IMG/VR virus record: IMGVR_UViG_3300030090_005562
Location: 84,762 to 148,761 of that record
Strand: one strand, 5' to 3'
Source of the DNA: a virus
DNA length: 64,000 nt
The notes under the pieces were generated by a model. The model did no database searches. It had not been told where the DNA came from and was given only the letters and a program-made list of their open reading frames with translations. Below are positions 1-64,000 of this stretch, in pieces. The translations under genes were made by a program, and so were the position numbers. Numbering within the stretch: position 1 is the first letter of the stretch; the number at the start of each line of letters is the position of its first letter.

Positions 1-1000
1 GGATTACTCTACGGTTGTCGAGAACGGCAAAGCCATGCTCAGCAAAACCATAGAATCCAGCTCTACGCTGACGATGGAGGTTCTCATCCTCGTAAACCTG
101 AACGTTTTCACGAACCGGACGCACAAACGAATCGTTTGAGCTGAGGTCCAATCCAACAAGAAGCTCAACATCAGAAGCCTGAAGACTTCCGCTGAGTTCA
201 TTCTTGAAGAAGTTCTGGTACTCTTGACCAACACCAAGCTCATCAATGTCTTGAATGTTGACAGAGAAAATACGATTGATGGTCGCTGCGCCATCTTCAG
301 CCGTGTAAATTTCACGACGAGTGATGTCGTCAACTTGGTCTACGCCCCAGTTACGAATATCTTCGATAGCTTCGGGCGAAACGTACAAGTCTGTCAATTT
401 GCCACGATTAATGCTGCTGGAGTTTCCACCACCATTACGTCTCATGACAGTCTTCAACAGAGACACGATTCTCTTCGTAAACTGACCAGCTGCTGCGTCA
501 GCGTCGTAAACCAAAATATTTCGGTCAACGCCAGCGGCAAGCAACGTGTGCCAAGCATCGTCATTAGTCTTCTTGACGAAGCTAGACTGTAAAACCTGAA
601 GCGCTCTACTGACGATATCCCAACGAGCGTCACGAGCGTAACGAAGCGTCCAGTCAATACTGGAAGCAATCTCGAAAGTAGGAATCATCACATAGTCACC
701 TTCCACATAACGCTCAGGAACACGACCATGATTAGGAACGCTGTAAGCAACGAAATCTTTTTCCGTGCCAGGAGCAAGAAAATCCAAAGGAAATTCTGGC
801 GTGGCGCCGGGTTCAAGATTGATAGTCTCAAAGATATTACCCGTAATATCTCCGCTCATCACGCCCTGACGCAGAGGCTGTTCAAGCGCAACAGCTAGCT
901 GATGCGTAGCCTCAAGCGAATCGGCTCGATTTGCAGAGCCGCTCTTCTTCAAAAGTGCGGTCATCTCTGGCGTAGGAGCGCTAATAATATTTCTACTCAT
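1..1000 (-). CDS. Major capsid protein (partial, C-terminus cut by window edge)
   Basis: The frame reads 333 codons from the ATG at 1000 to the left edge with no stop. A GGAG ribosome site lies ten bases upstream. The product looks like an HK97-fold major capsid protein: an N-terminal arm, an E-loop-like stretch with PEFPLDFLAPG near residue 70, and a long alpha/beta body. It is the last gene seen in the packaging-head operon, after protease-scaffold and decoration protein, which is the usual place for the capsid gene. The assignment rests on context and general sequence character, not on a diagnostic motif. Confidence 0.8.
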   Translation of the reverse strand, partial: MSRNIISAPTPEMTALLKKSGSANRADSLEATHQLAVALEQPLRQGVMSGDITGNIFETINLEPGATPEFPLDFLAPGTEKDFVAYSVPNHGRVPERYVEGDYVMIPTFEIASSIDWTLRYARDARWDIVSRALQVLQSSFVKKTNDDAWHTLLAAGVDRNILVYDADAAAGQFTKRIVSLLKTVMRRNGGGNSSSINRGKLTDLYVSPEAIEDIRNWGVDQVDDITRREIYTAEDGAATINRIFSVNIQDIDELGVGQEYQNFFKNELSGSLQASDVELLVGLDLSSNDSFVRPVRENVQVYEDENLHRQRRAGFYGFAEHGFAVLDNRRVI

Positions 1001-1010
1001 TTTAGTTCTC

Positions 1011-1526
1011 CTATCTATTTGGATAATAATTAGCATCTGCTTGCGGTAGGTTTACATAAACCTTTGCATAACCGTCTTCATCTTTCAAACTTCCGAACTC
1101 ACCAATGACTTTACCACCGGTGCGATTCTGACGATTCAACAACGGCGAGGAATTAGTATTAGTAATAAGTCCGCTAGGACCAACAAACGCTAAATCGCCT
1201 GCTGCGATAGTCACGCCTGGGTCAATCTGGTTTGTAGTAACCCAACCCTTACGAAGCAGAGTTACCTTGCCGCCTTTTTGCATCTCATTCTTGTGGAAAT
1301 TGATGTGCTGACGAGTCTGGTCGATGTTGACCATATCGTTGAGCAGGATTCCAACCGGAGTAAGACCCGACTGGGCGGCTGCATATGTAACCAACGCGGC
1401 TGATTGGTCAAGAGCAGCACCAGAACCTGCAGTGCTAAGAGTAACGCAACCGCCACGTTCAGCAACTTCATTCAAGAAGAAGTCTGTGGTGGTTTCGAAC
1501 TCGTATCGGTCGCCTTTAAGTGCCAT
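1011..1526 (-). CDS. Probable capsid decoration or cement protein
   Basis: This 171-residue protein lies between protease-scaffold and major capsid genes, the normal position of a head decoration protein. It is rich in glycine, threonine and short beta-prone segments such as VTIAAGDLAFVGPSGLI, and has no signal peptide or membrane helix. It starts with ATG 14 bases after the scaffold stop, with a GGAG site upstream. A head-tail adaptor is less likely because of its position before the capsid gene. Function is inferred from context and composition. Confidence 0.6.
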   Translation of the reverse strand: MALKGDRYEFETTTDFFLNEVAERGGCVTLSTAGSGAALDQSAALVTYAAAQSGLTPVGILLNDMVNIDQTRQHINFHKNEMQKGGKVTLLRKGWVTTNQIDPGVTIAAGDLAFVGPSGLITNTNSSPLLNRQNRTGGKVIGEFGSLKDEDGYAKVYVNLPQADANYYPNR

Positions 1527-1540
1527 AATTTATTTCTCCT

Positions 1541-2350
1541 TTACGACTCTTTTTTATTGCCAGTGCCACTTAAAACTTCGTTAAAGTATTGATTCAAGCT
1601 AGCCACAATTTGCTCGCTCTCCTCTTCATTGGTAGCGGCAAGTGCTGCTGCCTCTGCTTCTACTTCAACGTTATCTAAGATTTCTGCATCCTCTGCCTCT
1701 TCGGCAAACTCTGCATAATCTTCGGAATCAGCCTTTGCTTCCTTCTTCTCTGCCATTTTTTTATAATGGCTAGGTGCCTCGGCCTTTTTCTCATCGCCTT
1801 TGTGTCCAGCCTTCTTGTAATGCATGGGTGCATCAGCTTTCTTCTCCTCATCCTTCTTTTTATGCATGGGAGCTTCAGCCTTCTCTTTGTCTTCCTTCTT
1901 CTTCTTTTCATCTTTGTCATGAAAAGGAGCTTCGGAAAGCTTCAGAACAAGAGCGTCAAACTGCTCATCGGTAATACCAGCGAAAGTTTCAACCAAAGAT
2001 TCAGCTTCAGTTTTTTCTACGCCGCTATCAACAAGAGCGCTAATACGACTGGTTTTCAAGCTTTCAGCTTCAATAGCATCAAGCTTTTCTGTTAATTCAG
2101 AAATCATTTTGTCAGCTTCCGCTTTCGCGGTAGAAACCTCATCATAAGCCTTCTTAGACTCCGTGAGAGTTTCACTGACAGCTTCAATTTTGGAGCTAAG
2201 TTCAGAAATTTCCGCGTCTTTGCCAGCACATGCTGCCTCAAACTCGGAGATTTGAGCCTGCACCTTCTCTTCATCCAAAGCTTTAAGTCGAGCTTCAAGT
2301 GTTTCAACCTGAGCCTTCAAAGCTTGGACTTGCTCATTGTTATCTGACAT
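1541..2350 (-). CDS. Internal-start scaffolding protein (nested)
   Basis: The ATG at 2350 lies in frame inside the protease-scaffold gene and begins MSDNNEQVQ exactly where the coiled coil starts. It has a strong ribosome site (AAAGGAGA, 2358-2365) about seven bases upstream. The nested product would be 269 residues and would carry the coiled coil and the APxH-repeat tail but no protease domain. Nested scaffolds of this kind are established in lambdoid phages. Here it is an inference from start codon, ribosome site and domain border. Confidence 0.65.
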   Translation of the reverse strand: MSDNNEQVQALKAQVETLEARLKALDEEKVQAQISEFEAACAGKDAEISELSSKIEAVSETLTESKKAYDEVSTAKAEADKMISELTEKLDAIEAESLKTSRISALVDSGVEKTEAESLVETFAGITDEQFDALVLKLSEAPFHDKDEKKKKEDKEKAEAPMHKKKDEEKKADAPMHYKKAGHKGDEKKAEAPSHYKKMAEKKEAKADSEDYAEFAEEAEDAEILDNVEVEAEAAALAATNEEESEQIVASLNQYFNEVLSGTGNKKES

Positions 2351-3214
2351 TGAGCTTTCTCCTTTACTACTAGTAACTAGTGCATTGAAATTTGGTTGTG
2401 ACGTAGCCACACCTTTAAAAATCTCATTATCTTCTCGCTTGAAAATAATAGACTCAGGATTGCCTGGATTTTCAACCAACCCTTTTCCACTAAAAGTCAT
2501 ATTCCTCATAAGTCTGCCAACCCTGCTGCCTTCATATTCACCAGCTCCGCCATAAGAGCGAAGATGCTTGCTCAGGAAAGCTGTGTCTTCATTTCTGTTG
2601 ACAATAGTTTGCTCTCCGCTAGCAGTCATTAAAGCATAGTCGAAATTTGAAAATAAAGCCTCCATTGAAACAAACCACTTTCCTTCTAAAATTTCTTGCA
2701 AAAGAGCTTTGGTAGCTAAACTCAATTTTTCATCTTTACTAGATATGTGCTTATAAATAACAGCACTAGTCAAGATATGAAACTTATCTGGAAGTGAATC
2801 AACTTCTGACTCTTCTCTAACTAGCTCATAGTTGTCATCAACTACAGCATTCCCAGTTATATGTCCAATGATAACATTGGGGTCATGCCCTTTATTAAAG
2901 GGCTTGTCCTCAGCAGTGCTTCTCGCAGACCATGTTTCGTAACTGTCAAAAACATCATCATTTCTATTCCATCCTGTAGTTGCTAGTATGGAATATATAT
3001 ATTCTAAATCAAACTGCTGTTGATTAGCTGCTTTGGATTGGTAGAATGAATCTACATCTTTAATCTTTGTTTGTTCTAACGCAGCAGCTGAAATTATATT
3101 TTTATCAGTAAATATTGGACAATAAGCCGCAACGGACCTATTCTCATCAGCTTGTATGGCTTCGGATAATCCAGCCTCAGCCTCAGCTTTATATACCGGT
3201 ATTTCTCTGTACAT
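1541..3214 (-). CDS. Prohead protease fused to scaffolding protein
   Basis: The 557-residue product has two parts. Residues 1 to about 280 resemble prohead maturation proteases: a conserved His region (KGHDPNVIIGHI), the segment SMEALFSNFDYA, and VENPGNPES before the junction. Residues from 289 on are a scaffold: a long coiled coil of Glu, Lys and Ala, then a Lys-rich tail with four imperfect APxH repeats (about residues 427-495). An in-frame start with its own ribosome site at 2350 would give the scaffold alone, as with phage lambda C and Nu3. The gene lies between portal and decoration protein, and a late-type promoter motif lies just upstream. The exact catalytic residues were not assigned. 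Confidence 0.82.
   Translation of the reverse strand: MYREIPVYKAEAEAGLSEAIQADENRSVAAYCPIFTDKNIISAAALEQTKIKDVDSFYQSKAANQQQFDLEYIYSILATTGWNRNDDVFDSYETWSARSTAEDKPFNKGHDPNVIIGHITGNAVVDDNYELVREESEVDSLPDKFHILTSAVIYKHISSKDEKLSLATKALLQEILEGKWFVSMEALFSNFDYALMTASGEQTIVNRNEDTAFLSKHLRSYGGAGEYEGSRVGRLMRNMTFSGKGLVENPGNPESIIFKREDNEIFKGVATSQPNFNALVTSSKGESSMSDNNEQVQALKAQVETLEARLKALDEEKVQAQISEFEAACAGKDAEISELSSKIEAVSETLTESKKAYDEVSTAKAEADKMISELTEKLDAIEAESLKTSRISALVDSGVEKTEAESLVETFAGITDEQFDALVLKLSEAPFHDKDEKKKKEDKEKAEAPMHKKKDEEKKADAPMHYKKAGHKGDEKKAEAPSHYKKMAEKKEAKADSEDYAEFAEEAEDAEILDNVEVEAEAAALAATNEEESEQIVASLNQYFNEVLSGTGNKKES
2358..2365 (-). promoter_or_regulatory. Ribosome binding site inside a coding region
   Basis: AAAGGAGA is read on the minus strand immediately before an in-frame ATG within the protease-scaffold gene. 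A near-perfect anti-16S match at the correct spacing inside a reading frame suggests a real second start. Confidence 0.65.
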
Positions 3215-3250
3215 ATTTTATATATCTCTGTTTTCAAAGATGCTTACAAA

Positions 3251-3260
3251 TTTATACACC
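3251..3260 (-). promoter_or_regulatory. Late-type promoter motif before protease-scaffold
   Basis: GGTGTATAAA is read on the minus strand 37 bases upstream of the protease-scaffold start. There is no TTGACA-like box at the usual distance. The same motif recurs before several other structural or late genes in the window. Confidence 0.55.
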
Positions 3261-3281
3261 ATTTTTAAAAATAGGATAAAA

Positions 3282-5456
3282 TTAGACGCATAACGCATAG
3301 GCTGCAGCCTGTATACTTCTAATTTCCTCTAAGGAAGGCTGTCTTTTTACGTTCTTTACATGGTGCGAAAGAAGAGAATTGTAGCATTTAAGTATGTGGG
3401 ATGAAATCTGGGGATTACTAGAAACTGTGTCAGATACGGTCTTTTGGGTTATAGGCGAGTTTTTTGGAAGAGAACAAAGGACTTTAAATTTCACAGATTC
3501 AAATGATGTAGCCTGCTCCGCAGATAAACTCCTTAGGTTTTTCTTCCCGTAATGCTTTAATATTCCAGGGGATAGTATTGATGATATTGAGGACTGATGA
3601 CTTCTAGCCAAAGCCATATTGTTTAAGAACTCGCTAACATCACCCGCTATTGTGGCAGAGGTTCTTGGTTTAAAAGAACGGTCTCTAACTATAGATGGGT
3701 CATCTTTAGTGTTTTTAGGGCGACCTTCACCAGGGACGCCAATCTCCTTATCGTCTACTTGTGGATTTACGGTGTTCATAGGCTCTGCATTCTCAGGCTC
3801 GGCCTTTTCTTCAACTTCAATTCCAGCGTCATCTGGTTCTATGAGGCCTTTTGATAATGCTATTTTAACCAGTTCATGTATTTTGTCTTTCGAGTAAGGA
3901 CCAAGCTTTTCAACTCTTCTTCCAGAGTCTCTTTCTCTTTTCTCTCTTTTCTTTCTGCTGTTTTCTAATTCAGGTATCGCACCAAACATCTCTATAACCA
4001 TTTCTTCGCTAACTAAGTTTCTGTCTAGCAGTTGAATAAGCAATGCTTTTTCTGCCGCTTCGTCTTTTAAAATCATGTGGTCAAACTGAATTGACGGAGC
4101 TTTGCCCCATCCCATTGCTTTTGTAAGAAGCTCTAGCTCTTGTTGCCAAAATTTAGTGACTTGCTGTCTTCCATACTCAAGCCTCTGAACAAGCGTTTGT
4201 AAAGATATAAAATTATTAGTCGCCCCAGAAGACCTTGAAGAGCCTGTTAATGTAGGGGGAACACCAAGGCCGCTAAATATATTGTCAAGAATGGGCTCGT
4301 ATTTCGTAGAGCCAAGAAAGTTGTGTACGGATGTAGTAACCTCCTCAAAGCTCAATTCAGGACCCCATATTAAATCAAAAGCGCCTCCTCCAGGATTGCT
4401 AAGCAGAATGTCTGCGAGCTTTTGTATAGCGGCGTCTGTTGGAAGTATTCCCTTGTCTAGGTCTCCAAGCCTCCATACTCTAATCTGAGATATTGCGCCG
4501 TCTAGTGCGGCTAAATCTGCAAGCTTCATCTTTTCTAAAACTGATAGGTCGTCAAGAATTGACTCAAGCATTGGAGACGCCCAAGCGTCCCAATCGTCTT
4601 TTTTGTAGCTGTACGAACTAATTTTAGAATTGTCTAGAGGAAGAACATTAACCCCTTTTCTGACAGCCTCTACAAGCTCTGCTGGAAGTTTTTCAACAAG
4701 AGTTTTCTCCATTTCATTTTTAGGAGATGTAATCTTCATTCTAAGCCTACCTGTAATTTTTAATCCGTAGGCTTGTGTGCCAGCAAACTGCGCAAGCTCT
4801 CCTCCAGCAATTTCAAGGGTTAAAGGATTAAGGAAAGAATAACCGCATGGTATAACTCTTTTTCTTGGCTTGAGCGGTTCCTCTGGTGTATGAGTCGGCT
4901 CTAAAATTGTATCAGCCATCGCAAGTCGTCTTTCCTCAGTGATAGACATCTTAGCCATTTGTCTTTGCGATACAACCGTGCCAATTCTATATAAATAATT
5001 CAAAAATCTTTCTGTAACTCTAACACCATCTACTTTGTGATTGAACCATCTCTGCGCAAATCTTTGTATTCTTTTATTTTCGTGAGAGACCCTAACTCCT
5101 TGACATCCAAAGTCTGCCATTAAATCTATTACATTTCTAACAATACCAACTTTTTTGTAGGCTGTATTACAGGCGCCCATTATAGCTTTAGCCCTAGCGG
5201 GACGAGCCTCAGAGTCTCTGTATGCGTCATAGTCGCTTCTAGAAAACTCATTCCTTACAGATATATTTTTGCTAATATCTTCAAATCTATCCCTAGCGCC
5301 AGAGTTTCCAACAGCTTGATACAAATCCAGGGCTCTAGCATTATGCATGGCATTTGCTGCTTCTTCAGGATTATTTGGGTCAAAAGTGACAAACGCAACC
5401 CCATTGTTGCTTTCTGGAATTTTATTAGTTTTTATAGGGTCTTTTCGCTGAGCCAT
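3282..5456 (-). CDS. Portal protein
   Basis: This 724-residue protein lies directly after the large terminase and before the protease, the standard portal position. The N-terminal half carries the type of segment seen in large-phage portals (IVRNVIDLMADFGCQGV) followed by basic and aromatic stretches of the wing. The middle has VLEKMKLADLAALDGAISQ, typical of the stem and clip region. Residues beyond about 590 are a Ser-rich extension with no recognised domain. The portal forms the dodecameric ring for DNA entry and tail attachment. The start has only a weak purine-rich ribosome site. Confidence 0.85.
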   Translation of the reverse strand: MAQRKDPIKTNKIPESNNGVAFVTFDPNNPEEAANAMHNARALDLYQAVGNSGARDRFEDISKNISVRNEFSRSDYDAYRDSEARPARAKAIMGACNTAYKKVGIVRNVIDLMADFGCQGVRVSHENKRIQRFAQRWFNHKVDGVRVTERFLNYLYRIGTVVSQRQMAKMSITEERRLAMADTILEPTHTPEEPLKPRKRVIPCGYSFLNPLTLEIAGGELAQFAGTQAYGLKITGRLRMKITSPKNEMEKTLVEKLPAELVEAVRKGVNVLPLDNSKISSYSYKKDDWDAWASPMLESILDDLSVLEKMKLADLAALDGAISQIRVWRLGDLDKGILPTDAAIQKLADILLSNPGGGAFDLIWGPELSFEEVTTSVHNFLGSTKYEPILDNIFSGLGVPPTLTGSSRSSGATNNFISLQTLVQRLEYGRQQVTKFWQQELELLTKAMGWGKAPSIQFDHMILKDEAAEKALLIQLLDRNLVSEEMVIEMFGAIPELENSRKKREKRERDSGRRVEKLGPYSKDKIHELVKIALSKGLIEPDDAGIEVEEKAEPENAEPMNTVNPQVDDKEIGVPGEGRPKNTKDDPSIVRDRSFKPRTSATIAGDVSEFLNNMALARSHQSSISSILSPGILKHYGKKNLRSLSAEQATSFESVKFKVLCSLPKNSPITQKTVSDTVSSNPQISSHILKCYNSLLSHHVKNVKRQPSLEEIRSIQAAAYALCV

Positions 5457-5506
5457 TTTTATGTTCTTTCATTAGTATTGGTATTTGATTGGTAATACTA
5501 TTGTAT

Positions 5507-5516
5507 GTTATACACC
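5507..5516 (-). promoter_or_regulatory. Late-type promoter motif before portal
   Basis: GGTGTATAAC is read on the minus strand in the terminase-portal gap, about 50 bases before the portal ATG. It matches the GGTGTATA family and lacks a -35 box. Confidence 0.5.
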
Positions 5517-5517
5517 A

Positions 5518-7563
5518 TTATTTTCTTCTTACCCCAATCCCGTATATCCCAGACATTTTTTTAATTAAATGCTCTGGTCCTGTATAAAGTTGCCCCTTTT
5601 TTGCGCCTCTGTCTTGATTCGCATACCCTCCGACAAACTTGTGTTCTTGGCCAGAAAGCTGGTTATGTAAAGTATGCGCAACCTCATTTGCCATGAGCAG
5701 TGACGAGTATCTATCTTTTCGGAGCCTTCCCTTTTTCCCTCCGGCCTCTACAGTCTGAGGGGTGTCCCATTTATCTCTACCGGTTGAGGTTTGAGTGTGT
5801 TCTATAGTCGCCAATTCGTCTTTCAAAGATTCTATTTCCATAACGCAATCTTCTAGAGTATCATAATGCCTGTTAGATAATTTGTCTTGGATTATTGCTT
5901 CTGAAAGCAGAACGGTATCAAATTTAGGGAATAGTAAACAGTTCGTTTCAAAGTCTTTTCTTAAATTGTGGTTTGCTTTAAATGTAAACTCAGATTTAGC
6001 AAATTGAATCATGTGCAATATGTGCAAACCAGCTTCGCCATCTGTAGGTTTATTTGAAGATTCCCAGTAAAAACCGTCTTTTTCATCATGCTTTACATAT
6101 GGCCAAAGAGGCTGTTCTCCGTCTTTCAGAAGATTCTTGTCGTGCAAAGCTTCCATGATTGCTATTCCGCCGCCCTGAGCATCAATGGCTATGTTATTTG
6201 TTGGAAATACTTTGGTTAAATCTAGTATTTTTCGAGCGCAGTAATTATAAAAACTTTCAAGCGTAGAGTCTTTTTTAGTTTTTATTCTTTCTCTCATCAC
6301 CTGTCGGCTGCAAGTCCAGACGTAAACTATTCTTCTGTGTGATTCATTTTGTTCTAGGATAACTATAGAAAAATTATCTGTTTCTGATGCGGGGTCAACA
6401 CCATATATGTATTTTTTATTTGGATTGCCCGTAAGCATGGCGTCAAATTGAACCTCATCTCCTGACGGTAAAGCTACCACTTCGTTTGTTACACATCTTT
6501 CTATTAGGCTTCTCTTAAAGAAACCCTCCGAGTCTTTTGCAAAACATGCCTCATATTCCATTTCATACCTTGATGAATGTAGCATAGCTTTGGCTTGTGC
6601 TAATTGAGATTTATCCATAAACCCATCAGGCAATAATCCTTCGGGTATTCTCATAACTGAGTATTGTTTCCAGTCAAAGCCATCTGGTATTTGACCTTTA
6701 AATACCTTTTCTTCTAAATATTTCTCGTCTCCCCTGCTTTTGACTATTTCCCTTTGTCTTGTGAAATATTCATAAAAATGATTAAAAGCATAATATGCAG
6801 TTCCAGCTATAATAGTTTGGTTTCCAAAGCCCATTTCATCTTCAATTTCTTCGGCCTGAGAATACATACCTAATTCTTTAAGCTTTTGTATTTGAGCGTA
6901 TTCCTTTACTCTGTCTGCTGGATTTGCTGACACCGCACCAAAACCCTTAATAACAACTTCAAAAATTTCCTGCGGAATAGATGCAAATTCGTCAGCTATA
7001 ATATAGTTTGCGCGAAGACCACGAATCTTAGAGCCATCACCAAGAGGTATTGCAATTATTTCGCTTTTTCCAACGTAAAATGTACATCGGTCTATATCTC
7101 TCTTTGGGCCCTGGCCTTTGCCCGCACCAACCATATTTGCAAATACAGGAGAATTTTTATAAAATGTCTCCATGTATTCAAACAAAAGTTTTGACTGCCT
7201 GAAAGCCGCACCAATTACGATAATTTTACAGCCTTGCATAAAAAACGCTCTAAGTAAAGAGTACAGCGCAAGAATCCAAGTTTTACCTGCTCCGCGAGTG
7301 GCTATTAACATTGGGAATTTTCTATTCCATAGCTCTTCAAGTATACACAATTGAAATGGTAAAAGGTCAACATTAAGTAGATATTTGCATGTGAACCAAA
7401 AGTTTTCTGGCTTAGACATGAAGTCTAAGTATTCCATGATAGGGTTATCATAGTCATGCTCTGGATTAATGAGTTTATTTTTAACATTGACGTTTTGAAC
7501 ATCGCCAAGGTTTAAATGCGCATGTCTTAAAAGATTTTCTATGTGTTCTTTACTTGTGTCCAT
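5518..7563 (-). CDS. Terminase large subunit (packaging ATPase-nuclease)
   Basis: The product cuts concatemeric DNA and pumps it into the prohead. The ATPase domain shows Walker A RGAGKT at about residue 90 and Walker B IIADEF at about 190. The C-terminal RNase H-like nuclease shows a first acidic strand YIYGVDPASE near residue 390 and NIAIDAQGGG further on. I chose ATG 7563 (681 residues) because GGAG precedes it. A longer frame starting at 7629 would overlap the upstream nuclease gene by 80 bases, whereas the chosen start overlaps it by only 14. Confidence 0.93.
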   Translation of the reverse strand: MDTSKEHIENLLRHAHLNLGDVQNVNVKNKLINPEHDYDNPIMEYLDFMSKPENFWFTCKYLLNVDLLPFQLCILEELWNRKFPMLIATRGAGKTWILALYSLLRAFFMQGCKIIVIGAAFRQSKLLFEYMETFYKNSPVFANMVGAGKGQGPKRDIDRCTFYVGKSEIIAIPLGDGSKIRGLRANYIIADEFASIPQEIFEVVIKGFGAVSANPADRVKEYAQIQKLKELGMYSQAEEIEDEMGFGNQTIIAGTAYYAFNHFYEYFTRQREIVKSRGDEKYLEEKVFKGQIPDGFDWKQYSVMRIPEGLLPDGFMDKSQLAQAKAMLHSSRYEMEYEACFAKDSEGFFKRSLIERCVTNEVVALPSGDEVQFDAMLTGNPNKKYIYGVDPASETDNFSIVILEQNESHRRIVYVWTCSRQVMRERIKTKKDSTLESFYNYCARKILDLTKVFPTNNIAIDAQGGGIAIMEALHDKNLLKDGEQPLWPYVKHDEKDGFYWESSNKPTDGEAGLHILHMIQFAKSEFTFKANHNLRKDFETNCLLFPKFDTVLLSEAIIQDKLSNRHYDTLEDCVMEIESLKDELATIEHTQTSTGRDKWDTPQTVEAGGKKGRLRKDRYSSLLMANEVAHTLHNQLSGQEHKFVGGYANQDRGAKKGQLYTGPEHLIKKMSGIYGIGVRRK

Positions 7564-8038
7564 ATTTTTGTTGAGACTCCATAAACCTCTTAAATATACT
7601 AGAACAAACTTCTTTAGCGTACTTGCCACAAAAGATAAATGGAACGTCGTATTTCTTTTGAAATTCTAGTATTCTCTTTAGGAAGAATGGTCCTCTCACT
7701 TTCATGTATTTTCTCTTATAGGCGGGTATTTTACTTCCTTTAGGAAATTCAACCACATCTTTCATTTCAAACTCTAACAATACATATCTCCATGGAAACT
7801 CTATCATTCTCTCAAGCTCTCTCTCAAACCTTGGTTGTGTTATGTTTGTTGCTAGCTCTGATACATTTCCTTTTCTCTCTATACATATATGATTTTCGTA
7901 TCCGTATAAAGTATAATCCCCAGTCTTTATGGTTTGCTCCTCTGTTCCGGCGCAATATCCAGACTGTGCAAATTCCCAGCCGTCTTTTTCTCTGGTATCC
8001 CTATAAACTAAATAAGGGTCGTATTTTTCTTTGGACAT
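7550..8038 (-). CDS. ERCC4/XPF-type nuclease domain protein
   Basis: This is a 162-residue protein with the XPF/ERCC4 nuclease pattern: DTREK near residue 15, GDY at about 41, and the ERK signature in CIERKGNVSEL at about 52-62, followed by F/R-rich helices. This family cuts branched or structured DNA. The gene lies between the sugar dehydratase (31-base overlap) and the large terminase (14-base overlap), so it is translationally coupled to packaging genes. It may resolve replication branches ahead of packaging, but that role is inferred. Confidence 0.75.
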   Translation of the reverse strand: MSKEKYDPYLVYRDTREKDGWEFAQSGYCAGTEEQTIKTGDYTLYGYENHICIERKGNVSELATNITQPRFERELERMIEFPWRYVLLEFEMKDVVEFPKGSKIPAYKRKYMKVRGPFFLKRILEFQKKYDVPFIFCGKYAKEVCSSIFKRFMESQQKYGHK

Positions 8039-9075
8039 GATTCGTTTATGTCATGCTCTACCATTCTTTTAACCATTTCATTGAAGGGAGTTTCTACAGT
8101 CCATCCAATCTCATTTTTTGCCTTATTGGCGTCTCCATGTAAAAACTCTACCTCCGCAGGTCTATAAAATTTGGGGTCAACAACTACTAAGTTTTCCCAT
8201 TCTTTTATGCCTATAAAGTCAAAAGCTATTCTAACAAAATCCCTAACGGTTCTGCTAGTTCCGGTAGCTATAACATAATCCTCTGCTTGTTCTTGTTGTA
8301 ACATCATCCACATCGCCTTAACGTAATCAGGCGCATAGCCCCAATCTCTGGCCGCATCCAAATTTCCTAATCGCAGTTTTGGAAAGCTTTCCTCTGGGTT
8401 CATTACAGAAAGTATGTTGTCTGGGTCAGAGACTGCATCGAATGGCTTGTTCTCGCTAGCCATCCAGTTTCTAAATTCAGCTACCCATTTCGTAATCTTT
8501 CTGCTCACAAACTTCTCTCCTCTTCTCTCGCTCTCATGATTGAATAAAATACCACTGCAAGCATACATTCCATAAGCCTCTCTGTAGATTCTTACTTTGT
8601 GGTGTGAAGCAAGTTTTGCTATGGCGTATGGAGACTGAGGCTCAAATGGCGTGCTTTCTCTTTGATAGCCATCTGGGTCAACAGAGCTTCCAAACATTTC
8701 AGATGTGCTTGCCTGATAAAATTTAGCCTTAAAAGAGTGTCTTCTGACTGACTCAAGTATATTTAGTGGGCCTTCAGCGTCAACCCTCCATGTATGTAGA
8801 GGCTCATTGAACGATGTCGCAACATGAGACTGAGCCGCAAGATTGTAAACTTCGTCAGGCTGAAAGTCATTGATAATCGAAGAAACACTGATAAAATCAG
8901 TCACATCGCCTTCGACTAGGCTAAAACCATCATTTTGTTCTAGGTGTCGTAATCTTCCTGTGTTGTCTATGCTTGCTCTGCGAATAACGCCTAAAACTTT
9001 GTATCCTTTTTCTAAAAGAAGTTCGGATAGGTAAGAGCCGTCTTGTCCTGTAACCCCAAATATAATAGCTTTCAT
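8008..9075 (-). CDS. gmd: GDP-mannose 4,6-dehydratase
   Basis: This short-chain dehydrogenase/reductase converts GDP-mannose to GDP-4-keto-6-deoxymannose, the precursor of GDP-fucose and GDP-rhamnose. The 355 residues match the family length. Visible motifs are the NAD(P)-binding GVTGQDGSYL at residues 7-16, NLAAQSHV near 80, the catalytic STSEMFG near 122 and the YxxxK pair in SPYAIAK near 150. It is embedded in the packaging operon, which is unusual. It probably supplies an activated sugar to the phage glycosyltransferases elsewhere in the window. Confidence 0.93.
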   Translation of the reverse strand: MKAIIFGVTGQDGSYLSELLLEKGYKVLGVIRRASIDNTGRLRHLEQNDGFSLVEGDVTDFISVSSIINDFQPDEVYNLAAQSHVATSFNEPLHTWRVDAEGPLNILESVRRHSFKAKFYQASTSEMFGSSVDPDGYQRESTPFEPQSPYAIAKLASHHKVRIYREAYGMYACSGILFNHESERRGEKFVSRKITKWVAEFRNWMASENKPFDAVSDPDNILSVMNPEESFPKLRLGNLDAARDWGYAPDYVKAMWMMLQQEQAEDYVIATGTSRTVRDFVRIAFDFIGIKEWENLVVVDPKFYRPAEVEFLHGDANKAKNEIGWTVETPFNEMVKRMVEHDINESCPKKNTTLI

Positions 9076-9077
9076 TG

Positions 9078-9881
9078 TTAATCCTTTTGCTCGTCTTCAA
9101 GTTCCGCTTCTGGCGTAAGCCATACTTTGTCAACCTCTCCATCAGCAAAAACCATATTTTGCTTCATTTGTCCTTCTTTAGTTTTAGATGCCTCATAAAC
9201 CAAACCGGTCATTCTACCCTCTGTCTCGCGCATCTTTTGTTCATCCAGTAACTTGATGAGGGCAAATATATTTTTACCCGATTCTTCCACCGTCTTGAGC
9301 CTTTCATTTCTCGTGGCCTTCAGGTCTTTAAATTTACCATCCTTTGTTTTCTTAATTTCGTTTATCTCTTTTGTGTACGCTTCTGAGGTGCCGCGAAGTT
9401 GAACAATGGTGCGAAGTGCATTCGTCATAAAATCAGAGTCCCTGTCGTCCATGTCTTTTTCTCTCTCCTCGGCCAACAAACGCTCGTTCTCTTTTATTTC
9501 CTCTAATATGTTCTTCTTCTGTTCCAAAGCCCGGTGCAGCAATATGTCTTCAATTATAACATCCTTCATCATTATCTCGTCAGTCGCAGTTACGCCTTGA
9601 TGAAAGAATTGGGAATAGAGAGAGGCCCAGCTATTTTCAAATGTTTCTACCTCCTCATGAAGTAGGCTCTTTTTGATAGTCGTCCAGAAATGCTTAGAAT
9701 GAAGTTGGGAAACATAGCCCTGTAGCTCTGTGTTTGCGTTTTCTTGAGGGGCAACAGCCCTTCTTTGGGATATTGCCTCAACGCTTCTATCTAGCTTCTG
9801 CGCAATCTGCTCGTCAGTCATGTTGGACAGATTGGAGTCTATGAAAGATATCTCGTCTTTTCTAAGCCTGCCCGTCTTCAT
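9078..9881 (-). CDS. Probable terminase small subunit
   Basis: This is a 267-residue protein. The N-terminus (about residues 1-45) is helix-turn-helix-like, with KDEISFIDSNL and MTDEQIAQKL. The remainder is highly charged and mostly helical, with a coiled-coil core near residues 115-155. Small terminases combine an N-terminal DNA-recognition domain with a helical oligomerisation core and sit upstream of the large subunit, as here with two genes between. I chose ATG 9881 because GGAGCGAAG precedes it. An ATG at 9896 lacks a ribosome site. The call is inference from fold character and position. Confidence 0.55.
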   Translation of the reverse strand: MKTGRLRKDEISFIDSNLSNMTDEQIAQKLDRSVEAISQRRAVAPQENANTELQGYVSQLHSKHFWTTIKKSLLHEEVETFENSWASLYSQFFHQGVTATDEIMMKDVIIEDILLHRALEQKKNILEEIKENERLLAEEREKDMDDRDSDFMTNALRTIVQLRGTSEAYTKEINEIKKTKDGKFKDLKATRNERLKTVEESGKNIFALIKLLDEQKMRETEGRMTGLVYEASKTKEGQMKQNMVFADGEVDKVWLTPEAELEDEQKD

Positions 9882-10494
9882 CTTCGCTCCATTCATAATG
9901 TTCAGACAGAATATTTTTTATTTCCTGCATAAGATTGTCTCTTTTGTTTTTTGGAAGCTTAACGCCATCAATAAACATTCTGTAATCGGACCTAATCGAA
10001 GCTGGAATATGCTCATTTAAAATCTTGATAATGTCTGATGATAAAAGCTTTTCGTTGAAATTAGAGACGAATGATGCATCTCTTGTGTGTATTTCGTCAA
10101 CGTCAAACGGCTCCATCAGACTTCTCTTTGCCATATTTCTCTGAACCCAGTTTGAGTATTTCTTACAGTCTAGTCTGTTGGCTGAGTCTTCTTTGCATAA
10201 TTTACAGTCACATAGAGGCGGCTCAATCCTCGTAAGGCTTTTCCTTCTCATGTTCAGAAACCTCCACCTGACATGAGTTTTTAGAAAAGTCAAAAGCGCG
10301 TCCTTTACATCGTCCTGATTTGATTTATTGAAATTGAATGACGGTAAGGCCTCGATGCAGAATATAGTGCCCTCCTGCTTCATGTCGTCTATATCAAAAT
10401 AGCCAAATTTGAAGCTGGGGGCTAAATATGCCACGGCCTTATCAATAACTTGTAAAACGTCTTCTTCAGTCAGTCCCTTGGGTATTTTCATCAA
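9862..10494 (-). CDS. Sigma-factor-like protein (region 2-like)
   Basis: This is a 210-residue protein. Residues 15-90 read like sigma region 2: an acidic segment FDIDDMKQEG followed by the aromatic and basic helix THVRWRFLNMRRK that would contact the -10 element and core polymerase. A Cys-rich insert (CDCKLCKED near residue 96) looks metal-binding. The C-terminus (from about 145) is helical, but I do not see a clear region 4. It is the second gene of the head operon. It could be the phage late factor, or an unrelated DNA-binding protein. It is one of three sigma-like proteins in the window. Confidence 0.5.
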   Translation of the reverse strand: MMKIPKGLTEEDVLQVIDKAVAYLAPSFKFGYFDIDDMKQEGTIFCIEALPSFNFNKSNQDDVKDALLTFLKTHVRWRFLNMRRKSLTRIEPPLCDCKLCKEDSANRLDCKKYSNWVQRNMAKRSLMEPFDVDEIHTRDASFVSNFNEKLLSSDIIKILNEHIPASIRSDYRMFIDGVKLPKNKRDNLMQEIKNILSEHYEWSEDEDGQA

Positions 10495-10615
10495 TTATTT
10501 CTTTGGCAATCGATTTTTCTGGGTCAGGCGTATTAAGCTCATCCTCAGTTTTTTTCTTGCTTTCTTCGGCCTCTGTTGTGTATAATATCGAAGGGGTAAG
10601 TTTTTTATCGGACAT
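10466..10615 (-). CDS. Small acidic-basic protein, first gene of the head operon
   Basis: This 49-residue frame begins MSDKKLTPSILY with a GGAG ribosome site. It is the first gene after the minus-strand promoter and overlaps the sigma-like gene by 29 bases. The product is charged and likely disordered, with no recognised domain. It could act as a leader for translational coupling. Confidence 0.6.
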   Translation of the reverse strand: MSDKKLTPSILYTTEAEESKKKTEDELNTPDPEKSIAKEIIDENTQGTD

Positions 10616-10646
10616 ATTTTGTCTCCAAGGAAAAAGTGGACATTAT

Positions 10647-10675
10647 ATTATACCCTAAAAATGCGAAAAAGTCAA
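10647..10675 (-). promoter_or_regulatory. Strong sigma-70 promoter for the packaging-head operon
   Basis: On the minus strand TTGACT and TATAAT are separated by 17 bases, about 30 bases before the first operon gene. It is the only consensus promoter seen for the ten-gene leftward operon. Two internal GGTGTATA motifs may add late transcription. Confidence 0.8.
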
Positions 10676-10691
10676 TAAAGTGAGGAAAATT

Positions 10692-10919
10692 ATGAATCAG
10701 GTATGGACGGAAGCCGAGCGGCAATTTATCAAAGATTCCGCTGGAACCTTGACAGATGAGGCTGGAGCTGTAGAATTAAGTAAGGTTTGTGGTAGAATCA
10801 TCACTGTTAATGCTTGGAGAAAGCAGAGACAGAAGATGGGTATTAAAAAGAACCCTGGTAGAGGGGTTTGTTCCGTAAAGAAAGAAGACCAAATATGCGA
10901 AAACTCACATTCGGATTGA
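10692..10919 (+). CDS. Small helix-turn-helix-like protein
   Basis: This 75-residue protein resembles short Myb or homeodomain-like DNA-binding domains: VWTEAERQFIKDSAG, then a second helical segment with NAWRKQRQKMGIKK. ATG 10692 follows an AGGA site. It is the first rightward gene opposite the head operon, so it could regulate the divergent promoters. That role is inferred. Confidence 0.55.
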   Translation: MNQVWTEAERQFIKDSAGTLTDEAGAVELSKVCGRIITVNAWRKQRQKMGIKKNPGRGVCSVKKEDQICENSHSD

Positions 10920-11422
10920 TTATATTCTGTGTAGTATGCACTGCTAGTGGACAAAGCTGGCAGGACGAGGAACATGTATGGAATGAGGAGAAAGGTAAGT
11001 GGGAAGTGATAAATAAGGCTGGTGCGACAGTGACAAACGTTGAGCCTAGTTCTCATACAGCCATAAAAAACAGGCCTTTTGAGGGAGAACCTTGGGAAAA
11101 ATACCTATCTAAGAACGTCAAATATGGTAGAAGGGCTCCTAGCGAATGGGAGCTTAACGAGGCTAAAAGGAAGTATTCAGCAAATGAAGCTCTTAAGGAA
11201 AGGGGACGGAAAAAAGCAGAAGAGCGAAAGCAAATTATAGCATATAGAAGGGCTACGGGTTGGTATGACGAAAGAAGAAACGCGGGCCTTTATCAGGGAA
11301 CTGGAGCATACAGAATGTTTGTCGGATATAATCAATATCGCGCGCCTAACAGGTATCACCAATCAAGCTGTGTAGCACATAGAACCTCATTTTATGACAC
11401 ATCGGTACGTTCTTGGAAATAG
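10895..11422 (+). CDS. Secreted hypothetical protein
   Basis: The protein starts MRKLTFGLIIFCVVCTASG, a clear N-terminal signal peptide with likely cleavage near residue 19-21. The mature part (about 155 residues) is rich in Lys, Arg, Trp and Tyr, with a charged helical middle (about 95-120) and a Tyr-rich end. It overlaps the preceding gene by 25 bases. No family was recognised. Export points to a periplasmic or surface role. Confidence 0.6.
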   Translation: MRKLTFGLIIFCVVCTASGQSWQDEEHVWNEEKGKWEVINKAGATVTNVEPSSHTAIKNRPFEGEPWEKYLSKNVKYGRRAPSEWELNEAKRKYSANEALKERGRKKAEERKQIIAYRRATGWYDERRNAGLYQGTGAYRMFVGYNQYRAPNRYHQSSCVAHRTSFYDTSVRSWK

Positions 11423-11441
11423 TAGTGTTAAAATTGTTTTT

Positions 11442-11453
11442 GGTGTATAAATA
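11442..11453 (+). promoter_or_regulatory. Late-type promoter motif
   Basis: GGTGTATAAATA lies immediately before the DUF5824-like gene, with no -35 box. The start of transcription would fall on or next to the ATG at 11459, giving a leaderless or nearly leaderless message. Confidence 0.5.
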
Positions 11454-11458
11454 GTATT

Positions 11459-12733
11459 ATGCCACTACCAAAAAGAGAAAAGGGCGAAGAAGCCCAAAAA
11501 TTCATGGGTCGATGCATGACATCTGAAGTCATGGGTAAAGAATATCCCGACCAAAAACAAAGAGTTGCCATATGTATGCAACAATCTAGAGCTGCAGCCA
11601 ATAAGTCTAATCTGTCTGAAATGGTGCAAGAAGAACTTGTGTATGCAGGATATTTGCATGAAGAAGACTGTGATTGCGGAGAAGTAGAAGAGCTTACAGA
11701 AGCTAACTTTATCGTACCAGACGAAGAAGATTATGAAGACTTTGGAGAGGAGACAGAAGAAGTTGACGCTGCAAGTCTATGGGACAACATTCGTAAAAAG
11801 AAAGAGCGCGAGGGAAAGAATTATAAACCCGCGCGACCTGGAGACAAAGACCGTCCTCAAAAGGATGCTTGGGATAGAGCTAAGGGCGATTCTATGAAAG
11901 AGTATGTGTTTAAGTCCAAAGAAGCGGCTGAAAAGAAAGCCGAAGAAATCGGTCTAAAGGGCGCTCATGAACATAAGATAGGTGACGGTTCTACCGTGTG
12001 GATGCCTGGAAGTCAGATGAAAGACTTTCAAGAATGGTATGATAAAAATAAAGAATCTTCTCAGGCATTGCAGTATGGAAAGCCAAAAAAGAACGACCCA
12101 AGAAAAACACCAGCCAAGCCGTCTGAGAGAAAAAAGGGCTCAAAGAAGAATAAGCCAAAGAGCGCATCAAAGCCTAATAAATCTATCAAGTTTAGTAAAA
12201 AAACCACCGATAGATTAAGTAAGATGGTAACAGAACATAATAAAAAGGGAAAGGGCTCTCGAGCTGGTTTAGGCGCACTAAAGGCCGTCTACAGAAGGGG
12301 CGCAGGAGCATTTTCAACTAGCCATGCTCCTAAGATGAGTAGAGATGGATGGGCTATGGCTAGAGTCAGGGCCTTTCTTTATCTTTTAAGAAATGGCCGT
12401 CCCTCTAACCCCAACTACAAGCAAGACAATGATTTGTTGCCAAGCGGGCATCCAAGAAGTTCAAAGGCTGAATTTGAAGGGGCTGATGCGGCTAAGTATC
12501 AGGGAAGAACTGTAACATTGAATAAGCCCTTTCTAACTCCTGGTGGGCCTAAAAAGCGTTCTGTCTATGTAAAGAACGAAAAAGGGAATGTGGTCAAAGT
12601 CAACTTTGGCGACCCTAACATGCGTATTAAGAAGAGCAATCCTGAGAGAAGAAGAAATTTCCGCTCAAGGCATAATTGCGACAATCCTGGTCCAAAATGG
12701 AAGGCGCGATACTGGTCGTGTAAGGCTTGGTAA
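11459..12733 (+). CDS. Head-associated protein with DUF5824-like and C-terminal RH/YWSCKAW domains
   Basis: This 424-residue protein has several parts. The N-terminus (about 1-45) has the pattern of conserved Cys and Arg seen in phage head-gene neighbours (FMGRCMTSEVM, then QRVAICMQQ). Residues 60-105 are acidic and 205-245 are a Lys-rich disordered linker. About 255-330 resembles DUF5824 (KAVYRRGAGAFSTSHAPKM and LPSGHPRS). The C-terminus ends in FRSRHNCDNPGPKWKARYWS, a phage-associated domain with paired Cys. I see no ribosome site at ATG 11459. A virion or assembly role is inferred. Confidence 0.65.
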   Translation: MPLPKREKGEEAQKFMGRCMTSEVMGKEYPDQKQRVAICMQQSRAAANKSNLSEMVQEELVYAGYLHEEDCDCGEVEELTEANFIVPDEEDYEDFGEETEEVDAASLWDNIRKKKEREGKNYKPARPGDKDRPQKDAWDRAKGDSMKEYVFKSKEAAEKKAEEIGLKGAHEHKIGDGSTVWMPGSQMKDFQEWYDKNKESSQALQYGKPKKNDPRKTPAKPSERKKGSKKNKPKSASKPNKSIKFSKKTTDRLSKMVTEHNKKGKGSRAGLGALKAVYRRGAGAFSTSHAPKMSRDGWAMARVRAFLYLLRNGRPSNPNYKQDNDLLPSGHPRSSKAEFEGADAAKYQGRTVTLNKPFLTPGGPKKRSVYVKNEKGNVVKVNFGDPNMRIKKSNPERRRNFRSRHNCDNPGPKWKARYWSCKAW

Positions 12734-12960
12734 TGAAAAAGGCTTTCCTTGCAATTCTAATACTTCTTATTTTCAGTAATGTGGCGTTTGGCAGAAGCAC
12801 TAGGTTTACTAAAGAGCGAAAAGCTCAGGTGCAACAAAGAAGAGATAGAATAATGCAGAACGGCAACATAGATAATGTTTATCCCAGGCAATTTAATGTA
12901 GAGTGGTTTATTGCGAATAATAAAGCATACATGGGCATATTTTTTAATCGGAGTAGATAA
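12733..12960 (+). CDS. Small secreted hypothetical protein
   Basis: This 75-residue protein has an obvious signal peptide (MKKAFLAILILLIFSNVAFG) and a basic, Gln/Arg-rich mature part. The start overlaps the previous stop (TAATG), so translation is coupled. No family was recognised. Confidence 0.6.
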   Translation: MKKAFLAILILLIFSNVAFGRSTRFTKERKAQVQQRRDRIMQNGNIDNVYPRQFNVEWFIANNKAYMGIFFNRSR

Positions 12961-13412
12961 TGGGCACAACAATCGTCCCTGCAACGTTAACGGTTACAGT
13001 TACCGAAGAAATTACATTAAACAATAATAACTACAACTCTACGATAGCAAAAGAAGTTGTAAGTATAGGCAATTTCTCTAGAAGAATATTTACGATAACA
13101 GCAAGCAGCACGCATACATTGGCCGAGTTTGCAAGTAGCGTGACTAATGATAAGTTTGACCTAGAGGATACTAAATACATTAGAATTACTAATTTAGACG
13201 ACGCTTCCGATTTAACCTTAACGCTTGGCGGAGCATCGGTTGCGGCGGGAATAAAAATACCGGCGGGTGGAAGTCATGTTTTGTTCGGAACAGATGTAAA
13301 TGGGGCAGCCGCTGGCTCTGCGTTAACATCAACGGCTAGCTTAGTTAATTTGTTTCTACATAATGCAACCGGAACTGCGGTAGACGCAGAGATGGTTATA
13401 GCTACACTTTAG
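12960..13412 (+). CDS. Beta-rich putative virion protein
   Basis: This 150-residue protein is dominated by Thr, Ser, Ala and Gly in beta-prone stretches (TLTVTVTEEITLNN; ASDLTLTLGGASVAAGIKIP). It has no signal peptide or membrane helix. The composition is typical of phage structural or decoration proteins. It starts on the stop of the preceding gene (TAATG). No family was recognised. Confidence 0.6.
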   Translation: MGTTIVPATLTVTVTEEITLNNNNYNSTIAKEVVSIGNFSRRIFTITASSTHTLAEFASSVTNDKFDLEDTKYIRITNLDDASDLTLTLGGASVAAGIKIPAGGSHVLFGTDVNGAAAGSALTSTASLVNLFLHNATGTAVDAEMVIATL

Positions 13413-13443
13413 GATTATTTGAGAGGGACATTGGAAAATAATA

Positions 13444-13779
13444 ATGTCTCCTGAAGAAATTTCGGCAAAGTATCATAACTTAAAATATGCCGTACTGAGT
13501 ATTTGCGACTGTATAGAGTCTTGTTCGGTAAAAAAGGTTGTAGAAGAAAAATATCTTCCTATGTTAGACGATTATAGCAATAGGTTGACTGAAATTAAAA
13601 AAGAGCTTGGCAAGCATATGTCGCAAGAAGATAAGCAAAAGGGCCGATGGGCTAAAAAGGTAAAATGCCTGTCTGTCGAAGCTATTCTAGACGAAACTTT
13701 ATCAGACGAATTAAAGGAAAGGATTACGCTAGAGCTTGAGGAACTAGCAAAGCGAATTGAAGGACATGAAGGCTCTTAA
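13444..13779 (+). CDS. Helical hypothetical protein
   Basis: This 111-residue, mostly helical charged protein has three Cys near residues 21-27 (ICDCIESC). A ribosome site (GAGAGGGACATTGG) precedes ATG 13444. It overlaps the next gene by 14 bases. No domain was recognised. Confidence 0.6.
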   Translation: MSPEEISAKYHNLKYAVLSICDCIESCSVKKVVEEKYLPMLDDYSNRLTEIKKELGKHMSQEDKQKGRWAKKVKCLSVEAILDETLSDELKERITLELEELAKRIEGHEGS

Positions 13780-14029
13780 AGTTTGTTGGGCGATATTAGT
13801 CGCTGTACATATGTCAATCATAATAGGGAATGCGCTAGCATTTCTCTTCTTGCCGTTTCTGGCTCCTTGGTATATAGCTCTTCCTTGTTGTACTATGATT
13901 GGTAGGGTGTTGTGTACTACAGTGAAATGCCCTTTGACTGTTTTGGAAAATAAAATTAGGAAAAAATTAGGCTGGCCTACGATACATAGGTTCGTTGGGC
14001 ACTATATAATTAGATGGATAAAAAAATAA
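13766..14029 (+). CDS. Small membrane protein (CPLTxLEN motif)
   Basis: This 87-residue protein has two hydrophobic segments (about residues 6-30 and 34-50). It also has the motif CPLTVLENKIRKKLG, which resembles small phage and bacterial membrane proteins of the DUF2784 type. ATG 13766 has AAGGA upstream. It overlaps the next gene by 16 bases and so belongs to the glycan-type operon that follows. Confidence 0.6.
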   Translation: MKALKVCWAILVAVHMSIIIGNALAFLFLPFLAPWYIALPCCTMIGRVLCTTVKCPLTVLENKIRKKLGWPTIHRFVGHYIIRWIKK

Positions 14030-14658
14030 TTATAGCGAGATACAATGAAGATGTACATTGGGCAAAGTATATTAATTTTGCTGATGTAATTATATACAAT
14101 AAGGGAGAAGACGATATTCCTGGTGCAATAAGACTCCCTAATGTTGGGCGCGAGTCTGGCACATATCTTAGGTTTATCATAGATAACTATGACAATATAA
14201 GTTCTTCAACGCTTTATTTTTTCCTTCAAGCAAACCCTTTTGAACATGGACTTGATTTGGAAAAAATTGAGAACACATACACGCCATGTGAGTTGGGTAA
14301 AGTGAAGTGGTTGGAGTCTACAAGCGGAGTATCTAACAAATATTTCCCGGCAGGATTGCCTGTAAAAGAATTTTGTGAAATGATTTTTGTTGAAAGCCCT
14401 TTTGAATCAGACACGCATAATATATGTGGTGGGGCTTTGTTTTGTTGTTATGGATTAAATATAAAAAAGAGATGCAAGCAGTTCTATGAATTCCTTAGCA
14501 TTTATGCTCAAAGCCTAAATCCGTTAGAAGGGCATATAATGGAAAGAATATGGAAATATATAATGTTTACTGATGTAAAAGACAAAATAACTGAATACTC
14601 AAAAAAAAGAAAAGTGTTTGCCAGAAATGCAAGCTGGAATGGAATGAAAATTGATTGA
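14014..14658 (+). CDS. DUF3431-like putative glycosyltransferase
   Basis: This 214-residue protein matches the DUF3431 pattern: an N-terminal ARYNEDVHW, then YNKG, then the signature PNVGRESGTYLRFI near residues 42-56 and FFLQANPFEH near 69. The family is related to glycosyltransferases, but no activity is proven. It is immediately followed by UDP-galactopyranose mutase and a GT2 enzyme with overlapping starts, so the three form one glycan-building unit. Confidence 0.7.
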   Translation: MDKKIIIARYNEDVHWAKYINFADVIIYNKGEDDIPGAIRLPNVGRESGTYLRFIIDNYDNISSSTLYFFLQANPFEHGLDLEKIENTYTPCELGKVKWLESTSGVSNKYFPAGLPVKEFCEMIFVESPFESDTHNICGGALFCCYGLNIKKRCKQFYEFLSIYAQSLNPLEGHIMERIWKYIMFTDVKDKITEYSKKRKVFARNASWNGMKID

Positions 14659-15727
14659 CTATTTAATAGTCGGGGCAGGAATGTTTGGCTCTGTCTTCGC
14701 TAGACAAATGACTGACGCTGGATATAAATGCAAGGTCATAGATAAAAGAAGCCATATTGGTGGAAATTGTTACACTGAAAATATAAGCGGAATAAATGTA
14801 CATAAGTATGGGGCTCATATATTCCACACAAATAATAAGAAGGTGTGGGATTATGCGAATAAATACGCTGAGTTCAATGGATACCGCCATCATCTAAAAA
14901 CAACGGCCGCAGGTCGTGTATATTCTTTTCCAATAAACATGATGACGCTTTCTCAAATGTGGGGCGTTTGCACCCCTGAACAAGCTGAGCATGAGTTGAG
15001 GGACAGGAAAATAAAAATAGAGAATCCGGATAATCTTGAAGAGTGGATTCTGTCTCAGGTTGGAGAAGAAATATACAAGAAGTTTATAAAAGGATATACA
15101 ACTAAACAGTGGGGAAAGGCTCCAGCAGAACTACCGGCGTCAATAATACAAAGACTGCCGATAAGGTTGACTTACAACGATGGTTACTTTAGCGACAAGT
15201 ACCAGGGAATACCCATAGGGGGCTACACGGCGATGTTTAAGAGGCTTTTAAAGAAAATACCCGTACAGTTAGGCGTCGATTATTTAAAAGACAAAGACGC
15301 TCTGGATAAGAAGGCAAAGAAGGTAGTTTACACTGGTGCGCTGGATGAATTTTTTGATTATGAGTATGGAGAACTTGAATGGAGAAGTCTTAGGTTCTCT
15401 GAAGAGGTGCACACAGGAGATTATCAGGGCGTCTCTGTGATGAACTATGCAGACGAGAATATTCCGTATACCAGAATAATAGAGCACAAGCATTTTGAGC
15501 AGAAAGTGTGTGACAATACTGTGATAACTATGGAGTACCCACAGGAATGGTCTAGGGGATTGCCTAAGATATATCCGGTTAATGATGATAAGAATACTTC
15601 TCTATATAACAAATATAAAAAGGCTGTGGATAAGGATAAATATATTCTGGGGGGTAGATTGGCTACCTACAGGTATTATGACATGCATCAAGTAATGGGC
15701 TCAGCTCTTAAATGGACATCACAGTAG
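14651..15727 (+). CDS. glf: UDP-galactopyranose mutase
   Basis: This flavoenzyme converts UDP-galactopyranose to UDP-galactofuranose. The 358 residues fit the bacterial family. The FAD-binding motif VGAGMFGSVFARQM is at residues 7-20, IGGNCY near 37-42, YGAHIFHT near 53-60, and the C-terminal GGRLATYRYYDMHQ carries the usual Arg and Asp. The only plausible start is TTG 14651, overlapping the previous gene by eight bases. Supplying Galf suggests that the adjacent transferases add galactofuranose or use it in a phage-directed glycan. Confidence 0.92.
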   Translation: MIDYLIVGAGMFGSVFARQMTDAGYKCKVIDKRSHIGGNCYTENISGINVHKYGAHIFHTNNKKVWDYANKYAEFNGYRHHLKTTAAGRVYSFPINMMTLSQMWGVCTPEQAEHELRDRKIKIENPDNLEEWILSQVGEEIYKKFIKGYTTKQWGKAPAELPASIIQRLPIRLTYNDGYFSDKYQGIPIGGYTAMFKRLLKKIPVQLGVDYLKDKDALDKKAKKVVYTGALDEFFDYEYGELEWRSLRFSEEVHTGDYQGVSVMNYADENIPYTRIIEHKHFEQKVCDNTVITMEYPQEWSRGLPKIYPVNDDKNTSLYNKYKKAVDKDKYILGGRLATYRYYDMHQVMGSALKWTSQ

Positions 15728-16560
15728 TAATAACCGCATTAGACGAACCGTATGTAAATAAAACTATTGAAGGAATAATAGAAAGCGACAACGGGAGTCT
15801 AAAAGAGATAATCGTAATAGACGATGTAAGCAAAGAGCCCATCTCTCATCCAGAGGCTAGGGTTATTCGCAATGAAGGGCAGAAAGGTTTAGTGTGGGGA
15901 AGGAATCATGGCGCTAAACTGGCTGATTCTGAAATAATAATATCTATAGACCCGCATTGTAAGATTACCAGTAAGAAGAGATGGCTATCTACTATATCTA
16001 AAAGGCTGTCTGAGGATTACAACTGTGTGGCGATTCCTAGAACTTATTGTCTGGACCCGATTGCGTGGCAGGAGATAAAAATAACCCCTGGTTCTAAAAC
16101 TAAGTGGGATTGGAAATTGGATTTTAACTGGGCTAATACTCCAGGCCCGTACATGCCAGCTTTTGCCGGTCATTGTTTTGCTTTTACCAAGTCTTGGTGG
16201 GAGGAGTGTGGTGGATTTGATACGGGCATGAAGATATGGGGAGGAGAGAATATAGAGTTTTCTTTAAGGACATGGTTGTTTGGAGGAACAGTTGAGCTGG
16301 TTGATTGTTTTGTAGCTCACTGGTTTAAGGACAGATTTCAGTATCACATGCCTAACAACATTCTTCTGGAGAATAAATCAAGGATAGCAGAGAGTTGGTT
16401 TGATGAGTATACTCAAAAATTTTATGGCGCTGTTAGTATGCCCAGAGGCTCTATAAACTTTGGCGACATAAGGGATGTACTAAGGATAAAGTCGAGAAAA
16501 CAAAAAAAATCTTTTAAATGGTTTCTCGAGAAGTTTAAGCCGGAGCTACAGCTCTACTGA
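15712..16560 (+). CDS. Family 2 glycosyltransferase, GalNAc-transferase-like
   Basis: This is a 282-residue GT-A fold enzyme. VVITALDEP opens the nucleotide-binding strand, SIDPHC (DxH, residues 80-82) is the metal site, and WGGENIEFSLRTW (176-188) is the acceptor-side signature typical of polypeptide GalNAc-transferase-like enzymes. AHWFKDR supplies a late His. It overlaps glf by 16 bases. It probably transfers a hexose or GalNAc residue to a phage or host surface acceptor. The substrate cannot be read from sequence. Confidence 0.85.
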   Translation: MDITVVITALDEPYVNKTIEGIIESDNGSLKEIIVIDDVSKEPISHPEARVIRNEGQKGLVWGRNHGAKLADSEIIISIDPHCKITSKKRWLSTISKRLSEDYNCVAIPRTYCLDPIAWQEIKITPGSKTKWDWKLDFNWANTPGPYMPAFAGHCFAFTKSWWEECGGFDTGMKIWGGENIEFSLRTWLFGGTVELVDCFVAHWFKDRFQYHMPNNILLENKSRIAESWFDEYTQKFYGAVSMPRGSINFGDIRDVLRIKSRKQKKSFKWFLEKFKPELQLY

Positions 16561-16750
16561 TAAAAGTTGTCCTTTCGTTTTTTAGGGACGCTTGCTTTTT
16601 TTGTACCACCCGGCGTTTTACAACAATAACAATACATACGTTAATTTTTATAAAAACCCCCCTTTGTAATCACAAGCAACTAAAAGCAGCATTGTGATAA
16701 TACAGTCCCGTTTTACTCTCCGCCAGTTAAGCCCTAGACCGCAAATTCTC
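16561..16750. other. Gene-free boundary between glycan block and cassette region
   Basis: No coding frame with a ribosome site was seen. There is a small inverted repeat (ATCACAA at 16669-16675 and TTGTGAT at 16692-16698), a CAA-rich stretch near 16620 like the early leaders, and T-rich runs. It leads into the first 79-bp module. Confidence 0.4.
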
Positions 16751-16829
16751 GTATCTCTTGTGACCACAACGACTTAGCACTCTGCGGCGTGCCCGCTTCG
16801 ACGTAACTCTTTACGCAATAAGCACTTAC
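16751..16829 (+). repeat. 79-bp 27-25-27 module, copy 1
   Basis: The two 27-bp units are 16751-16777 and 16803-16829, separated by a 25-bp GC-rich centre. Each unit is a ten-base left arm (GTATCTCTTG; GTAACTCTTT), seven variable bases, and a ten-base right arm (AACGACTTAG; AAGCACTTAC). A T-rich tract (16841-16858) and a promoter follow. Confidence 0.85.
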
Positions 16830-16869
16830 AACTATTCTGCTTTTTTTTCTTTTTTTCTCAAGAATGCTC

Positions 16870-16897
16870 TTGACTTTTGCCGATAATATATTATAAT
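16870..16897 (+). promoter_or_regulatory. Early promoter with CGATAA spacer motif
   Basis: TTGACT and TATAAT are separated by 16 bases, with CGATAA at 16881-16886 inside the spacer. It follows module copy 1 and drives the gene at 16943. Confidence 0.8.
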
Positions 16898-16942
16898 GGG
16901 GGCATGACAAACAACAATAATACTACTAAGGAAAACAATAAC

Positions 16943-17176
16943 ATGTTTCAAGTAATTCAAACCATCGCTCGCTTTGGCCGTTTCAATCAAGAAGTTATCG
17001 GTAGCTTCGATACAATGAAAGAGGCGGCGGACTTCGCCAAGCGTTGCCACAATGGTAATCCTACTACGTGCATCAAGGATACTGAAAGCAATAAGGTATT
17101 CACCGCCCATAGGGATACCAATGGCACTTCGTTGGTATGGCAAACCGGTCCGATTTTCGCTGACCAAATACTTTAA
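16943..17176 (+). CDS. Small conserved cassette protein (HNGNPTT family)
   Basis: This 77-residue protein is unrecognised by function. It contains HNGNPTT near residue 36, a motif it shares with the 73-residue protein at 18185, so the two are paralogs. The start ATG 16943 follows an A- and CAA-rich leader with AAGGA. An upstream in-frame start overlaps the promoter -10 and is less likely. Confidence 0.65.
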   Translation: MFQVIQTIARFGRFNQEVIGSFDTMKEAADFAKRCHNGNPTTCIKDTESNKVFTAHRDTNGTSLVWQTGPIFADQIL

Positions 17177-17205
17177 AAAATTATCAGAATTATTCAAGAA
17201 TGCCC

Positions 17206-17234
17206 TTGACAAATGACGATAATTATATTATAAT
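17206..17234 (+). promoter_or_regulatory. Early promoter with CGATAA spacer motif
   Basis: TTGACA and TATAAT are separated by 17 bases, with CGATAA in the spacer after five bases. The downstream leader is CAA-rich and ends in GAGAGG before ATG 17284. Confidence 0.8.
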
Positions 17235-17283
17235 GGCAAACATGACAAACAACAATCAACAACGTTTTGAGAGGTTTAATACT

Positions 17284-17370
17284 ATGAAAGAAATTATCTG
17301 CCAAATTTTGATGCCGCTGTGGGCGGTAGCCGTTGCACTCATTCCGATGGTTGCAATGTTCATCCTCTAG
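17284..17370 (+). CDS. 28-residue membrane peptide
   Basis: MKEIICQILMPLWAVAVALI begins a nearly all-hydrophobic single membrane segment. GAGAGG lies at ribosome-site distance. It has its own promoter and CAA leader, so it is probably expressed despite its size. Function is unknown. Confidence 0.55.
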   Translation: MKEIICQILMPLWAVAVALIPMVAMFIL

Positions 17371-17394
17371 GGGATAGCATTAGGGCATCGACCC

Positions 17395-17417
17395 GCAAGC
17401 CTAGCCCAAGATGCTAG
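17395..17417 (+). other. Recurring AAGCCTA hairpin
   Basis: AAGCCTAGC and GCTAGC flank a seven-base loop. The same layout with compensating bases occurs at 19989-20012 (CTACC/GGTAG), and a shorter one at 22904-22920. It lies between a stop codon and a 79-bp module, consistent with an RNA 3-prime structure. Confidence 0.4.
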
Positions 17418-17454
17418 CATAGGTTGCCCCGCCTATTCAAGAAGGGGGCTTGAT

Positions 17455-17533
17455 ACAAAACCTTATGCTGTAAGCACTTAGGGTGGCTCGGCCTGCCCGC
17501 CGTGACGTAACTCTATACTACATAACGGCTTAC
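17455..17533 (+). repeat. 79-bp 27-25-27 module, copy 2
   Basis: Units are 17455-17481 and 17507-17533, with a 25-bp centre containing GGCCTGCCCGCC. The first left arm is degenerate (ACAAAACCTT) but the right arm AAGCACTTAG is intact. A T-rich tract follows. Confidence 0.82.
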
Positions 17534-17574
17534 AACTATTATGACTTTTTTTTTCTTTTTTGGTGAAATAGGGC

Positions 17575-17603
17575 TTGTATTTCCCAAACCATTCGATTAA
17601 AAT
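17575..17603 (+). promoter_or_regulatory. Second-class promoter (TTGTAT/TAAAAT)
   Basis: TTGTAT and TAAAAT are separated by 17 bases. The spacer TTCCCAAACCATTCG is repeated almost exactly at 18667-18681, so the whole promoter has been duplicated. It precedes a long CAA-type leader. Confidence 0.6.
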
Positions 17604-17787
17604 ATAGTATAAGAAAAAGGGAAAAACATTAAAGAAACAAGCAACAAAATGACGATAATAATAATAGAGAAAACAAACACGTGTGCCCCGCACACCTGTA
17701 GCCTTCCGGCGAGAAGGACAGAAGCGGGTTAAAGAAGATATGCAAACAACAAACAACAATACTCTAACCAAGAAAGGAGAAACAATC

Positions 17788-17952
17788 ATGGATTTTGATA
17801 ATGGTATTTTTCGTACCGTTCCCCATGACACCATCGACGGTGTTGTGTGGTTGGTCCGCGTGGCTGATGGTGAGAGAATCACCTTCTGCCGGACTCAAGC
17901 TGACGTAGATTCCTGCGTCGCTGAGTTGATGCGACAAAGGCTTAGCCTTTGA
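17788..17952 (+). CDS. Small cassette protein (MD[FY]DNGIF family)
   Basis: This 54-residue protein is a clear paralog of the 55-residue protein at 19811: both begin MD(F/Y)DNGIF and share GERITFC or GEKITFC and the LMxQR end. AAAGGAG sits before ATG 17788. An upstream in-frame start exists but lacks a ribosome site. No function was recognised. Confidence 0.7.
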   Translation: MDFDNGIFRTVPHDTIDGVVWLVRVADGERITFCRTQADVDSCVAELMRQRLSL

Positions 17953-17972
17953 GCATCGGCGGGAAACGGGGC

Positions 17973-18001
17973 TTGACACATTGATTTTTGTTTGGTAGAA
18001 T
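17973..18001 (+). promoter_or_regulatory. Early promoter, TTTGG-extended -10 class
   Basis: TTGACA and TAGAAT are separated by 17 bases, and the spacer ends TTTGTTTGG. The promoter at 20184 has the same spacer end. The start of transcription is within about ten bases of ATG 18011. Confidence 0.75.
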
Positions 18002-18010
18002 GAGAGAGTT

Positions 18011-18181
18011 ATGATTGACATTGATAAAGCGATTACAGAACACACCGAAAAATTCGACGCGATGATGGAAAAGCATCGTGCATTAATGGCGAAGCAAGAT
18101 AGAGAAATTGCTGAGTTGCGGAATCAGCTTAATGGGTTGATTGGCGTATTGGCTGATTGTAAATTAGAAATGAGGGATTGA
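18011..18181 (+). CDS. Small coiled-coil protein
   Basis: This 56-residue, highly charged helical protein begins MIDIDKAITEHTEKF and has heptad-like Leu spacing in the second half. The leader is very short, with GAGAG as a possible ribosome site. It is followed after three bases by the HNGNPTT paralog. No family was recognised. Confidence 0.65.
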   Translation: MIDIDKAITEHTEKFDAMMEKHRALMAKQDREIAELRNQLNGLIGVLADCKLEMRD

Positions 18182-18184
18182 GTT

Positions 18185-18406
18185 ATGAGTGAATTTTTAC
18201 CCTACGAAGTTCGGCAGACGGTTGTAAGAGACGGGCAATTTTGCACCGCCGTGATTGATGAGGCTTCGACTCTGAACGCCGCAAAGCTAATTGCGTATCG
18301 TTCACACAATGGGAATCCTACAACGCATATTCATTGTGCGTTATCTGGGGATACTTGGGGATATAAGAATAAAGATTGGAGATGGATAAGTGGAAAAAAA
18401 AGATAA
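18185..18406 (+). CDS. Small cassette protein (HNGNPTT family)
   Basis: This 73-residue paralog of the protein at 16943 has HNGNPTTHIH near residue 41 and a Trp-rich C-terminus. It lies third in order after promoter 17973 and overlaps the next gene by 17 bases. Function is unknown. Confidence 0.65.
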   Translation: MSEFLPYEVRQTVVRDGQFCTAVIDEASTLNAAKLIAYRSHNGNPTTHIHCALSGDTWGYKNKDWRWISGKKR

Positions 18407-18545
18407 ATCACACGTATTGGTGAAGAAGGATTGCGGTTGGCACTTTGGGAAAACTGGAGGGCCTTGCGAGAAGTGTAAAGATAAAGCGACTTCAATGGCT
18501 GCACAGCGTAGGCTGAAATGGCTCAAGCGGGACTTCAACCCGTAA
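18390..18545 (+). CDS. Small CxxC protein ending inside a repeat module
   Basis: This is a 51-residue frame from GTG 18390 with a GGAG site eight bases upstream. It carries PCEKC, a possible half zinc site, and a basic tail. The stop codon TAA is formed by the first bases of 79-bp module copy 3. Confidence 0.55.
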   Translation: MEKKDKSHVLVKKDCGWHFGKTGGPCEKCKDKATSMAAQRRLKWLKRDFNP

Positions 18546-18620
18546 CCCCTTGCGGCATAAGCACTTACGGGGCGGCGGGCGGCCCGCCTAGCTCTAACTC
18601 TATATGCAGTAACGACTTAT
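18542..18620 (+). repeat. 79-bp 27-25-27 module, copy 3
   Basis: Units are 18542-18568 and 18594-18620. The 25-bp centre holds the palindrome GGCGGGCGGCCCGCC. Left arms are GTAACCCCTT and CTAACTCTAT; right arms are AAGCACTTAC and AACGACTTAT. T-rich tract and promoter follow. Confidence 0.88.
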
Positions 18621-18660
18621 GCTATTTTGTCTTTTTTTTTGTTTTTTTGCTCAACTGGGC

Positions 18661-18689
18661 TTGTATTTCCCAAACCATTCGCTTAAAAT
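18661..18689 (+). promoter_or_regulatory. Second-class promoter (TTGTAT/TAAAAT), duplicate copy
   Basis: TTGTAT and TAAAAT are separated by 17 bases, near-identical to 17575-17603. The predicted start of transcription coincides with the ATG at 18696. Confidence 0.6.
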
Positions 18690-18752
18690 ATAAGTATGAA
18701 AAACAGTAAAAAAGATTCAAGAGTTGCTACCCTAAATGCCGATAATAATAAT

Positions 18753-19226
18753 ATGAAAGCTTTCGTTTTTGATTTTGATGACACTCTTGCGACAACCGAT
18801 TGCTTGGTTGAAGTTATCTTCAATGGTTCCGTTGTTCGTGAACTCACCCCTGCTGAATTCAATACTTTTGAACTAGCAGAAGGTGAAAGCTTTGGATTCA
18901 ATCAATTCAAGGATATTATCAATCCGGTAGCTTTACCCTTGACGCAATTGGCTCTTGATGTACAATCTGAGAATCACAACGTTTTCATTCTGTCCGCTCG
19001 TCCGGTAGAAGCAACCGAAGCAATCAACGGTTTTCTAAAATCAATCGGTATTCAAGCCAAGCGTATCATTTGCGTAGGTGGAAAGCCGGTTGACATTGCA
19101 AAAGCAAAGCGAACCGTTTTAATGTCCATCATTGAGAATCACGAAGTGGTTTGGTTTTTTGATGATGATGATAAAAATATTCAACAGGCTAATAGTATTT
19201 CTGATTTAAATGTGAGGAAAGTGTAA
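18753..19226 (+). CDS. HAD-superfamily phosphatase-like protein
   Basis: This haloacid-dehalogenase-type hydrolase is 157 residues from ATG 18753. The nucleophile motif FDFDDTLA is at residues 4-11, FILSARP supplies the motif II Ser, a Lys lies in GGKPVDIAKAKR, and the metal acidic cluster FFDDDDKN comes near the end. This is the complete set for a small-cap HAD phosphatase, perhaps a polynucleotide 3-prime phosphatase or nucleotidase. An in-frame ATG at 18696 sits at the predicted transcription start and would add 19 residues as a leaderless product. Confidence 0.8.
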   Translation: MKAFVFDFDDTLATTDCLVEVIFNGSVVRELTPAEFNTFELAEGESFGFNQFKDIINPVALPLTQLALDVQSENHNVFILSARPVEATEAINGFLKSIGIQAKRIICVGGKPVDIAKAKRTVLMSIIENHEVVWFFDDDDKNIQQANSISDLNVRKV

Positions 19227-19227
19227 A

Positions 19228-19308
19228 ATGGGTTTTACTGATTTGTGTTTCGCTTGTGTTTTCGGCGTTTTGTCCGCTTGGTTGTGGGTAGCCATAGTAA
19301 CGCTCTAA
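19228..19308 (+). CDS. 26-residue membrane peptide ending inside a module
   Basis: MGFTDLCFACVFGVLSAWLW begins a single hydrophobic helix. GAGG lies upstream of ATG 19228. The TAA stop is part of the left arm of module copy 4. Function is unknown. Confidence 0.5.
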   Translation: MGFTDLCFACVFGVLSAWLWVAIVTL

Positions 19309-19383
19309 ACCCTTATGGGGTAACGAGTTACATCGCTGCGGCCTGCCGGGTACTTTGTAACTCCTTATGTAGTAACGACTTAC
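19305..19383 (+). repeat. 79-bp 27-25-27 module, copy 4
   Basis: Units are 19305-19331 and 19357-19383 with a 25-bp centre (GCGGCCTGCCGGG core). Unlike other copies, it leads into a hairpin or iteron array rather than directly into a promoter. Confidence 0.85.
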
Positions 19384-19469
19384 GGCGTGCCAAAAGTGAA
19401 AATTCTGTCCGAGAATCGTGCCAAAAAGGCGAAAATCATGCCAAAAAAAATAAATGGGCAAAAACCACT

Positions 19470-19641
19470 GGGGCATAATGCCACGGCGGGGCACAATGCC
19501 ACACCCCCCATGGGGCAAAATGCCACACTATCTGTGATTGTAAATCGTTGCGAGATATTGACTTATAATGTGGGGCAAAACGCCCCAAACGCACTGTGGC
19601 AAAACGCCACGGTTGAAAATTGCGATGGGGCAAAATGCCAC
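19470..19641 (+). repeat. Six-copy 15-bp iteron-like hairpin array
   Basis: Copies of GGGGCAAAAYGCCAC lie at 19470, 19488, 19512, 19572, 19596 and 19627. Each is a five-base inverted repeat around five A-rich bases, and some show paired changes (GGGGC/GCCCC against GTGGC/GCCAC). Two module-like 27-bp units lie inside and after the array. It could be a replication origin, an operator array or a set of RNA hairpins. Confidence 0.65.
19540..19566 (+). repeat. Diverged 27-bp unit inside iteron array
   Basis: GTAAATCGTT, seven bases, then ATTGACTTAT fits the unit layout. With the unit at 19676 it forms a module whose centre has expanded to 109 bases. Confidence 0.5.
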
Positions 19642-19675
19642 ATGCCAAAAATCAGAGGAAAAGAATTGGCACGCT

Positions 19676-19702
19676 GTAACTTGTTTGATAGTAATGACTT
19701 AG
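19676..19702 (+). repeat. Diverged 27-bp unit after iteron array
   Basis: GTAACTTGTT, seven bases, then AATGACTTAG. As in intact modules, a T-rich tract (19714-19734) follows. Confidence 0.6.
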
Positions 19703-19810
19703 AGAAATATGTCTTTTTTTTTATTTTATTTCCTATTTGGTACGATATATGCACTATATAGAAGTAACAAGAGAGAAAAACAACAATAACAATTTTAAGA
19801 GGTTTTTATT

Positions 19811-19978
19811 ATGGATTATGATAATGGTATTTTTTGCACAGTTCCCTGCGATAGAGTCGAAGGTGCTGTGTGGGTAGTCCGAAAATCGGACGGTGAAAAA
19901 ATCACCTTTTGCCGTGGATATGATGACGTCATGTTCACGGTGGGTGAGCTGATGAAACAGCGGATTGCCGCCCTTTAG
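19811..19978 (+). CDS. Small cassette protein (MD[FY]DNGIF family)
   Basis: This 55-residue paralog of the protein at 17788 has an identical layout. A CAA-rich leader with AAGAGG precedes ATG 19811. I could not identify a convincing promoter. It is followed by a structured non-coding stretch. Confidence 0.7.
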   Translation: MDYDNGIFCTVPCDRVEGAVWVVRKSDGEKITFCRGYDDVMFTVGELMKQRIAAL

Positions 19979-19988
19979 GGTTTAACCC

Positions 19989-20097
19989 GTAAGCCTACCC
20001 CTAGTCGGTAGCAAAGCTGGAGAGCTTTTCAAGATACTCAGAGGGACTTCCCCCCCTCTTAAAAGATTGGTGGGTGAAGCGGTTTAGCTTGCTACCG
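19989..20097 (+). ncRNA. Structured RNA-like region
   Basis: A recurring AAGCCTACC hairpin opens it. CGGTAGCAAAGCT (20006-20018) pairs with AGCTTGCTACCG (20086-20097) with one bulge, and AGAGCTTTT pairs roughly with the later CTCTTAAAAGA. This is consistent with a 3-prime structure or small RNA after gene 19811. There is no terminator T-run and no known class was recognised. Confidence 0.4.
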
Positions 20098-20183
20098 TAT
20101 AAAAGGCAAGTCAGCACGCTGCTGCTGGGCTGGAGAGGCGAAAGCCGTTGACCCTTAAATAAGCAATAAAGCAGCAAAAACAT

Positions 20184-20212
20184 TTGACAGAGTTTTGTTT
20201 GTTTGGTAAAAT
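20184..20212 (+). promoter_or_regulatory. Early promoter, TTTGG-extended -10 class
   Basis: TTGACA and TAAAAT are separated by 17 bases; the spacer ends TTTGTTTGG as at 17973. It drives 20226 and the next three overlapping small genes. Confidence 0.75.
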
Positions 20213-20225
20213 GAGGTTTATGATT

Positions 20226-20468
20226 ATGAGTCAGCAAGAATTCACCGATGCAGTCGCCCGCGTTCCCGCCCTTTGGGGTCGTAAAGTTGTGAGCGTTTTG
20301 GAAGTGACCGATGGTATGGCATCGGTTCGCGTGTCCGGTAATGTTCACGGCTTCTGGGTTCCTGTGGAGAAGTTGGAGCGTGTCGGTCACAAGCCTGCAA
20401 AGCCGAAACTGTATTTCGATGGTGAGTCTTGGGGTACACAACCAGTTAAACGTTCGGAGGTATTTTAA
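20226..20468 (+). CDS. Small beta-rich hypothetical protein
   Basis: This 80-residue protein looks like a small SH3-like barrel (GRKVVSVLEVTDGMASVRVSG; FWVPVEKLERVG). ATG 20226 has GAGG at good spacing; ATG 20220 is too close. It overlaps the next start (TAATG). Function is unknown. Confidence 0.65.
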   Translation: MSQQEFTDAVARVPALWGRKVVSVLEVTDGMASVRVSGNVHGFWVPVEKLERVGHKPAKPKLYFDGESWGTQPVKRSEVF

Positions 20469-20596
20469 TGAGTTTCCCCGGTTTACAAGCAGAGGCAAAT
20501 GGATTGGTTTGGTCTGATGAACTTGACCGCTGGGTACATCCTGACGAATTTACTAATGAGAGTCTTGAAGAATTGGAGAACTTGCAAAATGGTTAA
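20468..20596 (+). CDS. Small acidic protein
   Basis: This 42-residue acidic frame has WVHPDEF and a helical LEELENL end. It starts on the stop of the preceding gene (TAATG) with CGGAGG upstream. It overlaps the next gene by eight bases. Confidence 0.55.
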   Translation: MSFPGLQAEANGLVWSDELDRWVHPDEFTNESLEELENLQNG

Positions 20597-20711
20597 GACT
20601 ATTGCAAAATGTTTGCTGTCGTTGTTTGGTTGGTGTGTTGTGATTATTGCGGCTTGGGGCGGTGGTACGTTGTTCGCCGCTTGGATGTTAAATTTTGGGA
20701 GGCCTCTCTAG
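20589..20711 (+). CDS. Small membrane protein
   Basis: This 40-residue product carries one hydrophobic helix (about residues 7-34). GGAG precedes ATG 20589. It is part of a four-gene overlapping run from promoter 20184. Confidence 0.6.
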   Translation: MVKTIAKCLLSLFGWCVVIIAAWGGGTLFAAWMLNFGRPL

Positions 20712-20712
20712 T

Positions 20713-20901
20713 ATGATTGAGTTACTCAAAGCCCTTGGGCTTGCTTTTTGTTTGGGTTGTGCGTTGGTAATCGGCCCGCTTGTTTTGCAGCTTCACGTTC
20801 AGCACCTTGAGCTTGAGCAGGCAAGACAGGCGGAAACTGTTCTTGGCTGGATTGAAAATGAGGCCAACGACACGAGGCTCTCCGAGTATCGGCCCGATTG
20901 A
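20713..20901 (+). CDS. Membrane-anchored coiled-coil protein
   Basis: This 62-residue protein has an N-terminal membrane segment (about 5-27) and a charged helix (LEQARQAETVLGWIENEAND). GGGAGG precedes ATG 20713. It could be a lysis accessory or envelope protein; no family was recognised. Confidence 0.6.
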   Translation: MIELLKALGLAFCLGCALVIGPLVLQLHVQHLELEQARQAETVLGWIENEANDTRLSEYRPD

Positions 20902-20930
20902 GTCGCAGCCAATGCGGCCGGATGCGGCGC

Positions 20931-21009
20931 GTAAACCTATGTGTGGTAAGCACTTAGGAGGGCGCGGCCTGCCCGCTTGAGCGTAAACCCTTTGGTAGTA
21001 ACGACTTAT
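20931..21009 (+). repeat. 79-bp 27-25-27 module, copy 5
   Basis: Units are 20931-20957 and 20983-21009. The 25-bp centre contains GCGGCCTGCCCGC. A T-rich tract and a CGATAA promoter follow. Confidence 0.87.
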
Positions 21010-21049
21010 AACTATTTTGATTATTTTTTATTTTTTATAAAGAATTCTG

Positions 21050-21078
21050 TTGACATGGTCGATAATATATAGTAGAAT
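21050..21078 (+). promoter_or_regulatory. Early promoter with CGATAA spacer motif
   Basis: TTGACA and TAGAAT are separated by 17 bases with CGATAA at 21060-21065. The transcription start falls at most a few bases before ATG 21088. Confidence 0.78.
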
Positions 21079-21087
21079 GGTTTTATT

Positions 21088-21216
21088 ATGACAGTTAAGA
21101 AATTTTTGCTACGACTGCGATACACAAACAAAAAACCGCTTGACATTAGTGCGGCTCGATGGTATGCTATGGTCAAGCAATACAACAACAATAAAGAGGT
21201 TTTTGAAAATGAGTGA
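21088..21216 (+). CDS. Small basic protein, near-leaderless
   Basis: This 42-residue basic frame begins MTVKKFLLRLRYTNKK. It starts about ten bases after the -10 box without a ribosome site, and contains the promoter of the next gene. It could be a leader rather than a functional protein. Confidence 0.4.
   Translation: MTVKKFLLRLRYTNKKPLDISAARWYAMVKQYNNNKEVFENE
21140..21168 (+). promoter_or_regulatory. Promoter inside the preceding small ORF
   Basis: TTGACA and TATGCT are separated by 17 bases with TGG before the -10. A CAA-type leader and AAAGAGG follow, leading to ATG 21209. Confidence 0.55.
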
Positions 21217-21562
21217 GATAAAAAAATTGTGGCACTTCCGACAGAACAACAGCGGCGGCAAGTATACCGGACCCGCTTACAATATCGTTGTGGAAGGCGA
21301 CACGATGGACGAAGCATGGGCCGAAGCTGAAAAGCTCGGAGCGACTAACATTGGTAGCTGCTCGTGCTGTGGCGACCGCTGGAATGATGCCAATGAAATT
21401 AAGAGTAGGGACTATATCATTTATCTGGATATGGCAATCGAAGACAGCACTTATACAAGCCAGACGGGTGGAAAGTTTCCGCTGGTTCTCGGTTGTCCTG
21501 AGTGGCGGCGGCTTGAATTTCGTGTCTCTATGGATTATGAGAATTTTGTAAAAAACGCTTGA
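21209..21562 (+). CDS. Conserved phage protein with CSCCGDRW motif
   Basis: This 117-residue protein starts MSEIKKLWHFRQNNSGGKY and has the paired-Cys motif CSCCGDRW near residue 51. It belongs to a small phage family of unknown function, recognised by WHFRQNNSGG plus CxCCGxRW. The four Cys suggest metal binding. The longer frame from 21140 is not used because AAAGAGG precedes ATG 21209. Confidence 0.75.
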   Translation: MSEIKKLWHFRQNNSGGKYTGPAYNIVVEGDTMDEAWAEAEKLGATNIGSCSCCGDRWNDANEIKSRDYIIYLDMAIEDSTYTSQTGGKFPLVLGCPEWRRLEFRVSMDYENFVKNA

Positions 21563-21586
21563 CACGGTTTTTTTATCTGGTAAAAT
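21559..21586 (+). promoter_or_regulatory. Early promoter, TGG-extended -10
   Basis: TTGACA and TAAAAT are separated by 16 bases and the spacer ends CTGG. It overlaps the stop of gene 21209. A CAA leader follows. Confidence 0.72.
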
Positions 21587-21621
21587 ATACGAGTAACAAC
21601 AAACAACAGCAGAGGAAACAA

Positions 21622-21903
21622 ATGATTACAATCGACGCAAACGAACGATTCACGCCAGTTGAACAGTGCCGTATGTTTAATGTGGATATGTCTGAATTGA
21701 TGGACCCGAAAGATATTCGGGGAAACAATAAATTTCTGATTCGATGCAAGGCACACAATGATGCGGCTAAAAAAGACCCCGCAAGTGTAGCTTGTAAGGT
21801 CGACCCTAAAACGCATGAAATAATCAGTGGCACGCCCGAACGTATTGCAAACCTCAATGCTCACATGGAGCGAATTCAAAAGGAGATGGAAACGAATGGC
21901 TAA
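21622..21903 (+). CDS. Hypothetical protein
   Basis: This 93-residue charged protein has VDMSELMDPKDIRGNNKFLIRCKAH-type sequence in its middle and a helical C-terminus. GAGGAAACAA precedes ATG 21622 after a CAA leader. It overlaps the next gene by eight bases. No family was recognised. Confidence 0.65.
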   Translation: MITIDANERFTPVEQCRMFNVDMSELMDPKDIRGNNKFLIRCKAHNDAAKKDPASVACKVDPKTHEIISGTPERIANLNAHMERIQKEMETNG

Positions 21904-22057
21904 AAAAGAATTTAGCATCTGCACGTTGGAAAGTGGAAAGTGGAAACAGTGGGGAGCGGGTGAGACCAATATTCAGAACCGCTCTGAGTTGGTCAAGCAT
22001 GTTCAAAAGGTAGCGGTCAAGGCAAACGGTTGTGTTCGAGTCAGGAGAAAATCATAA
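21896..22057 (+). CDS. Small basic hypothetical protein
   Basis: This 53-residue protein is basic, with two Cys and an RVRRKS end. ATG 21896 has AGGAG about eleven bases upstream. It is in the same overlapping run from promoter 21559. Confidence 0.6.
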   Translation: MAKKEFSICTLESGKWKQWGAGETNIQNRSELVKHVQKVAVKANGCVRVRRKS

Positions 22058-22058
22058 C

Positions 22059-22292
22059 ATGGAAAACACGGTTGTAGCGTTTGACATTTTCAAACAACTC
22101 GAAGGGTCTTGGATGGGAACCATCCGGCTCAAAAATATCTCGATGAGTAAAATCTCACAGATACATTCTGACCTTGAGCGTCGAGGTGAGAGGGTGCCGA
22201 ATTATTTAATGAAAGCAGAAGGTCATGACGTTGTGTTGACTCTTGACGTTTGCCGAACGTGTAAAGGAACAGGAAAAACAAATGCCAACTAA
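22059..22292 (+). CDS. Small protein with C-terminal CxxCxGxG
   Basis: This 77-residue protein ends with CRTCKGTGKTNAN, the half-site typical of DnaJ-like zinc knuckles. AGGAGAAAATC precedes ATG 22059. It overlaps the next start by 11 bases. Function is unknown; nucleic-acid or protein binding is plausible. Confidence 0.65.
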   Translation: MENTVVAFDIFKQLEGSWMGTIRLKNISMSKISQIHSDLERRGERVPNYLMKAEGHDVVLTLDVCRTCKGTGKTNAN

Positions 22293-22458
22293 AAAATATA
22301 TGATTAAAGAGGAGCGACATTATCGCAGGCCGTTGGTCGCTCGTCTGGTAGAATATGCCCTCTGTGCTTATCTGTTTTGTGCTGCTGTTGGTGGTACGGT
22401 AGTCGGTGGGCTGTGGGCGTTTGGCTATCTGGAAATGTGGATGCCGCCAACGTTTTGA
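22282..22458 (+). CDS. Small membrane protein
   Basis: This 58-residue protein has a basic N-terminus and one long hydrophobic helix (about 24-48, with GGTVVGG). AGGA lies upstream of ATG 22282. Function is unknown. Confidence 0.6.
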   Translation: MPTKKYMIKEERHYRRPLVARLVEYALCAYLFCAAVGGTVVGGLWAFGYLEMWMPPTF

Positions 22459-22470
22459 TTGAGGGGAAAA

Positions 22471-22605
22471 ATGAAATTTGATTTGATTTTTTTAGCTGTT
22501 GCGTTGCCATTTAACTTTTTTGTTTTTTGGTCAACACCCTTGACGGCTTTAATTGTTTTTGCTACAATGTTGTTATTACGATATGTTTCACCAGTGGGAG
22601 AATGA
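22471..22605 (+). CDS. 44-residue membrane peptide
   Basis: MKFDLIFLAVALPFNFFVFW opens two short hydrophobic helices. GAGGGGAAAA is a strong ribosome site before ATG 22471. It contains a candidate promoter (22540-22568). Confidence 0.55.
   Translation: MKFDLIFLAVALPFNFFVFWSTPLTALIVFATMLLLRYVSPVGE
22540..22568 (+). promoter_or_regulatory. Candidate promoter inside membrane-peptide gene
   Basis: TTGACG and TACAAT are separated by 17 bases. It would serve the 30-residue acidic ORF at 22608. Confidence 0.45.
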
Positions 22606-22607
22606 GA

Positions 22608-22700
22608 ATGGACCCGTACGATTACGATGAACTGTATTTTGATGACGGTCATTATGATGATGACCCGAACCCGTATCACGGGGACTACTCCGAGGAGTAG
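22608..22700 (+). CDS. 30-residue acidic Tyr/Asp-rich peptide
   Basis: MDPYDYDELYFDDGHYDDDP begins a peptide made mostly of Asp, Tyr and Glu. GGGAGAATGAG precedes ATG 22608. Such acidic mini-proteins can mimic DNA, but no evidence here goes beyond composition. Confidence 0.5.
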   Translation: MDPYDYDELYFDDGHYDDDPNPYHGDYSEE

Positions 22701-22707
22701 GCTAGAA

Positions 22708-22798
22708 GCCGGGCCGATTCCCCTCTGCCCGGTGGATACATAAAGCGGTCCCAGTCAAAGCCTCCTAGCTGGAAGGGCTCGACGGTAAGGCTTACCGT
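22708..22798 (+). other. Two strong hairpins between ORF 22608 and module 6
   Basis: GCCGGGC (22708-22714) pairs with GCCCGGT (22727-22733). A 17-base near-perfect palindrome ACGGTAAGGCTTACCGT lies at 22782-22798. Neither is followed by a T-run, so simple termination is not supported. Confidence 0.45.
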
Positions 22799-22811
22799 GC
22801 CGCTATCTTTC

Positions 22812-22890
22812 ATAACCCGTTGGTGTATATAGACTTACGCCCTGGCGGGCTGCCCGCTGCTCCGTAACCCCTTTGATATTACACACTTAC
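22812..22890 (+). repeat. 79-bp 27-25-27 module, copy 6
   Basis: Units are 22812-22838 and 22864-22890, with the centre containing GGCGGGCTGCCCGC. Arms are ATAACCCGTT/ATAGACTTAC and GTAACCCCTT/ACACACTTAC. The promoter follows about 90 bases later. Confidence 0.85.
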
Positions 22891-22980
22891 ATAGTGTATT
22901 ACCTAAGCCTACCGGCTAGGGCAGGGCAAAAGCTGCGAGGCCGTGGCCAGGGAAATTTTGAGATTTTCTAAAGTTTTTCT

Positions 22981-23008
22981 TTGACAATGACGATAAATAT
23001 AGTATACT
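22981..23008 (+). promoter_or_regulatory. Early promoter with CGATAA spacer motif
   Basis: TTGACA and TATACT are separated by 16 bases with CGATAA inside. The predicted start coincides with ATG 23015. Confidence 0.75.
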
Positions 23009-23014
23009 TAAATC

Positions 23015-23194
23015 ATGAAACGAAAAAACAAAAAACAGTCTGATAAGATTCTGATACGGAAAGAGGATATAAAACCCTCGACCGGTCATAGTCAGCACGA
23101 CAGTGGTAGCGGGTATCACGATGGGCGACCGAAACGACAACGAACTCGGGCCGCACAAAACCGTCAAGCATTAAAGGATTACGATGTACGATAA
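23015..23194 (+). CDS. Small basic, disordered protein
   Basis: This 59-residue protein is very basic (MKRKNKKQSDKILIRK; RPKRQRTRAAQNRQA) with a His/Gly/Ser middle. It would be translated from a leaderless message. It overlaps the next gene by 11 bases. Nucleic-acid binding is plausible from charge only. Confidence 0.55.
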   Translation: MKRKNKKQSDKILIRKEDIKPSTGHSQHDSGSGYHDGRPKRQRTRAAQNRQALKDYDVR

Positions 23195-23423
23195 AAAAAC
23201 TTATTTTATTGTGTCTTGCCGTTGTGGTGACAAGCTAAATAGAGTGAAGTGGTTCAAAAATATATTCGACGCCACTGCTTGGATTGATGGATTAGAGTGG
23301 GCAGTTGGATTTGATGTAGATGTGTCGGTTACTATTGACAAACGGGAAATGCCTGTTAAACTTGATAGTACCCGTCAAATGAGTTTGTTTCCTGTTTTTA
23401 ATGAAGGAGAGTTGAGTAAATGA
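23184..23423 (+). CDS. Hypothetical protein
   Basis: This 79-residue alpha/beta protein has YFIVSCRCG near the N-terminus. AAAGGATT lies before ATG 23184. The stop overlaps the next start by four bases (ATGA type). No family was recognised. Confidence 0.65.
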   Translation: MYDKKTYFIVSCRCGDKLNRVKWFKNIFDATAWIDGLEWAVGFDVDVSVTIDKREMPVKLDSTRQMSLFPVFNEGELSK

Positions 23424-23755
23424 TTTTTACACGTAAAAAATCGTTGGCCGAGTGTGCCGCTGGTGATGTTGTTGGTTTTTCTTACGGTAATAAGAATACC
23501 AGTCAGGGGCTTCCCCGCCGTCAGGGTACGGTTGTGGAAGTGCGGGATACTCACAAGCACCCGATTGCATCGTCTACTAAGGCGAGCAATAAAATTCAGC
23601 GTAGCCGGTTTTTGGTTACGGTGGAAGATGGGCCGGAACAATATCGGCAGTTTTACGCCGAGGATATTGCAGGTCGTGCGGTTCAGTTTACTTGGTTGGG
23701 TAAGATTCTCAACAACTGGACCCGTAAGGTCGGCATTTCCGGTTCGTGGTTGTAG
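23420..23755 (+). CDS. SH3-like hypothetical protein
   Basis: This 111-residue, beta-rich protein has AAGDVVGFSYGNKNTSQG and RRQGTVVEVRDT in its first half. The N-terminal region resembles that of the 226-residue protein at 32647 (KEGNVISFVYYGHGQN...), so the two may share a domain. It is the last gene before a strongly structured non-coding element. Confidence 0.65.
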   Translation: MIFTRKKSLAECAAGDVVGFSYGNKNTSQGLPRRQGTVVEVRDTHKHPIASSTKASNKIQRSRFLVTVEDGPEQYRQFYAEDIAGRAVQFTWLGKILNNWTRKVGISGSWL

Positions 23756-23828
23756 GGTATCCGTTAGTCTAGAGCAGACGAGACCATGCCTGCGTGGCGT
23801 ATAGAGAAGCGTCCGCACCAATATTGTA

Positions 23829-23889
23829 CTTTCACACCGGCGGTAGGGGATTCCCCGATGCGGTTTCCCCTGCCGTCAAACGTGAAAAG
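23829..23889 (+). ncRNA. Stable nested RNA hairpin
   Basis: GGCGGTAGGGGA (23839-23850) pairs over 12 positions, counting G-U pairs, with TCCCCTGCCGTC (23866-23877). CTTTCAC (23829-23835) pairs outside with GTGAAAAG (23882-23889) with one bulge. The loop holds CCCCGATGCGG. It ends just before promoter 23892 and lacks a T-run, so it could be a 3-prime stabiliser, a processing site or a small RNA. Confidence 0.55.
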
Positions 23890-23891
23890 AG

Positions 23892-23919
23892 TTGACAACA
23901 ACAAAAAAAGGTGTAGAAT
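23892..23919 (+). promoter_or_regulatory. Early promoter
   Basis: TTGACA and TAGAAT are separated by 16 bases; the spacer is CAACAAAAAAA-like. ATG 23927 follows seven bases after the -10, so the message has almost no leader. Confidence 0.7.
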
Positions 23920-23926
23920 AGAGACC

Positions 23927-24139
23927 ATGAAACCACGAACACAAAGTTTTTACGTTGAAGCAGATATTGCCAATGATACTGGATATGTTCGCGGTATATT
24001 TATTGCGGTCAATCGCTGCTTGCCTAAACCGTACGGATGCGGTGGAGAAGCGACCGAGTTTAATAATGAGCCTAGCGAGCGTGAATACGCTATGAGTGGG
24101 CTATGTCAAAAATGTCAAGATAAATTTTTTGGAGAATAA
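23927..24139 (+). CDS. Small Cys-containing phage protein
   Basis: This 70-residue protein has a CGGEATEFN loop and a C-terminal SGLCQKCQDKFFG, a likely four-Cys zinc site together with earlier Cys. The CQxCQD ending is common in small phage proteins of unknown role. A longer frame starting at 23786 runs through the hairpin region and is rejected. Confidence 0.65.
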   Translation: MKPRTQSFYVEADIANDTGYVRGIFIAVNRCLPKPYGCGGEATEFNNEPSEREYAMSGLCQKCQDKFFGE

Positions 24140-24140
24140 G

Positions 24141-24290
24141 ATGCAATTGATTTCTATCGGTGGGAAGATTACTATCAAGGGTAAAGAGGCTCGCGTAACT
24201 AATATTACGCAAACCCATGTGCATGCTGTGGACGCAAACGGCAAAACCCACAAGGTAACGCTCAAGGAAGCGGAAACCCTTGTAGGGTAA
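24141..24290 (+). CDS. Small KOW/SH3-like protein ending inside a module
   Basis: This is a 49-residue barrel-like protein (ISIGGKITIKGKEARVTNI). GGAG precedes ATG 24141. Its TAA stop is bases 24288-24290, inside the first unit of module copy 7. Confidence 0.65.
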   Translation: MQLISIGGKITIKGKEARVTNITQTHVHAVDANGKTHKVTLKEAETLVG

Positions 24291-24350
24291 CGACTTAGGG
24301 CGAGGCGGGCCGCCCGCCGCATCGTAACCCCTTGCCACACAACGACTTAC
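24272..24350 (+). repeat. 79-bp 27-25-27 module, copy 7
   Basis: Units are 24272-24298 and 24324-24350. The 25-bp centre holds GGCGGGCCGCCCGCC. The 5-prime end of the module codes for the last residues and stop of the upstream gene. T-rich tract and promoter follow. Confidence 0.88.
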
Positions 24351-24391
24351 AGCAATTAAGTTTTTTTTTCTTTTTTTCTCAAGCTGACCCC

Positions 24392-24418
24392 TTGACAATG
24401 CCGATATATAGTTATAAT
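24392..24418 (+). promoter_or_regulatory. Early promoter with CGATA spacer motif
   Basis: TTGACA and TATAAT are separated by 15 bases with CGATAT inside. A CAA leader and GAGGTGAG follow before ATG 24451. Confidence 0.7.
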
Positions 24419-24450
24419 AGGGGAAACAACAAACAACAAGAGGTGAGAAA

Positions 24451-25242
24451 ATGGAACAAATTATTTACGATGGTCCGCTAGTTTTTGGCAAAGCAAACGC
24501 CAAGCTCAAAGCCCTAGAGAAAATTCACGGCAAGCTGTCAACGTTTTCTGTATTGTCTGGGCATACTTGCCCCTATGCTAAAGAGTGTCACAGTAAGGCG
24601 GTAGTCGTGGATGGTAAGCGTAGGATTCAGGACGGCGAACACACAAAGTTTCGTTGTTTTTCTGCATCGCAAGAGGTGCAGTATGATGGTGTGTATCGTA
24701 GTCGTGCGGGAAACACTCAAATAATTACGGCAGCGGCAAGAGATTGCAACGGGTCTGCTATTGCAATTAGTCGAGCGATTCCAAAGAATACAAAAATTGT
24801 ACGGATTCATGTGGGCGGCGATTTCAAAACGCAAGCCTATTTTGATTGCTGGATGAAAGTCGCAGAGACAAACCCAGACATTCATTTTTACGCATACACA
24901 AAGAGTCTGCCGTTTTGGGTAGCACGCATGGAAGAATTAAAATCAATTCCGAATTTTGTTTTGACTGCAAGCCGTGGAGGTTTTCAGGACAAACTTATTA
25001 AGCAGCACAATTTGCGGGAAGCGGTTGTGGTTTATTCTGAAGAACAAGCAGAGGAACTGGGTCTAGAGATAGACCATGATGATAGTCACGCTGCAAACCG
25101 TGGCGGCAATTTTGCTTTGCTTATTCATGGCACACAGCCGAAGGGAAGCGAAGCAGGCGAAGCATTGAAGCAACTCAAACGTAAAGGTTGGACAGGTTAT
25201 AGTGACAAAGGGAGAAAACAAAATGTCAAAGCTAAAGCGTAA
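24451..25242 (+). CDS. Phage gp88-like conserved protein
   Basis: This 263-residue protein has the signature of the phage gp88-like family: NAKLKALEKIHGKLSTFSV, then HTCPYAKECHSK near residue 43, then FRCFSASQE near 72. Paired Cys and His suggest a metal or cofactor site. The family is widespread in phages of many hosts and has no proven function. It has its own promoter and strong ribosome site. It overlaps the next gene by 20 bases. Confidence 0.75.
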   Translation: MEQIIYDGPLVFGKANAKLKALEKIHGKLSTFSVLSGHTCPYAKECHSKAVVVDGKRRIQDGEHTKFRCFSASQEVQYDGVYRSRAGNTQIITAAARDCNGSAIAISRAIPKNTKIVRIHVGGDFKTQAYFDCWMKVAETNPDIHFYAYTKSLPFWVARMEELKSIPNFVLTASRGGFQDKLIKQHNLREAVVVYSEEQAEELGLEIDHDDSHAANRGGNFALLIHGTQPKGSEAGEALKQLKRKGWTGYSDKGRKQNVKAKA

Positions 25243-25456
25243 GCAATACTGCTGGGCGATGGACCCGCACGCAGAGGGCTATTGTTGTGTGTTTGTCTAT
25301 ATTAGACGGAACGAGAAGGACACGAACGACGAAGAGGTACGGCTAGAATTTGATAACCCGAACGCTTCGATATCGTTCCACAAACTGCTAATCGAGGCCG
25401 GTTATAAATTCAAGCAGGTTAAAATTGTGACCACCCCCGAATGGGTGAAGTATTAA
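25223..25456 (+). CDS. Hypothetical protein
   Basis: This 77-residue protein (MSKLKRKQYCWAMDP start) has GGGAGAAAACAAA upstream. It is alpha/beta and rich in charged residues. The longer frame from 25202 lacks a ribosome site. It is coupled to the gp88-like gene. Confidence 0.6.
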   Translation: MSKLKRKQYCWAMDPHAEGYCCVFVYIRRNEKDTNDEEVRLEFDNPNASISFHKLLIEAGYKFKQVKIVTTPEWVKY

Positions 25457-25460
25457 AAAT

Positions 25461-25486
25461 TCTCCTTGTTGTTGTTGTTTGTTGCC
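25461..25486 (-). other. Inverted copy of the CAA-type leader
   Basis: On the plus strand this is a GTTGTTGTT-type run. Its reverse complement reads as the CAA-repeat leader plus AAGGAGA found before many early genes. The plus-strand RNA could pair with those leaders. Confidence 0.4.
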
Positions 25487-25565
25487 CTAACCCCTTTGTG
25501 CGTAAGCACTTAGGGGCTAGCGGCCCGCCCGCCGCGCCGTAAACCCTTGCCCTGTAACGACTTAC
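25487..25565 (+). repeat. 79-bp 27-25-27 module, copy 8
   Basis: Units are 25487-25513 and 25539-25565. The 25-bp centre contains GCGGCCCGCCCGCCGC. A/T-rich tract and CGATA promoter follow. Confidence 0.87.
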
Positions 25566-25617
25566 GACGACTCTTTATTTTGTGAAAAAAAAATTTATTT
25601 CTCTAAAGAAAACCCCC

Positions 25618-25644
25618 TTGACAGGACGATATATTAAGTATAAT
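25618..25644 (+). promoter_or_regulatory. Early promoter with CGATA spacer motif
   Basis: TTGACA and TATAAT are separated by 15 bases with CGATAT inside. It serves the DUF932-like gene. Confidence 0.7.
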
Positions 25645-25690
25645 AAGAGCATGTTAGTTGGTTATGTAAGTTTTTTAGGAGAATGTGTTT

Positions 25691-26929
25691 ATGAGTGAAC
25701 AACTTGGAAACGGTGTTAAGGTTGGCGAAGCTGGTTCGCACTTTACAGACAGTCAAGCGAAGGCGAAAGACTTTCGCAACGTGTCTAGTATCTGGGCGAG
25801 CAAGTGCATCTCTTTCGATGAAGGTCTGGAAAAGCTCAGCAACGAGCAGTCTGTTATCGAGGATTTTCGTGAGCCTCTTTCCGCGTTCGATACCGTTGTA
25901 ACTGACAAGGGCAAGTTTGCAATTCGCAAGAAGTCTACCGGCAAGGATTATATTCCTACGCCGCACGCCCTACGTCAAATGGCGGTAGCAGGTCAAACGT
26001 CTGCGTGGATGTTCGAGGATTTGTGTACCGATAAAGTCGGCACCAAAAAGGGTGAGGAATTCAAGTATCGACGCGATTCGTCAGATGCGGGATTGCTCAA
26101 GCGTATCGTTGACCATACTCTATTCAATGGCAATCGGTTCGACCAAGACAAAACCCGTTTGTTCCGCACTTGGAAAAATGGTAGTCTGCGTGCTGTTCTG
26201 TCTGATAAGTATGCAATCGTGAATAATGAGTGGTATCTTGAACTGCTCAAAAAGTTGGTTCCAGGCGGTCTGTTGTCCCACTGGCGTGGCGATGCTGACT
26301 CCCTCTATGGTAACATTCTGATTCCCGATAGTATCCGACAGGAAACTGATTCGGCCTATGGTGCGATGTTGAGCGTGGGCAATAGCGAAATCGGTATGCG
26401 GCGAATCTCGAACCTGCCGTCTGTCTTTCGAGCAATCTGCATGAATGGTTGCATCTGGGAGCAAGAGTCTGGCAAGAATGTTCGTCAGGTTCACCGTGGG
26501 GAATTGAATCTTGACCAGTTGGAATATACTATCAAGACCAATATCCAGGCCCAAATTCCGCTGCTCAACAAGGGGATTGATACCCTGCTTGATACTCGCA
26601 GTCGGACGTTCGGTGATGTCTCGGTTGACCAGATGCTTGCCGCTACTGCAAAGCAGTACAAGGTAAGTCGTACCGATATGGTTGGAATCCGCAAAGGTTT
26701 CGACGTAGAGGTTGGAATTCTTGGGACCGATGCTCGTAGCTCGTTTGGTCTGATTAACGCAATCACCCGCCACAGTCAGAATTGTGAGCCTGATGCGTGG
26801 GTATCGTTTGACCAACTCGGCGGTCGTCTTTCGCAACAGAGTGAAAAACAGTGGGGGAATCTCAAAGCCCTCGGCAAAACTTTCACCGAAACGAAGGACG
26901 TTGAGAAGTTGATTGGGCTAAATGTCTAG
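25691..26929 (+). CDS. DUF932-like phage/plasmid protein
   Basis: This 412-residue protein resembles the DUF932 (phage/plasmid-like) family. It has LRAVLSDKYAIVNNEWYLEL near residue 160, then LSVGNSEIGMRRI and FRAICMNGCIWE near 220-250. These correspond to the conserved SD-Y, GNSE and CxNG blocks of that family. The function of the family is not established. ATG 25691 has AGGAG ten bases upstream; a GTG at 25685 is less likely. All its arginines appear to use CGN codons, unlike flanking phage genes. A terminator follows. Confidence 0.72.
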   Translation: MSEQLGNGVKVGEAGSHFTDSQAKAKDFRNVSSIWASKCISFDEGLEKLSNEQSVIEDFREPLSAFDTVVTDKGKFAIRKKSTGKDYIPTPHALRQMAVAGQTSAWMFEDLCTDKVGTKKGEEFKYRRDSSDAGLLKRIVDHTLFNGNRFDQDKTRLFRTWKNGSLRAVLSDKYAIVNNEWYLELLKKLVPGGLLSHWRGDADSLYGNILIPDSIRQETDSAYGAMLSVGNSEIGMRRISNLPSVFRAICMNGCIWEQESGKNVRQVHRGELNLDQLEYTIKTNIQAQIPLLNKGIDTLLDTRSRTFGDVSVDQMLAATAKQYKVSRTDMVGIRKGFDVEVGILGTDARSSFGLINAITRHSQNCEPDAWVSFDQLGGRLSQQSEKQWGNLKALGKTFTETKDVEKLIGLNV

Positions 26930-26958
26930 TCTCCATAGCGGGGATAATCTGCCCCGAA

Positions 26959-26996
26959 GGGGGTTGGGGAATTTTCCCCGCCCCCTACCTTTTTTA
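26959..26996 (+). terminator. Rho-independent terminator
   Basis: GGGGGTTGGGGA pairs with TCCCCGCCCCC, and CCTTTTTTATT follows. It ends the DUF932-like transcript. Confidence 0.85.
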
Positions 26997-27002
26997 TTAA
27001 AG

Positions 27003-27031
27003 TTGACAACGTTGGATTGTCGATGTATAAT
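27003..27031 (+). promoter_or_regulatory. Early promoter
   Basis: TTGACA and TATAAT are separated by 17 bases; the spacer includes TCGATG next to the -10. Confidence 0.75.
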
Positions 27032-27046
27032 AGGGGATTGGAGGCT

Positions 27047-27136
27047 ATGCCTATGGAAGAAACTTTGTTATTGTTAATTGGTTTGACAGGTGTTATAGTT
27101 GGTTGTCTTGAATCTATTAGGGGAGATTTAAAATGA
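27047..27136 (+). CDS. 29-residue membrane peptide
   Basis: MPMEETLLLLIGLTGVIVGC begins a single hydrophobic helix. GGAGG lies before ATG 27047. The stop overlaps the next ATG (ATGA), giving translational coupling. Confidence 0.55.
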   Translation: MPMEETLLLLIGLTGVIVGCLESIRGDLK

Positions 27137-27576
27137 GAAAAGTTTTCGTATATTACAATTTACACAAGCACAAATGGTCCGTAAAGGATGTAAAAACAGG
27201 GCGTGTAATTGGCCATCATTACGAAGTATCGCTCTATAACGCCAAGTTCAAAGTAAGTGAGGCCGGAAGGGCTCGCGTTTTAAAAGAGAAGCGTAAAAAC
27301 GTCCACGCGGGCGTTGAGGGCTATCTGACGAAGCATGCCCTGCCTCGAAAAATGGACGGCACGATTCTCTGGGAATCTCAATCGGAGCGGCACAAGGTAA
27401 CGTATGACCCCTACAAGTACGATACCTTTGTGACCGTCTCTGATAAGGAGCCTATCCACAAAGCCTACTTTGTGAGAATGGTGGCCTATGGTACGAACTG
27501 GGACGGTAAGGGGCAGTATCATGCCCCAGATGTTACAGCGGTGGTGCCGGTGGTGAAGGGGCTGATAACTGCTTGA
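27133..27576 (+). CDS. Conserved phage hypothetical protein
   Basis: This 147-residue protein begins with the pattern YYNLHKHKWSVKDVKTGRV and contains VSEAGRARVLKEKRKNVHA. That combination is shared by a family of unannotated phage proteins. It is basic and lacks membrane segments. GGGGAG precedes ATG 27133. The stop lies next to module copy 9. Function is unknown. Confidence 0.7.
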   Translation: MRKVFVYYNLHKHKWSVKDVKTGRVIGHHYEVSLYNAKFKVSEAGRARVLKEKRKNVHAGVEGYLTKHALPRKMDGTILWESQSERHKVTYDPYKYDTFVTVSDKEPIHKAYFVRMVAYGTNWDGKGQYHAPDVTAVVPVVKGLITA

Positions 27577-27577
27577 C

Positions 27578-27656
27578 GTAAACCCTTATGGCGTAACGAC
27601 TTAGGGGGCGGCGGGCGGCCCGCTTGAACGTAAATGGTGTGATGACAACGACTTAC
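27578..27656 (+). repeat. 79-bp 27-25-27 module, copy 9 (last)
   Basis: Units are 27578-27604 and 27630-27656. The centre holds GGCGGGCGGCCCGC. It ends two bases before the promoter of the tRNA-Arg. The second left arm is diverged (GTAAATGGTG). Confidence 0.86.
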
Positions 27657-27657
27657 G

Positions 27658-27685
27658 TTGACTTTCCCTCAAGTTCTGATAAAAT
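27658..27685 (+). promoter_or_regulatory. tRNA promoter
   Basis: TTGACT and TAAAAT are separated by 16 bases, about 20 bases before tRNA-Arg. Confidence 0.7.
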
Positions 27686-27704
27686 ATAACCGATAAAGAA
27701 TAAT

Positions 27705-27777
27705 GCACCTGTAGCTTAATGGATAAAGCAACGGACTTCTAATCCGTAGACTGAAGGTTCGAGTCCTTCCAGGTGTA
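27705..27777 (+). tRNA. tRNA-Arg (anticodon UCU)
   Basis: A canonical cloverleaf of 73 bases: acceptor GCACCTG/CAGGTGT with a terminal G-U pair, D stem GCTT/AAGC, anticodon stem ACGGA/TCCGT with loop CTTCTAA, and T arm GAAGG-TTCGAGT-CCTTC. CCA is not encoded. It reads AGA and AGG, the arginine codons favoured in many genes outside the cassette region. Confidence 0.95.
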
Positions 27778-28133
27778 CTACCCCTTCCGGCCCCATAAGT
27801 CTCGGCATAGTCTCCAATAGTGATAGTCAGCGAGTTTTTGGGGTTTGTATAGTCTGATGAAGAGCAGGGAAAATGAATTGGGAAAATTTATTTGTCTCAG
27901 CCAAGGCTGTCAGACAGGATAATCCAATAGTCAGCGAAAGTCTGGAGCATCTGGTGACATCTATAGTGTAGTAAGTGTCTGAGCATATACGGAGAAAGGA
28001 ATGGGTCATGAGTGTGTGTCTCACGCAATGCAGCAGCAGAGCGGTCATAGTGATAGTCAGCCAATTTAAGTCTCACCCAACCCCACCCCATCGGTCTTTG
28101 TAGATAGTCAGCCAACATTTATGACATGTGCGG
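27778..28133. repeat. Gene-free stretch with repeated TTGGCTGACTAT boxes
   Basis: No coding gene is supported. Boxes of the form GCTGACTAT (minus strand) recur near 27825, 27925, 28050 and 28105, with a fifth at 28718. GTGAGAC or GCTGAGAC motifs lie between. The boxes lie downstream of the leftward promoter at 28854, so they could be parts of an antisense transcript or protein-binding sites. Confidence 0.45.
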
Positions 28134-28162
28134 TTGACAAAAGCAGGAAGAATGAGTATAAT
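28134..28162 (+). promoter_or_regulatory. Promoter for structured leader
   Basis: TTGACA and TATAAT are separated by 17 bases. Transcription would start near 28169, about 120 bases before ATG 28289. Confidence 0.78.
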
Positions 28163-28168
28163 ATTAGG

Positions 28169-28275
28169 TGAGCCTCGCGAGCGTTGGGCTACACTTCGTA
28201 GTCTGGCGCTCCATCGGATATGGCATCTACCGGTGTACTGTTCAAGTCTAACGTAGGTGCCTATCCATTTTTTTT
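28169..28275 (+). promoter_or_regulatory. Attenuator-like structured leader
   Basis: The first domain is GAGCG (28179-28183) pairing with CGCTC (28207-28211), with an inner stem and an ACTTC loop. The second is a 14-pair stem (28216-28230 with 28253-28266, one bulge) followed directly by eight T residues and then the GAGGAG ribosome site of the next gene. A terminator in front of a gene suggests riboswitch-like or attenuation control. No known class was recognised. Confidence 0.6.
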
Positions 28276-28288
28276 GAGGAGATATAAA

Positions 28289-28486
28289 ATGAAGAAGTTG
28301 GTATTATTCCTGCTATTAAGTGTGGTCGCTGTCGAAAGCGGTTACGCTTTTATTTTTGGCGGTGGGGCATGGAGGCGTCATTACAGGAGACATAGAACGG
28401 GTCGATTGACTTGTGTAGATAAGGCAGTCGGGCCTCCGTCATTGCAGGCGGTTAGAGATGCTGTAGATGAGGAAATAAGGAGGTAA
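28289..28486 (+). CDS. Small secreted protein under attenuator control
   Basis: This 65-residue protein has a signal peptide (MKKLVLFLLLSVVAVESGYA) and a basic mature part with WRRHYRRHRTGR. GAGGAG precedes ATG 28289. Its last codons overlap the 5-prime end of the tRNA-Ile. No family was recognised. Confidence 0.65.
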   Translation: MKKLVLFLLLSVVAVESGYAFIFGGGAWRRHYRRHRTGRLTCVDKAVGPPSLQAVRDAVDEEIRR

Positions 28487-28554
28487 AGGTAAGCTGGTTG
28501 CATCCGGCGCTCTTATAAGGCGCTATTAGTCTGGTTCGATTCCAGATACCTCTA
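28479..28554 (+). tRNA. tRNA-Ile-like (anticodon UAU), overlapping a stop codon
   Basis: Acceptor GGAGGTA/TACCTCT has a G-U end pair. The anticodon stem is GCGCT/GGCGC with loop CTTATAA, and the T arm is TCTGG-TTCGATT-CCAGA. The D arm is weak and position 8 is A instead of U, so it may be a degenerate or tRNA-like molecule. The first eight bases overlap the upstream gene end. Confidence 0.62.
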
Positions 28555-28629
28555 TTCGGTGTGATTTACTTCCTGAAAGAAAGGAGGTGTGATTACGTCT
28601 AAGGATTGGTCATCCTGTCTAACATGACT

Positions 28630-28681
28630 GGCCCGCAGGGTTTTATTGTATCAAATAAGAAACTGTCGGGCCTCTTTTTTT
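28630..28681 (+). terminator. Rho-independent terminator
   Basis: GGCCCGCAG pairs with CTGTCGGGCC (one bulge) around a 24-base A/T-rich loop, followed by TCTTTTTTT. It ends the tRNA-Ile transcript. Confidence 0.8.
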
Positions 28682-28721
28682 GTCTCAGCTAAACGACCGC
28701 GAGGGCCGTGATTGGTCATAG

Positions 28722-28832
28722 TCAGCCAATTTCTATAGCATGTAGAATAAATGCGGGCGTGGAAGAGATTAGTGGTAAGACTAAGACAAGCCCGCAAGCC
28801 ATCGCTAAGATAACTCTCCACTTTCTTGTCAT
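28722..28832 (-). CDS. 36-residue signal-like membrane peptide (antisense)
   Basis: MTRKWRVILAMACGLVLVLP begins a basic-then-hydrophobic peptide ending IEIG. It lies 15-20 bases after the predicted start of the leftward promoter at 28854. No clear ribosome site. It is the only leftward coding frame in this area. Confidence 0.4.
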   Translation of the reverse strand: MTRKWRVILAMACGLVLVLPLISSTPAFILHAIEIG

Positions 28833-28853
28833 AGAATGTGATTCTAGTAATAT

Positions 28854-28881
28854 ATTATAACCCAAAACATAAATTTGTCAA
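28854..28881 (-). promoter_or_regulatory. Leftward promoter in a rightward region
   Basis: On the minus strand TTGACA and TATAAT are separated by 16 bases. Transcription would run left across the tRNA-Ile region as antisense and through the TTGGCTGACTAT boxes. Confidence 0.7.
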
Positions 28882-29319
28882 CTTTTAGGAGAAAAAACTG
28901 GTGCTTAAAAAAGTGTGTACTTAGGCATTGGTCTAATAGAGGGAATAAGGAATCATAATAGCAGGAGGGTTCATATTAGCGGTATGTATCACATAGGATA
29001 TATTATCATCTCCCTGCTATAAAAAGTATATAGTGTATATTGTAATTCAGTATTCTATCTGTATGGACATATTATCCCCCTGGCAATTTTGCTCCAAAAA
29101 AAACAAAATCGACTTCCCTTATTTTCTCAAGTAACAGAATATAAGAGCCTTGGGCCAGTACGGACTCACCACTCCCAAGGATTTTCCAAATTACCTCATT
29201 TATAGGAACTCAGGGCCATTGTAGGCGAGGTTCTATTCCTTTGTGCATATTGTGGCACTATATCATCTACTTATACCTATTATAGGCCCATAATCATTTC
29301 TGTCAATCAAAAAAAGTGG
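28882..29319. other. Gene-free stretch with inverted repeats
   Basis: No gene is supported. ATAGCAGG (28968-28975) pairs with CCTGCTAT (29013-29020), and CCTTGGG (29148-29154) pairs with CCCAAGG (29174-29180). The sequence is very A/T-rich around TATATT runs. It may hold a small RNA or origin-like unwinding region; nothing decisive was seen. Confidence 0.35.
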
Positions 29320-29347
29320 TTGACATATACATTCTTCCTGCTATAAT
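29320..29347 (+). promoter_or_regulatory. Early promoter
   Basis: TTGACA and TATAAT are separated by 16 bases. The nearest well-supported gene starts 270 bases later at 29621; the intervening leader has no convincing frame. Confidence 0.75.
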
Positions 29348-29620
29348 TACATAGAAAAGCACCTTTTACGGGTTTACGAAATAAAAATGTGGGTTTTTGA
29401 CCCTTGTTTGCACGTTTATGCGGCAAGTTTGTGGGTTTATGGCCCTTTTATTGTCTCGTTGCGTATGGCCGAGGTTGGAGCATTTATTCTGTTAATTCAT
29501 ACCCAATCTCCAATCTCGCCCTACGCTTCTATTATAGTGTATAGTATGGTATGTTATAGGTACTATGCCTATTGTTCTTAGTTATACTACTATATGAAAA
29601 GAAAAGAAAAGGTGAGAAAA

Positions 29621-29791
29621 ATGCCGAAACCAATCGAAATAAAACTTTGCCGTGGCAGAGGATGTTGTCCCGTTATTACTATTTCTGAAAAAGGTGCGAA
29701 AATTACTGATGATAATGGTGGTGAAGTGACGATAACTAATACAGAGTTAGAAATTCTAAAAGAAAAGCTAAATGAGCTTGACAACCTATAA
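29621..29791 (+). CDS. Small hypothetical protein
   Basis: This 56-residue protein (MPKPIEIKLCRGRGCCPVI) is beta-rich, then helical (LEILKEKLNEL), with a CRGRGCC cluster. AAAGGTGAG lies before ATG 29621. Its 3-prime end contains the next promoter. Confidence 0.65.
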   Translation: MPKPIEIKLCRGRGCCPVITISEKGAKITDDNGGEVTITNTELEILKEKLNELDNL

Positions 29792-29805
29792 TCATGTGGT
29801 ACAAT
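29778..29805 (+). promoter_or_regulatory. Promoter overlapping a gene end
   Basis: TTGACA and TACAAT are separated by 16 bases with TGTGG before the -10. The transcription start would be at or just after the ATG 29807. Confidence 0.6.
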
Positions 29806-29806
29806 C

Positions 29807-29962
29807 ATGGACATGAAAGACACAGACAAAGACAATCAGACCGATGGCGTTCGACAACCGCTGTACACTCAGATATACAGGGGTCGTAGAATCTTCTGCA
29901 CATTCGTTGAGGGTGAGCAAGAAGAAGGTTGGGAGCTAGCTAAGGTAGAGGATTATGCGTGA
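29807..29962 (+). CDS. Small acidic protein
   Basis: This 51-residue protein has YTQIYRGRRIFCTFVEG in its middle. ATG 29807 or 29813 lies at the transcription start. It overlaps the next gene by eight bases. Confidence 0.5.
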   Translation: MDMKDTDKDNQTDGVRQPLYTQIYRGRRIFCTFVEGEQEEGWELAKVEDYA

Positions 29963-30062
29963 CATTGTGAAATATGCCGCACTCTCCCTTCTGCTATTCT
30001 TTGCCGGTGTAGGTGCTGCAACGACCGCTTATGCAATCGTAGAACTTATTGCACTTAGATGA
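29955..30062 (+). CDS. 35-residue membrane peptide
   Basis: MRDIVKYAALSLLLFFAGVG opens a single hydrophobic helix. It overlaps genes on both sides (ATGA-type at the 3-prime end). Function is unknown. Confidence 0.5.
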   Translation: MRDIVKYAALSLLLFFAGVGAATTAYAIVELIALR

Positions 30063-30163
30063 TAGACGACCTTCCTATATGGCTGATTACAGTCAGACTT
30101 TTACCGTTTATAATGTATAGTATTTACTTGGGAGTGATATATGAATATAGCAGGAGAGAATAA
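30059..30163 (+). CDS. 34-residue membrane peptide
   Basis: MIDDLPIWLITVRLLPFIMY is mostly hydrophobic. It is coupled to 29955 by an ATGA overlap and overlaps 30141 by 23 bases. Confidence 0.45.
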   Translation: MIDDLPIWLITVRLLPFIMYSIYLGVIYEYSRRE

Positions 30164-30590
30164 GTATATCTGGGGAGCAGAGGAAATCCTTACTCTAGGT
30201 GATGAACGCCTTGAGTATATTCACCTGTTTAGAGGATACGCAACTGCCGCTGGATGGAACATAACTGTACAAGCAATGATTCCCTCAGTTAAGCATGGAT
30301 ATTCATGGGCGACCACTAGGCGTTATTTCAGAAAACAAAGGTTTCCCAATGCTAATACTGTCAAACAAGTAATTCAGGAAGTCGCAGAACTTTCCTATAT
30401 GATTGACCCTCTTACTACACAGTATGAGGGATATAAAGTAGTTGACAAGGCCAGAAAATCTGGTATAACGAAGGAACAATTACAAAAGATTCAAAGTCAA
30501 ATAACCGATAAGTATGGTAAGGGTTGGACATATACAAATCCTGCCGCACAGAAAGAAGCATTGGAGATAATCAATGGAATTAAATCTTGA
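30141..30590 (+). CDS. Hypothetical protein
   Basis: This 149-residue, helical, charged protein has HGYSWATTRRYFRKQRFP, a helix-turn-helix-like middle. GGGAG precedes ATG 30141. It overlaps the next gene by 17 bases. No family was recognised. Confidence 0.65.
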   Translation: MNIAGENKYIWGAEEILTLGDERLEYIHLFRGYATAAGWNITVQAMIPSVKHGYSWATTRRYFRKQRFPNANTVKQVIQEVAELSYMIDPLTTQYEGYKVVDKARKSGITKEQLQKIQSQITDKYGKGWTYTNPAAQKEALEIINGIKS

Positions 30591-30744
30591 TATTGGAACA
30601 GTAATCATGGTGTTCTGTTTGTACGGTGTATGGACTTTCAGTAAAGATATTGGTCACTTAATTTGTGACGTTATTTTAAAAGTCTGGAAGGCAAACAATG
30701 AGCAAACGGAATCTGAACCTGAACAATCAGTTCCTAGCATTTAG
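30574..30744 (+). CDS. Small membrane protein
   Basis: This 56-residue protein has one N-terminal hydrophobic helix and an acidic C-terminal tail (EQTESEPEQ). GGAG precedes ATG 30574. Function is unknown. Confidence 0.6.
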   Translation: MELNLDIGTVIMVFCLYGVWTFSKDIGHLICDVILKVWKANNEQTESEPEQSVPSI

Positions 30745-30802
30745 CACTATTACACTATACATACTGTTAATTGCTGGAATAATATATTTCAAGTTTTTCT
30801 AA
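30698..30802 (+). CDS. 34-residue membrane peptide
   Basis: MSKRNLNLNNQFLAFSTITL leads into a hydrophobic C-terminus. GGAAG lies upstream. It overlaps 30574 by 47 bases in another frame, so confidence is moderate. Confidence 0.45.
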   Translation: MSKRNLNLNNQFLAFSTITLYILLIAGIIYFKFF

Positions 30803-30806
30803 AGAC

Positions 30807-30834
30807 TTGACAGGATAAAGTCGATAAGTATAAT
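30807..30834 (+). promoter_or_regulatory. Early promoter with CGATAA spacer motif
   Basis: TTGACA and TATAAT are separated by 16 bases; CGATAA directly precedes the -10. Confidence 0.78.
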
Positions 30835-30872
30835 ATAGGAATTAGGACCGCAATTCTTTTGGGAGAGAGAAT

Positions 30873-31547
30873 ATGATTGTAAGGAATGAGAACACCGTTC
30901 TCGATTTTGGGAATGTAGAGCAGAAGATAAACTCTATCAGACAGTCTACGGTTGACCGTTACTGTGATTACTGGTACGGCATCGAGCCGCGAAGCACAGA
31001 GGATAAGTGGCGACGATGGCTATTTGCCTTCGTATCTATTCGCGCCCAATGGAAGGCGAATAAAGAATCCTACCGCATGTTAGCTGGTGAGAATTGGCAA
31101 TCTAAAGATGAACTGTCAAAGATACTCCATGACTCTCGAATTGGACTGGTTCCGATGCGTGAGCGAGCTATTTGGGAGTTTACGCAGGAGGTCAAAAAGG
31201 ATAAGTCTATCATCGAACCGGAACTGGACGATACATGGCAAACATGGAGAAATAGACTGGTAAAAAAATTCTTTGGGATTGGATTAGCCAAAGTATCCTT
31301 TGCGATGGAAATGTGCTACCCGTTGTATTGTGGAGTTGTTTGTCTGGATACGCATATCCTACAAATGTATGGCGTTGACCCCAAGAAGGGTTGCGGCAAG
31401 GCTTTGTATGAGGAAATGGAAGCACATTGGTTAAAAATTTGTCTTGACAAAGGGTATCCATCTGCTATAACTAGACATATCCTATGGGATAAGATTCAGA
31501 ACAAACGGAATACTAGATACTGGTCGCATGTATTGGAGGCAGCGTAA
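30873..31547 (+). CDS. HhH-GPD-like DNA glycosylase
   Basis: This 224-residue helical protein has the helix-hairpin-helix GIGLAKVSFAMEM (135-147) followed by the catalytic-Asp motif CLDTHILQMYG (Asp159), as in base-excision glycosylases of the HhH-GPD superfamily. The usual Lys of bifunctional members is not obvious, so it would be monofunctional. Phages use such enzymes to remove damaged or foreign bases. The specificity cannot be read. Confidence 0.65.
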   Translation: MIVRNENTVLDFGNVEQKINSIRQSTVDRYCDYWYGIEPRSTEDKWRRWLFAFVSIRAQWKANKESYRMLAGENWQSKDELSKILHDSRIGLVPMRERAIWEFTQEVKKDKSIIEPELDDTWQTWRNRLVKKFFGIGLAKVSFAMEMCYPLYCGVVCLDTHILQMYGVDPKKGCGKALYEEMEAHWLKICLDKGYPSAITRHILWDKIQNKRNTRYWSHVLEAA

Positions 31548-31727
31548 ATGGGTCACGATAAAAACTATACTTTCAAGATTACGATTTTCGGCCAAGACTA
31601 CAAGGCCAAAGAGACTTTCTTAATTGAGAATGTAACAGAGCGAGAGGCAAACAAGATTGCTAAGTCTGACCCTCGCGTCATCGAGGCTGGTGATAAATGG
31701 TGGGCTATCAATCAGGAGCGAGAATAA
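31548..31727 (+). CDS. Small hypothetical protein
   Basis: This 59-residue alpha/beta protein (YTFKITIFGQDYKAKE) has GGAGG upstream of ATG 31548. The next gene starts on its stop (TAATG). Confidence 0.65.
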   Translation: MGHDKNYTFKITIFGQDYKAKETFLIENVTEREANKIAKSDPRVIEAGDKWWAINQERE

Positions 31728-31912
31728 TGGATTACAGAAAACATACCACAGGATATGTAACCCAGGTATTCAAGGATGGAAAGTGTGTCGAGCAACATTT
31801 TACCGCTGGCGGTCACAGTGACTACGAAGATTATGAAACCTGCGAACCGATTGAGCCTATGGGCGACGAGACTTATTTCCCCTTTTTAATGGAGCAACCA
31901 AAGGATGAGTAG
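31727..31912 (+). CDS. Small acidic hypothetical protein
   Basis: This 61-residue acidic protein (TTGYVTQVFKDGKCVEQHF) follows the 31548 gene in the same run and overlaps 31905 by eight bases. No family was recognised. Confidence 0.6.
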   Translation: MDYRKHTTGYVTQVFKDGKCVEQHFTAGGHSDYEDYETCEPIEPMGDETYFPFLMEQPKDE

Positions 31913-32087
31913 TAGATTCTCAGTATCATTTTACGATGGACAAAACTTACTTGGTAGGTTTGACCTACCGGATTGTTTTGAGCAGGAAGATGCGCATGAG
32001 GCGGCACAGGAAATGTCAAAGAAGTATGGCAACAAGCCAGATATTATTGTATCTGAAGAAACAAATGCTGCGGGAGATTATGTATGA
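31905..32087 (+). CDS. Small hypothetical protein
   Basis: This 60-residue protein (FSVSFYDGQNLLGRFD then EDAHEAAQEMSKK) is alpha/beta. It is coupled on both sides by short overlaps, the 3-prime one to a lipoprotein gene (ATGA). Confidence 0.6.
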   Translation: MSSRFSVSFYDGQNLLGRFDLPDCFEQEDAHEAAQEMSKKYGNKPDIIVSEETNAAGDYV

Positions 32088-32233
32088 GGGATTATGTTTT
32101 CTGGATATTGGCAGCAATGATGTTAATTATGGTGGGTGGATGTAAAACAACTGTAGTCTTGTCGGCTAATAGGTATTTTGAAGAAGAACAAACTCATACG
32201 AGTGCAGAAGTAAGGATGGAAAAACAATGGTAG
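32084..32233 (+). CDS. Small lipoprotein (possible outer spanin)
   Basis: This 49-residue protein has a signal helix and lipobox (MLIMVGGC, Cys near residue 20). The lipidated product would be about 30 residues, within the range of outer spanins. The next gene encodes a membrane-anchored coiled-coil-like protein, the other half of a spanin pair. The gene order is reversed compared with classic Rz/Rz1, so the role is only a suggestion. Confidence 0.6.
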   Translation: MRDYVFWILAAMMLIMVGGCKTTVVLSANRYFEEEQTHTSAEVRMEKQW

Positions 32234-32475
32234 ATAGAGAAGATGGTGGTGTTCCACTGGTATTTATGTTGAGTTGTATAACTATTGTGGTTATTCTGTC
32301 ATGTATAACATTTGTTGCTGAAAGACAAAAGATTATAAATCAAGATGCTAATGAATTTTACTCTAAATCAATAACGCAAGAGCAGATAGATGAGTCGTTT
32401 AAAAAATTCCAGCAGAGAGAGGCCATTCGTAAATCCTCCACCAAAGAAAAACGAGATAAGCAAACTGGTGATTGA
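32227..32475 (+). CDS. Membrane-anchored helical protein (possible inner spanin)
   Basis: This 82-residue protein has an N-terminal membrane segment (about 9-28) and a charged helical tail (ITQEQIDESFKKFQQREAI). It starts inside the lipoprotein gene end. The topology fits an inner spanin, but the length is short and homology was not tested. Confidence 0.55.
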   Translation: MVDREDGGVPLVFMLSCITIVVILSCITFVAERQKIINQDANEFYSKSITQEQIDESFKKFQQREAIRKSSTKEKRDKQTGD

Positions 32476-32584
32476 TAGACGCCCCACAGAATTTGCTCTT
32501 TATCTCACTAGTGGAGGTCCGGTATGGACTATTTATCCTGTAGAAGATACAGGAAAATATATTAAAGATTCTATTGACAAGTGA
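32390..32584 (+). CDS. Doubtful overlapping small ORF
   Basis: This 64-residue frame overlaps the previous gene by 86 bases. The part after 32475 looks coding (IDRRPTEFALYLTSGGPVW). The true start could be the GTG at 32468. No clear ribosome site for either start. Confidence 0.35.
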   Translation: MSRLKNSSRERPFVNPPPKKNEISKLVIDRRPTEFALYLTSGGPVWTIYPVEDTGKYIKDSIDK

Positions 32585-32601
32585 CGATAATGTTTTATAA
32601 T
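32574..32601 (+). promoter_or_regulatory. Early promoter with CGATAA spacer motif
   Basis: TTGACA and TATAAT are separated by 16 bases with CGATAA after five bases. Confidence 0.78.
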
Positions 32602-32646
32602 TGGTACAAGAGTTTTGTTAATTTAGTTATGAAGAAAGAGGACACT

Positions 32647-33327
32647 ATGAGTTTGACAAATGGAAGCGTTCGCGTTCGTAAACTTAGCGATGCGAAGGAA
32701 GGTAATGTTATTAGTTTTGTGTATTATGGTCATGGACAAAATCATGGTCAGTTGCGATACGCAGAGGTTCTTGAGGTTTTGGCTGACGGTATCTTGGCAC
32801 AGGAGGTCAACGGCACGCATCCCAAGCACTTCAAGAATGGTGAAGCAGAGGATGTAAAGATGGAAGAAAAGCTGCAACAGATTGTATCTGGTGAAACAAA
32901 GGGTGTCACGTTTCTTGATGCAAAGGAAATGCTTGAGGAAGCTGGTTGGGCAAATGAGATTGTGCTTGATATGCTCACAGGCGAACAGTTGACGGTCTTG
33001 TTTGGCAGTTTTCATACTGCCAGAGAAAATGCTGATGCTGGCGAATTTGAATATCAGTGGGATTCCGAGAACGGAAATGTTCTGGTGATTGACAATCGTA
33101 ATACGTCAAATATCAGTGTTGAACCTGTAGCCCATGACCATACGCTTCGATACGTTACGTTTCGAGTGACCAACAATAAATTTGCACCTGGATTGATTGG
33201 TGGGTTCAGTGATTTTCGAGTTACCGTGGATGCGATGGGTAAAATTACGTTTCAGCATAATGAGGATGTTGTGAGCGTAGAGGATTTTTCCAAGGCACTT
33301 AACAGCCTGATTAACATTGAGGTTTAA
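32647..33327 (+). CDS. Hypothetical protein with N-terminal SH3-like region
   Basis: This 226-residue protein has a first part (KLSDAKEGNVISFVYYGHG) that resembles the start of the protein at 23420. The middle is helical (EMLEEAGWANEIVLDMLTGE) and the C-terminal third is beta-rich. AGAGG precedes ATG 32647; in-frame upstream starts overlap the promoter. Function is unknown. Confidence 0.65.
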   Translation: MSLTNGSVRVRKLSDAKEGNVISFVYYGHGQNHGQLRYAEVLEVLADGILAQEVNGTHPKHFKNGEAEDVKMEEKLQQIVSGETKGVTFLDAKEMLEEAGWANEIVLDMLTGEQLTVLFGSFHTARENADAGEFEYQWDSENGNVLVIDNRNTSNISVEPVAHDHTLRYVTFRVTNNKFAPGLIGGFSDFRVTVDAMGKITFQHNEDVVSVEDFSKALNSLINIEV

Positions 33328-33328
33328 G

Positions 33329-33769
33329 ATGCTTGTTGATATAGCCAAATACAAAATGCAACATTGCGATTTGAAGGAGGCTAAGAAGGGCCAAACTGCT
33401 CATTATGTGGAATTAAATCCCATGTGGGCAGTAAAGTTCTTCGAGCATAAAGAGGACAGGGACCACACATATCGTCTACAGAAGTATGCCAGCGAATCGT
33501 TCGCGGCACCTCCTGTGGGCGAGGTTCTTGTTGTTACTAGACAGAATAAGTTAGGACTCAGCACTACATTTTGGGGATACATAACTGGTGTAGCAAAGGT
33601 TGACAAAGACATTTCGTCTGATAAAATACAATGGTTATCCGACAAGTTACTTAGCATCGGAATCAAGTGGAACGATAAGCGTAGAGCAAACTGCGGTTAT
33701 TACAATGGTAAATTAGTTTGCATCGACTTTGACTGTGAGGTTATAGACCATGAACATATTTTACCTTGA
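33329..33769 (+). CDS. Putative minimal kinase-fold protein
   Basis: This 146-residue protein shows features reminiscent of a shortened protein kinase-like fold. WAVKFFEHKEDRDHTYRLQ has a Lys in a VK strand followed by an acidic helix, APPVGEVL and WGYITGV resemble the hinge, and ANCGYYNGKLVCIDFDCE recalls the N-then-DF(D/G) metal motif. It is much shorter than a full kinase. Whether it binds ATP is unknown. It overlaps the next gene by 20 bases. Confidence 0.4.
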   Translation: MLVDIAKYKMQHCDLKEAKKGQTAHYVELNPMWAVKFFEHKEDRDHTYRLQKYASESFAAPPVGEVLVVTRQNKLGLSTTFWGYITGVAKVDKDISSDKIQWLSDKLLSIGIKWNDKRRANCGYYNGKLVCIDFDCEVIDHEHILP

Positions 33770-34238
33770 CCATGACCAGAGTATTTGTGCAAAGTACCAC
33801 AACGACCGGCATTGTGTCAAAATGATACTAGAGTATGCACAGTTACTATGCACAGCACACAGAGAGTTAGACGGTGAGGATTGTGTTGAGCCAGAAGTTA
33901 TGTATAAGCCCGCATACAAGAATCATCCATCAGCAATATGGGCGAGAGCGTGCAGCAGAAATTATCTTTGGCTATACAAAATGTTCAAGGAATTATGCAA
34001 AGAATATACATATAGATACGAGAAAGAACATGCTTCATGGACTAAACTAGGATATCTGTTGGCACAAGTGCCAAAGAACATTGATGTAACGCCAGGGTTT
34101 ACTCCACCAACGCCAGCGATGCCAGATGAATGTAAAATTGGCCCAACATCGCTAGAGAGTTACAGACACTACTATAATACAGAAAAAAGACACTTGGCAA
34201 CATGGAAAAAACGTCCAGTTCCGGTATGGTATGACTAA
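33750..34238 (+). CDS. Phage protein of the pyrimidine-dimer glycosylase-like type
   Basis: This 162-residue protein begins MNIFYLDHDQSICAKYHNDR and has HCVKMILEYAQLLCTAHRE, then NHPSAIWARACSRNYLWL. These resemble the conserved blocks of a family (PF03013-like) that includes T4-type pyrimidine-dimer glycosylases and uncharacterised phage proteins. The C-terminal FTPPTPAMPDECKI fits the same family. Activity is uncertain. Confidence 0.55.
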   Translation: MNIFYLDHDQSICAKYHNDRHCVKMILEYAQLLCTAHRELDGEDCVEPEVMYKPAYKNHPSAIWARACSRNYLWLYKMFKELCKEYTYRYEKEHASWTKLGYLLAQVPKNIDVTPGFTPPTPAMPDECKIGPTSLESYRHYYNTEKRHLATWKKRPVPVWYD

Positions 34239-34683
34239 AATATGGGGAATCGGTCTACCAAGGACCGGAACAACATCGCTAGCAGAGGCATTAAGTCTGT
34301 TGGGTTTCAAGACCTCTCATCACTGTAAACTACAGAATGGAGACTCGTACCTATCAGATATATTAGAACAAGCACTAGACAATCAGGCAGTTGTAAATAA
34401 CCATTTATACGATTTTTATCAGCGTATTTATGAGTTAGAGGCCATGGACGGGAAAATTGGTTTATATGTATTAACGTATCGTTTGGATAAATATGTATCA
34501 GAGAACTTGAAATACATGGCAGAAACCTACTCTTTCTTCGAGGAAAGGGGCTCAACAGACCATTTATTATTACTTGATACAGGAGCAAACGAAAAAGAGA
34601 AATGGAGAAAACTATCCGGTTTTCTAAGTATGGATACGCCCACTCATTCATTTCCTCATTTGAATAAGGGTTTGGGAATTTGA
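34231..34683 (+). CDS. Sulfotransferase-like protein
   Basis: This 150-residue protein opens with a P-loop-like sulfotransferase motif GLPRTGTTSLAEALSLLGFK (residues 8-27), which binds the 5-prime phosphosulfate of PAPS. It ends with LLLDTGANEKEKWRKLSGFL and FPHLN, as sulfotransferases do. It is shorter than most (the family is commonly over 200), missing part of the central region. It could modify a glycan made by the transferases in this genome; this is inferred. Confidence 0.7.
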   Translation: MTKIWGIGLPRTGTTSLAEALSLLGFKTSHHCKLQNGDSYLSDILEQALDNQAVVNNHLYDFYQRIYELEAMDGKIGLYVLTYRLDKYVSENLKYMAETYSFFEERGSTDHLLLLDTGANEKEKWRKLSGFLSMDTPTHSFPHLNKGLGI

Positions 34684-34862
34684 AATATAGTGAATCAACA
34701 TTACGGCATATAGGAGATTTAGTAAATCAGGGTAGATTACAGGATGCAATAGAGGCGGCAAAGGATTCTGGAAAATACAGTGAGGACGAGGCAAAGTCGT
34801 TTATACTCCAGAATGAAAGCGAACTTAGAAATGGCAGACAAGAAACAAGGTCCGGTAATTGA
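34680..34862 (+). CDS. Small helical hypothetical protein
   Basis: This 60-residue helical protein starts with TTG 34680 overlapping the previous stop (TTGA). GGGAAT is a possible ribosome site. It overlaps the next gene in another frame. Confidence 0.5.
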   Translation: MKYSESTLRHIGDLVNQGRLQDAIEAAKDSGKYSEDEAKSFILQNESELRNGRQETRSGN

Positions 34863-35022
34863 CCCAAAATCTTTTTATGACCCGTACAAAGAGAATGACC
34901 CCAGACCTAGAATCGTAGTAGAGAAAAAAAGAACGGAATCAGAGGTCATGATAAATTACTTGACAATCATTACTTCAATAGTTACAATAGCGGCAGCTAT
35001 CAAATACCTGATATTTAGCTAG
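34831..35022 (+). CDS. Tail-anchored small membrane protein
   Basis: This 63-residue protein ends in a membrane helix and IKYLIFS. It shares this topology and ending with the next protein (IKYLFFN), so they are probably paralogs. Starts at 34813 or 34780 are alternatives; none has a strong ribosome site. Confidence 0.55.
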   Translation: MADKKQGPVIDPKSFYDPYKENDPRPRIVVEKKRTESEVMINYLTIITSIVTIAAAIKYLIFS

Positions 35023-35028
35023 AGAAAA

Positions 35029-35271
35029 ATGCGATATAAAAATAGGATGAAGGAAGTATTTGATAAAATGGAAGAGCCTGACGATAAATATGCGGAAAGG
35101 TTTGCAGAGGAACTACGCCGTGAACTGCTTGGCTATCAGGCCACCACTCAAAACCAAGTGGCAAGCACAATGCAGATAGCGATTAGATTCGTTATCGTTT
35201 CAGCGTTTGCCTTTTTCTGTGCCTGTTCTCTTGTTATTTCAGCATGTATAAAGTATTTATTTTTTAATTAA
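35029..35271 (+). CDS. Tail-anchored small membrane protein
   Basis: This 80-residue protein has a charged N-terminal half and a C-terminal membrane helix ending IKYLFFN. A weak ribosome site (AGAGAAAAA) precedes ATG 35029. It is a probable paralog of 34831. Confidence 0.6.
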   Translation: MRYKNRMKEVFDKMEEPDDKYAERFAEELRRELLGYQATTQNQVASTMQIAIRFVIVSAFAFFCACSLVISACIKYLFFN

Positions 35272-35280
35272 AGTTTTTTG

Positions 35281-35308
35281 TTGACACATGCCGATAATCA
35301 TTTATAAT
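35281..35308 (+). promoter_or_regulatory. Early promoter with CGATAA spacer motif
   Basis: TTGACA and TATAAT are separated by 16 bases with CGATAA after five bases. It drives the rIIA-like gene. Confidence 0.8.
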
Positions 35309-35357
35309 GGTGGCATGACATTTAATTTTTAGGATTGGTTTTCAAAAGGGAGAGAAT

Positions 35358-37604
35358 ATGAAAATCGCACAGGATTACGGTAAGACTAGGACAAGTGGGG
35401 CAGTAGTAAAGGGTTCGTTCACTATGGACGAATCACCAGAGGCGTTCGAGATTCTTTCGGACGGTCTTTATCCAAACAAAATCAAAGCGGTTGTGCGTGA
35501 GTTATCCACAAACGCTGTAGAGTCTCATATCACCAGACATAAACAGCTTACTGGTGAGGAAATTACAAAAGAGGTCATCGACTCTCTGCCACAGTTTGAG
35601 ATTCATCTTCCGACGACTATGGAACCTCATTTCTCTATACGAGATTTTGGTACGGGTCTTAGTCACGATGACATTATGAATATGTACACAACGTATTTTC
35701 GTTCTACCAAACGAGATACGAATGATGTTGGAGGATGCTTGGGTCTAGGTTCCAAGTCTCCCTTTGCATACTCAGATAACTTCAGCGTAGTCAGCGTTCA
35801 CAAGGGGCGCAAGACCTGTTACAATCTGACGATTGACAATGGGTATCCCACTCCATCGTTTTTCGCCAACGAAGATGGTAGTCCGGTATCTGAGGAAACA
35901 AGCGAACCAGATGGTCTGCTCATTACCATACCATGCAAGTCCTCTGACGAGTATGAATGGGAGAATGAGGCACAGATAATCTACAAATACTTCCGTATCA
36001 AGCCGAAGTTTATCGGTAAGCAAGTACATATTCATTCTCCAGAATATATTGTAGAAGGTAATGGTTGGGGTATTCGAGAGCGTGACCACAAGGGACCGCG
36101 AGCTATCATGGGTAGCATCGCATACCCCATCAGTCGTACCTCGATTAAATGTTGGGATGATACGGACAAAAAAGATTCTAGCCTTGAGTCTATACTGCGA
36201 GCAGACATTGACTTGTACTTTCCACTTGGAGTATTAAAGATTACTCCCAGTCGTGAGGCACTTGGCTACAAACCGTCTACCCAGAAGAACATCAAGGCTA
36301 AGTTGACCTCTGTGTATGACGAATTAAGAGAGCAGGTGAGTACGTCTTTCGATGAGTGTCAGAGTCTATGGCAGACTCGTTGCCTCGCCAATGAGTTATT
36401 CTATATGGGTAATGCCGCACTACGTTCTGTAGACAACGTGTTCGATGTTGCTGCTGTTAAATGGAATGGTAAAGAGATTGGTGGGCGTGACGTTAATCTG
36501 AGAGATTTCCGTGGCTCAGTACACAGGTTTTACCTTAAATCCTACTATAGTCAGGAGGATAAGTGTCACCACCAGAGGGACTTCACATACCTCATGGCAA
36601 ATCCAGAGATTACATTCATCGAGGCAGATTTGAATGTGGGTAACTTTGCCAGGGCGAGACATGCCGTAAAGTCTGGAAAATATACAGAGGCAGTTGTTCT
36701 GGAATATAATGCCGGTAACGGCAGACGAAAGGCTTTATTAGACAAGATAGGGATTCTAGAGTCTGACATTGTGAAAGCCTCTGAGCTTGAGCGTCCACCG
36801 AAACGTGCGAAGAACAGCGGTGGAGGATTCAGTTCTGGTAAGACTGGTCAACTGTTCAAGATGACTCCAAGGCTCGGTGGTCACAACAAGAATGACTACT
36901 GGCAAGAAGAAACTGTAGACCTAAGCGAGGGCGGCATATATGTTGAAATGACAAGATGGGATGCCAAGGACGATACCGGCGACCTTATTGAGCCATCGGA
37001 TGTAGCAGAAGGTATAATCAAACTCCAAAAGTGTACCGGCAAAAAGGTCAAGGTCTATGGTTGTCGTAGCCAAATGGCAAAAGAGTTTGTCGAGGCAGAT
37101 AACTGGGAGGACTGGTGGACATACTCTCAGCGTGAAGGCGAGGCAGTCTTTAAGACTAAAAATGCCAAACACGCTCAGATTGCATCAATAATTAGCGAAC
37201 TTGGCGAAGAACAACTGCTCAGAGACTTGCTTGAGAATGTAAGTCTTAACAGAAGGGTTCCTAGCCCAATGGTTGATTTGCTCAAGGATTTCAAAAAGAT
37301 GGACGAGTCAAACGAGATTCTTGAGAAGCAGGGTGTGTCTTGGGGTGCTATCGTAGGTCTATCTGTGATTCTGAACATCAAGATGCCGTCCGTACCTGAG
37401 AGAATGAACCTCAAGTCTAGGTGCGAGGCTATCCTGCAAGAATACCCGATGGTGGTCGCGGCGTATGAGTCTGCCGGTCGATATTACTACGGACAAGGCT
37501 GGAAGAAGAATTTTCTGAGCAGCACAAACTGCAAGAAGATGATGGGTGACTATGTTAAGCTGGTTGACGACAATCGAGAATGTCAGAAGGGCTTGACAAA
37601 GTAG
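35358..37604 (+). CDS. rIIA: rIIA-like GHKL ATPase protein
   Basis: This 748-residue protein has an N-terminal GHKL ATPase domain: VVRELSTNAVESH (N box, about 46-58), IRDFGTGLSHDDIMNMYTT (G1 box, about 94-112) and GGCLGLGSKSPFAYSD (G2 box, about 125-140). This matches T4 RIIA, which protects against prophage-encoded exclusion and acts at the membrane together with RIIB. The rIIB-like gene follows directly. AGGGAGAG precedes ATG 35358. Confidence 0.88.
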   Translation: MKIAQDYGKTRTSGAVVKGSFTMDESPEAFEILSDGLYPNKIKAVVRELSTNAVESHITRHKQLTGEEITKEVIDSLPQFEIHLPTTMEPHFSIRDFGTGLSHDDIMNMYTTYFRSTKRDTNDVGGCLGLGSKSPFAYSDNFSVVSVHKGRKTCYNLTIDNGYPTPSFFANEDGSPVSEETSEPDGLLITIPCKSSDEYEWENEAQIIYKYFRIKPKFIGKQVHIHSPEYIVEGNGWGIRERDHKGPRAIMGSIAYPISRTSIKCWDDTDKKDSSLESILRADIDLYFPLGVLKITPSREALGYKPSTQKNIKAKLTSVYDELREQVSTSFDECQSLWQTRCLANELFYMGNAALRSVDNVFDVAAVKWNGKEIGGRDVNLRDFRGSVHRFYLKSYYSQEDKCHHQRDFTYLMANPEITFIEADLNVGNFARARHAVKSGKYTEAVVLEYNAGNGRRKALLDKIGILESDIVKASELERPPKRAKNSGGGFSSGKTGQLFKMTPRLGGHNKNDYWQEETVDLSEGGIYVEMTRWDAKDDTGDLIEPSDVAEGIIKLQKCTGKKVKVYGCRSQMAKEFVEADNWEDWWTYSQREGEAVFKTKNAKHAQIASIISELGEEQLLRDLLENVSLNRRVPSPMVDLLKDFKKMDESNEILEKQGVSWGAIVGLSVILNIKMPSVPERMNLKSRCEAILQEYPMVVAAYESAGRYYYGQGWKKNFLSSTNCKKMMGDYVKLVDDNRECQKGLTK

Positions 37605-37620
37605 AGTAGTCTAGTATAAT
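37593..37620 (+). promoter_or_regulatory. Promoter at the rIIA gene end
   Basis: TTGACA and TATAAT are separated by 16 bases, and the spacer ends TAGTCTAG. A close relative (TAGTCTGG) is at 39868. It lets rIIB be expressed independently. Confidence 0.75.
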
Positions 37621-37668
37621 ATAGAGTTAGTAAAGTATTAACAGTTTTTTATGAGGGAGATTTAGGAT

Positions 37669-38520
37669 ATGTTGAATTACATTTGTTCAGCGAACGGAAA
37701 CATCACCATCTCGTTTGATGGTCAAGTCAAGTGTGTAGCGAATGACCATGCGAATTATCGCAAGGTAGTCGAGGCACTCAAGAAGAATGATAAGGAGGCT
37801 CTTGGCGAGGCTCTGAACATTCAGAAGGCAGTCTCACAGTACATCGGGTCTAGCGATGTTGAAGTCAAGGATGGGTGCGTCTTTTATCGAGGCGAACAAG
37901 TCAGAGGCTACATCGTGGACCGGATTCTCGCTCAGATGCGAGCAGGGTTCGGATACGAACCAATGTGTGCGTTTCTTGAGAATATGTACGACAATCCTTC
38001 ACCGGCATCGGTGGAGCAGTTGTTCAAGTTTCTTGAGGACAACGGACTTGTTCTCACAGATGATGGATGTTTCCTCGCCTATAAATATGTAGATAAGGGC
38101 GAAGATGGAAAGTTCTATGCTAATTGGGCAAATAAGGATGGCACTCACAACGAGTCCGGTCCTGGCTCAGTGGTTCGTATGCCAAGGTCTGAGGTTGAGC
38201 ATGACCCTTCAAAGAGTTGCGCCCCTGGACTTCACGTTGGCAGCATGGAGTATGTCCAGCACAGTCAATGGGTGATGACCTGCAAGGTCAATCCCAAGCA
38301 TGTGGTCAGCGTTCCCGACCATGAGTCTGGCAAGATGCGTACTTGTCAGTATGAGGTAATCGAGGTCAACGAGAATAAAGAGGCCAAACAAGGTCTTATC
38401 TACTCAAATGACCTTGGACGTAGCGAACACGCACCCGATGTTGATTACGAAACTAATGACCATTGGGATTATGATGGTGACGATTACGATGGATTCTGGG
38501 ACGACGAGTACGACTACTAA
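37669..38520 (+). CDS. rIIB: rIIB-like protein
   Basis: This 283-residue protein has the RIIB-type core DGCFLAYKYVDKG (about 144-156), VVRMPRSEVEHDPSKSC and APGLHVGSMEY (about 175-202). The C-terminus is an Asp/Tyr-rich acidic tail. It pairs with the upstream rIIA-like protein; in T4 the two act together at the membrane. GGGAG precedes ATG 37669, and a terminator follows. Confidence 0.88.
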   Translation: MLNYICSANGNITISFDGQVKCVANDHANYRKVVEALKKNDKEALGEALNIQKAVSQYIGSSDVEVKDGCVFYRGEQVRGYIVDRILAQMRAGFGYEPMCAFLENMYDNPSPASVEQLFKFLEDNGLVLTDDGCFLAYKYVDKGEDGKFYANWANKDGTHNESGPGSVVRMPRSEVEHDPSKSCAPGLHVGSMEYVQHSQWVMTCKVNPKHVVSVPDHESGKMRTCQYEVIEVNENKEAKQGLIYSNDLGRSEHAPDVDYETNDHWDYDGDDYDGFWDDEYDY

Positions 38521-38536
38521 ACAAATCTCTCCCTCT

Positions 38537-38581
38537 GGGTTGGGGGTGGGCTTGATAACACCCGCCCCCTTCCCTATTTTT
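38537..38581 (+). terminator. Rho-independent terminator
   Basis: GGGTTGGGGGTGGG pairs with CCCGCCCCCTTCCC around a ten-base loop, then TATTTTT. It ends rIIB transcription. Confidence 0.85.
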
Positions 38582-38595
38582 ATAAGGAAACAGCT

Positions 38596-38961
38596 ATGCC
38601 AAGACCAATAAAAAAACATAAATACTATGTCAAGTGCGGTCAATTAGAGAAGTGGGTGATTGCATACGACGAGATAAACGCAGCGGTAGTCACGCTGATG
38701 AACGCGCCTGGGGAAACTATGCTTGACCCATACTACTTCTTTGTTAGCAAAAACTACCATGCGAATGTCGAGGACAGATACTTCCAAGACAATCCGATGA
38801 AGAAAGAAGATTTGAAAGACGTACATATTGTGCAGACAGACGATGTTCTTGAGATGTGCAATATGATTACTGAGGAAGCTGACGAGTTCTATCTGAAAGA
38901 TATGAACAACGAGGACGATGATAACGGTTGGGCCGATGATAGGTCTAACGAAGAATTTTAA
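38596..38961 (+). CDS. Acidic hypothetical protein
   Basis: This 121-residue protein has a basic start (MPRPIKKHKYYVKCGQLEKW) and a very acidic C-terminus. AAGGAAACAGCT precedes ATG 38596. No family was recognised. Confidence 0.65.
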   Translation: MPRPIKKHKYYVKCGQLEKWVIAYDEINAAVVTLMNAPGETMLDPYYFFVSKNYHANVEDRYFQDNPMKKEDLKDVHIVQTDDVLEMCNMITEEADEFYLKDMNNEDDDNGWADDRSNEEF

Positions 38962-38977
38962 CCAAGGAAGGATGAAT

Positions 38978-39313
38978 ATGAAACGTATTCTGCTTATTAT
39001 GTCTCTGGCGATTGCAGGTCTGGCGTTTAGCCAAACCGCACAAGCGTTCGGAGGCAGAGAAGTGGAGGTTACTAAAGAATACATCGTAGACCAATGCGGT
39101 TACGTTGTAGGTCGCAAGGTGACAAGGGTTGTGACAGTGGCAAGGCCGCGACCGTTACGCTCTGTGTGCGAGTGTGTTGAAGGTGCAGTCGAATATGTCT
39201 GCCGACCACTGGTACGTTGCTGCGAGAGGACAAAGACAGTTGTAGTCGAAAAGAGTTGTTGTCAGCCCCCTCGACGACAAGTCTGGCGAGCCTGCGATTG
39301 TGGATGCAAGTAA
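38978..39313 (+). CDS. Secreted Cys-rich protein
   Basis: This 111-residue protein has a signal peptide (MKRILLIMSLAIAGLAFS, cleavage after TAQA). The mature part contains about twelve Cys in pairs (CECVEG, RCCERT, KSCCQPP, ACDCGCK). AAGGAAGG lies upstream. It may be a disulfide-rich surface protein; no family was recognised. Confidence 0.68.
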   Translation: MKRILLIMSLAIAGLAFSQTAQAFGGREVEVTKEYIVDQCGYVVGRKVTRVVTVARPRPLRSVCECVEGAVEYVCRPLVRCCERTKTVVVEKSCCQPPRRQVWRACDCGCK

Positions 39314-39326
39314 TCTTTACTTATTC

Positions 39327-39361
39327 GGGAGAGTGTGCTTCATGCGCCTCTCCCTTTTTTA
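39327..39361 (+). terminator. Rho-independent terminator
   Basis: GGGAGAG pairs with CTCTCCC around a 14-base loop, followed by TTTTTT. Confidence 0.85.
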
Positions 39362-39377
39362 TTAAGAAAGGAATCTT

Positions 39378-39884
39378 ATGAATTTTTTATTTGACATAAT
39401 AGGTTTAATCTGCGTATACTTAATTGCGACACTTGGAGACTCGACATTACCAGAGCCTGTAACAAAAAAGATATTAACAATCAAGGACAACTTGACGATT
39501 AAGAGTATGTGCGATGAGAGTAACAGGATAAGGTCAGAAGCAGGTAAACCTCGCCATGAGCTTAGTCAAGAACTATGTAGCGCAGCACAAGGACACGCAG
39601 AGTATATGGCAGAGCATGCAAATATGTCTCACTATGTTAATGGTTCTCCAAGTAGTCGGGCGAAAGATGCTGGCTGGAGTGGAGGCTTTGTTACAGAGAA
39701 TATAGCTTGCGGCCAGAGAAATGTCAAGAGTGTATTTAGTGTGTGGCGAAACTCAGGAGGTCACTATGCTAACATGACCGGAAGATATGATAGATGTGGG
39801 TTTGGGATGTCGAGGCGAGGTAATATGATTTACTGGTGTGCCGTCTATGCTAGGTCAATACCGGCACTTGACAAAAAGAAATAG
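39378..39884 (+). CDS. CAP-domain (SCP/PR-1-like) protein
   Basis: This 168-residue protein has an N-terminal hydrophobic segment (FLFDIIGLICVYLIATL) then a CAP domain. It shows HAEYMAEHANMSHY (about 75-88), FVTENIACG, WRNSGGHYANM and YWCAVYA, all hallmark CAP blocks. CAP proteins are secreted and bind or cut small ligands or peptides. One encoded by a phage is unusual. The final codons overlap the next promoter. Confidence 0.8.
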   Translation: MNFLFDIIGLICVYLIATLGDSTLPEPVTKKILTIKDNLTIKSMCDESNRIRSEAGKPRHELSQELCSAAQGHAEYMAEHANMSHYVNGSPSSRAKDAGWSGGFVTENIACGQRNVKSVFSVWRNSGGHYANMTGRYDRCGFGMSRRGNMIYWCAVYARSIPALDKKK

Positions 39885-39895
39885 TCTGGTATAAT
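39868..39895 (+). promoter_or_regulatory. Promoter overlapping the CAP gene end
   Basis: TTGACA and TATAAT are separated by 16 bases with TAGTCTGG before the -10, like the promoter at 37593. Confidence 0.75.
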
Positions 39896-39932
39896 GATGG
39901 GGTCGATGAATTAGTTTTAACGGGAGAGATTT

Positions 39933-40334
39933 ATGAAAGGCAAAAAGACTTGCCCAAAGTGTCAAACGATGACGGGACCACGCACAAAGATTTGCAAGAA
40001 GTGCGGTTATCATTTTGTGTTTAAGTTCAGAGGGCGTAAGGTAAAGACGAACGAATTAAAAGACTGGAAGTCACTCAAGAGAGGCGATGTAGTCAAATCA
40101 ATTCAGGGTTATGGTCCGTACTGGATTAACGAAGATGGCGAGAGAGAGTCGCTGGGATACTACGGTCTTTTTAAAGTTAGATATGTAGAGGACGATGGAA
40201 TAGGCGCGTATCCCTACGGCACTAAGCAGAGACATGGAGGGTTTCACTTTCTCTACATGGGTAAAGAAAAGCAGTCTATAACAGGTGGAGTAAGCCGTTC
40301 ACATAAGCTGGAGATTGTTAAATGCCAAAACTAA
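39933..40334 (+). CDS. Zinc-ribbon hypothetical protein
   Basis: This 133-residue protein has an N-terminal four-Cys ribbon (CPKCQTMTGPRTKICKKCG, residues 7-25) and a basic beta-rich remainder with YGPYWINEDGERESLGYYG. GGGAGAG precedes ATG 39933. It overlaps the next gene by 13 bases. Nucleic-acid binding is plausible. Confidence 0.65.
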   Translation: MKGKKTCPKCQTMTGPRTKICKKCGYHFVFKFRGRKVKTNELKDWKSLKRGDVVKSIQGYGPYWINEDGERESLGYYGLFKVRYVEDDGIGAYPYGTKQRHGGFHFLYMGKEKQSITGGVSRSHKLEIVKCQN

Positions 40335-40822
40335 TTGAGCCTGACAAAGTACAAGTGAATCCTGTGTACGTGTGCAAATCTTGCAAGTCAAGTCATTATG
40401 AGAGTATTGACTACGTTAATAAAATAGGCAAGATATTGTGCTACTGTGGAGAAGTAATACACCTTAGACCCATATCAAGTTTTAGGGTTAAGCCTGTTTA
40501 CGTTGACGTAAGAAAGATAGAAAAGAAAAAAGACTTCATTGATATTGAAACAGAATACGAAGAAGACGACTTTTCATCAGACGAGATTGGGTTCGCAGAC
40601 GATGAGCCTGTTGCGGCACCACCTGTGACGCAAGAAAAGGACAAGCCTTTGTTTTCAGACGAAGAATTTCTTGATAGGTCAATTGATTTTCTTGTGTCTC
40701 TGGGATATAAGAAAAAAGAGGCCCGCTCAGTAATTGATAGGCGTTCAAGAGTGTTTAGTGACACTCCCATAAATGAGGATAACTTTGAAGACTTTGCAAA
40801 GTTTCTTTTATTTGAGAGGTAA
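40322..40822 (+). CDS. Zinc-ribbon protein with helical C-terminus
   Basis: This 166-residue protein has a CKSCKSSHYE...CYCGE zinc site near residues 18-42, an acidic linker, and a C-terminal helical domain (FLVSLGYKKKEARSVIDRRS). Its layout is like a DNA- or polymerase-binding adaptor. Function is unknown. Confidence 0.62.
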   Translation: MPKLIEPDKVQVNPVYVCKSCKSSHYESIDYVNKIGKILCYCGEVIHLRPISSFRVKPVYVDVRKIEKKKDFIDIETEYEEDDFSSDEIGFADDEPVAAPPVTQEKDKPLFSDEEFLDRSIDFLVSLGYKKKEARSVIDRRSRVFSDTPINEDNFEDFAKFLLFER

Positions 40823-40824
40823 CA

Positions 40825-40944
40825 ATGACTATAATTATGAAGATTGCTGTGTGGCTTGGCATATTAGTTGGAGCCTATCAGCTTTGGAAGGGAAGAAAAA
40901 ACCCAATTCAGTTTGAAGAAAAAACTATAAAGATAGAAATATGA
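40825..40944 (+). CDS. 39-residue membrane peptide
   Basis: MTIIMKIAVWLGILVGAYQL opens one membrane helix followed by a charged tail. GAGAGG precedes ATG 40825. It overlaps the GMP reductase start (ATGA). Confidence 0.5.
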   Translation: MTIIMKIAVWLGILVGAYQLWKGRKNPIQFEEKTIKIEI

Positions 40945-42104
40945 ACATATCACAAGATACAAAATTAGACTTCTCAGACGTTCTATTAACTCCCGCATGG
41001 TCTATCAATGCGTCTAGGTCTGACGTAAACATGGAGCGTGTATTTAATGGATTCTACCACTCAGACAAAGAGTGGAAAGGTTTGCCCATTATGATTGCAA
41101 ACATGGACACCACAGGAACATATCCTATGTGGGATGAAATCCATAAATGGGATGCGATAGTCTGCCTAGACAAAAGGTATAACATATACAGATATGCAGA
41201 CTCTCCAGGCCCACAGTTGATAGAGAGATATGTCAAGGCTAACGAGCTAATGTCCAGAACAGGTTGGATAAGCACAGGGATTACTGAGCCTGATATAAAG
41301 AGGATGGAAGAATTAAGCTATGTGTCCAATTACAGAATCCGTCCAGGCGAAGAAGTCTGCTTATCAAAGAGACCTGACCCACAAAACAGGAGGGTCCATG
41401 CTATTCAGCCGAGTATCTGCGTAGATGTTGCAAACGGTTACTCTCAGTATTTTGTAGAGAAGGTGGAGTACATACGCTCTCTATTTCCTAATTCAATAAT
41501 TATGGCTGGCAACGTAGTCACACCAGAGATGGTATTAAAACTAATTCATGCCGGTGCAGATATAGTCAAGATAGGCATAGGGCCAGGGAGTGTTTGTACC
41601 ACCAGATTAAAAACAGGCGTTGGTTATCCTCAGTTCTCTGCTATCGTCGAGTGCGCTAATGCTGCACACGGAATCAAGAATCCAGACAACGGTAGAGTAG
41701 GAAGAATATGTGCTGATGGAGGATGTACTACCACAGGAGATATTTGCAAGGCACTTGGGGCCGGAGCAGACTTTGTAATGATTGGAGGCATGGTTGCTGG
41801 AACCGACCAATGCAACGGAAAGTGGAGTACAGATATAGCTGTAGGAAAAAAAGTATTTCAGTTCTATGGGATGTCGTCTTACGAGGCCCAAGACAAATAT
41901 GATAGCAGAAAGAAACACAGAACGAGCGAAGGAAAGCTCGTAGAGATTCCAGCGAAAGGGTGCGTCAGCACTGTCATGCAAGACATAGTTGGTGGAATAA
42001 GAAGTTGTTGTGCGTACATCGGAGCCACCAGTATAAAAGATATTCATCGATGTGCAAACTTTGTTCGAGTTAATAATACACATAATAAGATTTTTGGAGG
42101 TTGA
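40941..42104 (+). CDS. guaC: GMP reductase
   Basis: This enzyme reduces GMP to IMP with NADPH. The 387-residue IMPDH/GMPR-fold protein has KLDFSDVLLTP near the start, the catalytic loop IGPGSVCTTRLKTG (213-226, Cys219), ADGGCTTTGDICKALGAGAD (phosphate-binding) and FYGMSS. No CBS insert is seen, as expected for GuaC rather than IMPDH. GuaC in a phage suggests rebalancing of purines, and MazG follows directly. Confidence 0.85.
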   Translation: MNISQDTKLDFSDVLLTPAWSINASRSDVNMERVFNGFYHSDKEWKGLPIMIANMDTTGTYPMWDEIHKWDAIVCLDKRYNIYRYADSPGPQLIERYVKANELMSRTGWISTGITEPDIKRMEELSYVSNYRIRPGEEVCLSKRPDPQNRRVHAIQPSICVDVANGYSQYFVEKVEYIRSLFPNSIIMAGNVVTPEMVLKLIHAGADIVKIGIGPGSVCTTRLKTGVGYPQFSAIVECANAAHGIKNPDNGRVGRICADGGCTTTGDICKALGAGADFVMIGGMVAGTDQCNGKWSTDIAVGKKVFQFYGMSSYEAQDKYDSRKKHRTSEGKLVEIPAKGCVSTVMQDIVGGIRSCCAYIGATSIKDIHRCANFVRVNNTHNKIFGG

Positions 42105-42105
42105 T

Positions 42106-42465
42106 ATGGGATGTTGTGGAGGTGGCGCCGAAACTGTTACACTGGATGCTTACCAGGAGATTTCTAATCTAACGGCTATTTATCCAAACAAGGGGAGCAA
42201 TATGTCTTATCCCGCACTTGGATTGTGTGGTGAGGCAGGAGAAATAGCAAATAAAGTAAAGAAGATTTATCGTGACCATGACGGAGTTCTTACTCAGGAA
42301 TATAGAGAAATTCTTTCCGCTGAACTTGGCGATGTTCTGTGGTATGTCGCAGCCATTGCATCCGAATTGGATGTAAGCCTCGGAGAAATAGCATTAAGCA
42401 ATGTAGATAAACTAGCCGACCGTCAAGCAAGAAATAAATTAGGCGGCGATGGCGACAAACGATAG
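42106..42465 (+). CDS. mazG: MazG-like nucleotide pyrophosphohydrolase
   Basis: This 119-residue protein has the MazG helical core: GLCGEAGEIANKVKKIYRD (about 38-56) and ELGDVLWYVAAIASEL (about 72-87), whose Glu and Asp residues bind magnesium. Such phage enzymes hydrolyse (d)NTPs or ppGpp. A strong TTGGAGG precedes ATG 42106, one base after the guaC stop. The N-terminal CCGGG is an odd Cys/Gly cap. Confidence 0.85.
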   Translation: MGCCGGGAETVTLDAYQEISNLTAIYPNKGSNMSYPALGLCGEAGEIANKVKKIYRDHDGVLTQEYREILSAELGDVLWYVAAIASELDVSLGEIALSNVDKLADRQARNKLGGDGDKR

Positions 42466-42466
42466 A

Positions 42467-42494
42467 TTGACAAAGCAACGTATCATGCTATCAT
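42467..42494 (+). promoter_or_regulatory. Promoter
   Basis: TTGACA and TATCAT are separated by 16 bases. The start would coincide with ATG 42500. Confidence 0.55.
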
Positions 42495-42499
42495 AATAT

Positions 42500-43093
42500 A
42501 TGAATAGACTATTTGGAATGAGAACCTATCTAGTCGGAGCAATGGATAGGGTTGAAGATGGCGGTGTGGAATGGAGAGAGCGACTAGAGCCTGAGTTAAA
42601 TAAATTAGGCGTGGTTGTTTTCAATCCATGCAATAAAGCTATACCCATAGCTGACGAGAGCGAGGACTCTAGGAACAGAAGGCAGAAGTATAAAAATGCT
42701 GGCGCCTATAATTCTGCCGTAGAGGAAATGAAAGAGATTAGGAATGTTGACCTGAGAATGGTTGACATATCTGATTTTATCATAGCAAACATAGACCTCG
42801 ATGTTCATGCCTGCGGAACCTATGAAGAAATAGTGACCGCAAACAGGCAGAAGAAACCTATCATAGTCAGAATGAAGCAAGGCAAGTCTCATACCCCAGA
42901 TTGGCTACTTGGAATGATGGGTTCTTCTCACAACATGATTTTCCACACTTGGGAAGAAATTGTGGACTACCTCAAAGATATAAATGAGTGTTCTGAAAAC
43001 AGTATCCGTAGTCTGAACCATCACGGTAGGTGGGTATTCTTTGACCTTCATTCTTTATATGACAAGGTGCTAAATGGTGTAGGGATAGTATGA
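42500..43093 (+). CDS. Nucleoside 2-deoxyribosyltransferase-like protein
   Basis: This 197-residue Rossmann-like protein has YLVGAMDRVEDGGVEWRE near the start, VFNPC, then SDFIIANIDLDVHACGTYEE (about 92-111) with the Asp and Glu of the active site. The family exchanges bases on deoxyribose and is common in large phages. ATG 42500 is leaderless; ATG 42518 with TTTGGA is an alternative. It overlaps the next gene by four bases. Confidence 0.7.
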   Translation: MNRLFGMRTYLVGAMDRVEDGGVEWRERLEPELNKLGVVVFNPCNKAIPIADESEDSRNRRQKYKNAGAYNSAVEEMKEIRNVDLRMVDISDFIIANIDLDVHACGTYEEIVTANRQKKPIIVRMKQGKSHTPDWLLGMMGSSHNMIFHTWEEIVDYLKDINECSENSIRSLNHHGRWVFFDLHSLYDKVLNGVGIV

Positions 43094-43260
43094 ACAACAA
43101 TATGGGGAGAAATAGAGGCATCCTTTCTGTTACTTCGGATGCCAAGGCTCTAATCGCTAAAATAGATAAGCTGATTGAAAAGATAGACGTAAATGGGCTA
43201 AGAATAAAGGTCGTTAAAATCTGGCCCCTAACACTTGACATTAGGATAAAAGAAAAATGA
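43090..43260 (+). CDS. Small helical-beta hypothetical protein
   Basis: This 56-residue protein (MNNNMGRNRGILSVTSDAKA) is basic and coupled at both ends by ATGA overlaps. No family was recognised. Confidence 0.55.
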   Translation: MNNNMGRNRGILSVTSDAKALIAKIDKLIEKIDVNGLRIKVVKIWPLTLDIRIKEK

Positions 43261-43613
43261 TTGATTTTATTACACAAAACAAAGGCTGGGTTATCGTTGC
43301 TGTAGTTCTTCTCCTGTTGTTTAATAACAGAGAAAAGCTCTCATTTCTATATACATGGCCCGCAAAGATTTTTAGCTTCCTCAAGTTTCCATCAACGAGC
43401 AGAGGTGCAAGCCCAGATGACAGAAAGGCTTTATACGATTGCTTAATTCAGCTTCAAGACTATCTGGCTATCTGTGGAGTTGAGAGAGAAAAGATGGATA
43501 GTCTAACACTCGCGGAGGTTGGCGAGCTTACCGTTAGCGCAACCACACCTCTTAAACAATCTCTAAAAGGTTCTCATCCAGACGAAAAGCTTCTTGATGG
43601 AGTTGGACTATGA
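43257..43613 (+). CDS. Membrane-anchored hypothetical protein
   Basis: This 118-residue protein has an N-terminal membrane helix (about 9-23) and a soluble helical domain (DDRKALYDCLIQLQDYLAI). It opens a four-gene overlapping run that leads to the papain-like protease. It may be a lysis or export accessory; that is inferred from context. Confidence 0.6.
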   Translation: MIDFITQNKGWVIVAVVLLLLFNNREKLSFLYTWPAKIFSFLKFPSTSRGASPDDRKALYDCLIQLQDYLAICGVEREKMDSLTLAEVGELTVSATTPLKQSLKGSHPDEKLLDGVGL

Positions 43614-43981
43614 AAAGTACACTAAATACAGTTTGTATTGTTCTTCTAGCCATACTCCTTCTGGACGCTGACTGGAACTTCAAGCTACCAACCATCACCA
43701 CACCTGATACAGTTGCAGTGATTTATGAATCTTCTGACACAATACCTCCCCCATACGTTACTGGCGCTTTGGGGAACCTGCAAGCGGATGGGTTGCAAAC
43801 TAGAATTTTTGATAAAGATGTGGTTACCGGAGCGGGTCAGGTTCCAGAGTATCTGAAAAATGCTATTGACGAAGCTACAAAGAACGGACTTCCTGCTTTG
43901 GTTGTTCTGTCTAAAGGAAATGTAATTAAGGTTCAGGATTTACCCAAAACCGAATCAGAGATTATAGAGGCAGTAAAATGA
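43610..43981 (+). CDS. Secreted or anchored thioredoxin-like protein
   Basis: This 123-residue protein has an N-terminal hydrophobic segment (LNTVCIVLLAILLL) then an alpha/beta domain with TVAVIYESSDTIPPPY and LPALVVLSKGNVIK. The layout is vaguely thioredoxin-like but without a CxxC. Function is unknown. It overlaps the protease gene by four bases. Confidence 0.55.
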   Translation: MKSTLNTVCIVLLAILLLDADWNFKLPTITTPDTVAVIYESSDTIPPPYVTGALGNLQADGLQTRIFDKDVVTGAGQVPEYLKNAIDEATKNGLPALVVLSKGNVIKVQDLPKTESEIIEAVK

Positions 43982-44796
43982 TAGACCCTAAATTAGTTGA
44001 TGTTGAATTTGAGTTTGATGGCTTATCATCTGATATAAGAGAAGAGGACTTGCTTTACGCAGGAGCAAAGAGACTGCCTAGCGATTTATATATAGACAGG
44101 TCAGAATGGGACGACCGTATTCGTGAGCATGAGAAGCACAAGAGTAGCGCGGATTTCTTTAGCGGTCGTTTCACAAATCAAGCAAACAGCCATGAGTGCG
44201 TCTGTCACGCTGCACAACAAGCGTTTATGACAGCATACAACAGACAGCTAGGTGGTTTGGAGCATGATGTATGGTTTAGTCCTCTTGCTTTGTATACCAG
44301 AATAACTGGTGGCCGAAGATGGGGCGGCTCTGTGGTTATTGATTCTATGTATGAGATGATAGAGAATGGAATGATTCCTGACCATGACGGACCAGCAGGA
44401 AATAATAGCCAGAAAGATAAATTCAAACACACGCTGCATCAAACATCTGGAAGAACAGAGGACTGGTGGCCTACAAGCGGTTGGGTTCGACCTTCTGAAC
44501 TGCCTAGTGGATGGAAGGAAACAGCAAAGCATTTTCGAGCGTTGGAGGTTTACACCGTACCAAATGAAGAGGCTCATGCCAGTTGCTTATTACAGGGTTT
44601 ATGCGTAGTAAATGGTCGTAATGGTCATTCAATTCCACATATGAATTTGGTGAAAGATGATGGGCGTTATTACTCCAGATATAAGGACAGCTATAACGTA
44701 TTTAGATTTGATAGCCAAAGACTGTGGGGAGGCGGGTATGTAATCAGAAGCACAACTATGCCGAACGACCCATCAAATCCAGCAGAAAATAGTTAA
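43978..44796 (+). CDS. Papain-like (C1-type) cysteine peptidase
   Basis: This 272-residue protein has papain-fold landmarks in order. NQANSHECVCHAAQQAF has Gln68 and Cys74 at the papain oxyanion-Gln to catalytic-Cys spacing. FSPLALYTRITGG resembles the following helix, GHSIPHMNLVKD supplies the His (217 or 221), and DSYN...WGGGYVIR resembles the Asn-Ser-Trp and GY end block. There is no signal peptide. In a cassette with membrane and holin-like genes it could be a lysis or host-envelope peptidase, or could act inside the cell. Confidence 0.7.
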   Translation: MIDPKLVDVEFEFDGLSSDIREEDLLYAGAKRLPSDLYIDRSEWDDRIREHEKHKSSADFFSGRFTNQANSHECVCHAAQQAFMTAYNRQLGGLEHDVWFSPLALYTRITGGRRWGGSVVIDSMYEMIENGMIPDHDGPAGNNSQKDKFKHTLHQTSGRTEDWWPTSGWVRPSELPSGWKETAKHFRALEVYTVPNEEAHASCLLQGLCVVNGRNGHSIPHMNLVKDDGRYYSRYKDSYNVFRFDSQRLWGGGYVIRSTTMPNDPSNPAENS

Positions 44797-44798
44797 TT

Positions 44799-44810
44799 GG
44801 TGTATAAAAT
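44799..44810 (+). promoter_or_regulatory. Late-type promoter motif
   Basis: GGTGTATAAAAT lies directly after the peptidase gene and about 30 bases before the next ATG. There is no -35 box. Confidence 0.55.
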
Positions 44811-44840
44811 AGTGACACACAACTTATTTGGTGATTTAAG

Positions 44841-45044
44841 ATGAAAACTATCAATATAGCTGCGTTTTTTATACTTGGACTCACTCTTATGTCTGATGAG
44901 AAAAAGAGTGTTGACATTCCAGAAGTATGCATGCCGGTTATTGAGTCGGGAAAGGAGGTCGTAGTTGATTCGCAAGAATTAACTGCGGATATCTTTTCCA
45001 GACCAAGAAAACCCTGCCCCCCAAGCGGACCAGGAAGAAAATGA
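44841..45044 (+). CDS. Small secreted hypothetical protein
   Basis: This 67-residue protein starts with a hydrophobic segment (MKTINIAAFFILGLTLMS) and ends in a Pro/Arg-rich tail (SRPRKPCPPSGPGRK). It is the first gene after late motif 44799. Function is unknown. Confidence 0.6.
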   Translation: MKTINIAAFFILGLTLMSDEKKSVDIPEVCMPVIESGKEVVVDSQELTADIFSRPRKPCPPSGPGRK

Positions 45045-45098
45045 CCGTAAAGCAAGTTCAACGAGGCGGTCGCCTCCAAGAAGAAGGTTGTTTAGAAT

Positions 45099-45407
45099 AT
45101 GGCAAAGACGATAGCCGGTCTACAACTGGAAGCATCTACCAAAGGCCCCTGGCTAGCCAGGAGGTTTCCCAAAATAACCAACGCAGTTGTCTATCAATGC
45201 GTCACACACTGGTACAGTTTGAGTGCATCTGTCGGAGAGAGAATGTGGGCAGAAAGAATCATAAGACAGAGAGTACAGAAAGCTTTTCCGTTTATTTATG
45301 CTATAATAATAAAAATAATTGTTTCCTTGATTATATCTTGGATTCTAGAAAAAAGGAATTACAAGTTTAACAGGGATGTAGAAAACATTAACAGGTATTT
45401 ACAATAA
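45099..45407 (+). CDS. Membrane protein of the putative lysis cassette
   Basis: This 102-residue basic protein has a C-terminal membrane helix (FPFIYAIIIKIIVSLIISW). AAGAAGG precedes ATG 45099. The competing frame 45041-45370 has an unnatural composition and was rejected. Confidence 0.6.
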   Translation: MAKTIAGLQLEASTKGPWLARRFPKITNAVVYQCVTHWYSLSASVGERMWAERIIRQRVQKAFPFIYAIIIKIIVSLIISWILEKRNYKFNRDVENINRYLQ

Positions 45408-45423
45408 AGTAAAGGAGTTTAGT

Positions 45424-45591
45424 ATGAGAAGTAATTGGCGGACTACGGTTGCGGGTCTTTGTACCGCAGCAATCGCTTGCCTCGCAGCAGGCAGAGCAAT
45501 CATTGATGGCGAGTCACCTGATTGGCCCACTACGATTGCCGCTGTAACGGCTGCGTGGGGTTTGTTGTTTGCAAAAGATGCAAAGAACTAG
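45424..45591 (+). CDS. Holin-like small membrane protein
   Basis: This 55-residue protein has two hydrophobic helices separated by a short polar loop (NWRTTVAGLCTAAIACLAAG; PTTIAAVTAAWGLLFAKDA). The order and the AKDA end are typical of small phage holins. AAAGGAG lies before ATG 45424. It sits among other small membrane proteins, which supports a lysis role. No test is possible by sequence alone. Confidence 0.65.
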   Translation: MRSNWRTTVAGLCTAAIACLAAGRAIIDGESPDWPTTIAAVTAAWGLLFAKDAKN

Positions 45592-45619
45592 TTTTTGTTT
45601 TACAAGAGGGAGAAAAATC

Positions 45620-45784
45620 ATGTGGAACGAGTGTAAGGGATTTATAGCTGTAATGCTTATATTTGCCCTGGCAGCGTGTTTAATTATAATTGGCATGTTT
45701 ATAGAAAGGGAGGCTACTAATAAAGAGCTTCCTAGATTAAAGCCACAAGTGACCGTGCATCCACAACCGGAGAACAAAAAATGA
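45620..45784 (+). CDS. Small membrane protein
   Basis: This 54-residue protein has one membrane helix (about 8-29) and a Pro-rich tail. GAGGGAGAAAAATC precedes ATG 45620. It is coupled to the next gene by an ATGA overlap. Confidence 0.6.
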   Translation: MWNECKGFIAVMLIFALAACLIIIGMFIEREATNKELPRLKPQVTVHPQPENKK

Positions 45785-46005
45785 AAGCCCTTAAAAACTT
45801 ATCGGCAGAAGCGGCTGGAGTAATTTTATCTATAGTCATTATAATCGCTAGCGTTGGGGCTACCTTTGGGATTACTCAACATCAAATCAATAGTCATGAA
45901 GATAGGTTAGAAGAGATGGATGAGGAGTACCAAAGAGACCATGACTTACTTCTGCAAATCAAGAGAGATGTACACTGGATTAGAGGCGCACTAGAGTCAA
46001 AGTGA
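45781..46005 (+). CDS. Membrane-anchored coiled-coil protein
   Basis: This 74-residue protein has an N-terminal membrane helix (about 10-30) then a charged helix (SHEDRLEEMDEEYQRDHDLL). The topology resembles small phage lysis accessory or inner-spanin-like proteins. It is the last gene before a strong terminator. Confidence 0.6.
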   Translation: MKALKNLSAEAAGVILSIVIIIASVGATFGITQHQINSHEDRLEEMDEEYQRDHDLLLQIKRDVHWIRGALESK

Positions 46006-46026
46006 CCTTTACAAAATAAATACTTA

Positions 46027-46059
46027 GGGGCCAGTTAATTTTGATTGGCCCCTTTTTTA
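46027..46059 (+). terminator. Rho-independent terminator
   Basis: GGGGCCA pairs with TGGCCCC around a 12-base A/T-rich loop, followed by TTTTTTAT. It ends the lysis-type cassette. Confidence 0.88.
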
Positions 46060-46092
46060 TTGACAAATTCTGCTTTTTTGTGTATATATAAT
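46060..46092 (+). promoter_or_regulatory. Composite early/late-like promoter
   Basis: TTGACA is followed 17 bases later by TATATA and then TATAAT. The sequence before it, TTTTTTGTGTATATA, also resembles the GGTGTATA family. Confidence 0.6.
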
Positions 46093-46127
46093 AGTCTAAT
46101 CAGATGTACAACTAGCGGAATTTTGTC

Positions 46128-46433
46128 ATGGCAAACAGATGCAAACATTGCGAAGAAGGGTATGTCAAAAAGAATGGGGTCTATATCCCGTGCAAACACT
46201 GTATAACTCCAGACAGATTTGAGAAAACTCTTGATAAGGCAATCGCTAATTGTTCGGTTGATGTAGCAAAGAAGAAGGTTTTAATTCGTATTAAAAATAA
46301 TCTTCCTGACTATCCGGTTATGGCTTTAATGGAGGCTGAAACTTATGGGAAGTTGTCGAAGGAATTTATTTCAATGTTGAAATCAGCTTATGACATTAAA
46401 CCCTTCATGGATGTAAATTATAAACCAATATAG
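46128..46433 (+). CDS. Zinc-ribbon hypothetical protein
   Basis: This 101-residue protein has an N-terminal ribbon (CKHCEEGYVKKNGVYIPCKH, residues 5-24) and a helical C-terminal part. It resembles small DnaJ-like zinc modules. Function is unknown. Confidence 0.65.
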   Translation: MANRCKHCEEGYVKKNGVYIPCKHCITPDRFEKTLDKAIANCSVDVAKKKVLIRIKNNLPDYPVMALMEAETYGKLSKEFISMLKSAYDIKPFMDVNYKPI

Positions 46434-46446
46434 TTAGGAGAAAAAA

Positions 46447-46734
46447 TTGCGAGCGCTATGGCTTTTATATGCCATAGTCAGCCTAGCGGATTTGATATTA
46501 ACATGCTTGTATCTGAGCCCACAGCTAGAGGCTAACCCAATAGCATCATGGATATGGTCTAAGTTTGGCTATTTAGGTATAATATCTTTCAAGTTTTTAA
46601 TCATACTATGCTTAGTGTATCCAATATGTGGTATGATAGAAAATAGAAGTCCCGCTGCCGCTAAAGTAGTTTTGTCTCTAGGGATATTTTTTACTTGTAT
46701 TGCGTTAATACTATTTGGAGTTTTTTATATATGA
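46447..46734 (+). CDS. Polytopic membrane protein (DUF5658-like)
   Basis: This 95-residue protein has three hydrophobic segments and the pattern LADLILTCLYL...LEANPIASW, as in DUF5658-type proteins. TTG 46447 follows a TAGGAG site. It overlaps the next gene by four bases. Confidence 0.6.
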   Translation: MRALWLLYAIVSLADLILTCLYLSPQLEANPIASWIWSKFGYLGIISFKFLIILCLVYPICGMIENRSPAAAKVVLSLGIFFTCIALILFGVFYI

Positions 46735-46862
46735 GCAATGGAAAAGGAAGCAGGCGAAGGTCTATGAAAATTTCACAGGAAAAATATTACGAAAACTGGA
46801 ACAAAATTTTCAACAAGAAAAATCAAAATAACAAAACAGAAAAGAAAAAAAGGGAGGACTAG
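46731..46862 (+). CDS. Small basic phage protein
   Basis: This 43-residue protein begins MSNGKGSRRRSMKISQEKYY and continues with NWNKIFNKK. This pattern is seen in small unannotated proteins in many phages. It is coupled to the membrane protein by an ATGA overlap. Confidence 0.6.
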   Translation: MSNGKGSRRRSMKISQEKYYENWNKIFNKKNQNNKTEKKKRED

Positions 46863-46864
46863 TC

Positions 46865-47974
46865 ATGAAAAAGGCAGTCGCATTCAAAAATTATACAATC
46901 GGCCGAAACTGCGGGGAGCGTGGTTGGCTCACCCTCTCCGTCAGTAATTTTAAAGTTATGCTTATTGCGTTGATGTTGTTTTCTGGTATGTCCCTCACCT
47001 CTTCAGCGGAGGAAATTGAAGGGCCGCTCGCCCCATACCTTCAAAGCATTTCCGTGACAATTCGCGCCGACAGAGGACAGGGCTCTGGAGTTCTCGTTAC
47101 CAGAGAGATGATTGGTCTCGATGGCAAGCCTGTCAAGGTAAACTTTGTTTGGACAGCCGCTCATGTTTTAAGCCGACTTAGAAAAACTAGAACCGTAATT
47201 GACAGTAAGACAGGTCAATCAAAAACATTAGTAGAGTTTAGGGATGCAGAGATTGTTCAAGAGATAGTCGAGAACGGTCGTAGAGTTGGCGAAAAGAAAA
47301 TGCTCGCCAGTGTCATCAAGTATAGCGATGCCGATGAAGGTCAAGACCTAGCCCTGCTGATGGTAAGAAAAATTGGCATGACTGAAAAGAGTGCGGTGTT
47401 CTACGACGAGGCAAACGAGATACTTCCTATCGGAACAAAAGTCTTTCACGTTGGCTCTCTACATGGTCAATTCGGCGCAAACAGCATGACTGATGGAATC
47501 ATGTCTCAGATTGGTAGGGTACTAAATATTGGCAGCGCTGGTGGCGGCGTTGTGTTTGACCAAACAACCGTCAACGCTTTTCCTGGCAGTAGTGGTGGCG
47601 GCGTGTTCGTCGCCGGAGACTCAGAGGAAACCAAGAAGTTTCGAGGTCAATACTGTGGCATGATTGTTAGAGGTGCAGGTGAAACTTTCAACTTGATTGT
47701 TCCCATCAGGCGAATGAGAACTTGGGCAAGGGCGGCTGGATGTGAGTGGGCGATTAAGAACGACCCAAAAATCACTCCTCCTCTCTCTGAAATATACAAG
47801 CCTGGATGGGTTATTGAGGACACTGGAGGTGTCTGGAACGCCAAGGCCTACGCAGTAAGAGAAACCGCTTTCTTTTTCTGGCTTAGAGATAGAAGCAAAG
47901 TTGCTTCAACGATACTCAAGCCAGGAGTCGAAGGAATTAAATCGGAAACTTACATCGAGATAATGCCTAAATGA
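46865..47974 (+). CDS. Secreted trypsin-like serine protease
   Basis: This 369-residue protein has an N-terminal extension, a signal segment (about 31-48, ending SLTSSA) and a chymotrypsin-fold protease. The catalytic triad is visible: His100 in WTAAHVL, Asp161 in GQDLALL and Ser243 in FPGSSGGGVF. The C-terminal 100 residues are a Trp-rich extension. ATG 46957 (residue 32) could be the start of an alternative form. A secreted phage protease may act in the periplasm or on the host surface. Confidence 0.85.
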   Translation: MKKAVAFKNYTIGRNCGERGWLTLSVSNFKVMLIALMLFSGMSLTSSAEEIEGPLAPYLQSISVTIRADRGQGSGVLVTREMIGLDGKPVKVNFVWTAAHVLSRLRKTRTVIDSKTGQSKTLVEFRDAEIVQEIVENGRRVGEKKMLASVIKYSDADEGQDLALLMVRKIGMTEKSAVFYDEANEILPIGTKVFHVGSLHGQFGANSMTDGIMSQIGRVLNIGSAGGGVVFDQTTVNAFPGSSGGGVFVAGDSEETKKFRGQYCGMIVRGAGETFNLIVPIRRMRTWARAAGCEWAIKNDPKITPPLSEIYKPGWVIEDTGGVWNAKAYAVRETAFFFWLRDRSKVASTILKPGVEGIKSETYIEIMPK

Positions 47975-48642
47975 AAATCAATGATTTTTTTCAAGAGGCT
48001 TATTGTATAAATCTGGATAGAAGGAAGGATAGATGGGAATTTTCTTGCGTTCAATTTGAAAAAAACAATATAGAAGTAAAAAGGTTCCCTGCTGTTGACG
48101 GGCTTAAACTTCAAAAAGAAATACCTGAGTCTCCAAGTAAGCTTGATGATGTATATATAAAATTTATAGAAAAATGGAGTCCAATGACTTGGGGAGCAGT
48201 GGCATTAAATTTAACTAGACGCATCTTACTTCAGAAGGCTAAAGAAAAAAAAATAGAATCTATAATAATATTCGAGGATGATGTTTTATTTGTAGATAAT
48301 TTTGAAAGTAAATTTTTTAATTTGTCCTATAAAGTTCCAGAAGACTGGGACATGCTATATTTAGGAGGATGGAATCAAAAAGGGCTCGGTGATAAAGTTT
48401 GTGACGGATTATATAGATGCAAGTGGACTTTATGCGCACACGCGGTAGGAATTCACAGTAGAATGTACGATAAGATTTTGAAGGCCAAAGACAACAATAT
48501 ATTTTGCATGAAAGGAGACGCTTTTCTTGCGGATATGCACTCAAAGTGCAATGCGTATGTATTCTCTCCACTTTTAGCTACTCAATGCGAAGGGTATAGC
48601 GACATAGAATATGAAAACCGAACACAAGACTATATCAGTTAG
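47971..48642 (+). CDS. Glycosyltransferase family 25
   Basis: This 223-residue protein has the LPS-type GT25 pattern: AYCINLDRRKDRWE (about 10-23), FPAVDG, the metal-binding IIFEDDV (about 96-102), DMLYLGG and a late ACAHAVGIH with a small-residue loop. It would add a galactose-like sugar to a surface glycan. It overlaps the protease gene by four bases. Confidence 0.85.
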   Translation: MKINDFFQEAYCINLDRRKDRWEFSCVQFEKNNIEVKRFPAVDGLKLQKEIPESPSKLDDVYIKFIEKWSPMTWGAVALNLTRRILLQKAKEKKIESIIIFEDDVLFVDNFESKFFNLSYKVPEDWDMLYLGGWNQKGLGDKVCDGLYRCKWTLCAHAVGIHSRMYDKILKAKDNNIFCMKGDAFLADMHSKCNAYVFSPLLATQCEGYSDIEYENRTQDYIS

Positions 48643-48654
48643 GCACATTATAAA

Positions 48655-49050
48655 ATGAAAAGACCAAGGCCAGAAGACAGAGAAACTGAGTGGTCAAAAT
48701 GGATTGCTTACAAGATGAATGGCGAAGCAGAGGCTAGAACTTTCTGTGGGGCCAGATGTGATGTGCTGACCGAAACCCATGCGTGGGAAGTAGAGTGGAT
48801 GAAAAAATACAATCAAGCCCCTGGACAAGCCCTGCTTTACGCTTCTTTATTTAACAAAAAACCTGGAATAATTCTCTTATCTAGAGCAGATGATAGAGAC
48901 AGTATTTATTATCTAAGGTGCGCCGTAATCTGCGAGAGCGCCGGAATAGACCTGCAAGTAATAGAAACCTATGATGAAGAGCAGGATAAGGTTGGCTTGG
49001 CAGACATAATAAAGCACGGGTGGGATAAAATAAGAGGAAAGAGAGGTTGA
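48655..49050 (+). CDS. PD-(D/E)XK-like conserved phage protein
   Basis: This 131-residue protein has GARCDVLTETHAWEVEWMKK (about 32-51), in which Asp and Glu-x-Glu resemble a nuclease core, and APGQALLYASLF with IILL after it. The family is common in phages and not characterised. The Lys of the classical motif is replaced, so catalysis is uncertain. Confidence 0.6.
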   Translation: MKRPRPEDRETEWSKWIAYKMNGEAEARTFCGARCDVLTETHAWEVEWMKKYNQAPGQALLYASLFNKKPGIILLSRADDRDSIYYLRCAVICESAGIDLQVIETYDEEQDKVGLADIIKHGWDKIRGKRG

Positions 49051-49074
49051 CAAAACTTTTATCGTTACTATAAT
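49047..49074 (+). promoter_or_regulatory. Early promoter for SSB
   Basis: TTGACA and TATAAT are separated by 16 bases. The spacer contains TTATCG, the reverse complement of CGATAA. Confidence 0.78.
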
Positions 49075-49119
49075 ACTACATACAGTATTTTACATTTATT
49101 TAAATTTGGAGATTTTTTA

Positions 49120-49530
49120 ATGGCTAGTTTTAACAGAGTGATTTTGGCCGGAAATCTTACGCGAGACATTGAGCTTCGTGAGACTCCTGGCGGGGCATCG
49201 GTTGCCGATGCTGGTCTTGCCGTAAACGATAGACGTAAGCAAGGAGATGAATGGGTTGACGAAACTTCGTTCATTGACCTGACTCTTTGGGGTCGAACGG
49301 CAGAGAATGCTGCCGAGTATCTTTCTAAAGGCTCTCCCATTCTTATTGAGGGTCGTCTCAAGCAGGACAGTTGGCAAAACGAGCAGGGTGAAAAGCGTAC
49401 CAAGCTCAAGGTTGTTGTTGACCGTCTTCAATTCCTTTCAAATGGAAATGGTGAAAAGCCGTCACAAAAGAAAGAGCCTGTTAGCGCAGGTGCTTCTGGA
49501 GGAAAGGGCGATAGCGATATCCCGTTTTAG
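49120..49530 (+). CDS. ssb: Single-stranded DNA-binding protein
   Basis: This 136-residue protein has an OB-fold domain ([54 protein letters not shown]) and a flexible tail ending in DSDIPF, the acidic tip that recruits replication partners. It is a bacterial-type SSB rather than T4 gp32-like. The start at 49120 follows a weak GGAG. Confidence 0.93.
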
Positions 49531-49537
49531 TTTTTGA

Positions 49538-50620
49538 ATGGAAATAAATCTAACTGCACCAATAAATGACTTGGGTTATGGTGTTGCTGGCCTAAATGTA
49601 TTAAAGGGTCTGGTAAGGAACGGCTGTAAAGTTTCTTACTGGCCCATAGGTCAGGCTACTCCTAGAACTCAAGAAGACGCTGATATAATAAGTCAGTGTA
49701 TGTCTAATGCACAATTCTTTGACAGCCAAGCTCCTAGTCTCAGGCTATGGCATCAACACGACATGTCTCATCATGTAGGGCATGGAATCAAGGTTGGCTT
49801 TCCTGTTTTTGAATTAGATAAATTTTCAGAGCTTGAAAAGCACCACCTGCAATCTCTCGACAAAATAATTGTTTGTAGCGAGTGGGCTAAAGGAGTTGTA
49901 GAAAAAGAAGTTCCTGGCTCTCGCGTAGATGTTGCTCCTCTAGGAGTAAACGTTTCTATATTTAAGCCACAAGAAATAGAACCTAGAAGCACAACTGTAC
50001 TACTCAATATAGGCAAATGGGAAATAAGAAAAGGCCATGATATATTATGGGAGGCTTTTAACGAGGCATTCAATGAAAATGACGATGTAGAATTGTGGAT
50101 GATGAACCACAACCCGTTTCTCGATGAAGCACAAGAGGCAGAGTGGCACAATCTATATCTGCAATCTAAGCTAGGCTCTAAAATAAAAATACTACCGAGA
50201 GTGGAAACACATCTTGAGGTTGCTCAGATAATGCGTCAGGCAGACATTGGGGTTTTTCCGTCCAGAGCAGAAGGATGGAATCTTGAGGCGTTAGAAATGA
50301 TGGCTATGGGCAAGTATGTAATACTGACAGACTACTCTGCGCACACGGAATTTGCAAGTCAAATTAATTCCAAGTTAATTAAAATTGATGAAACTGAGTC
50401 TGCTTATGACGGCATCTGGTTTCATGGACAGGGAGAGTGGGCTTCTATTGGTGACAGTCAAATGGAACAATTAGTATCCCACATGAGAACACTTCACGAA
50501 CTAAATCAAAAAGAATACAAAGAGAACAGAAGGAATAAAAACGAAAGAGGAATTGTCACAGGTGAAAAATTCAGTTGGGATAATTGCGCACACAAAATAA
50601 TGGAGTCTTTATCAAAGTGA
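49538..50620 (+). CDS. Glycosyltransferase (GT4-type)
   Basis: This 360-residue GT-B fold enzyme has a glycine-rich N-terminal loop NDLGYGVAGLNVL, a middle TTVLLNIGKWEIRKGHD and the retaining donor-site signature DIGVFPSRAEGWNLEALEMMA (about 229-249). It follows SSB by seven bases and overlaps the next transferase gene by four. It would act inside the cell on a nucleotide-sugar donor. Confidence 0.9.
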   Translation: MEINLTAPINDLGYGVAGLNVLKGLVRNGCKVSYWPIGQATPRTQEDADIISQCMSNAQFFDSQAPSLRLWHQHDMSHHVGHGIKVGFPVFELDKFSELEKHHLQSLDKIIVCSEWAKGVVEKEVPGSRVDVAPLGVNVSIFKPQEIEPRSTTVLLNIGKWEIRKGHDILWEAFNEAFNENDDVELWMMNHNPFLDEAQEAEWHNLYLQSKLGSKIKILPRVETHLEVAQIMRQADIGVFPSRAEGWNLEALEMMAMGKYVILTDYSAHTEFASQINSKLIKIDETESAYDGIWFHGQGEWASIGDSQMEQLVSHMRTLHELNQKEYKENRRNKNERGIVTGEKFSWDNCAHKIMESLSK

Positions 50621-51414
50621 ATAGGGTAATATGGACATACTGGAATGACAAAAACATTCCGGACCTTGTGCTTAGATGTCTGAACTCTATAAAAAGACAA
50701 AATAAAGATTATTCGGTAATTACACTACATGAAGATGATATTCCAGACGAAGTATATAAGGTGTTCTCTCCAGAGTCCGTTAGCCAAGGAAAGAAAAAAT
50801 TAAATGACGTAAGTGACCATTATCATCAGCATTTGTCTGATATATTAAGAATCTGGCTTCTTAAAGAGTATGGCGGCGTGTGGCTTGACATCTCAACATA
50901 TTGCAACGCACCCATTGATGTGTCTTTAGAAGGGGGTTATGATTTTTATGCAGAGTATCACGACCCATCTGTATACGAGGCTACAAAAGAAATACCATAC
51001 TTCGAGTGTATACTAATGTCTTCAAACCCAAACGGAAAGATTATTAATAGGTGGTGGGAGGAGTGTAAATTCCTGTGGACTTTTGACTACCCATTAAAGT
51101 ACATAGATTATTTGACTAATATTCAAAAAGTTAATCTTGATGGAATACATCACTTTAATTCATATTTATGGCCTTGCCTAGCACTTAGAAGTGTTTTAAC
51201 TAAAAATCCCAACCTTGTCCAACACATCAAGAAAAAACCACTTTCGGAAGGATACTATTTTCTACCAGATTCCTGCGACTGGGATTGTGCAAAAATGTAT
51301 AAAACATACGATGAAAAAAAACATAAAATAGTAAAGCTGACTCATACTCTTAGGAGTGATTTACAAATACAAAAAATGATACTAGAGTCGGACTCCAAAT
51401 ATGACAATAAATAA
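50617..51414 (+). CDS. DXD-type capsular/GT32-like glycosyltransferase
   Basis: This 265-residue protein has IWTYWNDKNIPDLVLRCLNS at the N-terminus and ILRIWLLKEYGGVWLDIST (about 80-98), the YGG-W-D-(I/L) signature of sugar-binding DXD enzymes. GTG 50617 overlaps the preceding stop, with GGAG about 12 bases upstream. Confidence 0.85.
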   Translation: MNRVIWTYWNDKNIPDLVLRCLNSIKRQNKDYSVITLHEDDIPDEVYKVFSPESVSQGKKKLNDVSDHYHQHLSDILRIWLLKEYGGVWLDISTYCNAPIDVSLEGGYDFYAEYHDPSVYEATKEIPYFECILMSSNPNGKIINRWWEECKFLWTFDYPLKYIDYLTNIQKVNLDGIHHFNSYLWPCLALRSVLTKNPNLVQHIKKKPLSEGYYFLPDSCDWDCAKMYKTYDEKKHKIVKLTHTLRSDLQIQKMILESDSKYDNK

Positions 51415-52411
51415 AAAAGACATAATAACCTGCAAGTCATACCAACCTTTATGCGATTACCTGTATGACTATCCAAACCTGGATGACATTCCACCCACAG
51501 GGCTTGTTCATGTTCCCCTAGACCACATAGAAGAATTCTTTAAAAGAATAGATAGTAACGGCCATAGGTATGTTGTTGTTAGCTCATGTTCAGACTATGG
51601 AGTTGCGATGCAGAATGAGCATCCAGCATGGAAAGATTTGCTAAAATGGATTAACATGCAAGTCGGGCCATCGCTTGCGTATGGCGGTATAAAGATGCCA
51701 GCGAGAGTCGACCATGACAAATGCGACCTAAGAGATACATATTCTGTAAAAATGCACTCATGGACAAACGCTACTTTTCCTGCGATACCACATAACGTAC
51801 ATCACTGGTTTCTGACAAACCTTATGTTTGTTCCTGATGCCGAAGAATATAACTTTATGTACGAGACCAATACACACGAAAAGATAACAGCAATTCCTTT
51901 TGGAATAGCAGAAGGAAAAGCTGATGAGCTTCATGCCGCAATGCAGAGCAAGAGGCCGCACAAAGATAGAGAAAATAAGATATACATAAGCTACAATGAC
52001 ACTACTCTTGAGAGGTATGAGCTTAGAGGAGAATTAATGGAATGGCAAAGCTATGGGGGACTCGACGCCCTTAGTGTAAATTTGCCCAATCAGCAAGATT
52101 CGTATGAAGATTATTTAAAGAAGCTTGGTACACACAAATATGTTTTGTCTCCACCAGGAAATGGAGCGGACTGCTACAGAACACTTGAATCAGTATACAT
52201 GGGGTGCATAACCTTCGTAGAAGATACTGCAACAAATTATCTTACAGACTTACCCGTAATGAGATATAAAAACGCCGATGACATAATATCATGGTATAAT
52301 TATAATCAGGGGAACGGACCTCAGTTATCCGAGGGGTTTGAAAACAAAGAACAGGTAAAACTTTCCTATTGGAAAGAGATGATACATTCTAAGCTCTCTG
52401 AACTTTTCTAG
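51401..52411 (+). CDS. Exostosin-like glycosyltransferase
   Basis: This 336-residue protein has a C-terminal donor domain with KYVLSPPGNGADCYRTLESV (about 246-265), the pattern of exostosin/GT47-like enzymes, followed by GCITFVEDT. The N-terminal half has HVPLDHIEEFF and an aromatic-rich region. It is the last of three transferases in a row after SSB. Confidence 0.78.
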   Translation: MTINKKDIITCKSYQPLCDYLYDYPNLDDIPPTGLVHVPLDHIEEFFKRIDSNGHRYVVVSSCSDYGVAMQNEHPAWKDLLKWINMQVGPSLAYGGIKMPARVDHDKCDLRDTYSVKMHSWTNATFPAIPHNVHHWFLTNLMFVPDAEEYNFMYETNTHEKITAIPFGIAEGKADELHAAMQSKRPHKDRENKIYISYNDTTLERYELRGELMEWQSYGGLDALSVNLPNQQDSYEDYLKKLGTHKYVLSPPGNGADCYRTLESVYMGCITFVEDTATNYLTDLPVMRYKNADDIISWYNYNQGNGPQLSEGFENKEQVKLSYWKEMIHSKLSELF

Positions 52412-52422
52412 GCTTTTATTTT

Positions 52423-52435
52423 GGTGTATATACAT
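52423..52435 (+). promoter_or_regulatory. Late-type promoter motif before PhoH-like gene
   Basis: GGTGTATATACAT, about 35 bases before a TGAGGAG ribosome site and GTG 52471. No -35 box was seen. Confidence 0.58.
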
Positions 52436-52470
52436 AAGTATCACATCACCCTCTTTCTGAGGAGAAACAA

Positions 52471-53166
52471 GTGTCTAGAAAAAAGAATGGCAACAATAAT
52501 AACAATGGCACCCATCTCAAACAAAATAGTCTTTCAGCAAAAACCCCAAACCAAAAAGAATACATTAAGTCAGTAAAAGACAATCAGGTGGTGATTTGTT
52601 CCGGTCCAGCCGGTACGGGTAAAACACACATAGCGACATCTATGGCTATAATGGGTCTGGTAAAAGAACAGTATGAAAAGGTAATAATAACTAGACCATT
52701 GGTTCAAGCAGGGGAAGACACTGGTTTTTTACCTGGGAATATAAGAGAGAAGATGTCTCCATATCTCAGGCCCATATTTGATGAGCTTTTATGTTATGTG
52801 AGTAACTCAGACATAATAACGATGATGAACTCTGGGCAAATTGAAATATGTCCACTGGCGTACATGCGGGGCAGAAACTTTCACCACTGTTTTATTGTGG
52901 CCGATGAATGTCAAAACGCCTCAGAAAAACAGCTAATGATGCTATTGACAAGAATAGGAAAAGGTAGTAAAATAGTTATGACTGGTGACGCTAGCCAGTC
53001 GGACCTCAACTATAGAAATCAAGGAGGGTTTAAAACTTGTATTGATGGATTGAGCGGCGTTGATGGAGTAGAAATAGTAAATCTTGGAAACGAGGATATA
53101 GTAAGAGAGCCGATAGTAGAAAGAATCGTCACGGCAATGGAAAAATATCATTCAAGTTCTGATTGA
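52471..53166 (+). CDS. phoH: PhoH-like ATPase
   Basis: This 231-residue P-loop protein has Walker A GPAGTGKTH (45-53), ITRPLVQAGEDTGFLPG, RGRNF and Walker B FIVADECQNAS (about 141-151), then MTGDASQSD. This matches PhoH family members common in phages, probably RNA helicase/nuclease-related. GTG start with a strong AGGAG. Its stop overlaps the tRNA-Met promoter. Confidence 0.92.
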   Translation: MSRKKNGNNNNNGTHLKQNSLSAKTPNQKEYIKSVKDNQVVICSGPAGTGKTHIATSMAIMGLVKEQYEKVIITRPLVQAGEDTGFLPGNIREKMSPYLRPIFDELLCYVSNSDIITMMNSGQIEICPLAYMRGRNFHHCFIVADECQNASEKQLMMLLTRIGKGSKIVMTGDASQSDLNYRNQGGFKTCIDGLSGVDGVEIVNLGNEDIVREPIVERIVTAMEKYHSSSD

Positions 53167-53190
53167 CAAAAGACGATAATCATATATAAT
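53163..53190 (+). promoter_or_regulatory. tRNA-Met promoter with CGATAA spacer motif
   Basis: TTGACA and TATAAT are separated by 16 bases with CGATAA inside. It is placed five bases before the tRNA-Met. Confidence 0.8.
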
Positions 53191-53194
53191 AAGA

Positions 53195-53267
53195 AGCGGG
53201 TTGTGGTGTTGGTTCCACCACTGGTCTCATAAATCAGTCTACGCAGGTTCAATTCCTGTACCCGCAA
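53195..53267 (+). tRNA. tRNA-Met (anticodon CAU)
   Basis: Best fold: acceptor AGCGGGT/ACCCGCA with an A-A mismatch at the terminal 1:72 pair, D arm TGGTG/CACCA around TTGGTTC, anticodon stem CTGGT/ATCAG with loop CTCATAA, and T arm GCAGG-TTCAATT-CCTGT. The unpaired 1:72 position recalls initiator tRNAs, but the three G-C pairs of an initiator anticodon stem are absent. CAU could also be a modified Ile tRNA. Confidence 0.8.
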
Positions 53268-53296
53268 TTTTTTTAATTTTTCATTAGGAGGTTTAC

Positions 53297-53917
53297 ATGC
53301 CTGTAGTTATGAAGGACATTGATTTTAACAAGAGAAACAAGAACGATTATGAAAACAATTCAAACGAGATGTATTCTTTAAAACAGTATACTAACATTGC
53401 CAAGAAGTGCATATCAAAGTTTTCCGGAGATGGTGTATCTCACTCAATGTTAAAAAGCGAAGATGCAATTTCTCATGTCGCTGAACATATCATGTGGGGT
53501 CACGTAAGGTGGCGCGAAGATGGTGGAAGGGCCTTAAAAAGCTACCTTAATCAGTGTGCGATATGGGCTATAAAGTCGTGGAAGACAAAGATTTATAAGA
53601 ACGAAGATATTGCATCTCTTAATTACTGCAAACCAAGCGAAGCTGCCGGAAGAGAAACACAGGCGTATCAAAATGTACAAGATAAGAAGTGCAAAGAGCC
53701 GTTTGAGCTTCTTTATAATAATAATTTGTCAGAAATGAAATCTCTCATTGAGAGCAAATGCTTGACAAAACTTCAAAGTAAATGCCTTTACGAAAGATAC
53801 GTCGAAGGAAAAAAACTTAGGCAAATAGCAGAAACACTTTGTGTGAGTAGACAGGCAGTAAACCAACACATCAGTAAGGCTGTTAAGAAGTTGAGGAAAG
53901 AAAATGGGATTTGTTAG
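53297..53917 (+). CDS. Sigma-factor-like protein (regions 2 and 4)
   Basis: This is a 206-residue protein. Residues 35-105 look like region 2 (AISHVAEHIMWGHVRWREDG; LNQCAIWAIKSWKTKI). The C-terminus (about 155-200) is a region 4 helix-turn-helix: LTKLQSKCLYERYVEGKKL, IAETLCVSRQAVNQHISKAV, LRK. A strong TAGGAGG precedes ATG 53297. It is a candidate middle or late transcription factor of the phage. Confidence 0.78.
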   Translation: MPVVMKDIDFNKRNKNDYENNSNEMYSLKQYTNIAKKCISKFSGDGVSHSMLKSEDAISHVAEHIMWGHVRWREDGGRALKSYLNQCAIWAIKSWKTKIYKNEDIASLNYCKPSEAAGRETQAYQNVQDKKCKEPFELLYNNNLSEMKSLIESKCLTKLQSKCLYERYVEGKKLRQIAETLCVSRQAVNQHISKAVKKLRKENGIC

Positions 53918-54407
53918 CGATAGAATAAAAGGAGAGAAAGCAGAAGATTCTGTTTCGAGAATTCTTTCGTGTCTCTGGGATGTCTGCAAAGCATCAGAAG
54001 TAGAGAAAGGAGCTTTTTCTGATTGGGATTTGTCTGTGTCGCAAGTAGGTACAGGTTATGAAGTTTTTACTGTTGAGGTAAAATACGACGAGATGCAGTC
54101 TAAGACTGGGAATATAGCCATAGAAATATATAATCCAAGGTCAGGAAAGCCGAGCGGCTTAACTGCAACCAAGGCAAGCCTTTGGTGTCATGTATTACAA
54201 GACTCTATATGGATTACTAGCATAGATGAACTTAAGAAGTTTTGCGAAGATGTCCCTCCCTTTAAATCATTTAATTCTGTTGGAGATGGAAACGCTTCAA
54301 TACTTCTTTACAAAACAGAAGACATACTTAAAATTTTTGAGAGGATTGATAAATGCAGCAAAATACAGTTGCAGCAAAAGATACATTCGCTGTTAAAATT
54401 AGTGTAG
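53904..54407 (+). CDS. PD-(D/E)XK nuclease-like protein
   Basis: This is a 167-residue protein. FSDWDLSVSQVG followed by VFTVEVKYDEMQSKTGNIAI (about 38-70) gives the Asp and Glu-x-Lys of a restriction-endonuclease-like core. Then GKPSGLTATKASLW supplies the conserved small-residue and Lys helix. It overlaps the sigma-like gene by 14 bases. It may cut or bind DNA; a role in resolving or processing replication DNA is inferred. Confidence 0.62.
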   Translation: MGFVSDRIKGEKAEDSVSRILSCLWDVCKASEVEKGAFSDWDLSVSQVGTGYEVFTVEVKYDEMQSKTGNIAIEIYNPRSGKPSGLTATKASLWCHVLQDSIWITSIDELKKFCEDVPPFKSFNSVGDGNASILLYKTEDILKIFERIDKCSKIQLQQKIHSLLKLV

Positions 54408-54763
54408 TTCCATTTGTAATTGGCAAAAATCCAAAAGTGGCCTTAATTAAAAATGAACAGGGAGACTACTTGATTCCAGAGGAAAAGTTAATGTCTGGAG
54501 AAACATGCTTTCAAGTTGCAGACAGAATTGTAAACACCTGCTGTGCGTTAGATAAGACCGATGTGTTTTCCATAAATTTATCGAGCTGCTTAACGTCTAA
54601 AGATACCATAAATTTAATTTTTTGCCTACACTGCAAGCAAAACACAGAACTTAATGAGGAGCTTTTACTTTTCACACCGAAAGAAGTGTCAGAACTTTAC
54701 TTTGAAAATAAATTTTTTGAAAAAAGCGGAGAAGTTGTAATATCAGCTATAGAAAATGGGTGA
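54353..54763 (+). CDS. Hypothetical protein, faintly Nudix-like
   Basis: This is a 136-residue protein. KVALIKNEQGDYLIPEEKL and the following SGETCFQVADRIVNT have the layout of a Nudix strand-loop-helix, but the catalytic Glu motif is not preserved. It could be a degenerate Nudix fold or something else. It overlaps genes on both sides. Confidence 0.5.
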   Translation: MQQNTVAAKDTFAVKISVVPFVIGKNPKVALIKNEQGDYLIPEEKLMSGETCFQVADRIVNTCCALDKTDVFSINLSSCLTSKDTINLIFCLHCKQNTELNEELLLFTPKEVSELYFENKFFEKSGEVVISAIENG

Positions 54764-55136
54764 CACTGATAAAGAAAAAAAAGATTTAGAAAACATACAA
54801 AGCTACTTAGAGAGCCTTGGGTGTGACGAAAACAAAAAGCCTGTAGACAACTTTTTGATATATTTTTCGGTTGGAGATGTTGGCATCGTTGACGTTGGCA
54901 TAGATTGGCCAGAGCATCATACGGAGGAATCTATATATATGATTGCAACGCTTCTTTTTTCACTCAACACAGGTCTTTTAAAAAATCTAACGCTTGAAGC
55001 AATAAATGACAGCATTCTTAAGTACCCAGAGCTTAAATCAGATGTGCAAAAAGTAGTCGAAAAGTGGCTTGAAATACAAAATTTTTCAGATGAGACCCCG
55101 TGTATTAAACCCACAGACACCCTAAAAAATATTTGA
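54756..55136 (+). CDS. Hypothetical protein
   Basis: This 126-residue, acidic, alpha/beta protein has FLIYFSVGDVGIVDVGIDWP in the middle and a helical C-terminal half. It is coupled to the previous gene by an eight-base overlap. No family was recognised. A late-type promoter motif follows its stop. Confidence 0.6.
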   Translation: MGDTDKEKKDLENIQSYLESLGCDENKKPVDNFLIYFSVGDVGIVDVGIDWPEHHTEESIYMIATLLFSLNTGLLKNLTLEAINDSILKYPELKSDVQKVVEKWLEIQNFSDETPCIKPTDTLKNI

Positions 55137-55137
55137 C

Positions 55138-55149
55138 GGTGTATATTAT
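55138..55149 (+). promoter_or_regulatory. Late-type promoter motif
   Basis: GGTGTATATTAT lies two bases after the preceding stop codon. It serves the 55195, ClpP-like and sigma-like genes. Confidence 0.55.
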
Positions 55150-55194
55150 ATCGGATATTTTCTTATTTACACATTTTAATCTATGGTGTGCCTC

Positions 55195-55725
55195 ATGAAT
55201 GTGAAAAAAATTGTATGGGAAAAGTGGATTGACCCTCTGAATAAGAATGTTGACGAGGTTGAATACCCAGGCTACAAATCAGAAGATTCAGATAATGATA
55301 TCGAAATGTTCTCATCTGACGAAAATTTTGAAAAGAAAATGGACGCATGGGCTGATTACGATGAAGACATTGAAGATGACAGAAAAAAAGTCAGCTTTAA
55401 TCCAGCCAGGATAGCCTCGACCCCTCATGGCTTAGTGAGCATGACGGAGCATTCTTTTGCTTCAAAGCATTTTGATTTTTGGACTATGCATTATAATCAT
55501 GATATAACTCCAAATATAATTGATGTTATAGAAAAGTGCGACGGCGTGGAGACTCTCAATACTTTGACAAGATATAGGGTAAGGATAGGCTTCAATAGGC
55601 CGCTAATACAATCAGGGGCATTTAACTTAAATGATATAAGAAAAGGAATAGAGGATGCAGTAATTAACAACGCATCTAAGAAAGATTGCGTTGAAGACTT
55701 TTTAAAAAGCAATAAGGCAAAATGA
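55195..55725 (+). CDS. Hypothetical protein
   Basis: This is a 176-residue protein from ATG 55195; ATG 55183 in frame is an alternative and neither has a strong ribosome site. It has an acidic N-terminal half and a C-terminal domain (VSMTEHSFASKHFDFWTMHY; YRVRIGFNRPLIQ). It overlaps the ClpP-like gene by four bases. Function is unknown, but the late promoter and neighbours suggest a structural or assembly role. Confidence 0.6.
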   Translation: MNVKKIVWEKWIDPLNKNVDEVEYPGYKSEDSDNDIEMFSSDENFEKKMDAWADYDEDIEDDRKKVSFNPARIASTPHGLVSMTEHSFASKHFDFWTMHYNHDITPNIIDVIEKCDGVETLNTLTRYRVRIGFNRPLIQSGAFNLNDIRKGIEDAVINNASKKDCVEDFLKSNKAK

Positions 55726-56405
55726 CATCTAGCAGAAAAACGAACAGCGAGCTTATAAACGATGTTCACAATTTTAGCTTAAATGTAGAGACAAGAGAAA
55801 TCTTTCTAAATAGTCACATCGCAGATTGTGAAGAAGAAGCTGGCGTAGATTGGCGTATGGCTACAAAGTTTAATAAGAACATTAGACTTTTAACATCTGG
55901 CCCACAAGCAGAGCAACCAATACTCATACACATGCATACTGTGGGTGGTAATTGGGAAGACGGTCTTGCTATATACGACATAATTAATTCCTGCACAAAT
56001 ACACACATAACTATAATTGCATACGCTCATGCTAGGTCAATGAGCAGCATTATCTTTCAAGCCGCAGACACCAGAATATTCATGCCAAATTCTATATGGC
56101 TAATGCACATGGGTGACATGGGTTTTGATGGTCAGGCTCAGTCATTTGAGGCAGAAGCGGAGTGGGCTAAAAAAGACCACGATAGAATGCTTGACATATA
56201 CACTGAATCGGCGTATGGTAGTGTAGCTTACAAAGGAAAAAGCAGAAAGCAAATTAAAAACTTTATAGACAGGGGTCTACGGCTAAAGCAGGAATGGTAC
56301 ATGTCTGCCAGAGACGCAATAGAACATGGCTATGCAGACGCTGTTTTTGGAGACCCTGGATATGAAAGTATGGAAGCAATTAAAAAAATAGGAAAAGAAA
56401 CTTGA
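55722..56405 (+). CDS. ClpP-like serine protease
   Basis: This 227-residue protein has the ClpP/crotonase fold: PILIHMHTVGGNWEDGLAIYD (about 66-86), YAHARSMSSIIFQAAD with the nucleophile Ser106, and IWLMHMGDMGFDG with His129. In phages such proteins often act as prohead proteases. Here a separate protease-scaffold is present in the head operon, so this may be an assembly chaperone-protease or host-directed. It is coupled to 55195 by an ATGA overlap. Confidence 0.82.
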   Translation: MTSSRKTNSELINDVHNFSLNVETREIFLNSHIADCEEEAGVDWRMATKFNKNIRLLTSGPQAEQPILIHMHTVGGNWEDGLAIYDIINSCTNTHITIIAYAHARSMSSIIFQAADTRIFMPNSIWLMHMGDMGFDGQAQSFEAEAEWAKKDHDRMLDIYTESAYGSVAYKGKSRKQIKNFIDRGLRLKQEWYMSARDAIEHGYADAVFGDPGYESMEAIKKIGKET

Positions 56406-56896
56406 AGCACGTTACCGACGAAGAATTTGAAACAGCATATAATAATCAAGACAACAAAAATATAATAAATGCTGTAACAAAAAAATACGCAAATAAGCTG
56501 TCGAAGGATACTCAGACCTCTTGCGGCCTTCATGGATTATGGAGGTGCATACAGAGTCATGACGATAGCTACGGTAGAAAGTTTACAACCAGCCTCTTCA
56601 TACACGTTGACTGGGAATGTAAAAGAGAAATTAGCTATCTGAACAGAAAGAAGCTTGGTCAGTTGGGAGACTCCGATGATGATATTGTGTCTCCGGTTCC
56701 TAGCGGCGAAGTTTCTGAGATACTAGAATCTTTGCCCGAGAGAGAGAAGGAGATGATGTATCAAAGATTCTATGAAAACAGGACTCTTGAGGAGATTGGC
56801 GAAGGGCAAGGCTACAGCAAAGAAGCCGCTAGGCAAAATATAAACAAGATTATATCTAGGCTACGAGAAAATATCTCTGAAGATTTTGGTGTATAA
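56402..56896 (+). CDS. Sigma-factor-like protein (regions 2 and 4)
   Basis: This is a 164-residue protein from a TTG start that overlaps the ClpP-like stop. Residues 35-80 resemble region 2 (GLHGLWRCIQSHDDSYG; LFIHVDWECKREI). The C-terminal half is region 4: ILESLPEREKEMMYQRFYEN, LEEIGEGQGYSKEAARQNIN. Small size and placement next to late genes fit a T4 gp55-type late sigma factor. This is the best candidate reader of the GGTGTATA motif. Confidence 0.75.
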   Translation: MKHVTDEEFETAYNNQDNKNIINAVTKKYANKLSKDTQTSCGLHGLWRCIQSHDDSYGRKFTTSLFIHVDWECKREISYLNRKKLGQLGDSDDDIVSPVPSGEVSEILESLPEREKEMMYQRFYENRTLEEIGEGQGYSKEAARQNINKIISRLRENISEDFGV

Positions 56897-56900
56897 TAAT
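56888..56900 (+). promoter_or_regulatory. Late-type promoter motif before propeller gene
   Basis: GGTGTATAATAAT overlaps the stop of the sigma-like gene and lies about 45 bases before the 918-residue virion protein. Confidence 0.6.
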
Positions 56901-56944
56901 CTGTAGCTACAGTCATACGCTAAAATTCAACAGGAGTCTTTAAA

Positions 56945-59701
56945 ATGCCCAGAGAATCATTCATAGTTGCAGTTAGTGGACAACCCACTAAAAATCTAGG
57001 CGCAACAGTAGTAAACGCCGGAAATACACCTAATTTTGGCGACTCTACAAATAATAACGCTGGCTTTGGCGTTCTGACAGGCTCTAATACTGGAAAAAGT
57101 TCCGGTTCAAAAGTGGTCGAAAGAGAAGGCATCCCTCAAGCAAGTGGACAACTTCAAGCCGGTCCTGGAGTTCAGTCAGCCGTATTTACAGACCCATTTG
57201 CCGGCTCTCCCCTTGGGCAAGTTATTGGAAAATCATTTAGCTGGAAAGACCAGTATACCGGAAGACTTCCTGTTCGATTTAATCATGTGCAGTCAAAGTA
57301 TCCAAATATTGCTAATGAGGACACGTACAGTAAGAAGACCATCAGTCGCGGCACTCAAAGTTGCGTTTATCGAGATGACGGTGCTTTGTATGGCTCAAAT
57401 GTTTCATTAACAATGGGCTCTGCTGGAATGGTTTGCGCTGTTGGCGCCCCAAGCGGCCAAAATGCAACAAGAGGCACTGTTGCCCCGTATTGGCCACACC
57501 GCAGGAATGAGGGCTTTGTCGAGGTTCAAGAATTCAATAAGCCTAAAACCTTGACACTTGGAGATATCAGTAAAGATGGATTTTTAGTTAAAGACCCCAA
57601 CGACGATTGGTTTTCATGTGGTTATGCAGGAAAATCATTATGCACTCAGAGTGGACCACTTGAATTCAAGGGGCAAGCACTCAGATACAGCGATTTAGGC
57701 TCTGATAGACTATCGGGATATCCAAAACATGGAATTACAGCTTCTGGAACGGCTTTCGGTCACGCTGTAACATTTAATTCTGGTGGCACAAGAATGGCTG
57801 TTGGCGCTCCTTATGCGGATGGCGAAAGAGGAGAGGTTACAGTTTATGAATTTACAAGCGGCTCAGGCACAAAAGGCGAATGGATTAGAGTTGGCGCTCC
57901 AATCACAGGCAATGGCCTACCAAACGATAGATTTGGTTGGGACGTTGCGCTTGATGGCCCTGGCGATATTGTATTTTGTGGCGCTCCTCGTCCTGGTGGA
58001 ACTGGTTATGTTGCAAAATTTGAATTACAAGGAACGTATCCTGGAGGCGCGACTTGGAAAAGAGATAATCATGGCGGCTCGGTTTCAGGCGTTGCGCCGC
58101 GCGATAAATTTGGATACTCCATAAGCACTAACACAGAAGCAACAATACTGGCGGTTGGTGCGCCTAACGCATCTGGTACTCGCGGAACCGCAGAGTGTTT
58201 CCACAGAACAGGTGTTGGCGGAACAGTCTCATATCCATGGAAGGCTTTGACGAGAGGCGCCACTGGCGATGTTCAACGTGTTGTAGGAACCGCATCTGGA
58301 GAAATGCTTGGTTGGTCAGTTTCATTGATGTATAACAGTAAGGCCGCGCTTGATGCAGGTAGATTTAATCCTATGATGGCTGTTGGTTCTCCGTTCTATA
58401 GCAAGAGTGTTGCTGAGTATGACTTTAGCAGGAGAACATTTGCGGAGAGAGCTGCTGGAGTACCAATTTATGACGGAGACCCTGTTATTGGCGGAGCGGG
58501 TCCAGAAGCTGCCGAACAACAATCACTTCGTATTGGGTATGCTTACGACAAGGTAGGCCTAACCTGCGAAGGCCGAGTAACAGTCTGGCAGTTTAACAAA
58601 GTTCCGGCTCACAGAAAACACGGTTACACTACTCTTGAGTGGTTACCCAAGGGTAAATATAGCGCAAGAAAGATGATGGTGGGGCAGTATCCTCAAAGTG
58701 AAATGGGATACTCAGTTGCACTTAGCAAGACTGGCGACTACCTTGCTGTAGGCTGTCCTGGCACAGATGGAACTTTTGATGTGTCTGACTGTGAACAGTT
58801 GACTGCTATGACTAAGGCTGACTTTGAAGGTGGTGTTACTAGCCTTGTGGCGGCAGACCCAACCGCTGAACACGAGAAATACAAATACAACTACGTCTAC
58901 AGACCAGATTCTCGTTCAGAAGAGTGTTACAAGAAAGATGGGTTTTACCTTCATAAGGCCGAGGGCATAGGCGGCGGCGAAGTCGCACCAGGATTCTTCA
59001 AAGCTGCAAGCCTGCGAAGCAAATACGGTATCGGCTCTGTAAAAACTTTCCGATATGTGTGGGAAGGCGAAGCTGGAGATGCGGCAAGAAGAGAACATTA
59101 CTTAGGCTCAGATAGAGAGGATGTTTGGATTAAGTATGGGCCAACGATTCCTGGTACGGAAAGTCCTGTATATGATTACACTTATCGAGGTCCTGAACAT
59201 GGCAGAAGATACGCTCGCCCAAACTTCCAAGACCTTCAAGGCTTAGTGAAAATGCCTAAGCATTCTCATCACGAAAGATTTGGAACAGACGTTTCTATCA
59301 TCGACGTTATATCTCCGGTTGTAGCTGTTGGCGCACCCTTTGCTCAGGACCGTCGATATAACTCTGAATTTGTACGGGAGGGAGAGGATATCCAGCGCGG
59401 AAAATATACGGTTACTGGAAGAGTAGACATCTACGCCGCAACACCAACTAGACTTAGAGACAACGTAATGCCATTTGGAGGTGGAGCTTCAGCCCCTGCT
59501 GGAGGCCCATTGTCAAGCAGAACGAAAACTAAGTTTGAATATGATGCTGCTGGCTCTGTTGTCGCTTCTTCTGGAGGTGGTAGAGAAGCCTACTTCATAG
59601 CTCCTAATGTTTCTGGCTCTGGACTGGCTGATGACAATGCTTTGAAGACAAGCAGAAAAACATTTGGTACAGGTGGAATAAACTTCACATCGAGCGACTA
59701 A
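56945..59701 (+). CDS. Large virion protein with integrin-like FG-GAP propeller
   Basis: This is a 918-residue protein. The N-terminal 60 residues hold the motif GATVVNAGNTP...NAGFG shared with the next gene. The body has at least six FG-GAP-type repeats: an FG or LG turn, then a strand, then AVGAP or AVGSP (FGHAVTFNSGGTRMAVGAP; FGWDVALDG; FGYSISTNTEATILAVGAP; LGWSVSLMYN; MGYSVALSKTGDYLAVGCP; FGTDVSIID). These build an integrin-alpha-like beta-propeller. It is probably a tail or capsid-surface protein for host attachment. Upstream are a late motif and a GGAG site. Confidence 0.8.
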   Translation: MPRESFIVAVSGQPTKNLGATVVNAGNTPNFGDSTNNNAGFGVLTGSNTGKSSGSKVVEREGIPQASGQLQAGPGVQSAVFTDPFAGSPLGQVIGKSFSWKDQYTGRLPVRFNHVQSKYPNIANEDTYSKKTISRGTQSCVYRDDGALYGSNVSLTMGSAGMVCAVGAPSGQNATRGTVAPYWPHRRNEGFVEVQEFNKPKTLTLGDISKDGFLVKDPNDDWFSCGYAGKSLCTQSGPLEFKGQALRYSDLGSDRLSGYPKHGITASGTAFGHAVTFNSGGTRMAVGAPYADGERGEVTVYEFTSGSGTKGEWIRVGAPITGNGLPNDRFGWDVALDGPGDIVFCGAPRPGGTGYVAKFELQGTYPGGATWKRDNHGGSVSGVAPRDKFGYSISTNTEATILAVGAPNASGTRGTAECFHRTGVGGTVSYPWKALTRGATGDVQRVVGTASGEMLGWSVSLMYNSKAALDAGRFNPMMAVGSPFYSKSVAEYDFSRRTFAERAAGVPIYDGDPVIGGAGPEAAEQQSLRIGYAYDKVGLTCEGRVTVWQFNKVPAHRKHGYTTLEWLPKGKYSARKMMVGQYPQSEMGYSVALSKTGDYLAVGCPGTDGTFDVSDCEQLTAMTKADFEGGVTSLVAADPTAEHEKYKYNYVYRPDSRSEECYKKDGFYLHKAEGIGGGEVAPGFFKAASLRSKYGIGSVKTFRYVWEGEAGDAARREHYLGSDREDVWIKYGPTIPGTESPVYDYTYRGPEHGRRYARPNFQDLQGLVKMPKHSHHERFGTDVSIIDVISPVVAVGAPFAQDRRYNSEFVREGEDIQRGKYTVTGRVDIYAATPTRLRDNVMPFGGGASAPAGGPLSSRTKTKFEYDAAGSVVASSGGGREAYFIAPNVSGSGLADDNALKTSRKTFGTGGINFTSSD

Positions 59702-59705
59702 GTTC

Positions 59706-59718
59706 GGTGTATACAATA
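59706..59718 (+). promoter_or_regulatory. Late-type promoter motif
   Basis: GGTGTATACAATA starts four bases after the propeller-gene stop and about 80 bases before the next structural gene. Confidence 0.58.
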
Positions 59719-59785
59719 CTTAGGAATGGGATTTAATATTTTAGGACTACGGGAAATTTCATACTTTTGTATGGAGAAATAAATT

Positions 59786-60406
59786 ATGGCATCACAAGCT
59801 GTAACAAGTGGAAAGTCAAAAAATAATGGCTCCACTATTGTAAACGCTGGTAATGTACCAGTAACAAACAAGACTATTAATGACGCTGGTTTTGGTAAAG
59901 TCATTGGTGACGGCGAAGGTCGTTACAAAGGCACTCCAGGTAACCGCAAGCAGAGAACTCCTTCGGCAGGTAACTTTAGCGCGTTCAGCAATGGCGGCGT
60001 TATCACTGCCAAGGGAAGCGGAACGTTTGCCTATGATGGTAAAGCTGGCAAATTCATTGGTATTAGGCTTACTGAGTCGATTAACAATGTTGACAACAGC
60101 ACCCTGCTTTCTGGCGGCAGTGCAAAGGGACAGTTTAAAGGTTCGATTCACGGACTTGAATCTTACAGAACTCTTCCGAAGTTTACAACCAATGCAGACG
60201 GTTCGTATGCGTCCACCTCTTCTGCTGGTGGTTCAGATACCGACTACATTGATTCTGCCGGAAATGGTTCGACTGCATCTAGCGATTCGGCTGCTAATCC
60301 CACTAGAGCAATTCCTGGCGAATTGGTCTACACGGATACGTCGAAGGCAAGAAGCGGTTCCTTGGCATCTCCGAAGCAGGACGACTACAAGGCCAAAACT
60401 GGTTAA
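59786..60406 (+). CDS. Putative virion surface protein sharing the anchor motif
   Basis: This is a 206-residue protein. Residues 14-40 (GNNGSTIVNAGN-like; DAGFGKVIGDGEG) match the N-terminus of the propeller protein, suggesting a common virion anchoring element. The rest is Ser/Gly/Thr-rich and low in hydrophobics, as in extended surface or fibre proteins. TATGGAGAAATAAAT precedes ATG 59786. A strong terminator follows. Confidence 0.62.
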   Translation: MASQAVTSGKSKNNGSTIVNAGNVPVTNKTINDAGFGKVIGDGEGRYKGTPGNRKQRTPSAGNFSAFSNGGVITAKGSGTFAYDGKAGKFIGIRLTESINNVDNSTLLSGGSAKGQFKGSIHGLESYRTLPKFTTNADGSYASTSSAGGSDTDYIDSAGNGSTASSDSAANPTRAIPGELVYTDTSKARSGSLASPKQDDYKAKTG

Positions 60407-60431
60407 TATTCTTGTTTCAAGATATAAGACT

Positions 60432-60467
60432 GGCTCGCGTTTCGGCGCGGGCCTTTCTTTTTTTTTA
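60432..60467 (+). terminator. Rho-independent terminator
   Basis: GGCTCGCG pairs with CGCGGGCC (one G-U) around TTTCGG, followed by TTTCTTTTTTTTT. Confidence 0.9.
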
Positions 60468-60468
60468 A

Positions 60469-60496
60469 TTGACAAATAAGATGTTGGGTGTATAAT
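60469..60496 (+). promoter_or_regulatory. Composite promoter for leader-peptide unit
   Basis: TTGACA and TATAAT are separated by 16 bases, and the spacer end reads GGGTG so that GGTGTATAATATA is also present. Both early and late polymerase forms could use it. Confidence 0.75.
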
Positions 60497-60546
60497 ATAT
60501 ACGTGTAAGGTATTAAAATCGGCTTCATTTAAAGGAACCGAACGAT

Positions 60547-60609
60547 ATGTTTAACAATCACGGTCAGGCGGCAGCGAAGCCTAGACAACGTTGTTACCTA
60601 AAGCGATAA
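60547..60609 (+). CDS. 20-residue leader peptide
   Basis: The peptide MFNNHGQAAAKPRQRCYLKR has AAAGGA upstream of ATG 60547. Its codons GQAAAKP lie exactly in the 5-prime arm of the large hairpin at 60567-60656. Translation would unfold the hairpin, as in attenuation. Confidence 0.5.
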   Translation: MFNNHGQAAAKPRQRCYLKR

Positions 60610-60663
60610 GTTGAGATAATCAGCAAGACTTCGCAACACATCAAATTGCTGCCGCCTTTTTTA
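60567..60663 (+). terminator. Attenuator-like large hairpin with T-run
   Basis: GGCGGCAGC (60567-60575) pairs with GCTGCCGCC (60648-60656), and GCGAAG pairs inside with CTTCGC. Six T residues follow. It lies between promoter 60469 and gene 60681. Confidence 0.65.
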
Positions 60664-60680
60664 TCTTGAGGTATTTCAAA

Positions 60681-61019
60681 GTGATAGTTAATGTTACCAA
60701 TACTGTAAAAAACGTTATAATGGTATTTATTAAGAATGGCAATATAAGTCAGTCTGTTGTCACTTTAAATTCAGGCATGATGATGAAGGCAGAATACGTG
60801 CAAAAGCAAGAAGACAACAAAGCAAATGTGCATTTAATTAATGGAACAGTTCTGCTAAACATTGACAGAGACTCGCTAGGGTATGATAAAAAAGCTAACA
60901 ATGAATACATATCTAGAAAAGAAAACGTGGGCCACAGCCCTGTTGAAACCCCAGGAGCAGTTCAAGACCCGCTCCCAAAACCAGCTATAAAAAGAAGGAG
61001 GGGTTGCTGCGGTGGATAA
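60681..61019 (+). CDS. Small beta-rich protein, paralog 1 of 3
   Basis: This is a 112-residue protein from GTG 60681 (GAGG nine bases upstream; a TTG at 60666 is an alternative). It has strands around LNSGMMMKAEYVQKQ and VHLINGTVLLNID, then a Pro-rich linker and a Cys/Gly C-terminus (RRRGCCGG). It shares its layout with the next two genes. Function is unknown. Confidence 0.58.
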   Translation: MIVNVTNTVKNVIMVFIKNGNISQSVVTLNSGMMMKAEYVQKQEDNKANVHLINGTVLLNIDRDSLGYDKKANNEYISRKENVGHSPVETPGAVQDPLPKPAIKRRRGCCGG

Positions 61020-61305
61020 AGATGTTTTTGAAATCATAGTAACAGAGAACTTTGATGCAAAACAAGTATTAATAAGTATGGTCAACGGAGGCATAGACGT
61101 TACTCAAGAAAATGTATCCTTTTCCCCAGGCGACATAATAAAGGTTATGTCTATCTCAAATTCAAGTGAAAAAAAATTTTTAAATATAACTTTAGAAAAT
61201 TCCTCTACAATAATGGATGTTCCATCCACTAGCATTTCATACAAAAAAGAAGCCGCAAAAAATGCATCGCGTGGATGCGGTGGATGCGGCAGAGGAAGAA
61301 GATAA
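61012..61305 (+). CDS. Small beta-rich protein, paralog 2 of 3
   Basis: This is a 97-residue protein from GTG 61012, overlapping paralog 1 by eight bases. It has VSFSPGDIIKVMSISNSSEK then FLNITLENSSTIMDVP, and ends CGGCGRGRR. Its beta-rich core resembles those of 60681 and 61330. Confidence 0.6.
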   Translation: MDKDVFEIIVTENFDAKQVLISMVNGGIDVTQENVSFSPGDIIKVMSISNSSEKKFLNITLENSSTIMDVPSTSISYKKEAAKNASRGCGGCGRGRR

Positions 61306-61329
61306 GCTAAGCAAACAGAAAGGCGCAAA

Positions 61330-61596
61330 ATGGGACAAATTAAACTAGAGTCAACTACAACTCTTGAGTGTACTTGCGAAGATGGGACAAAGTGCGAGAC
61401 TACGTTAAACGAAGGAAGAAATATTTCTGCGGAAAAAATTATCAATATCTCCGAGACAAAGTGCGATGTTGTTCTTTCCTCCGGCAAAACAGTCCATGGG
61501 CTTGATAAAAGTCTTTTTACAAAGATTGGAAGTGTTGCAGAAGAAACACAACAGGAACAGCCGCCGAAGACAAATCCATTTTATAAATTTAGTTAG
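61330..61596 (+). CDS. Small beta-rich protein, paralog 3 of 3
   Basis: This 88-residue protein has an N-terminal CTCEDGTKC, NISAEKIINISETKCDVVL and a Pro-rich end. The strand pattern and the sequence around CDVVLSSGKTVHGLDKSLF parallel paralogs 1 and 2, though the Cys block is at the other end. Confidence 0.6.
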   Translation: MGQIKLESTTTLECTCEDGTKCETTLNEGRNISAEKIINISETKCDVVLSSGKTVHGLDKSLFTKIGSVAEETQQEQPPKTNPFYKFS

Positions 61597-61785
61597 ATGA
61601 ATTCTCTTCAAAATTTATTTAAAGCGGTAAGTAAAAATGAAAACCTTCTAAAAGGCTATGCGTCTAGAAAGTGTAAAAACTGTTACGGCAGAGGGTACAT
61701 AGAGCTTTCGGAAAAATCATCGACCCCTGAAAAATACATGTGCGAATGTGTTGCAAAAAATATAAAAAAAGAATATAAAAAATGA
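61597..61785 (+). CDS. Small DnaJ-type zinc-knuckle protein
   Basis: This 62-residue basic protein has CKNCYGRGYIE (26-36) and CECVAKN, a complete CxxCxGxGY plus CxC zinc site. It is placed directly before the dCMP deaminase (ATGA overlap). It may be a structural or chaperone module. Confidence 0.65.
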   Translation: MNSLQNLFKAVSKNENLLKGYASRKCKNCYGRGYIELSEKSSTPEKYMCECVAKNIKKEYKK

Positions 61786-62309
61786 TGTCTCTTTCCGATA
61801 AGTCTTATTCCTACATGAAGTCATGTCATGGTCATAATGTAAAAACACAGAGACCAGCATGGACCGACTATTTTTTATCAATAGCATCTCTTGTAAGCCT
61901 CAGAAGCTCAGACTCTCAAACAAAACATGGGTGCGTCATAACCGACAATAAAAATAGAATACTTGGCGTGGGGTATAATAGCTTTCCATCAGGCATGCCT
62001 GACGAGCTTTTGCCGAACATTAGACCACACAAATATAAGTGGATGGTCCATGCAGAAAGAAATGCTCTTGCAAATTGCACAATAAGACCCGAGTCAGGAA
62101 TAGCATATATAACTGGAAGACCATGCATTGACTGCGTAAAATCTCTTTATCAGGAAGGGGTAAGAAATTTAGTTTGCATCGACGGTCATGGTACACATTT
62201 AGAAGATTCTGAGGACGAGTGTGTGTTGGAAATAATCCAAAACTACGGAGGGTTAAAAATTGATTGGGTCAAGCCCGATTTGAAAAACGTATTTAAGGAA
62301 CTGATATGA
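61782..62309 (+). CDS. dCMP deaminase
   Basis: This 175-residue protein deaminates dCMP to dUMP for dTTP synthesis. The zinc site is visible: His90-Ala-Glu92 (VHAERNALANC) and Cys115-x-x-Cys118 (GRPCIDC). KHGCVITDNKNRILGVGYNS is the typical N-terminal block. It lies next to ribonucleotide reductase, which supplies deoxynucleotides. Confidence 0.92.
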   Translation: MMSLSDKSYSYMKSCHGHNVKTQRPAWTDYFLSIASLVSLRSSDSQTKHGCVITDNKNRILGVGYNSFPSGMPDELLPNIRPHKYKWMVHAERNALANCTIRPESGIAYITGRPCIDCVKSLYQEGVRNLVCIDGHGTHLEDSEDECVLEIIQNYGGLKIDWVKPDLKNVFKELI

Positions 62310-62497
62310 AAGAAATAGACTTTAATAGTTCTAGTAGTAATTCGCCAAAAGTTGAGGTTACTGTGCAGATTAGAGATAAAAACGGAAATCCGACTGGTAA
62401 AACAAAAACTTACAGAGGAGAAAGTTGCAGAGATGCATCTGATTGGTATAATAAACAAAAACCAACCAAGAAAAAGAAGAGAAAGAAAAAGAAATAA
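62306..62497 (+). CDS. Small basic hypothetical protein
   Basis: This 63-residue protein has a strand pair (VEVTVQIRDKNGNPTGKTKT) and a poly-Lys C-terminus. ATGA overlap with dCMP deaminase; TAATG overlap with NrdJ. No family was recognised. Confidence 0.6.
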   Translation: MKEIDFNSSSSNSPKVEVTVQIRDKNGNPTGKTKTYRGESCRDASDWYNKQKPTKKKKRKKKK

Positions 62498-64000
62498 TGT
62501 ACGGATACCAAGAAGCTTTAGAAGCATCAATAGGCTACTTTAACGGAGATGAGCTGGCGGCAAAAGTTTTTGTAGATAAATATGCGCTTAGAGATAACGA
62601 CAAAAATCTTTTAGAAAAAACACCAGACGATATGCATCTTCGTATAGCTAGTGAGATAGCTAGAGCGGAGAGGTCTAAGTACAAAGACACAAAGATAAAG
62701 CCTCTGTCTAAACAACAAGTATATGAATACCTAAAGGGCTTTAAGAAGATTGTGCCACAGGGAAGCCCTATGTATGGCATAGGAAATACGAATCAATGCG
62801 TAACTCTTTCTAACTGCTATGTTCTTGATTCTCCAGAAGATAGCTATGGCGGTATTCACTGGACAGACGAGCAGATTACTCAGATTTCTAAAAGAAGAGG
62901 CGGTGTAGGAATAGACATTTCTAAGCTCCGCCCAGTCGGAGAGTCCACTAAGAACTCTTCTAGAACTACCAGCGGCATTGCAAGCTGGATGGAGAGGTTT
63001 TCAAATAGCACAAGAGAGGTGGGTCAGGATGGTCGTCGTGGCGCACAGATGCAATCCATTAGTGTTCATCACCCAGAAGTTCTTACTTTTGCGAATATCA
63101 AAAAAGACAGAACAAAGGTTACAGGAGCCAACATATCTATCAGGCTTACTGATGAATTTCTTAAAGCGGTATATAGCGACAGCAAGTATGAGCAGAGATG
63201 GCCTGTTGATTCTAAGGAGCCAAAGATAAAGAATAAGGTTTCTGCTAGAGAAGTCTGGAGGCAGATAATTGAAAATGCTCATGACAATGCCGAACCAGGG
63301 CTTTTATTTTGGGATAACGTAATCGCAAACAGTCCCGCCGACTGCTATCCAGAGGAGGGTTTTGAGACCATTTCTACTAACCCCTGCTCAGAGCTTCCTC
63401 TCTCTGCCCTAGACTCATGCAGACTTCTTCTACTAAACTTATTTGGCTATGTAAAAGAACCGTTCACAAGCAAGGCTTATTTTGACTATCAAGAATTCTT
63501 TAAGGACGCCAAGATTGCACAAAGAATGATGGATGATATCATAGACCTCGAAATGGAGGCTATAGAACGAATTATTAAAAAGATTGAGTCTGACCCAGAA
63601 TCAAAAGACATTAAAGCCAGAGAGCTTGATATGTGGCACAGAATCCATGATAATTGCAAGAACGGCAGGAGAACGGGCTTAGGAATTACGGCCCTTGGCG
63701 ACACAATCGCCGCCCTTGGATTTAAGTATGCTAGCGAGCGTAGCATTCAAGAGACAGACCAAATTTTTAAGACTCTAAAGTTTGCCTCATACATTTCGTC
63801 TGCGGAGATGGCAGAAGACCTTGGGCCATTTCCTGTATGGAACTATGAGAAAGAAGCCGGAAACAAATTCCTAAAAAGAATGTATGCCGAGAAGCTGGAT
63901 TTTGGCGGACTAGATATTAAAGGCAAAGATGTTCTTGAGAAGGTGAAACAAGTAGGGCGTAGAAACATATCTAACCTAACATGCGCTCCTGCCGGAAGCG
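62497..64000 (+). CDS. nrdJ: Class II (cobalamin-dependent) ribonucleotide reductase, partial
   Basis: The frame is open from ATG 62497 to the right edge (501 codons). NTNQCVTLSNCYVLD holds the first active-site Cys. RRGGVGIDISKLRP, RRGAQMQSISVHHP and STNPCSELPLS with DSCRLL hold further catalytic and specificity blocks, and NGRRTGLGITALGD follows. These match class II NrdJ rather than NrdA. It reduces ribonucleotides without oxygen, using adenosylcobalamin from the host. Confidence 0.9.
   Translation, partial: MYGYQEALEASIGYFNGDELAAKVFVDKYALRDNDKNLLEKTPDDMHLRIASEIARAERSKYKDTKIKPLSKQQVYEYLKGFKKIVPQGSPMYGIGNTNQCVTLSNCYVLDSPEDSYGGIHWTDEQITQISKRRGGVGIDISKLRPVGESTKNSSRTTSGIASWMERFSNSTREVGQDGRRGAQMQSISVHHPEVLTFANIKKDRTKVTGANISIRLTDEFLKAVYSDSKYEQRWPVDSKEPKIKNKVSAREVWRQIIENAHDNAEPGLLFWDNVIANSPADCYPEEGFETISTNPCSELPLSALDSCRLLLLNLFGYVKEPFTSKAYFDYQEFFKDAKIAQRMMDDIIDLEMEAIERIIKKIESDPESKDIKARELDMWHRIHDNCKNGRRTGLGITALGDTIAALGFKYASERSIQETDQIFKTLKFASYISSAEMAEDLGPFPVWNYEKEAGNKFLKRMYAEKLDFGGLDIKGKDVLEKVKQVGRRNISNLTCAPAGS

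What the first reader, a model, noticed from the sequence alone, without database searches (positions are those of the whole stretch)
56945..59701. Integrin-alpha-like beta-propeller in a phage virion protein
At least six FG-GAP-like blades with AVGAP strands occupy most of 918 residues under a late promoter. Such propellers mediate adhesion in eukaryotes and bacteria; in a phage this would be a receptor-binding or surface adhesion device.
Basis: partly seen in the sequence, partly recalled or inferred. Interest (0 to 1): 0.68.

Follow-up and report, generated by a model that had tools for sequence, protein, structure and literature searches.

The report
Phage surface protein with integrin-like propeller
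An uncultured tailed phage makes a 918-residue protein with a seven-bladed, integrin-type propeller, probably late in infection and probably as a sticky module on the virus particle; similar propeller proteins are scattered among phages, so it is a new variant of a known kind rather than something wholly new.

Summary
Pfam FG-GAP_2 scores 43.9 bits (cut-off 23). A core-blade profile finds integrin alpha chains at E down to 1e-16. An AlphaFold model of residues 140-845 (mean pLDDT 52) finds integrin alpha headpieces as its first 43 PDB matches. The integrin calcium motif is absent, so it is integrin-like, not an integrin.

"Virion protein" is inferred, not shown. For it: the gene and the next gene (206 aa) each carry GGTGTATA, the top 8-mer upstream of the portal/tail block and a candidate late promoter. 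The first ~80 residues (and, weakly, the last ~45) match that 206-aa family, so the propeller looks inserted into a small late-protein scaffold. An unrelated phage (L059) fuses the same propeller type to a capsid-cement domain beside its portal gene. Blades and ends are conserved (mostly 66-98%) while long loops vary (31-64%). Best reading: a late, virion-exposed adhesion module.

FG-GAP proteins are already annotated in phages (nt-1, UFOVP1367, Atu_ph07), so this is a new variant. Head or tail position, host and ligand are unknown.

The parts
56945..59701 (+). CDS, 918 aa: scaffold N-module, seven-bladed FG-GAP propeller, scaffold C-tail
56888..56895 (+). GGTGTATA, candidate late promoter element, starts 57 nt upstream of the ATG (overlaps the last codons and stop of the sigma-like gene)
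56945..57184 (+). N-terminal module (residues 1-80), homologous to the N-terminus of the 206-aa family
57386..57544 (+). Blade 1 (residues 148-200)
57485..57739 (+). Variable insert after blade 1 GAP strand (residues 181-265; 31-51% identity between relatives)
57746..57898 (+). Blade 2 (residues 268-318)
57923..58072 (+). Blade 3 (residues 327-376)
58097..58264 (+). Blade 4 (residues 385-440)
58298..58660 (+). Blade 5 (residues 452-572) with variable insert 511-538 between strands 2 and 3
58691..59149 (+). Blade 6 (residues 583-735) with variable insert 623-690 between strands 2 and 3
59270..59449 (+). Blade 7 (residues 776-835)
59450..59698 (+). C-terminal tail (residues 836-918), 81-92% conserved; residues 860-904 weakly match the C-terminal part of the 206-aa family
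59706..59713 (+). GGTGTATA upstream of the 206-aa gene (non-coding)
59786..60406 (+). 206-aa gene: plain version of the scaffold; relatives in 13 further viral contigs
60432..60453 (+). Terminator-like hairpin with T tail closing the two-gene unit
   Evidence: consensus match only
56402..56896 (+). Sigma-70 region-4 protein directly upstream; candidate late sigma factor (inference)

Best explanation
The gene encodes a late phage protein in which a seven-bladed FG-GAP (integrin-alpha-type) beta-propeller is carried on a small scaffold shared with the next gene. The ~80-residue N-module and the C-tail most likely dock the protein on the particle, in place of or beside the plain 206-aa version. 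The rigid propeller then presents long, fast-changing loops of the 2-3 and 4-1 type on one face to bind a host or environmental surface ligand, raising adsorption. SHOWN here: seven repeats, family match, shared N-module, conserved core with variable loops, shared upstream motif. INFERRED: late expression, presence in virions, docking by the ends, ligand binding. NOT KNOWN: head or tail position, ligand, host.
For: Propeller: PF14312 above cut-off; 7 repeats against 0.005 in shuffles; core profile finds integrin alpha-M/6/4/L/X/5 at E 1e-16 to 1e-8; AF2 model with about four strands per blade in the confident blades, pTM 0.62, whose first 43 PDB matches are all integrin alpha chains, best E 3e-11. 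Scaffold: N-module shared with the 206-aa protein; an HMM of that family built without the propeller proteins matches both ends in order, N-end E 9e-5 to 3e-3, C-end weak. Late: GGTGTATA is among the top 8-mers upstream of the portal/tail block; 11 of 15 sites lie within 100 nt upstream of a gene against 250 of 2850 for permuted words, P 2e-9 (1e-7 without the two sites here); kept or nearly kept upstream of the 206-aa gene in several relatives and upstream of the FG-GAP gene in G001 and G003. Virion link: L059 fuses an FG-GAP_2 propeller to a domain 37% identical to an adjacent Phage_cement_2 protein, near its portal; the UFOVP1367 FG-GAP protein sits in a tail module and its C-end hits a head-decoration PHROG. 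Tail-type genes lie in the same locus of relatives: tail-tube-like gene in G001, RCC1 propeller with Mtd_N in L051, tail PHROG in L044. Loops 31-64% against core 66-98% identity.
Against: No hit to any PHROG structural family and no cultured relative, so no proteomic support exists. The gene lies about 50 kb from the portal/tail block, among metabolic and regulatory genes. The C-end match is individually weak. The motif upstream of this gene overlaps the last codons of the sigma-like gene, so part of its conservation could be coding. Model confidence is moderate, low in blades 5-7 and inserts, with TM-scores of only 0.31-0.47; the blade register was partly set by the alignment.
Confidence: 0.62

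Rival explanations
1. A late but non-virion protein: made with the structural genes and acting in or on the infected cell, for example blocking superinfection or modifying the surface by binding.
For: The gene is far from the structural block and next to a sigma factor, ClpP and PhoH genes. No structural PHROG hit.
Against: No signal peptide or membrane segment is evident (highest 19-residue hydropathy 1.6, inside blade 7), so it would not reach the cell surface by the usual route. Tail-type genes share the locus in relatives.
Confidence: 0.17
2. A propeller enzyme of the virion, such as a glycan depolymerase, with the catalytic site in the loops.
For: Some phage propellers are enzymes (K1F endosialidase, own knowledge). 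The long inserts could hold a catalytic site.
Against: No enzyme family matches in Pfam. FG-GAP_2 and integrin matches dominate; a sialidase appears only once, at rank 48.
Confidence: 0.08
3. A mainly structural part (connector, fibre or cement) in which the propeller is a rigid spacer rather than a ligand-binding device.
For: Propellers often serve as scaffolds. The P2 propeller of PR772 contacts the penton protein rather than pointing to the host (PMC6750898).
Against: Long variable loops beside a conserved core look like changing specificity rather than a fixed contact.
Confidence: 0.13

Closest known systems
FG-GAP_2 repeat proteins (Pfam PF14312) of bacteria and archaea
   Same: Same repeat, above the curated cut-off; about 28-38% identity over core blades; seven blades per ring in several
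   Different: Those lack the phage scaffold ends and the long variable inserts seen here
Integrin alpha N-terminal beta-propeller
   Same: Seven four-stranded blades, FG and GAP positions and spacing; best structural matches
   Different: No DxDxDG calcium sites, no strict Cage motif, no RGD, no evidence of a partner subunit
'Hemagglutinin' proteins of Agrobacterium phage Atu_ph07 and Sinorhizobium phage AP-J-162 (gp213, gp214)
   Same: gp213 is likened to human integrin 3VI3 (PMC11242549); the Atu_ph07 protein is a structural match of this model
   Different: About 375-394 aa, in phages of a different kind, listed among tail genes; no shared scaffold ends were sought or found
FG-GAP proteins of Vibrio phage nt-1, Sinorhizobium phage Phosso and UFOVP1367
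   Same: PF14312 above cut-off; in Phosso and UFOVP1367 near tail genes
   Different: No scaffold module seen; the nt-1 copy lies among small hypothetical genes
Phage receptor-binding propellers: phi11 RBP, PRD1 P2, PhiKZ gp131C
   Same: Propellers displayed on virions and thought to bind the host surface (PMC4901313, PMC6750898)
   Different: Not FG-GAP type; five-bladed in phi11 and PRD1; no sequence match here
Phage capsid cement/decoration proteins (PF09956, lambda gpD type)
   Same: In L059 such a domain carries an FG-GAP_2 propeller, a parallel architecture
   Different: The scaffold of the 918-aa protein has no match to any cement family

Membership tests
Pfam FG-GAP_2 (PF14312) | Whole-protein score above the curated cut-off (23 bits) | tested here: met
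   43.9 bits; relatives 27.9 and 40.3 bits
Pfam FG-GAP_2 (PF14312) | Tandem repeats enough to close a ring | tested here: met
   Seven repeats; most of their strands predicted
Integrin-type beta-propeller (criteria of PMC3192720) | Seven repeats with FG...P spacing of 13-20 | tested here: met
   16-18 in six blades; blade 5 has 26
Integrin-type beta-propeller (criteria of PMC3192720) | Strict Cage motif (two aromatics, G, aromatic, X13-20 P X2-15 G) | tested here: not met
   No strict match
Integrin-type beta-propeller (criteria of PMC3192720) | DxDxDG calcium motif in blades 4/5-7 | tested here: not met
   No match anywhere in the protein
Integrin-type beta-propeller (criteria of PMC3192720) | Seven-bladed fold like integrin alpha | tested here: inconclusive
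   First 43 Foldseek matches are integrin alpha, but mean pLDDT is 52 and TM 0.31-0.47
Integrin alpha subunit | Partner beta subunit and membrane anchor | not testable with these tools
   No membrane segment evident; partner not testable
206-aa late protein family (this phage group) | Homologous N-terminal module | tested here: met
   36-39% identity over residues 5-82; independent HMM E 9e-5 to 3e-3
206-aa late protein family (this phage group) | Homologous C-terminal part with PTRAIPGEL...KQDDYKAK end | tested here: inconclusive
   4-7 bits in the right order in all three; hhalign P 0.009; the final PGEL/KQDDYKAK part is absent
Known phage cement/decoration families | Match to a cement/decoration model | tested here: not met
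   No Pfam or PHROG hit
Phage receptor-binding/tail-fibre protein | Present in virion and binds host receptor | not testable with these tools
   Needs proteomics and binding assays

The most novel reading that the evidence does not exclude
Phages run a modular surface-display scheme: seven-bladed propellers of different kinds (FG-GAP/integrin type here and in L059, RCC1 type in L051) are grafted onto, or inserted into, small virion proteins that also exist in plain form next door. Here the propeller splits a conserved late scaffold at a hot spot that in relatives carries other adhesin-like genes.
Probability: 0.38. Interest if true: 0.66.

Novelty: new variant of a known kind. Interest (0 to 1): 0.52.

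Why it matters
If the protein is on the particle, it adds an integrin-type propeller to the folds phages use for surface display. The review of decoration proteins read here lists beta-tulip, beta-tadpole, OB, Ig-like and knotted helical folds and never mentions a propeller (PMC7602432). It also gives a concrete modular pair (plain 206-aa version, propeller version) that makes docking and binding testable separately, and it helps explain annotations such as 'hemagglutinin' in other phages.

Tried and rejected
First AlphaFold run with four near relatives: mean pLDDT 28, not usable; the second, with 17 sequences in blade register, replaced it. PDB search with the protein alone or the close-relative profile: nothing meaningful. 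T4-type late promoter TATAAATA: not found at structural gene starts. Sigma-70 promoter upstream of the gene: none. A membrane anchor in the long 206-family paralogs (L046, L047, L049): rejected, because the hydrophobic leader precedes the likely true start; the same leader precedes MATTTISGS in L050. Close relatives among cultured phages: none. Identifying the extra domain of the L049 long paralog by tblastn and PHROGs: no match.

Full report
OBSERVATION. The ORF at 56945-59701 (+) is intact and encodes 918 residues. Pfam FG-GAP_2 (PF14312) matches at 43.9 bits against a cut-off of 23. A simple FG...GAP pattern finds seven repeats; 5000 shuffles of the same protein give 0.005 on average and at most one. 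The blades start near residues 148, 268, 327, 385, 452, 583 and 776.

FOLD. The protein alone finds nothing in the PDB. A profile of blades 2-4 together with bacterial and archaeal relatives finds integrin alpha-M, -6, -4, -L, -X and -5 at E 1e-16 to 1e-8; this shows kinship of the repeat family, not of this protein alone. A first AlphaFold run with four close relatives failed (pLDDT 28). A second, on residues 140-845 with 17 sequences in blade register, gave mean pLDDT 52, pTM 0.62 and an order of strands that fits seven blades, four strands each where confident. Its first 43 PDB matches are all integrin alpha chains, best E 3e-11, with low TM-scores. Viral matches are FG-GAP and collagen-repeat proteins of giant viruses, the FG-GAP protein of an uncultured Caudovirales phage and the Atu_ph07 'hemagglutinin'. 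The fold is best called an integrin-type propeller, confident for blades 2-4 and probable for the ring as a whole.

NOT AN INTEGRIN. By the criteria of PMC3192720 the spacing is met in six of seven blades, but the DxDxDG calcium loops and the strict Cage motif are absent. There is no RGD and no membrane segment.

GENOME. The window is G000:84762-148761 of a 148,761-bp virus record. Portal, terminase and tape-measure genes lie on the minus strand in G000 at about 45-95 kb; the FG-GAP gene is on the plus strand, downstream of PhoH, ClpP and sigma-like genes. Three IMG/VR contigs carry the same protein at 69-80% identity; no cultured phage does.

SCAFFOLD. The next gene (59786-60406, 206 aa) shares its N-terminus with the 918-aa protein (36-39% identity over about 78 residues). 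The 206-aa family occurs in 13 more viral contigs in a similar gene order (glycosyltransferase, ClpP or another gene, often a sigma-like gene, 206-aa gene, and a ribonucleotide reductase further on in several), and no FG-GAP gene was found in the eight of these contigs that were searched. An HMM of that family, built without any propeller protein, matches both ends of all three full-length propeller proteins in order: N-end E 9e-5 to 3e-3, C-end only 4-7 bits. In several relatives a long paralog with a different extra domain sits directly before the short one. So the propeller looks like cargo on, or inserted into, a scaffold. The N-end is well supported, the C-end is suggestive.

LATE EXPRESSION. 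In 100-nt upstream windows of the minus-strand structural block alone, the commonest 8-mers are TGGTGTAT and GGTGTATA. GGTGTATA occurs 15 times in the record; 11 sites lie within 100 nt upstream of a gene, including the portal gene, the tail-tube-like gene, the 918-aa gene and the 206-aa gene, against 250 of 2850 for permuted words (P 2e-9; 1e-7 without the two sites here). The element, or a one-to-two-letter variant, also precedes the 206-aa gene in L044, L045, L050, L053, L051 and L054/L056. Upstream of the 918-aa gene it overlaps the last codons of the sigma-like gene, but in L045 the same letters end a different upstream gene, which favours selection at DNA level (inference). By contrast, TTGACA-type promoters precede genes that look early or middle.

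VIRION LINK. There is no proteomic evidence. The comparative evidence is as follows. In G001 a tail-tube-like gene (49% identical to G000:75665-76903) lies a few genes downstream of the 206-aa gene. In G003 the locus adds a second, shorter propeller-like gene with a similar C-tail. In L051 an RCC1-propeller protein with an Mtd_N receptor-binding domain follows; in L044 a 1268-aa protein hits a tail PHROG. Most telling, the unrelated phage L059 fuses an FG-GAP_2 propeller to an N-terminal domain 37% identical to a capsid-cement protein encoded next to it, close to its portal gene. UFOVP1367 has its FG-GAP protein among tail genes with a head-decoration match at the C-end.

MECHANISM. Among relatives the blades and both ends are conserved (mostly 66-98%) while four inserts vary (31-64%). 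In the model the blade 5-7 inserts sit between strands 2 and 3, hence on one face; in integrins the 2-3 and 4-1 loops form the ligand face (own knowledge). I read this as a rigid ring holding fast-changing contact loops, docked by the scaffold ends. Head decorations that aid host attachment are established for other folds (Hoc, pb10, gp8.5; PMC7602432), and propellers are known in the receptor-binding proteins phi11 RBP, PRD1 P2 and PhiKZ gp131C (PMC4901313).

NOVELTY. FG-GAP proteins are already annotated in phages, and an integrin-like phage 'hemagglutinin' is in print (PMC11242549). New here are the late scaffold with a plain and a propeller version, and the parallel cement-propeller fusion. 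Verdict: a new variant of a known kind, of moderate interest.

Noticed in passing
window 56888, 59706 and 13 further sites of the record: GGTGTATA appears to be a late promoter element of this phage group, distinct from T4 TATAAATA; two sigma-70 region-4 paralogs (53297-53917 and 56402-56896) are candidate late sigma factors.
   Followed up: partly
window, 19 TTGACA-N15-19-TATAAT sites in the record, e.g. 60469-60496: Textbook sigma-70 promoters, many 60-130 nt upstream of early/middle-looking plus-strand genes; the 60469 one overlaps a GGTGTATA (60487), so it may be read both early and late.
   Followed up: partly
L059:7272-9113: 613-aa protein of an unrelated phage: capsid-cement-like N-domain fused to an FG-GAP_2 propeller, with two plain cement paralogs beside it.
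   Followed up: yes
L051:10242-14567 (same in L052): 1441-aa protein with RCC1-type propellers and an Mtd N-terminal domain, a likely receptor-binding protein near the 206-aa family gene.
   Followed up: partly
G003:16986-17960 (L022): 324-aa second propeller-like protein with a C-tail resembling that of the 918-aa protein; no Pfam hit.
   Followed up: partly
window 60666-61019, 61012-61305, 61330-61596: Three small tandem genes; the first two end in Gly/Cys/Arg-rich tails (RRRGCCGG, RGCGGCGRGRR), seen also in relatives (SCCGRRR). Function unknown.
   Followed up: no
G000:15528-45069: Long run of more than 30 plus-strand genes, many of about 200-390 aa, some glycosyltransferases: possibly a large glycan-building block.
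   Followed up: no
G000:12845-17228: DNA polymerase in two pieces (652 and 566 aa) separated by a 242-aa ORF; in G001 the pieces lie further apart. Possible intron/homing-endonuclease insertions.
   Followed up: no
window 40941-42104, 46865-47974, 35358-37604: IMP dehydrogenase/GMP reductase-like enzyme, trypsin-like protease and RIIA-like protein encoded by the phage.
   Followed up: no
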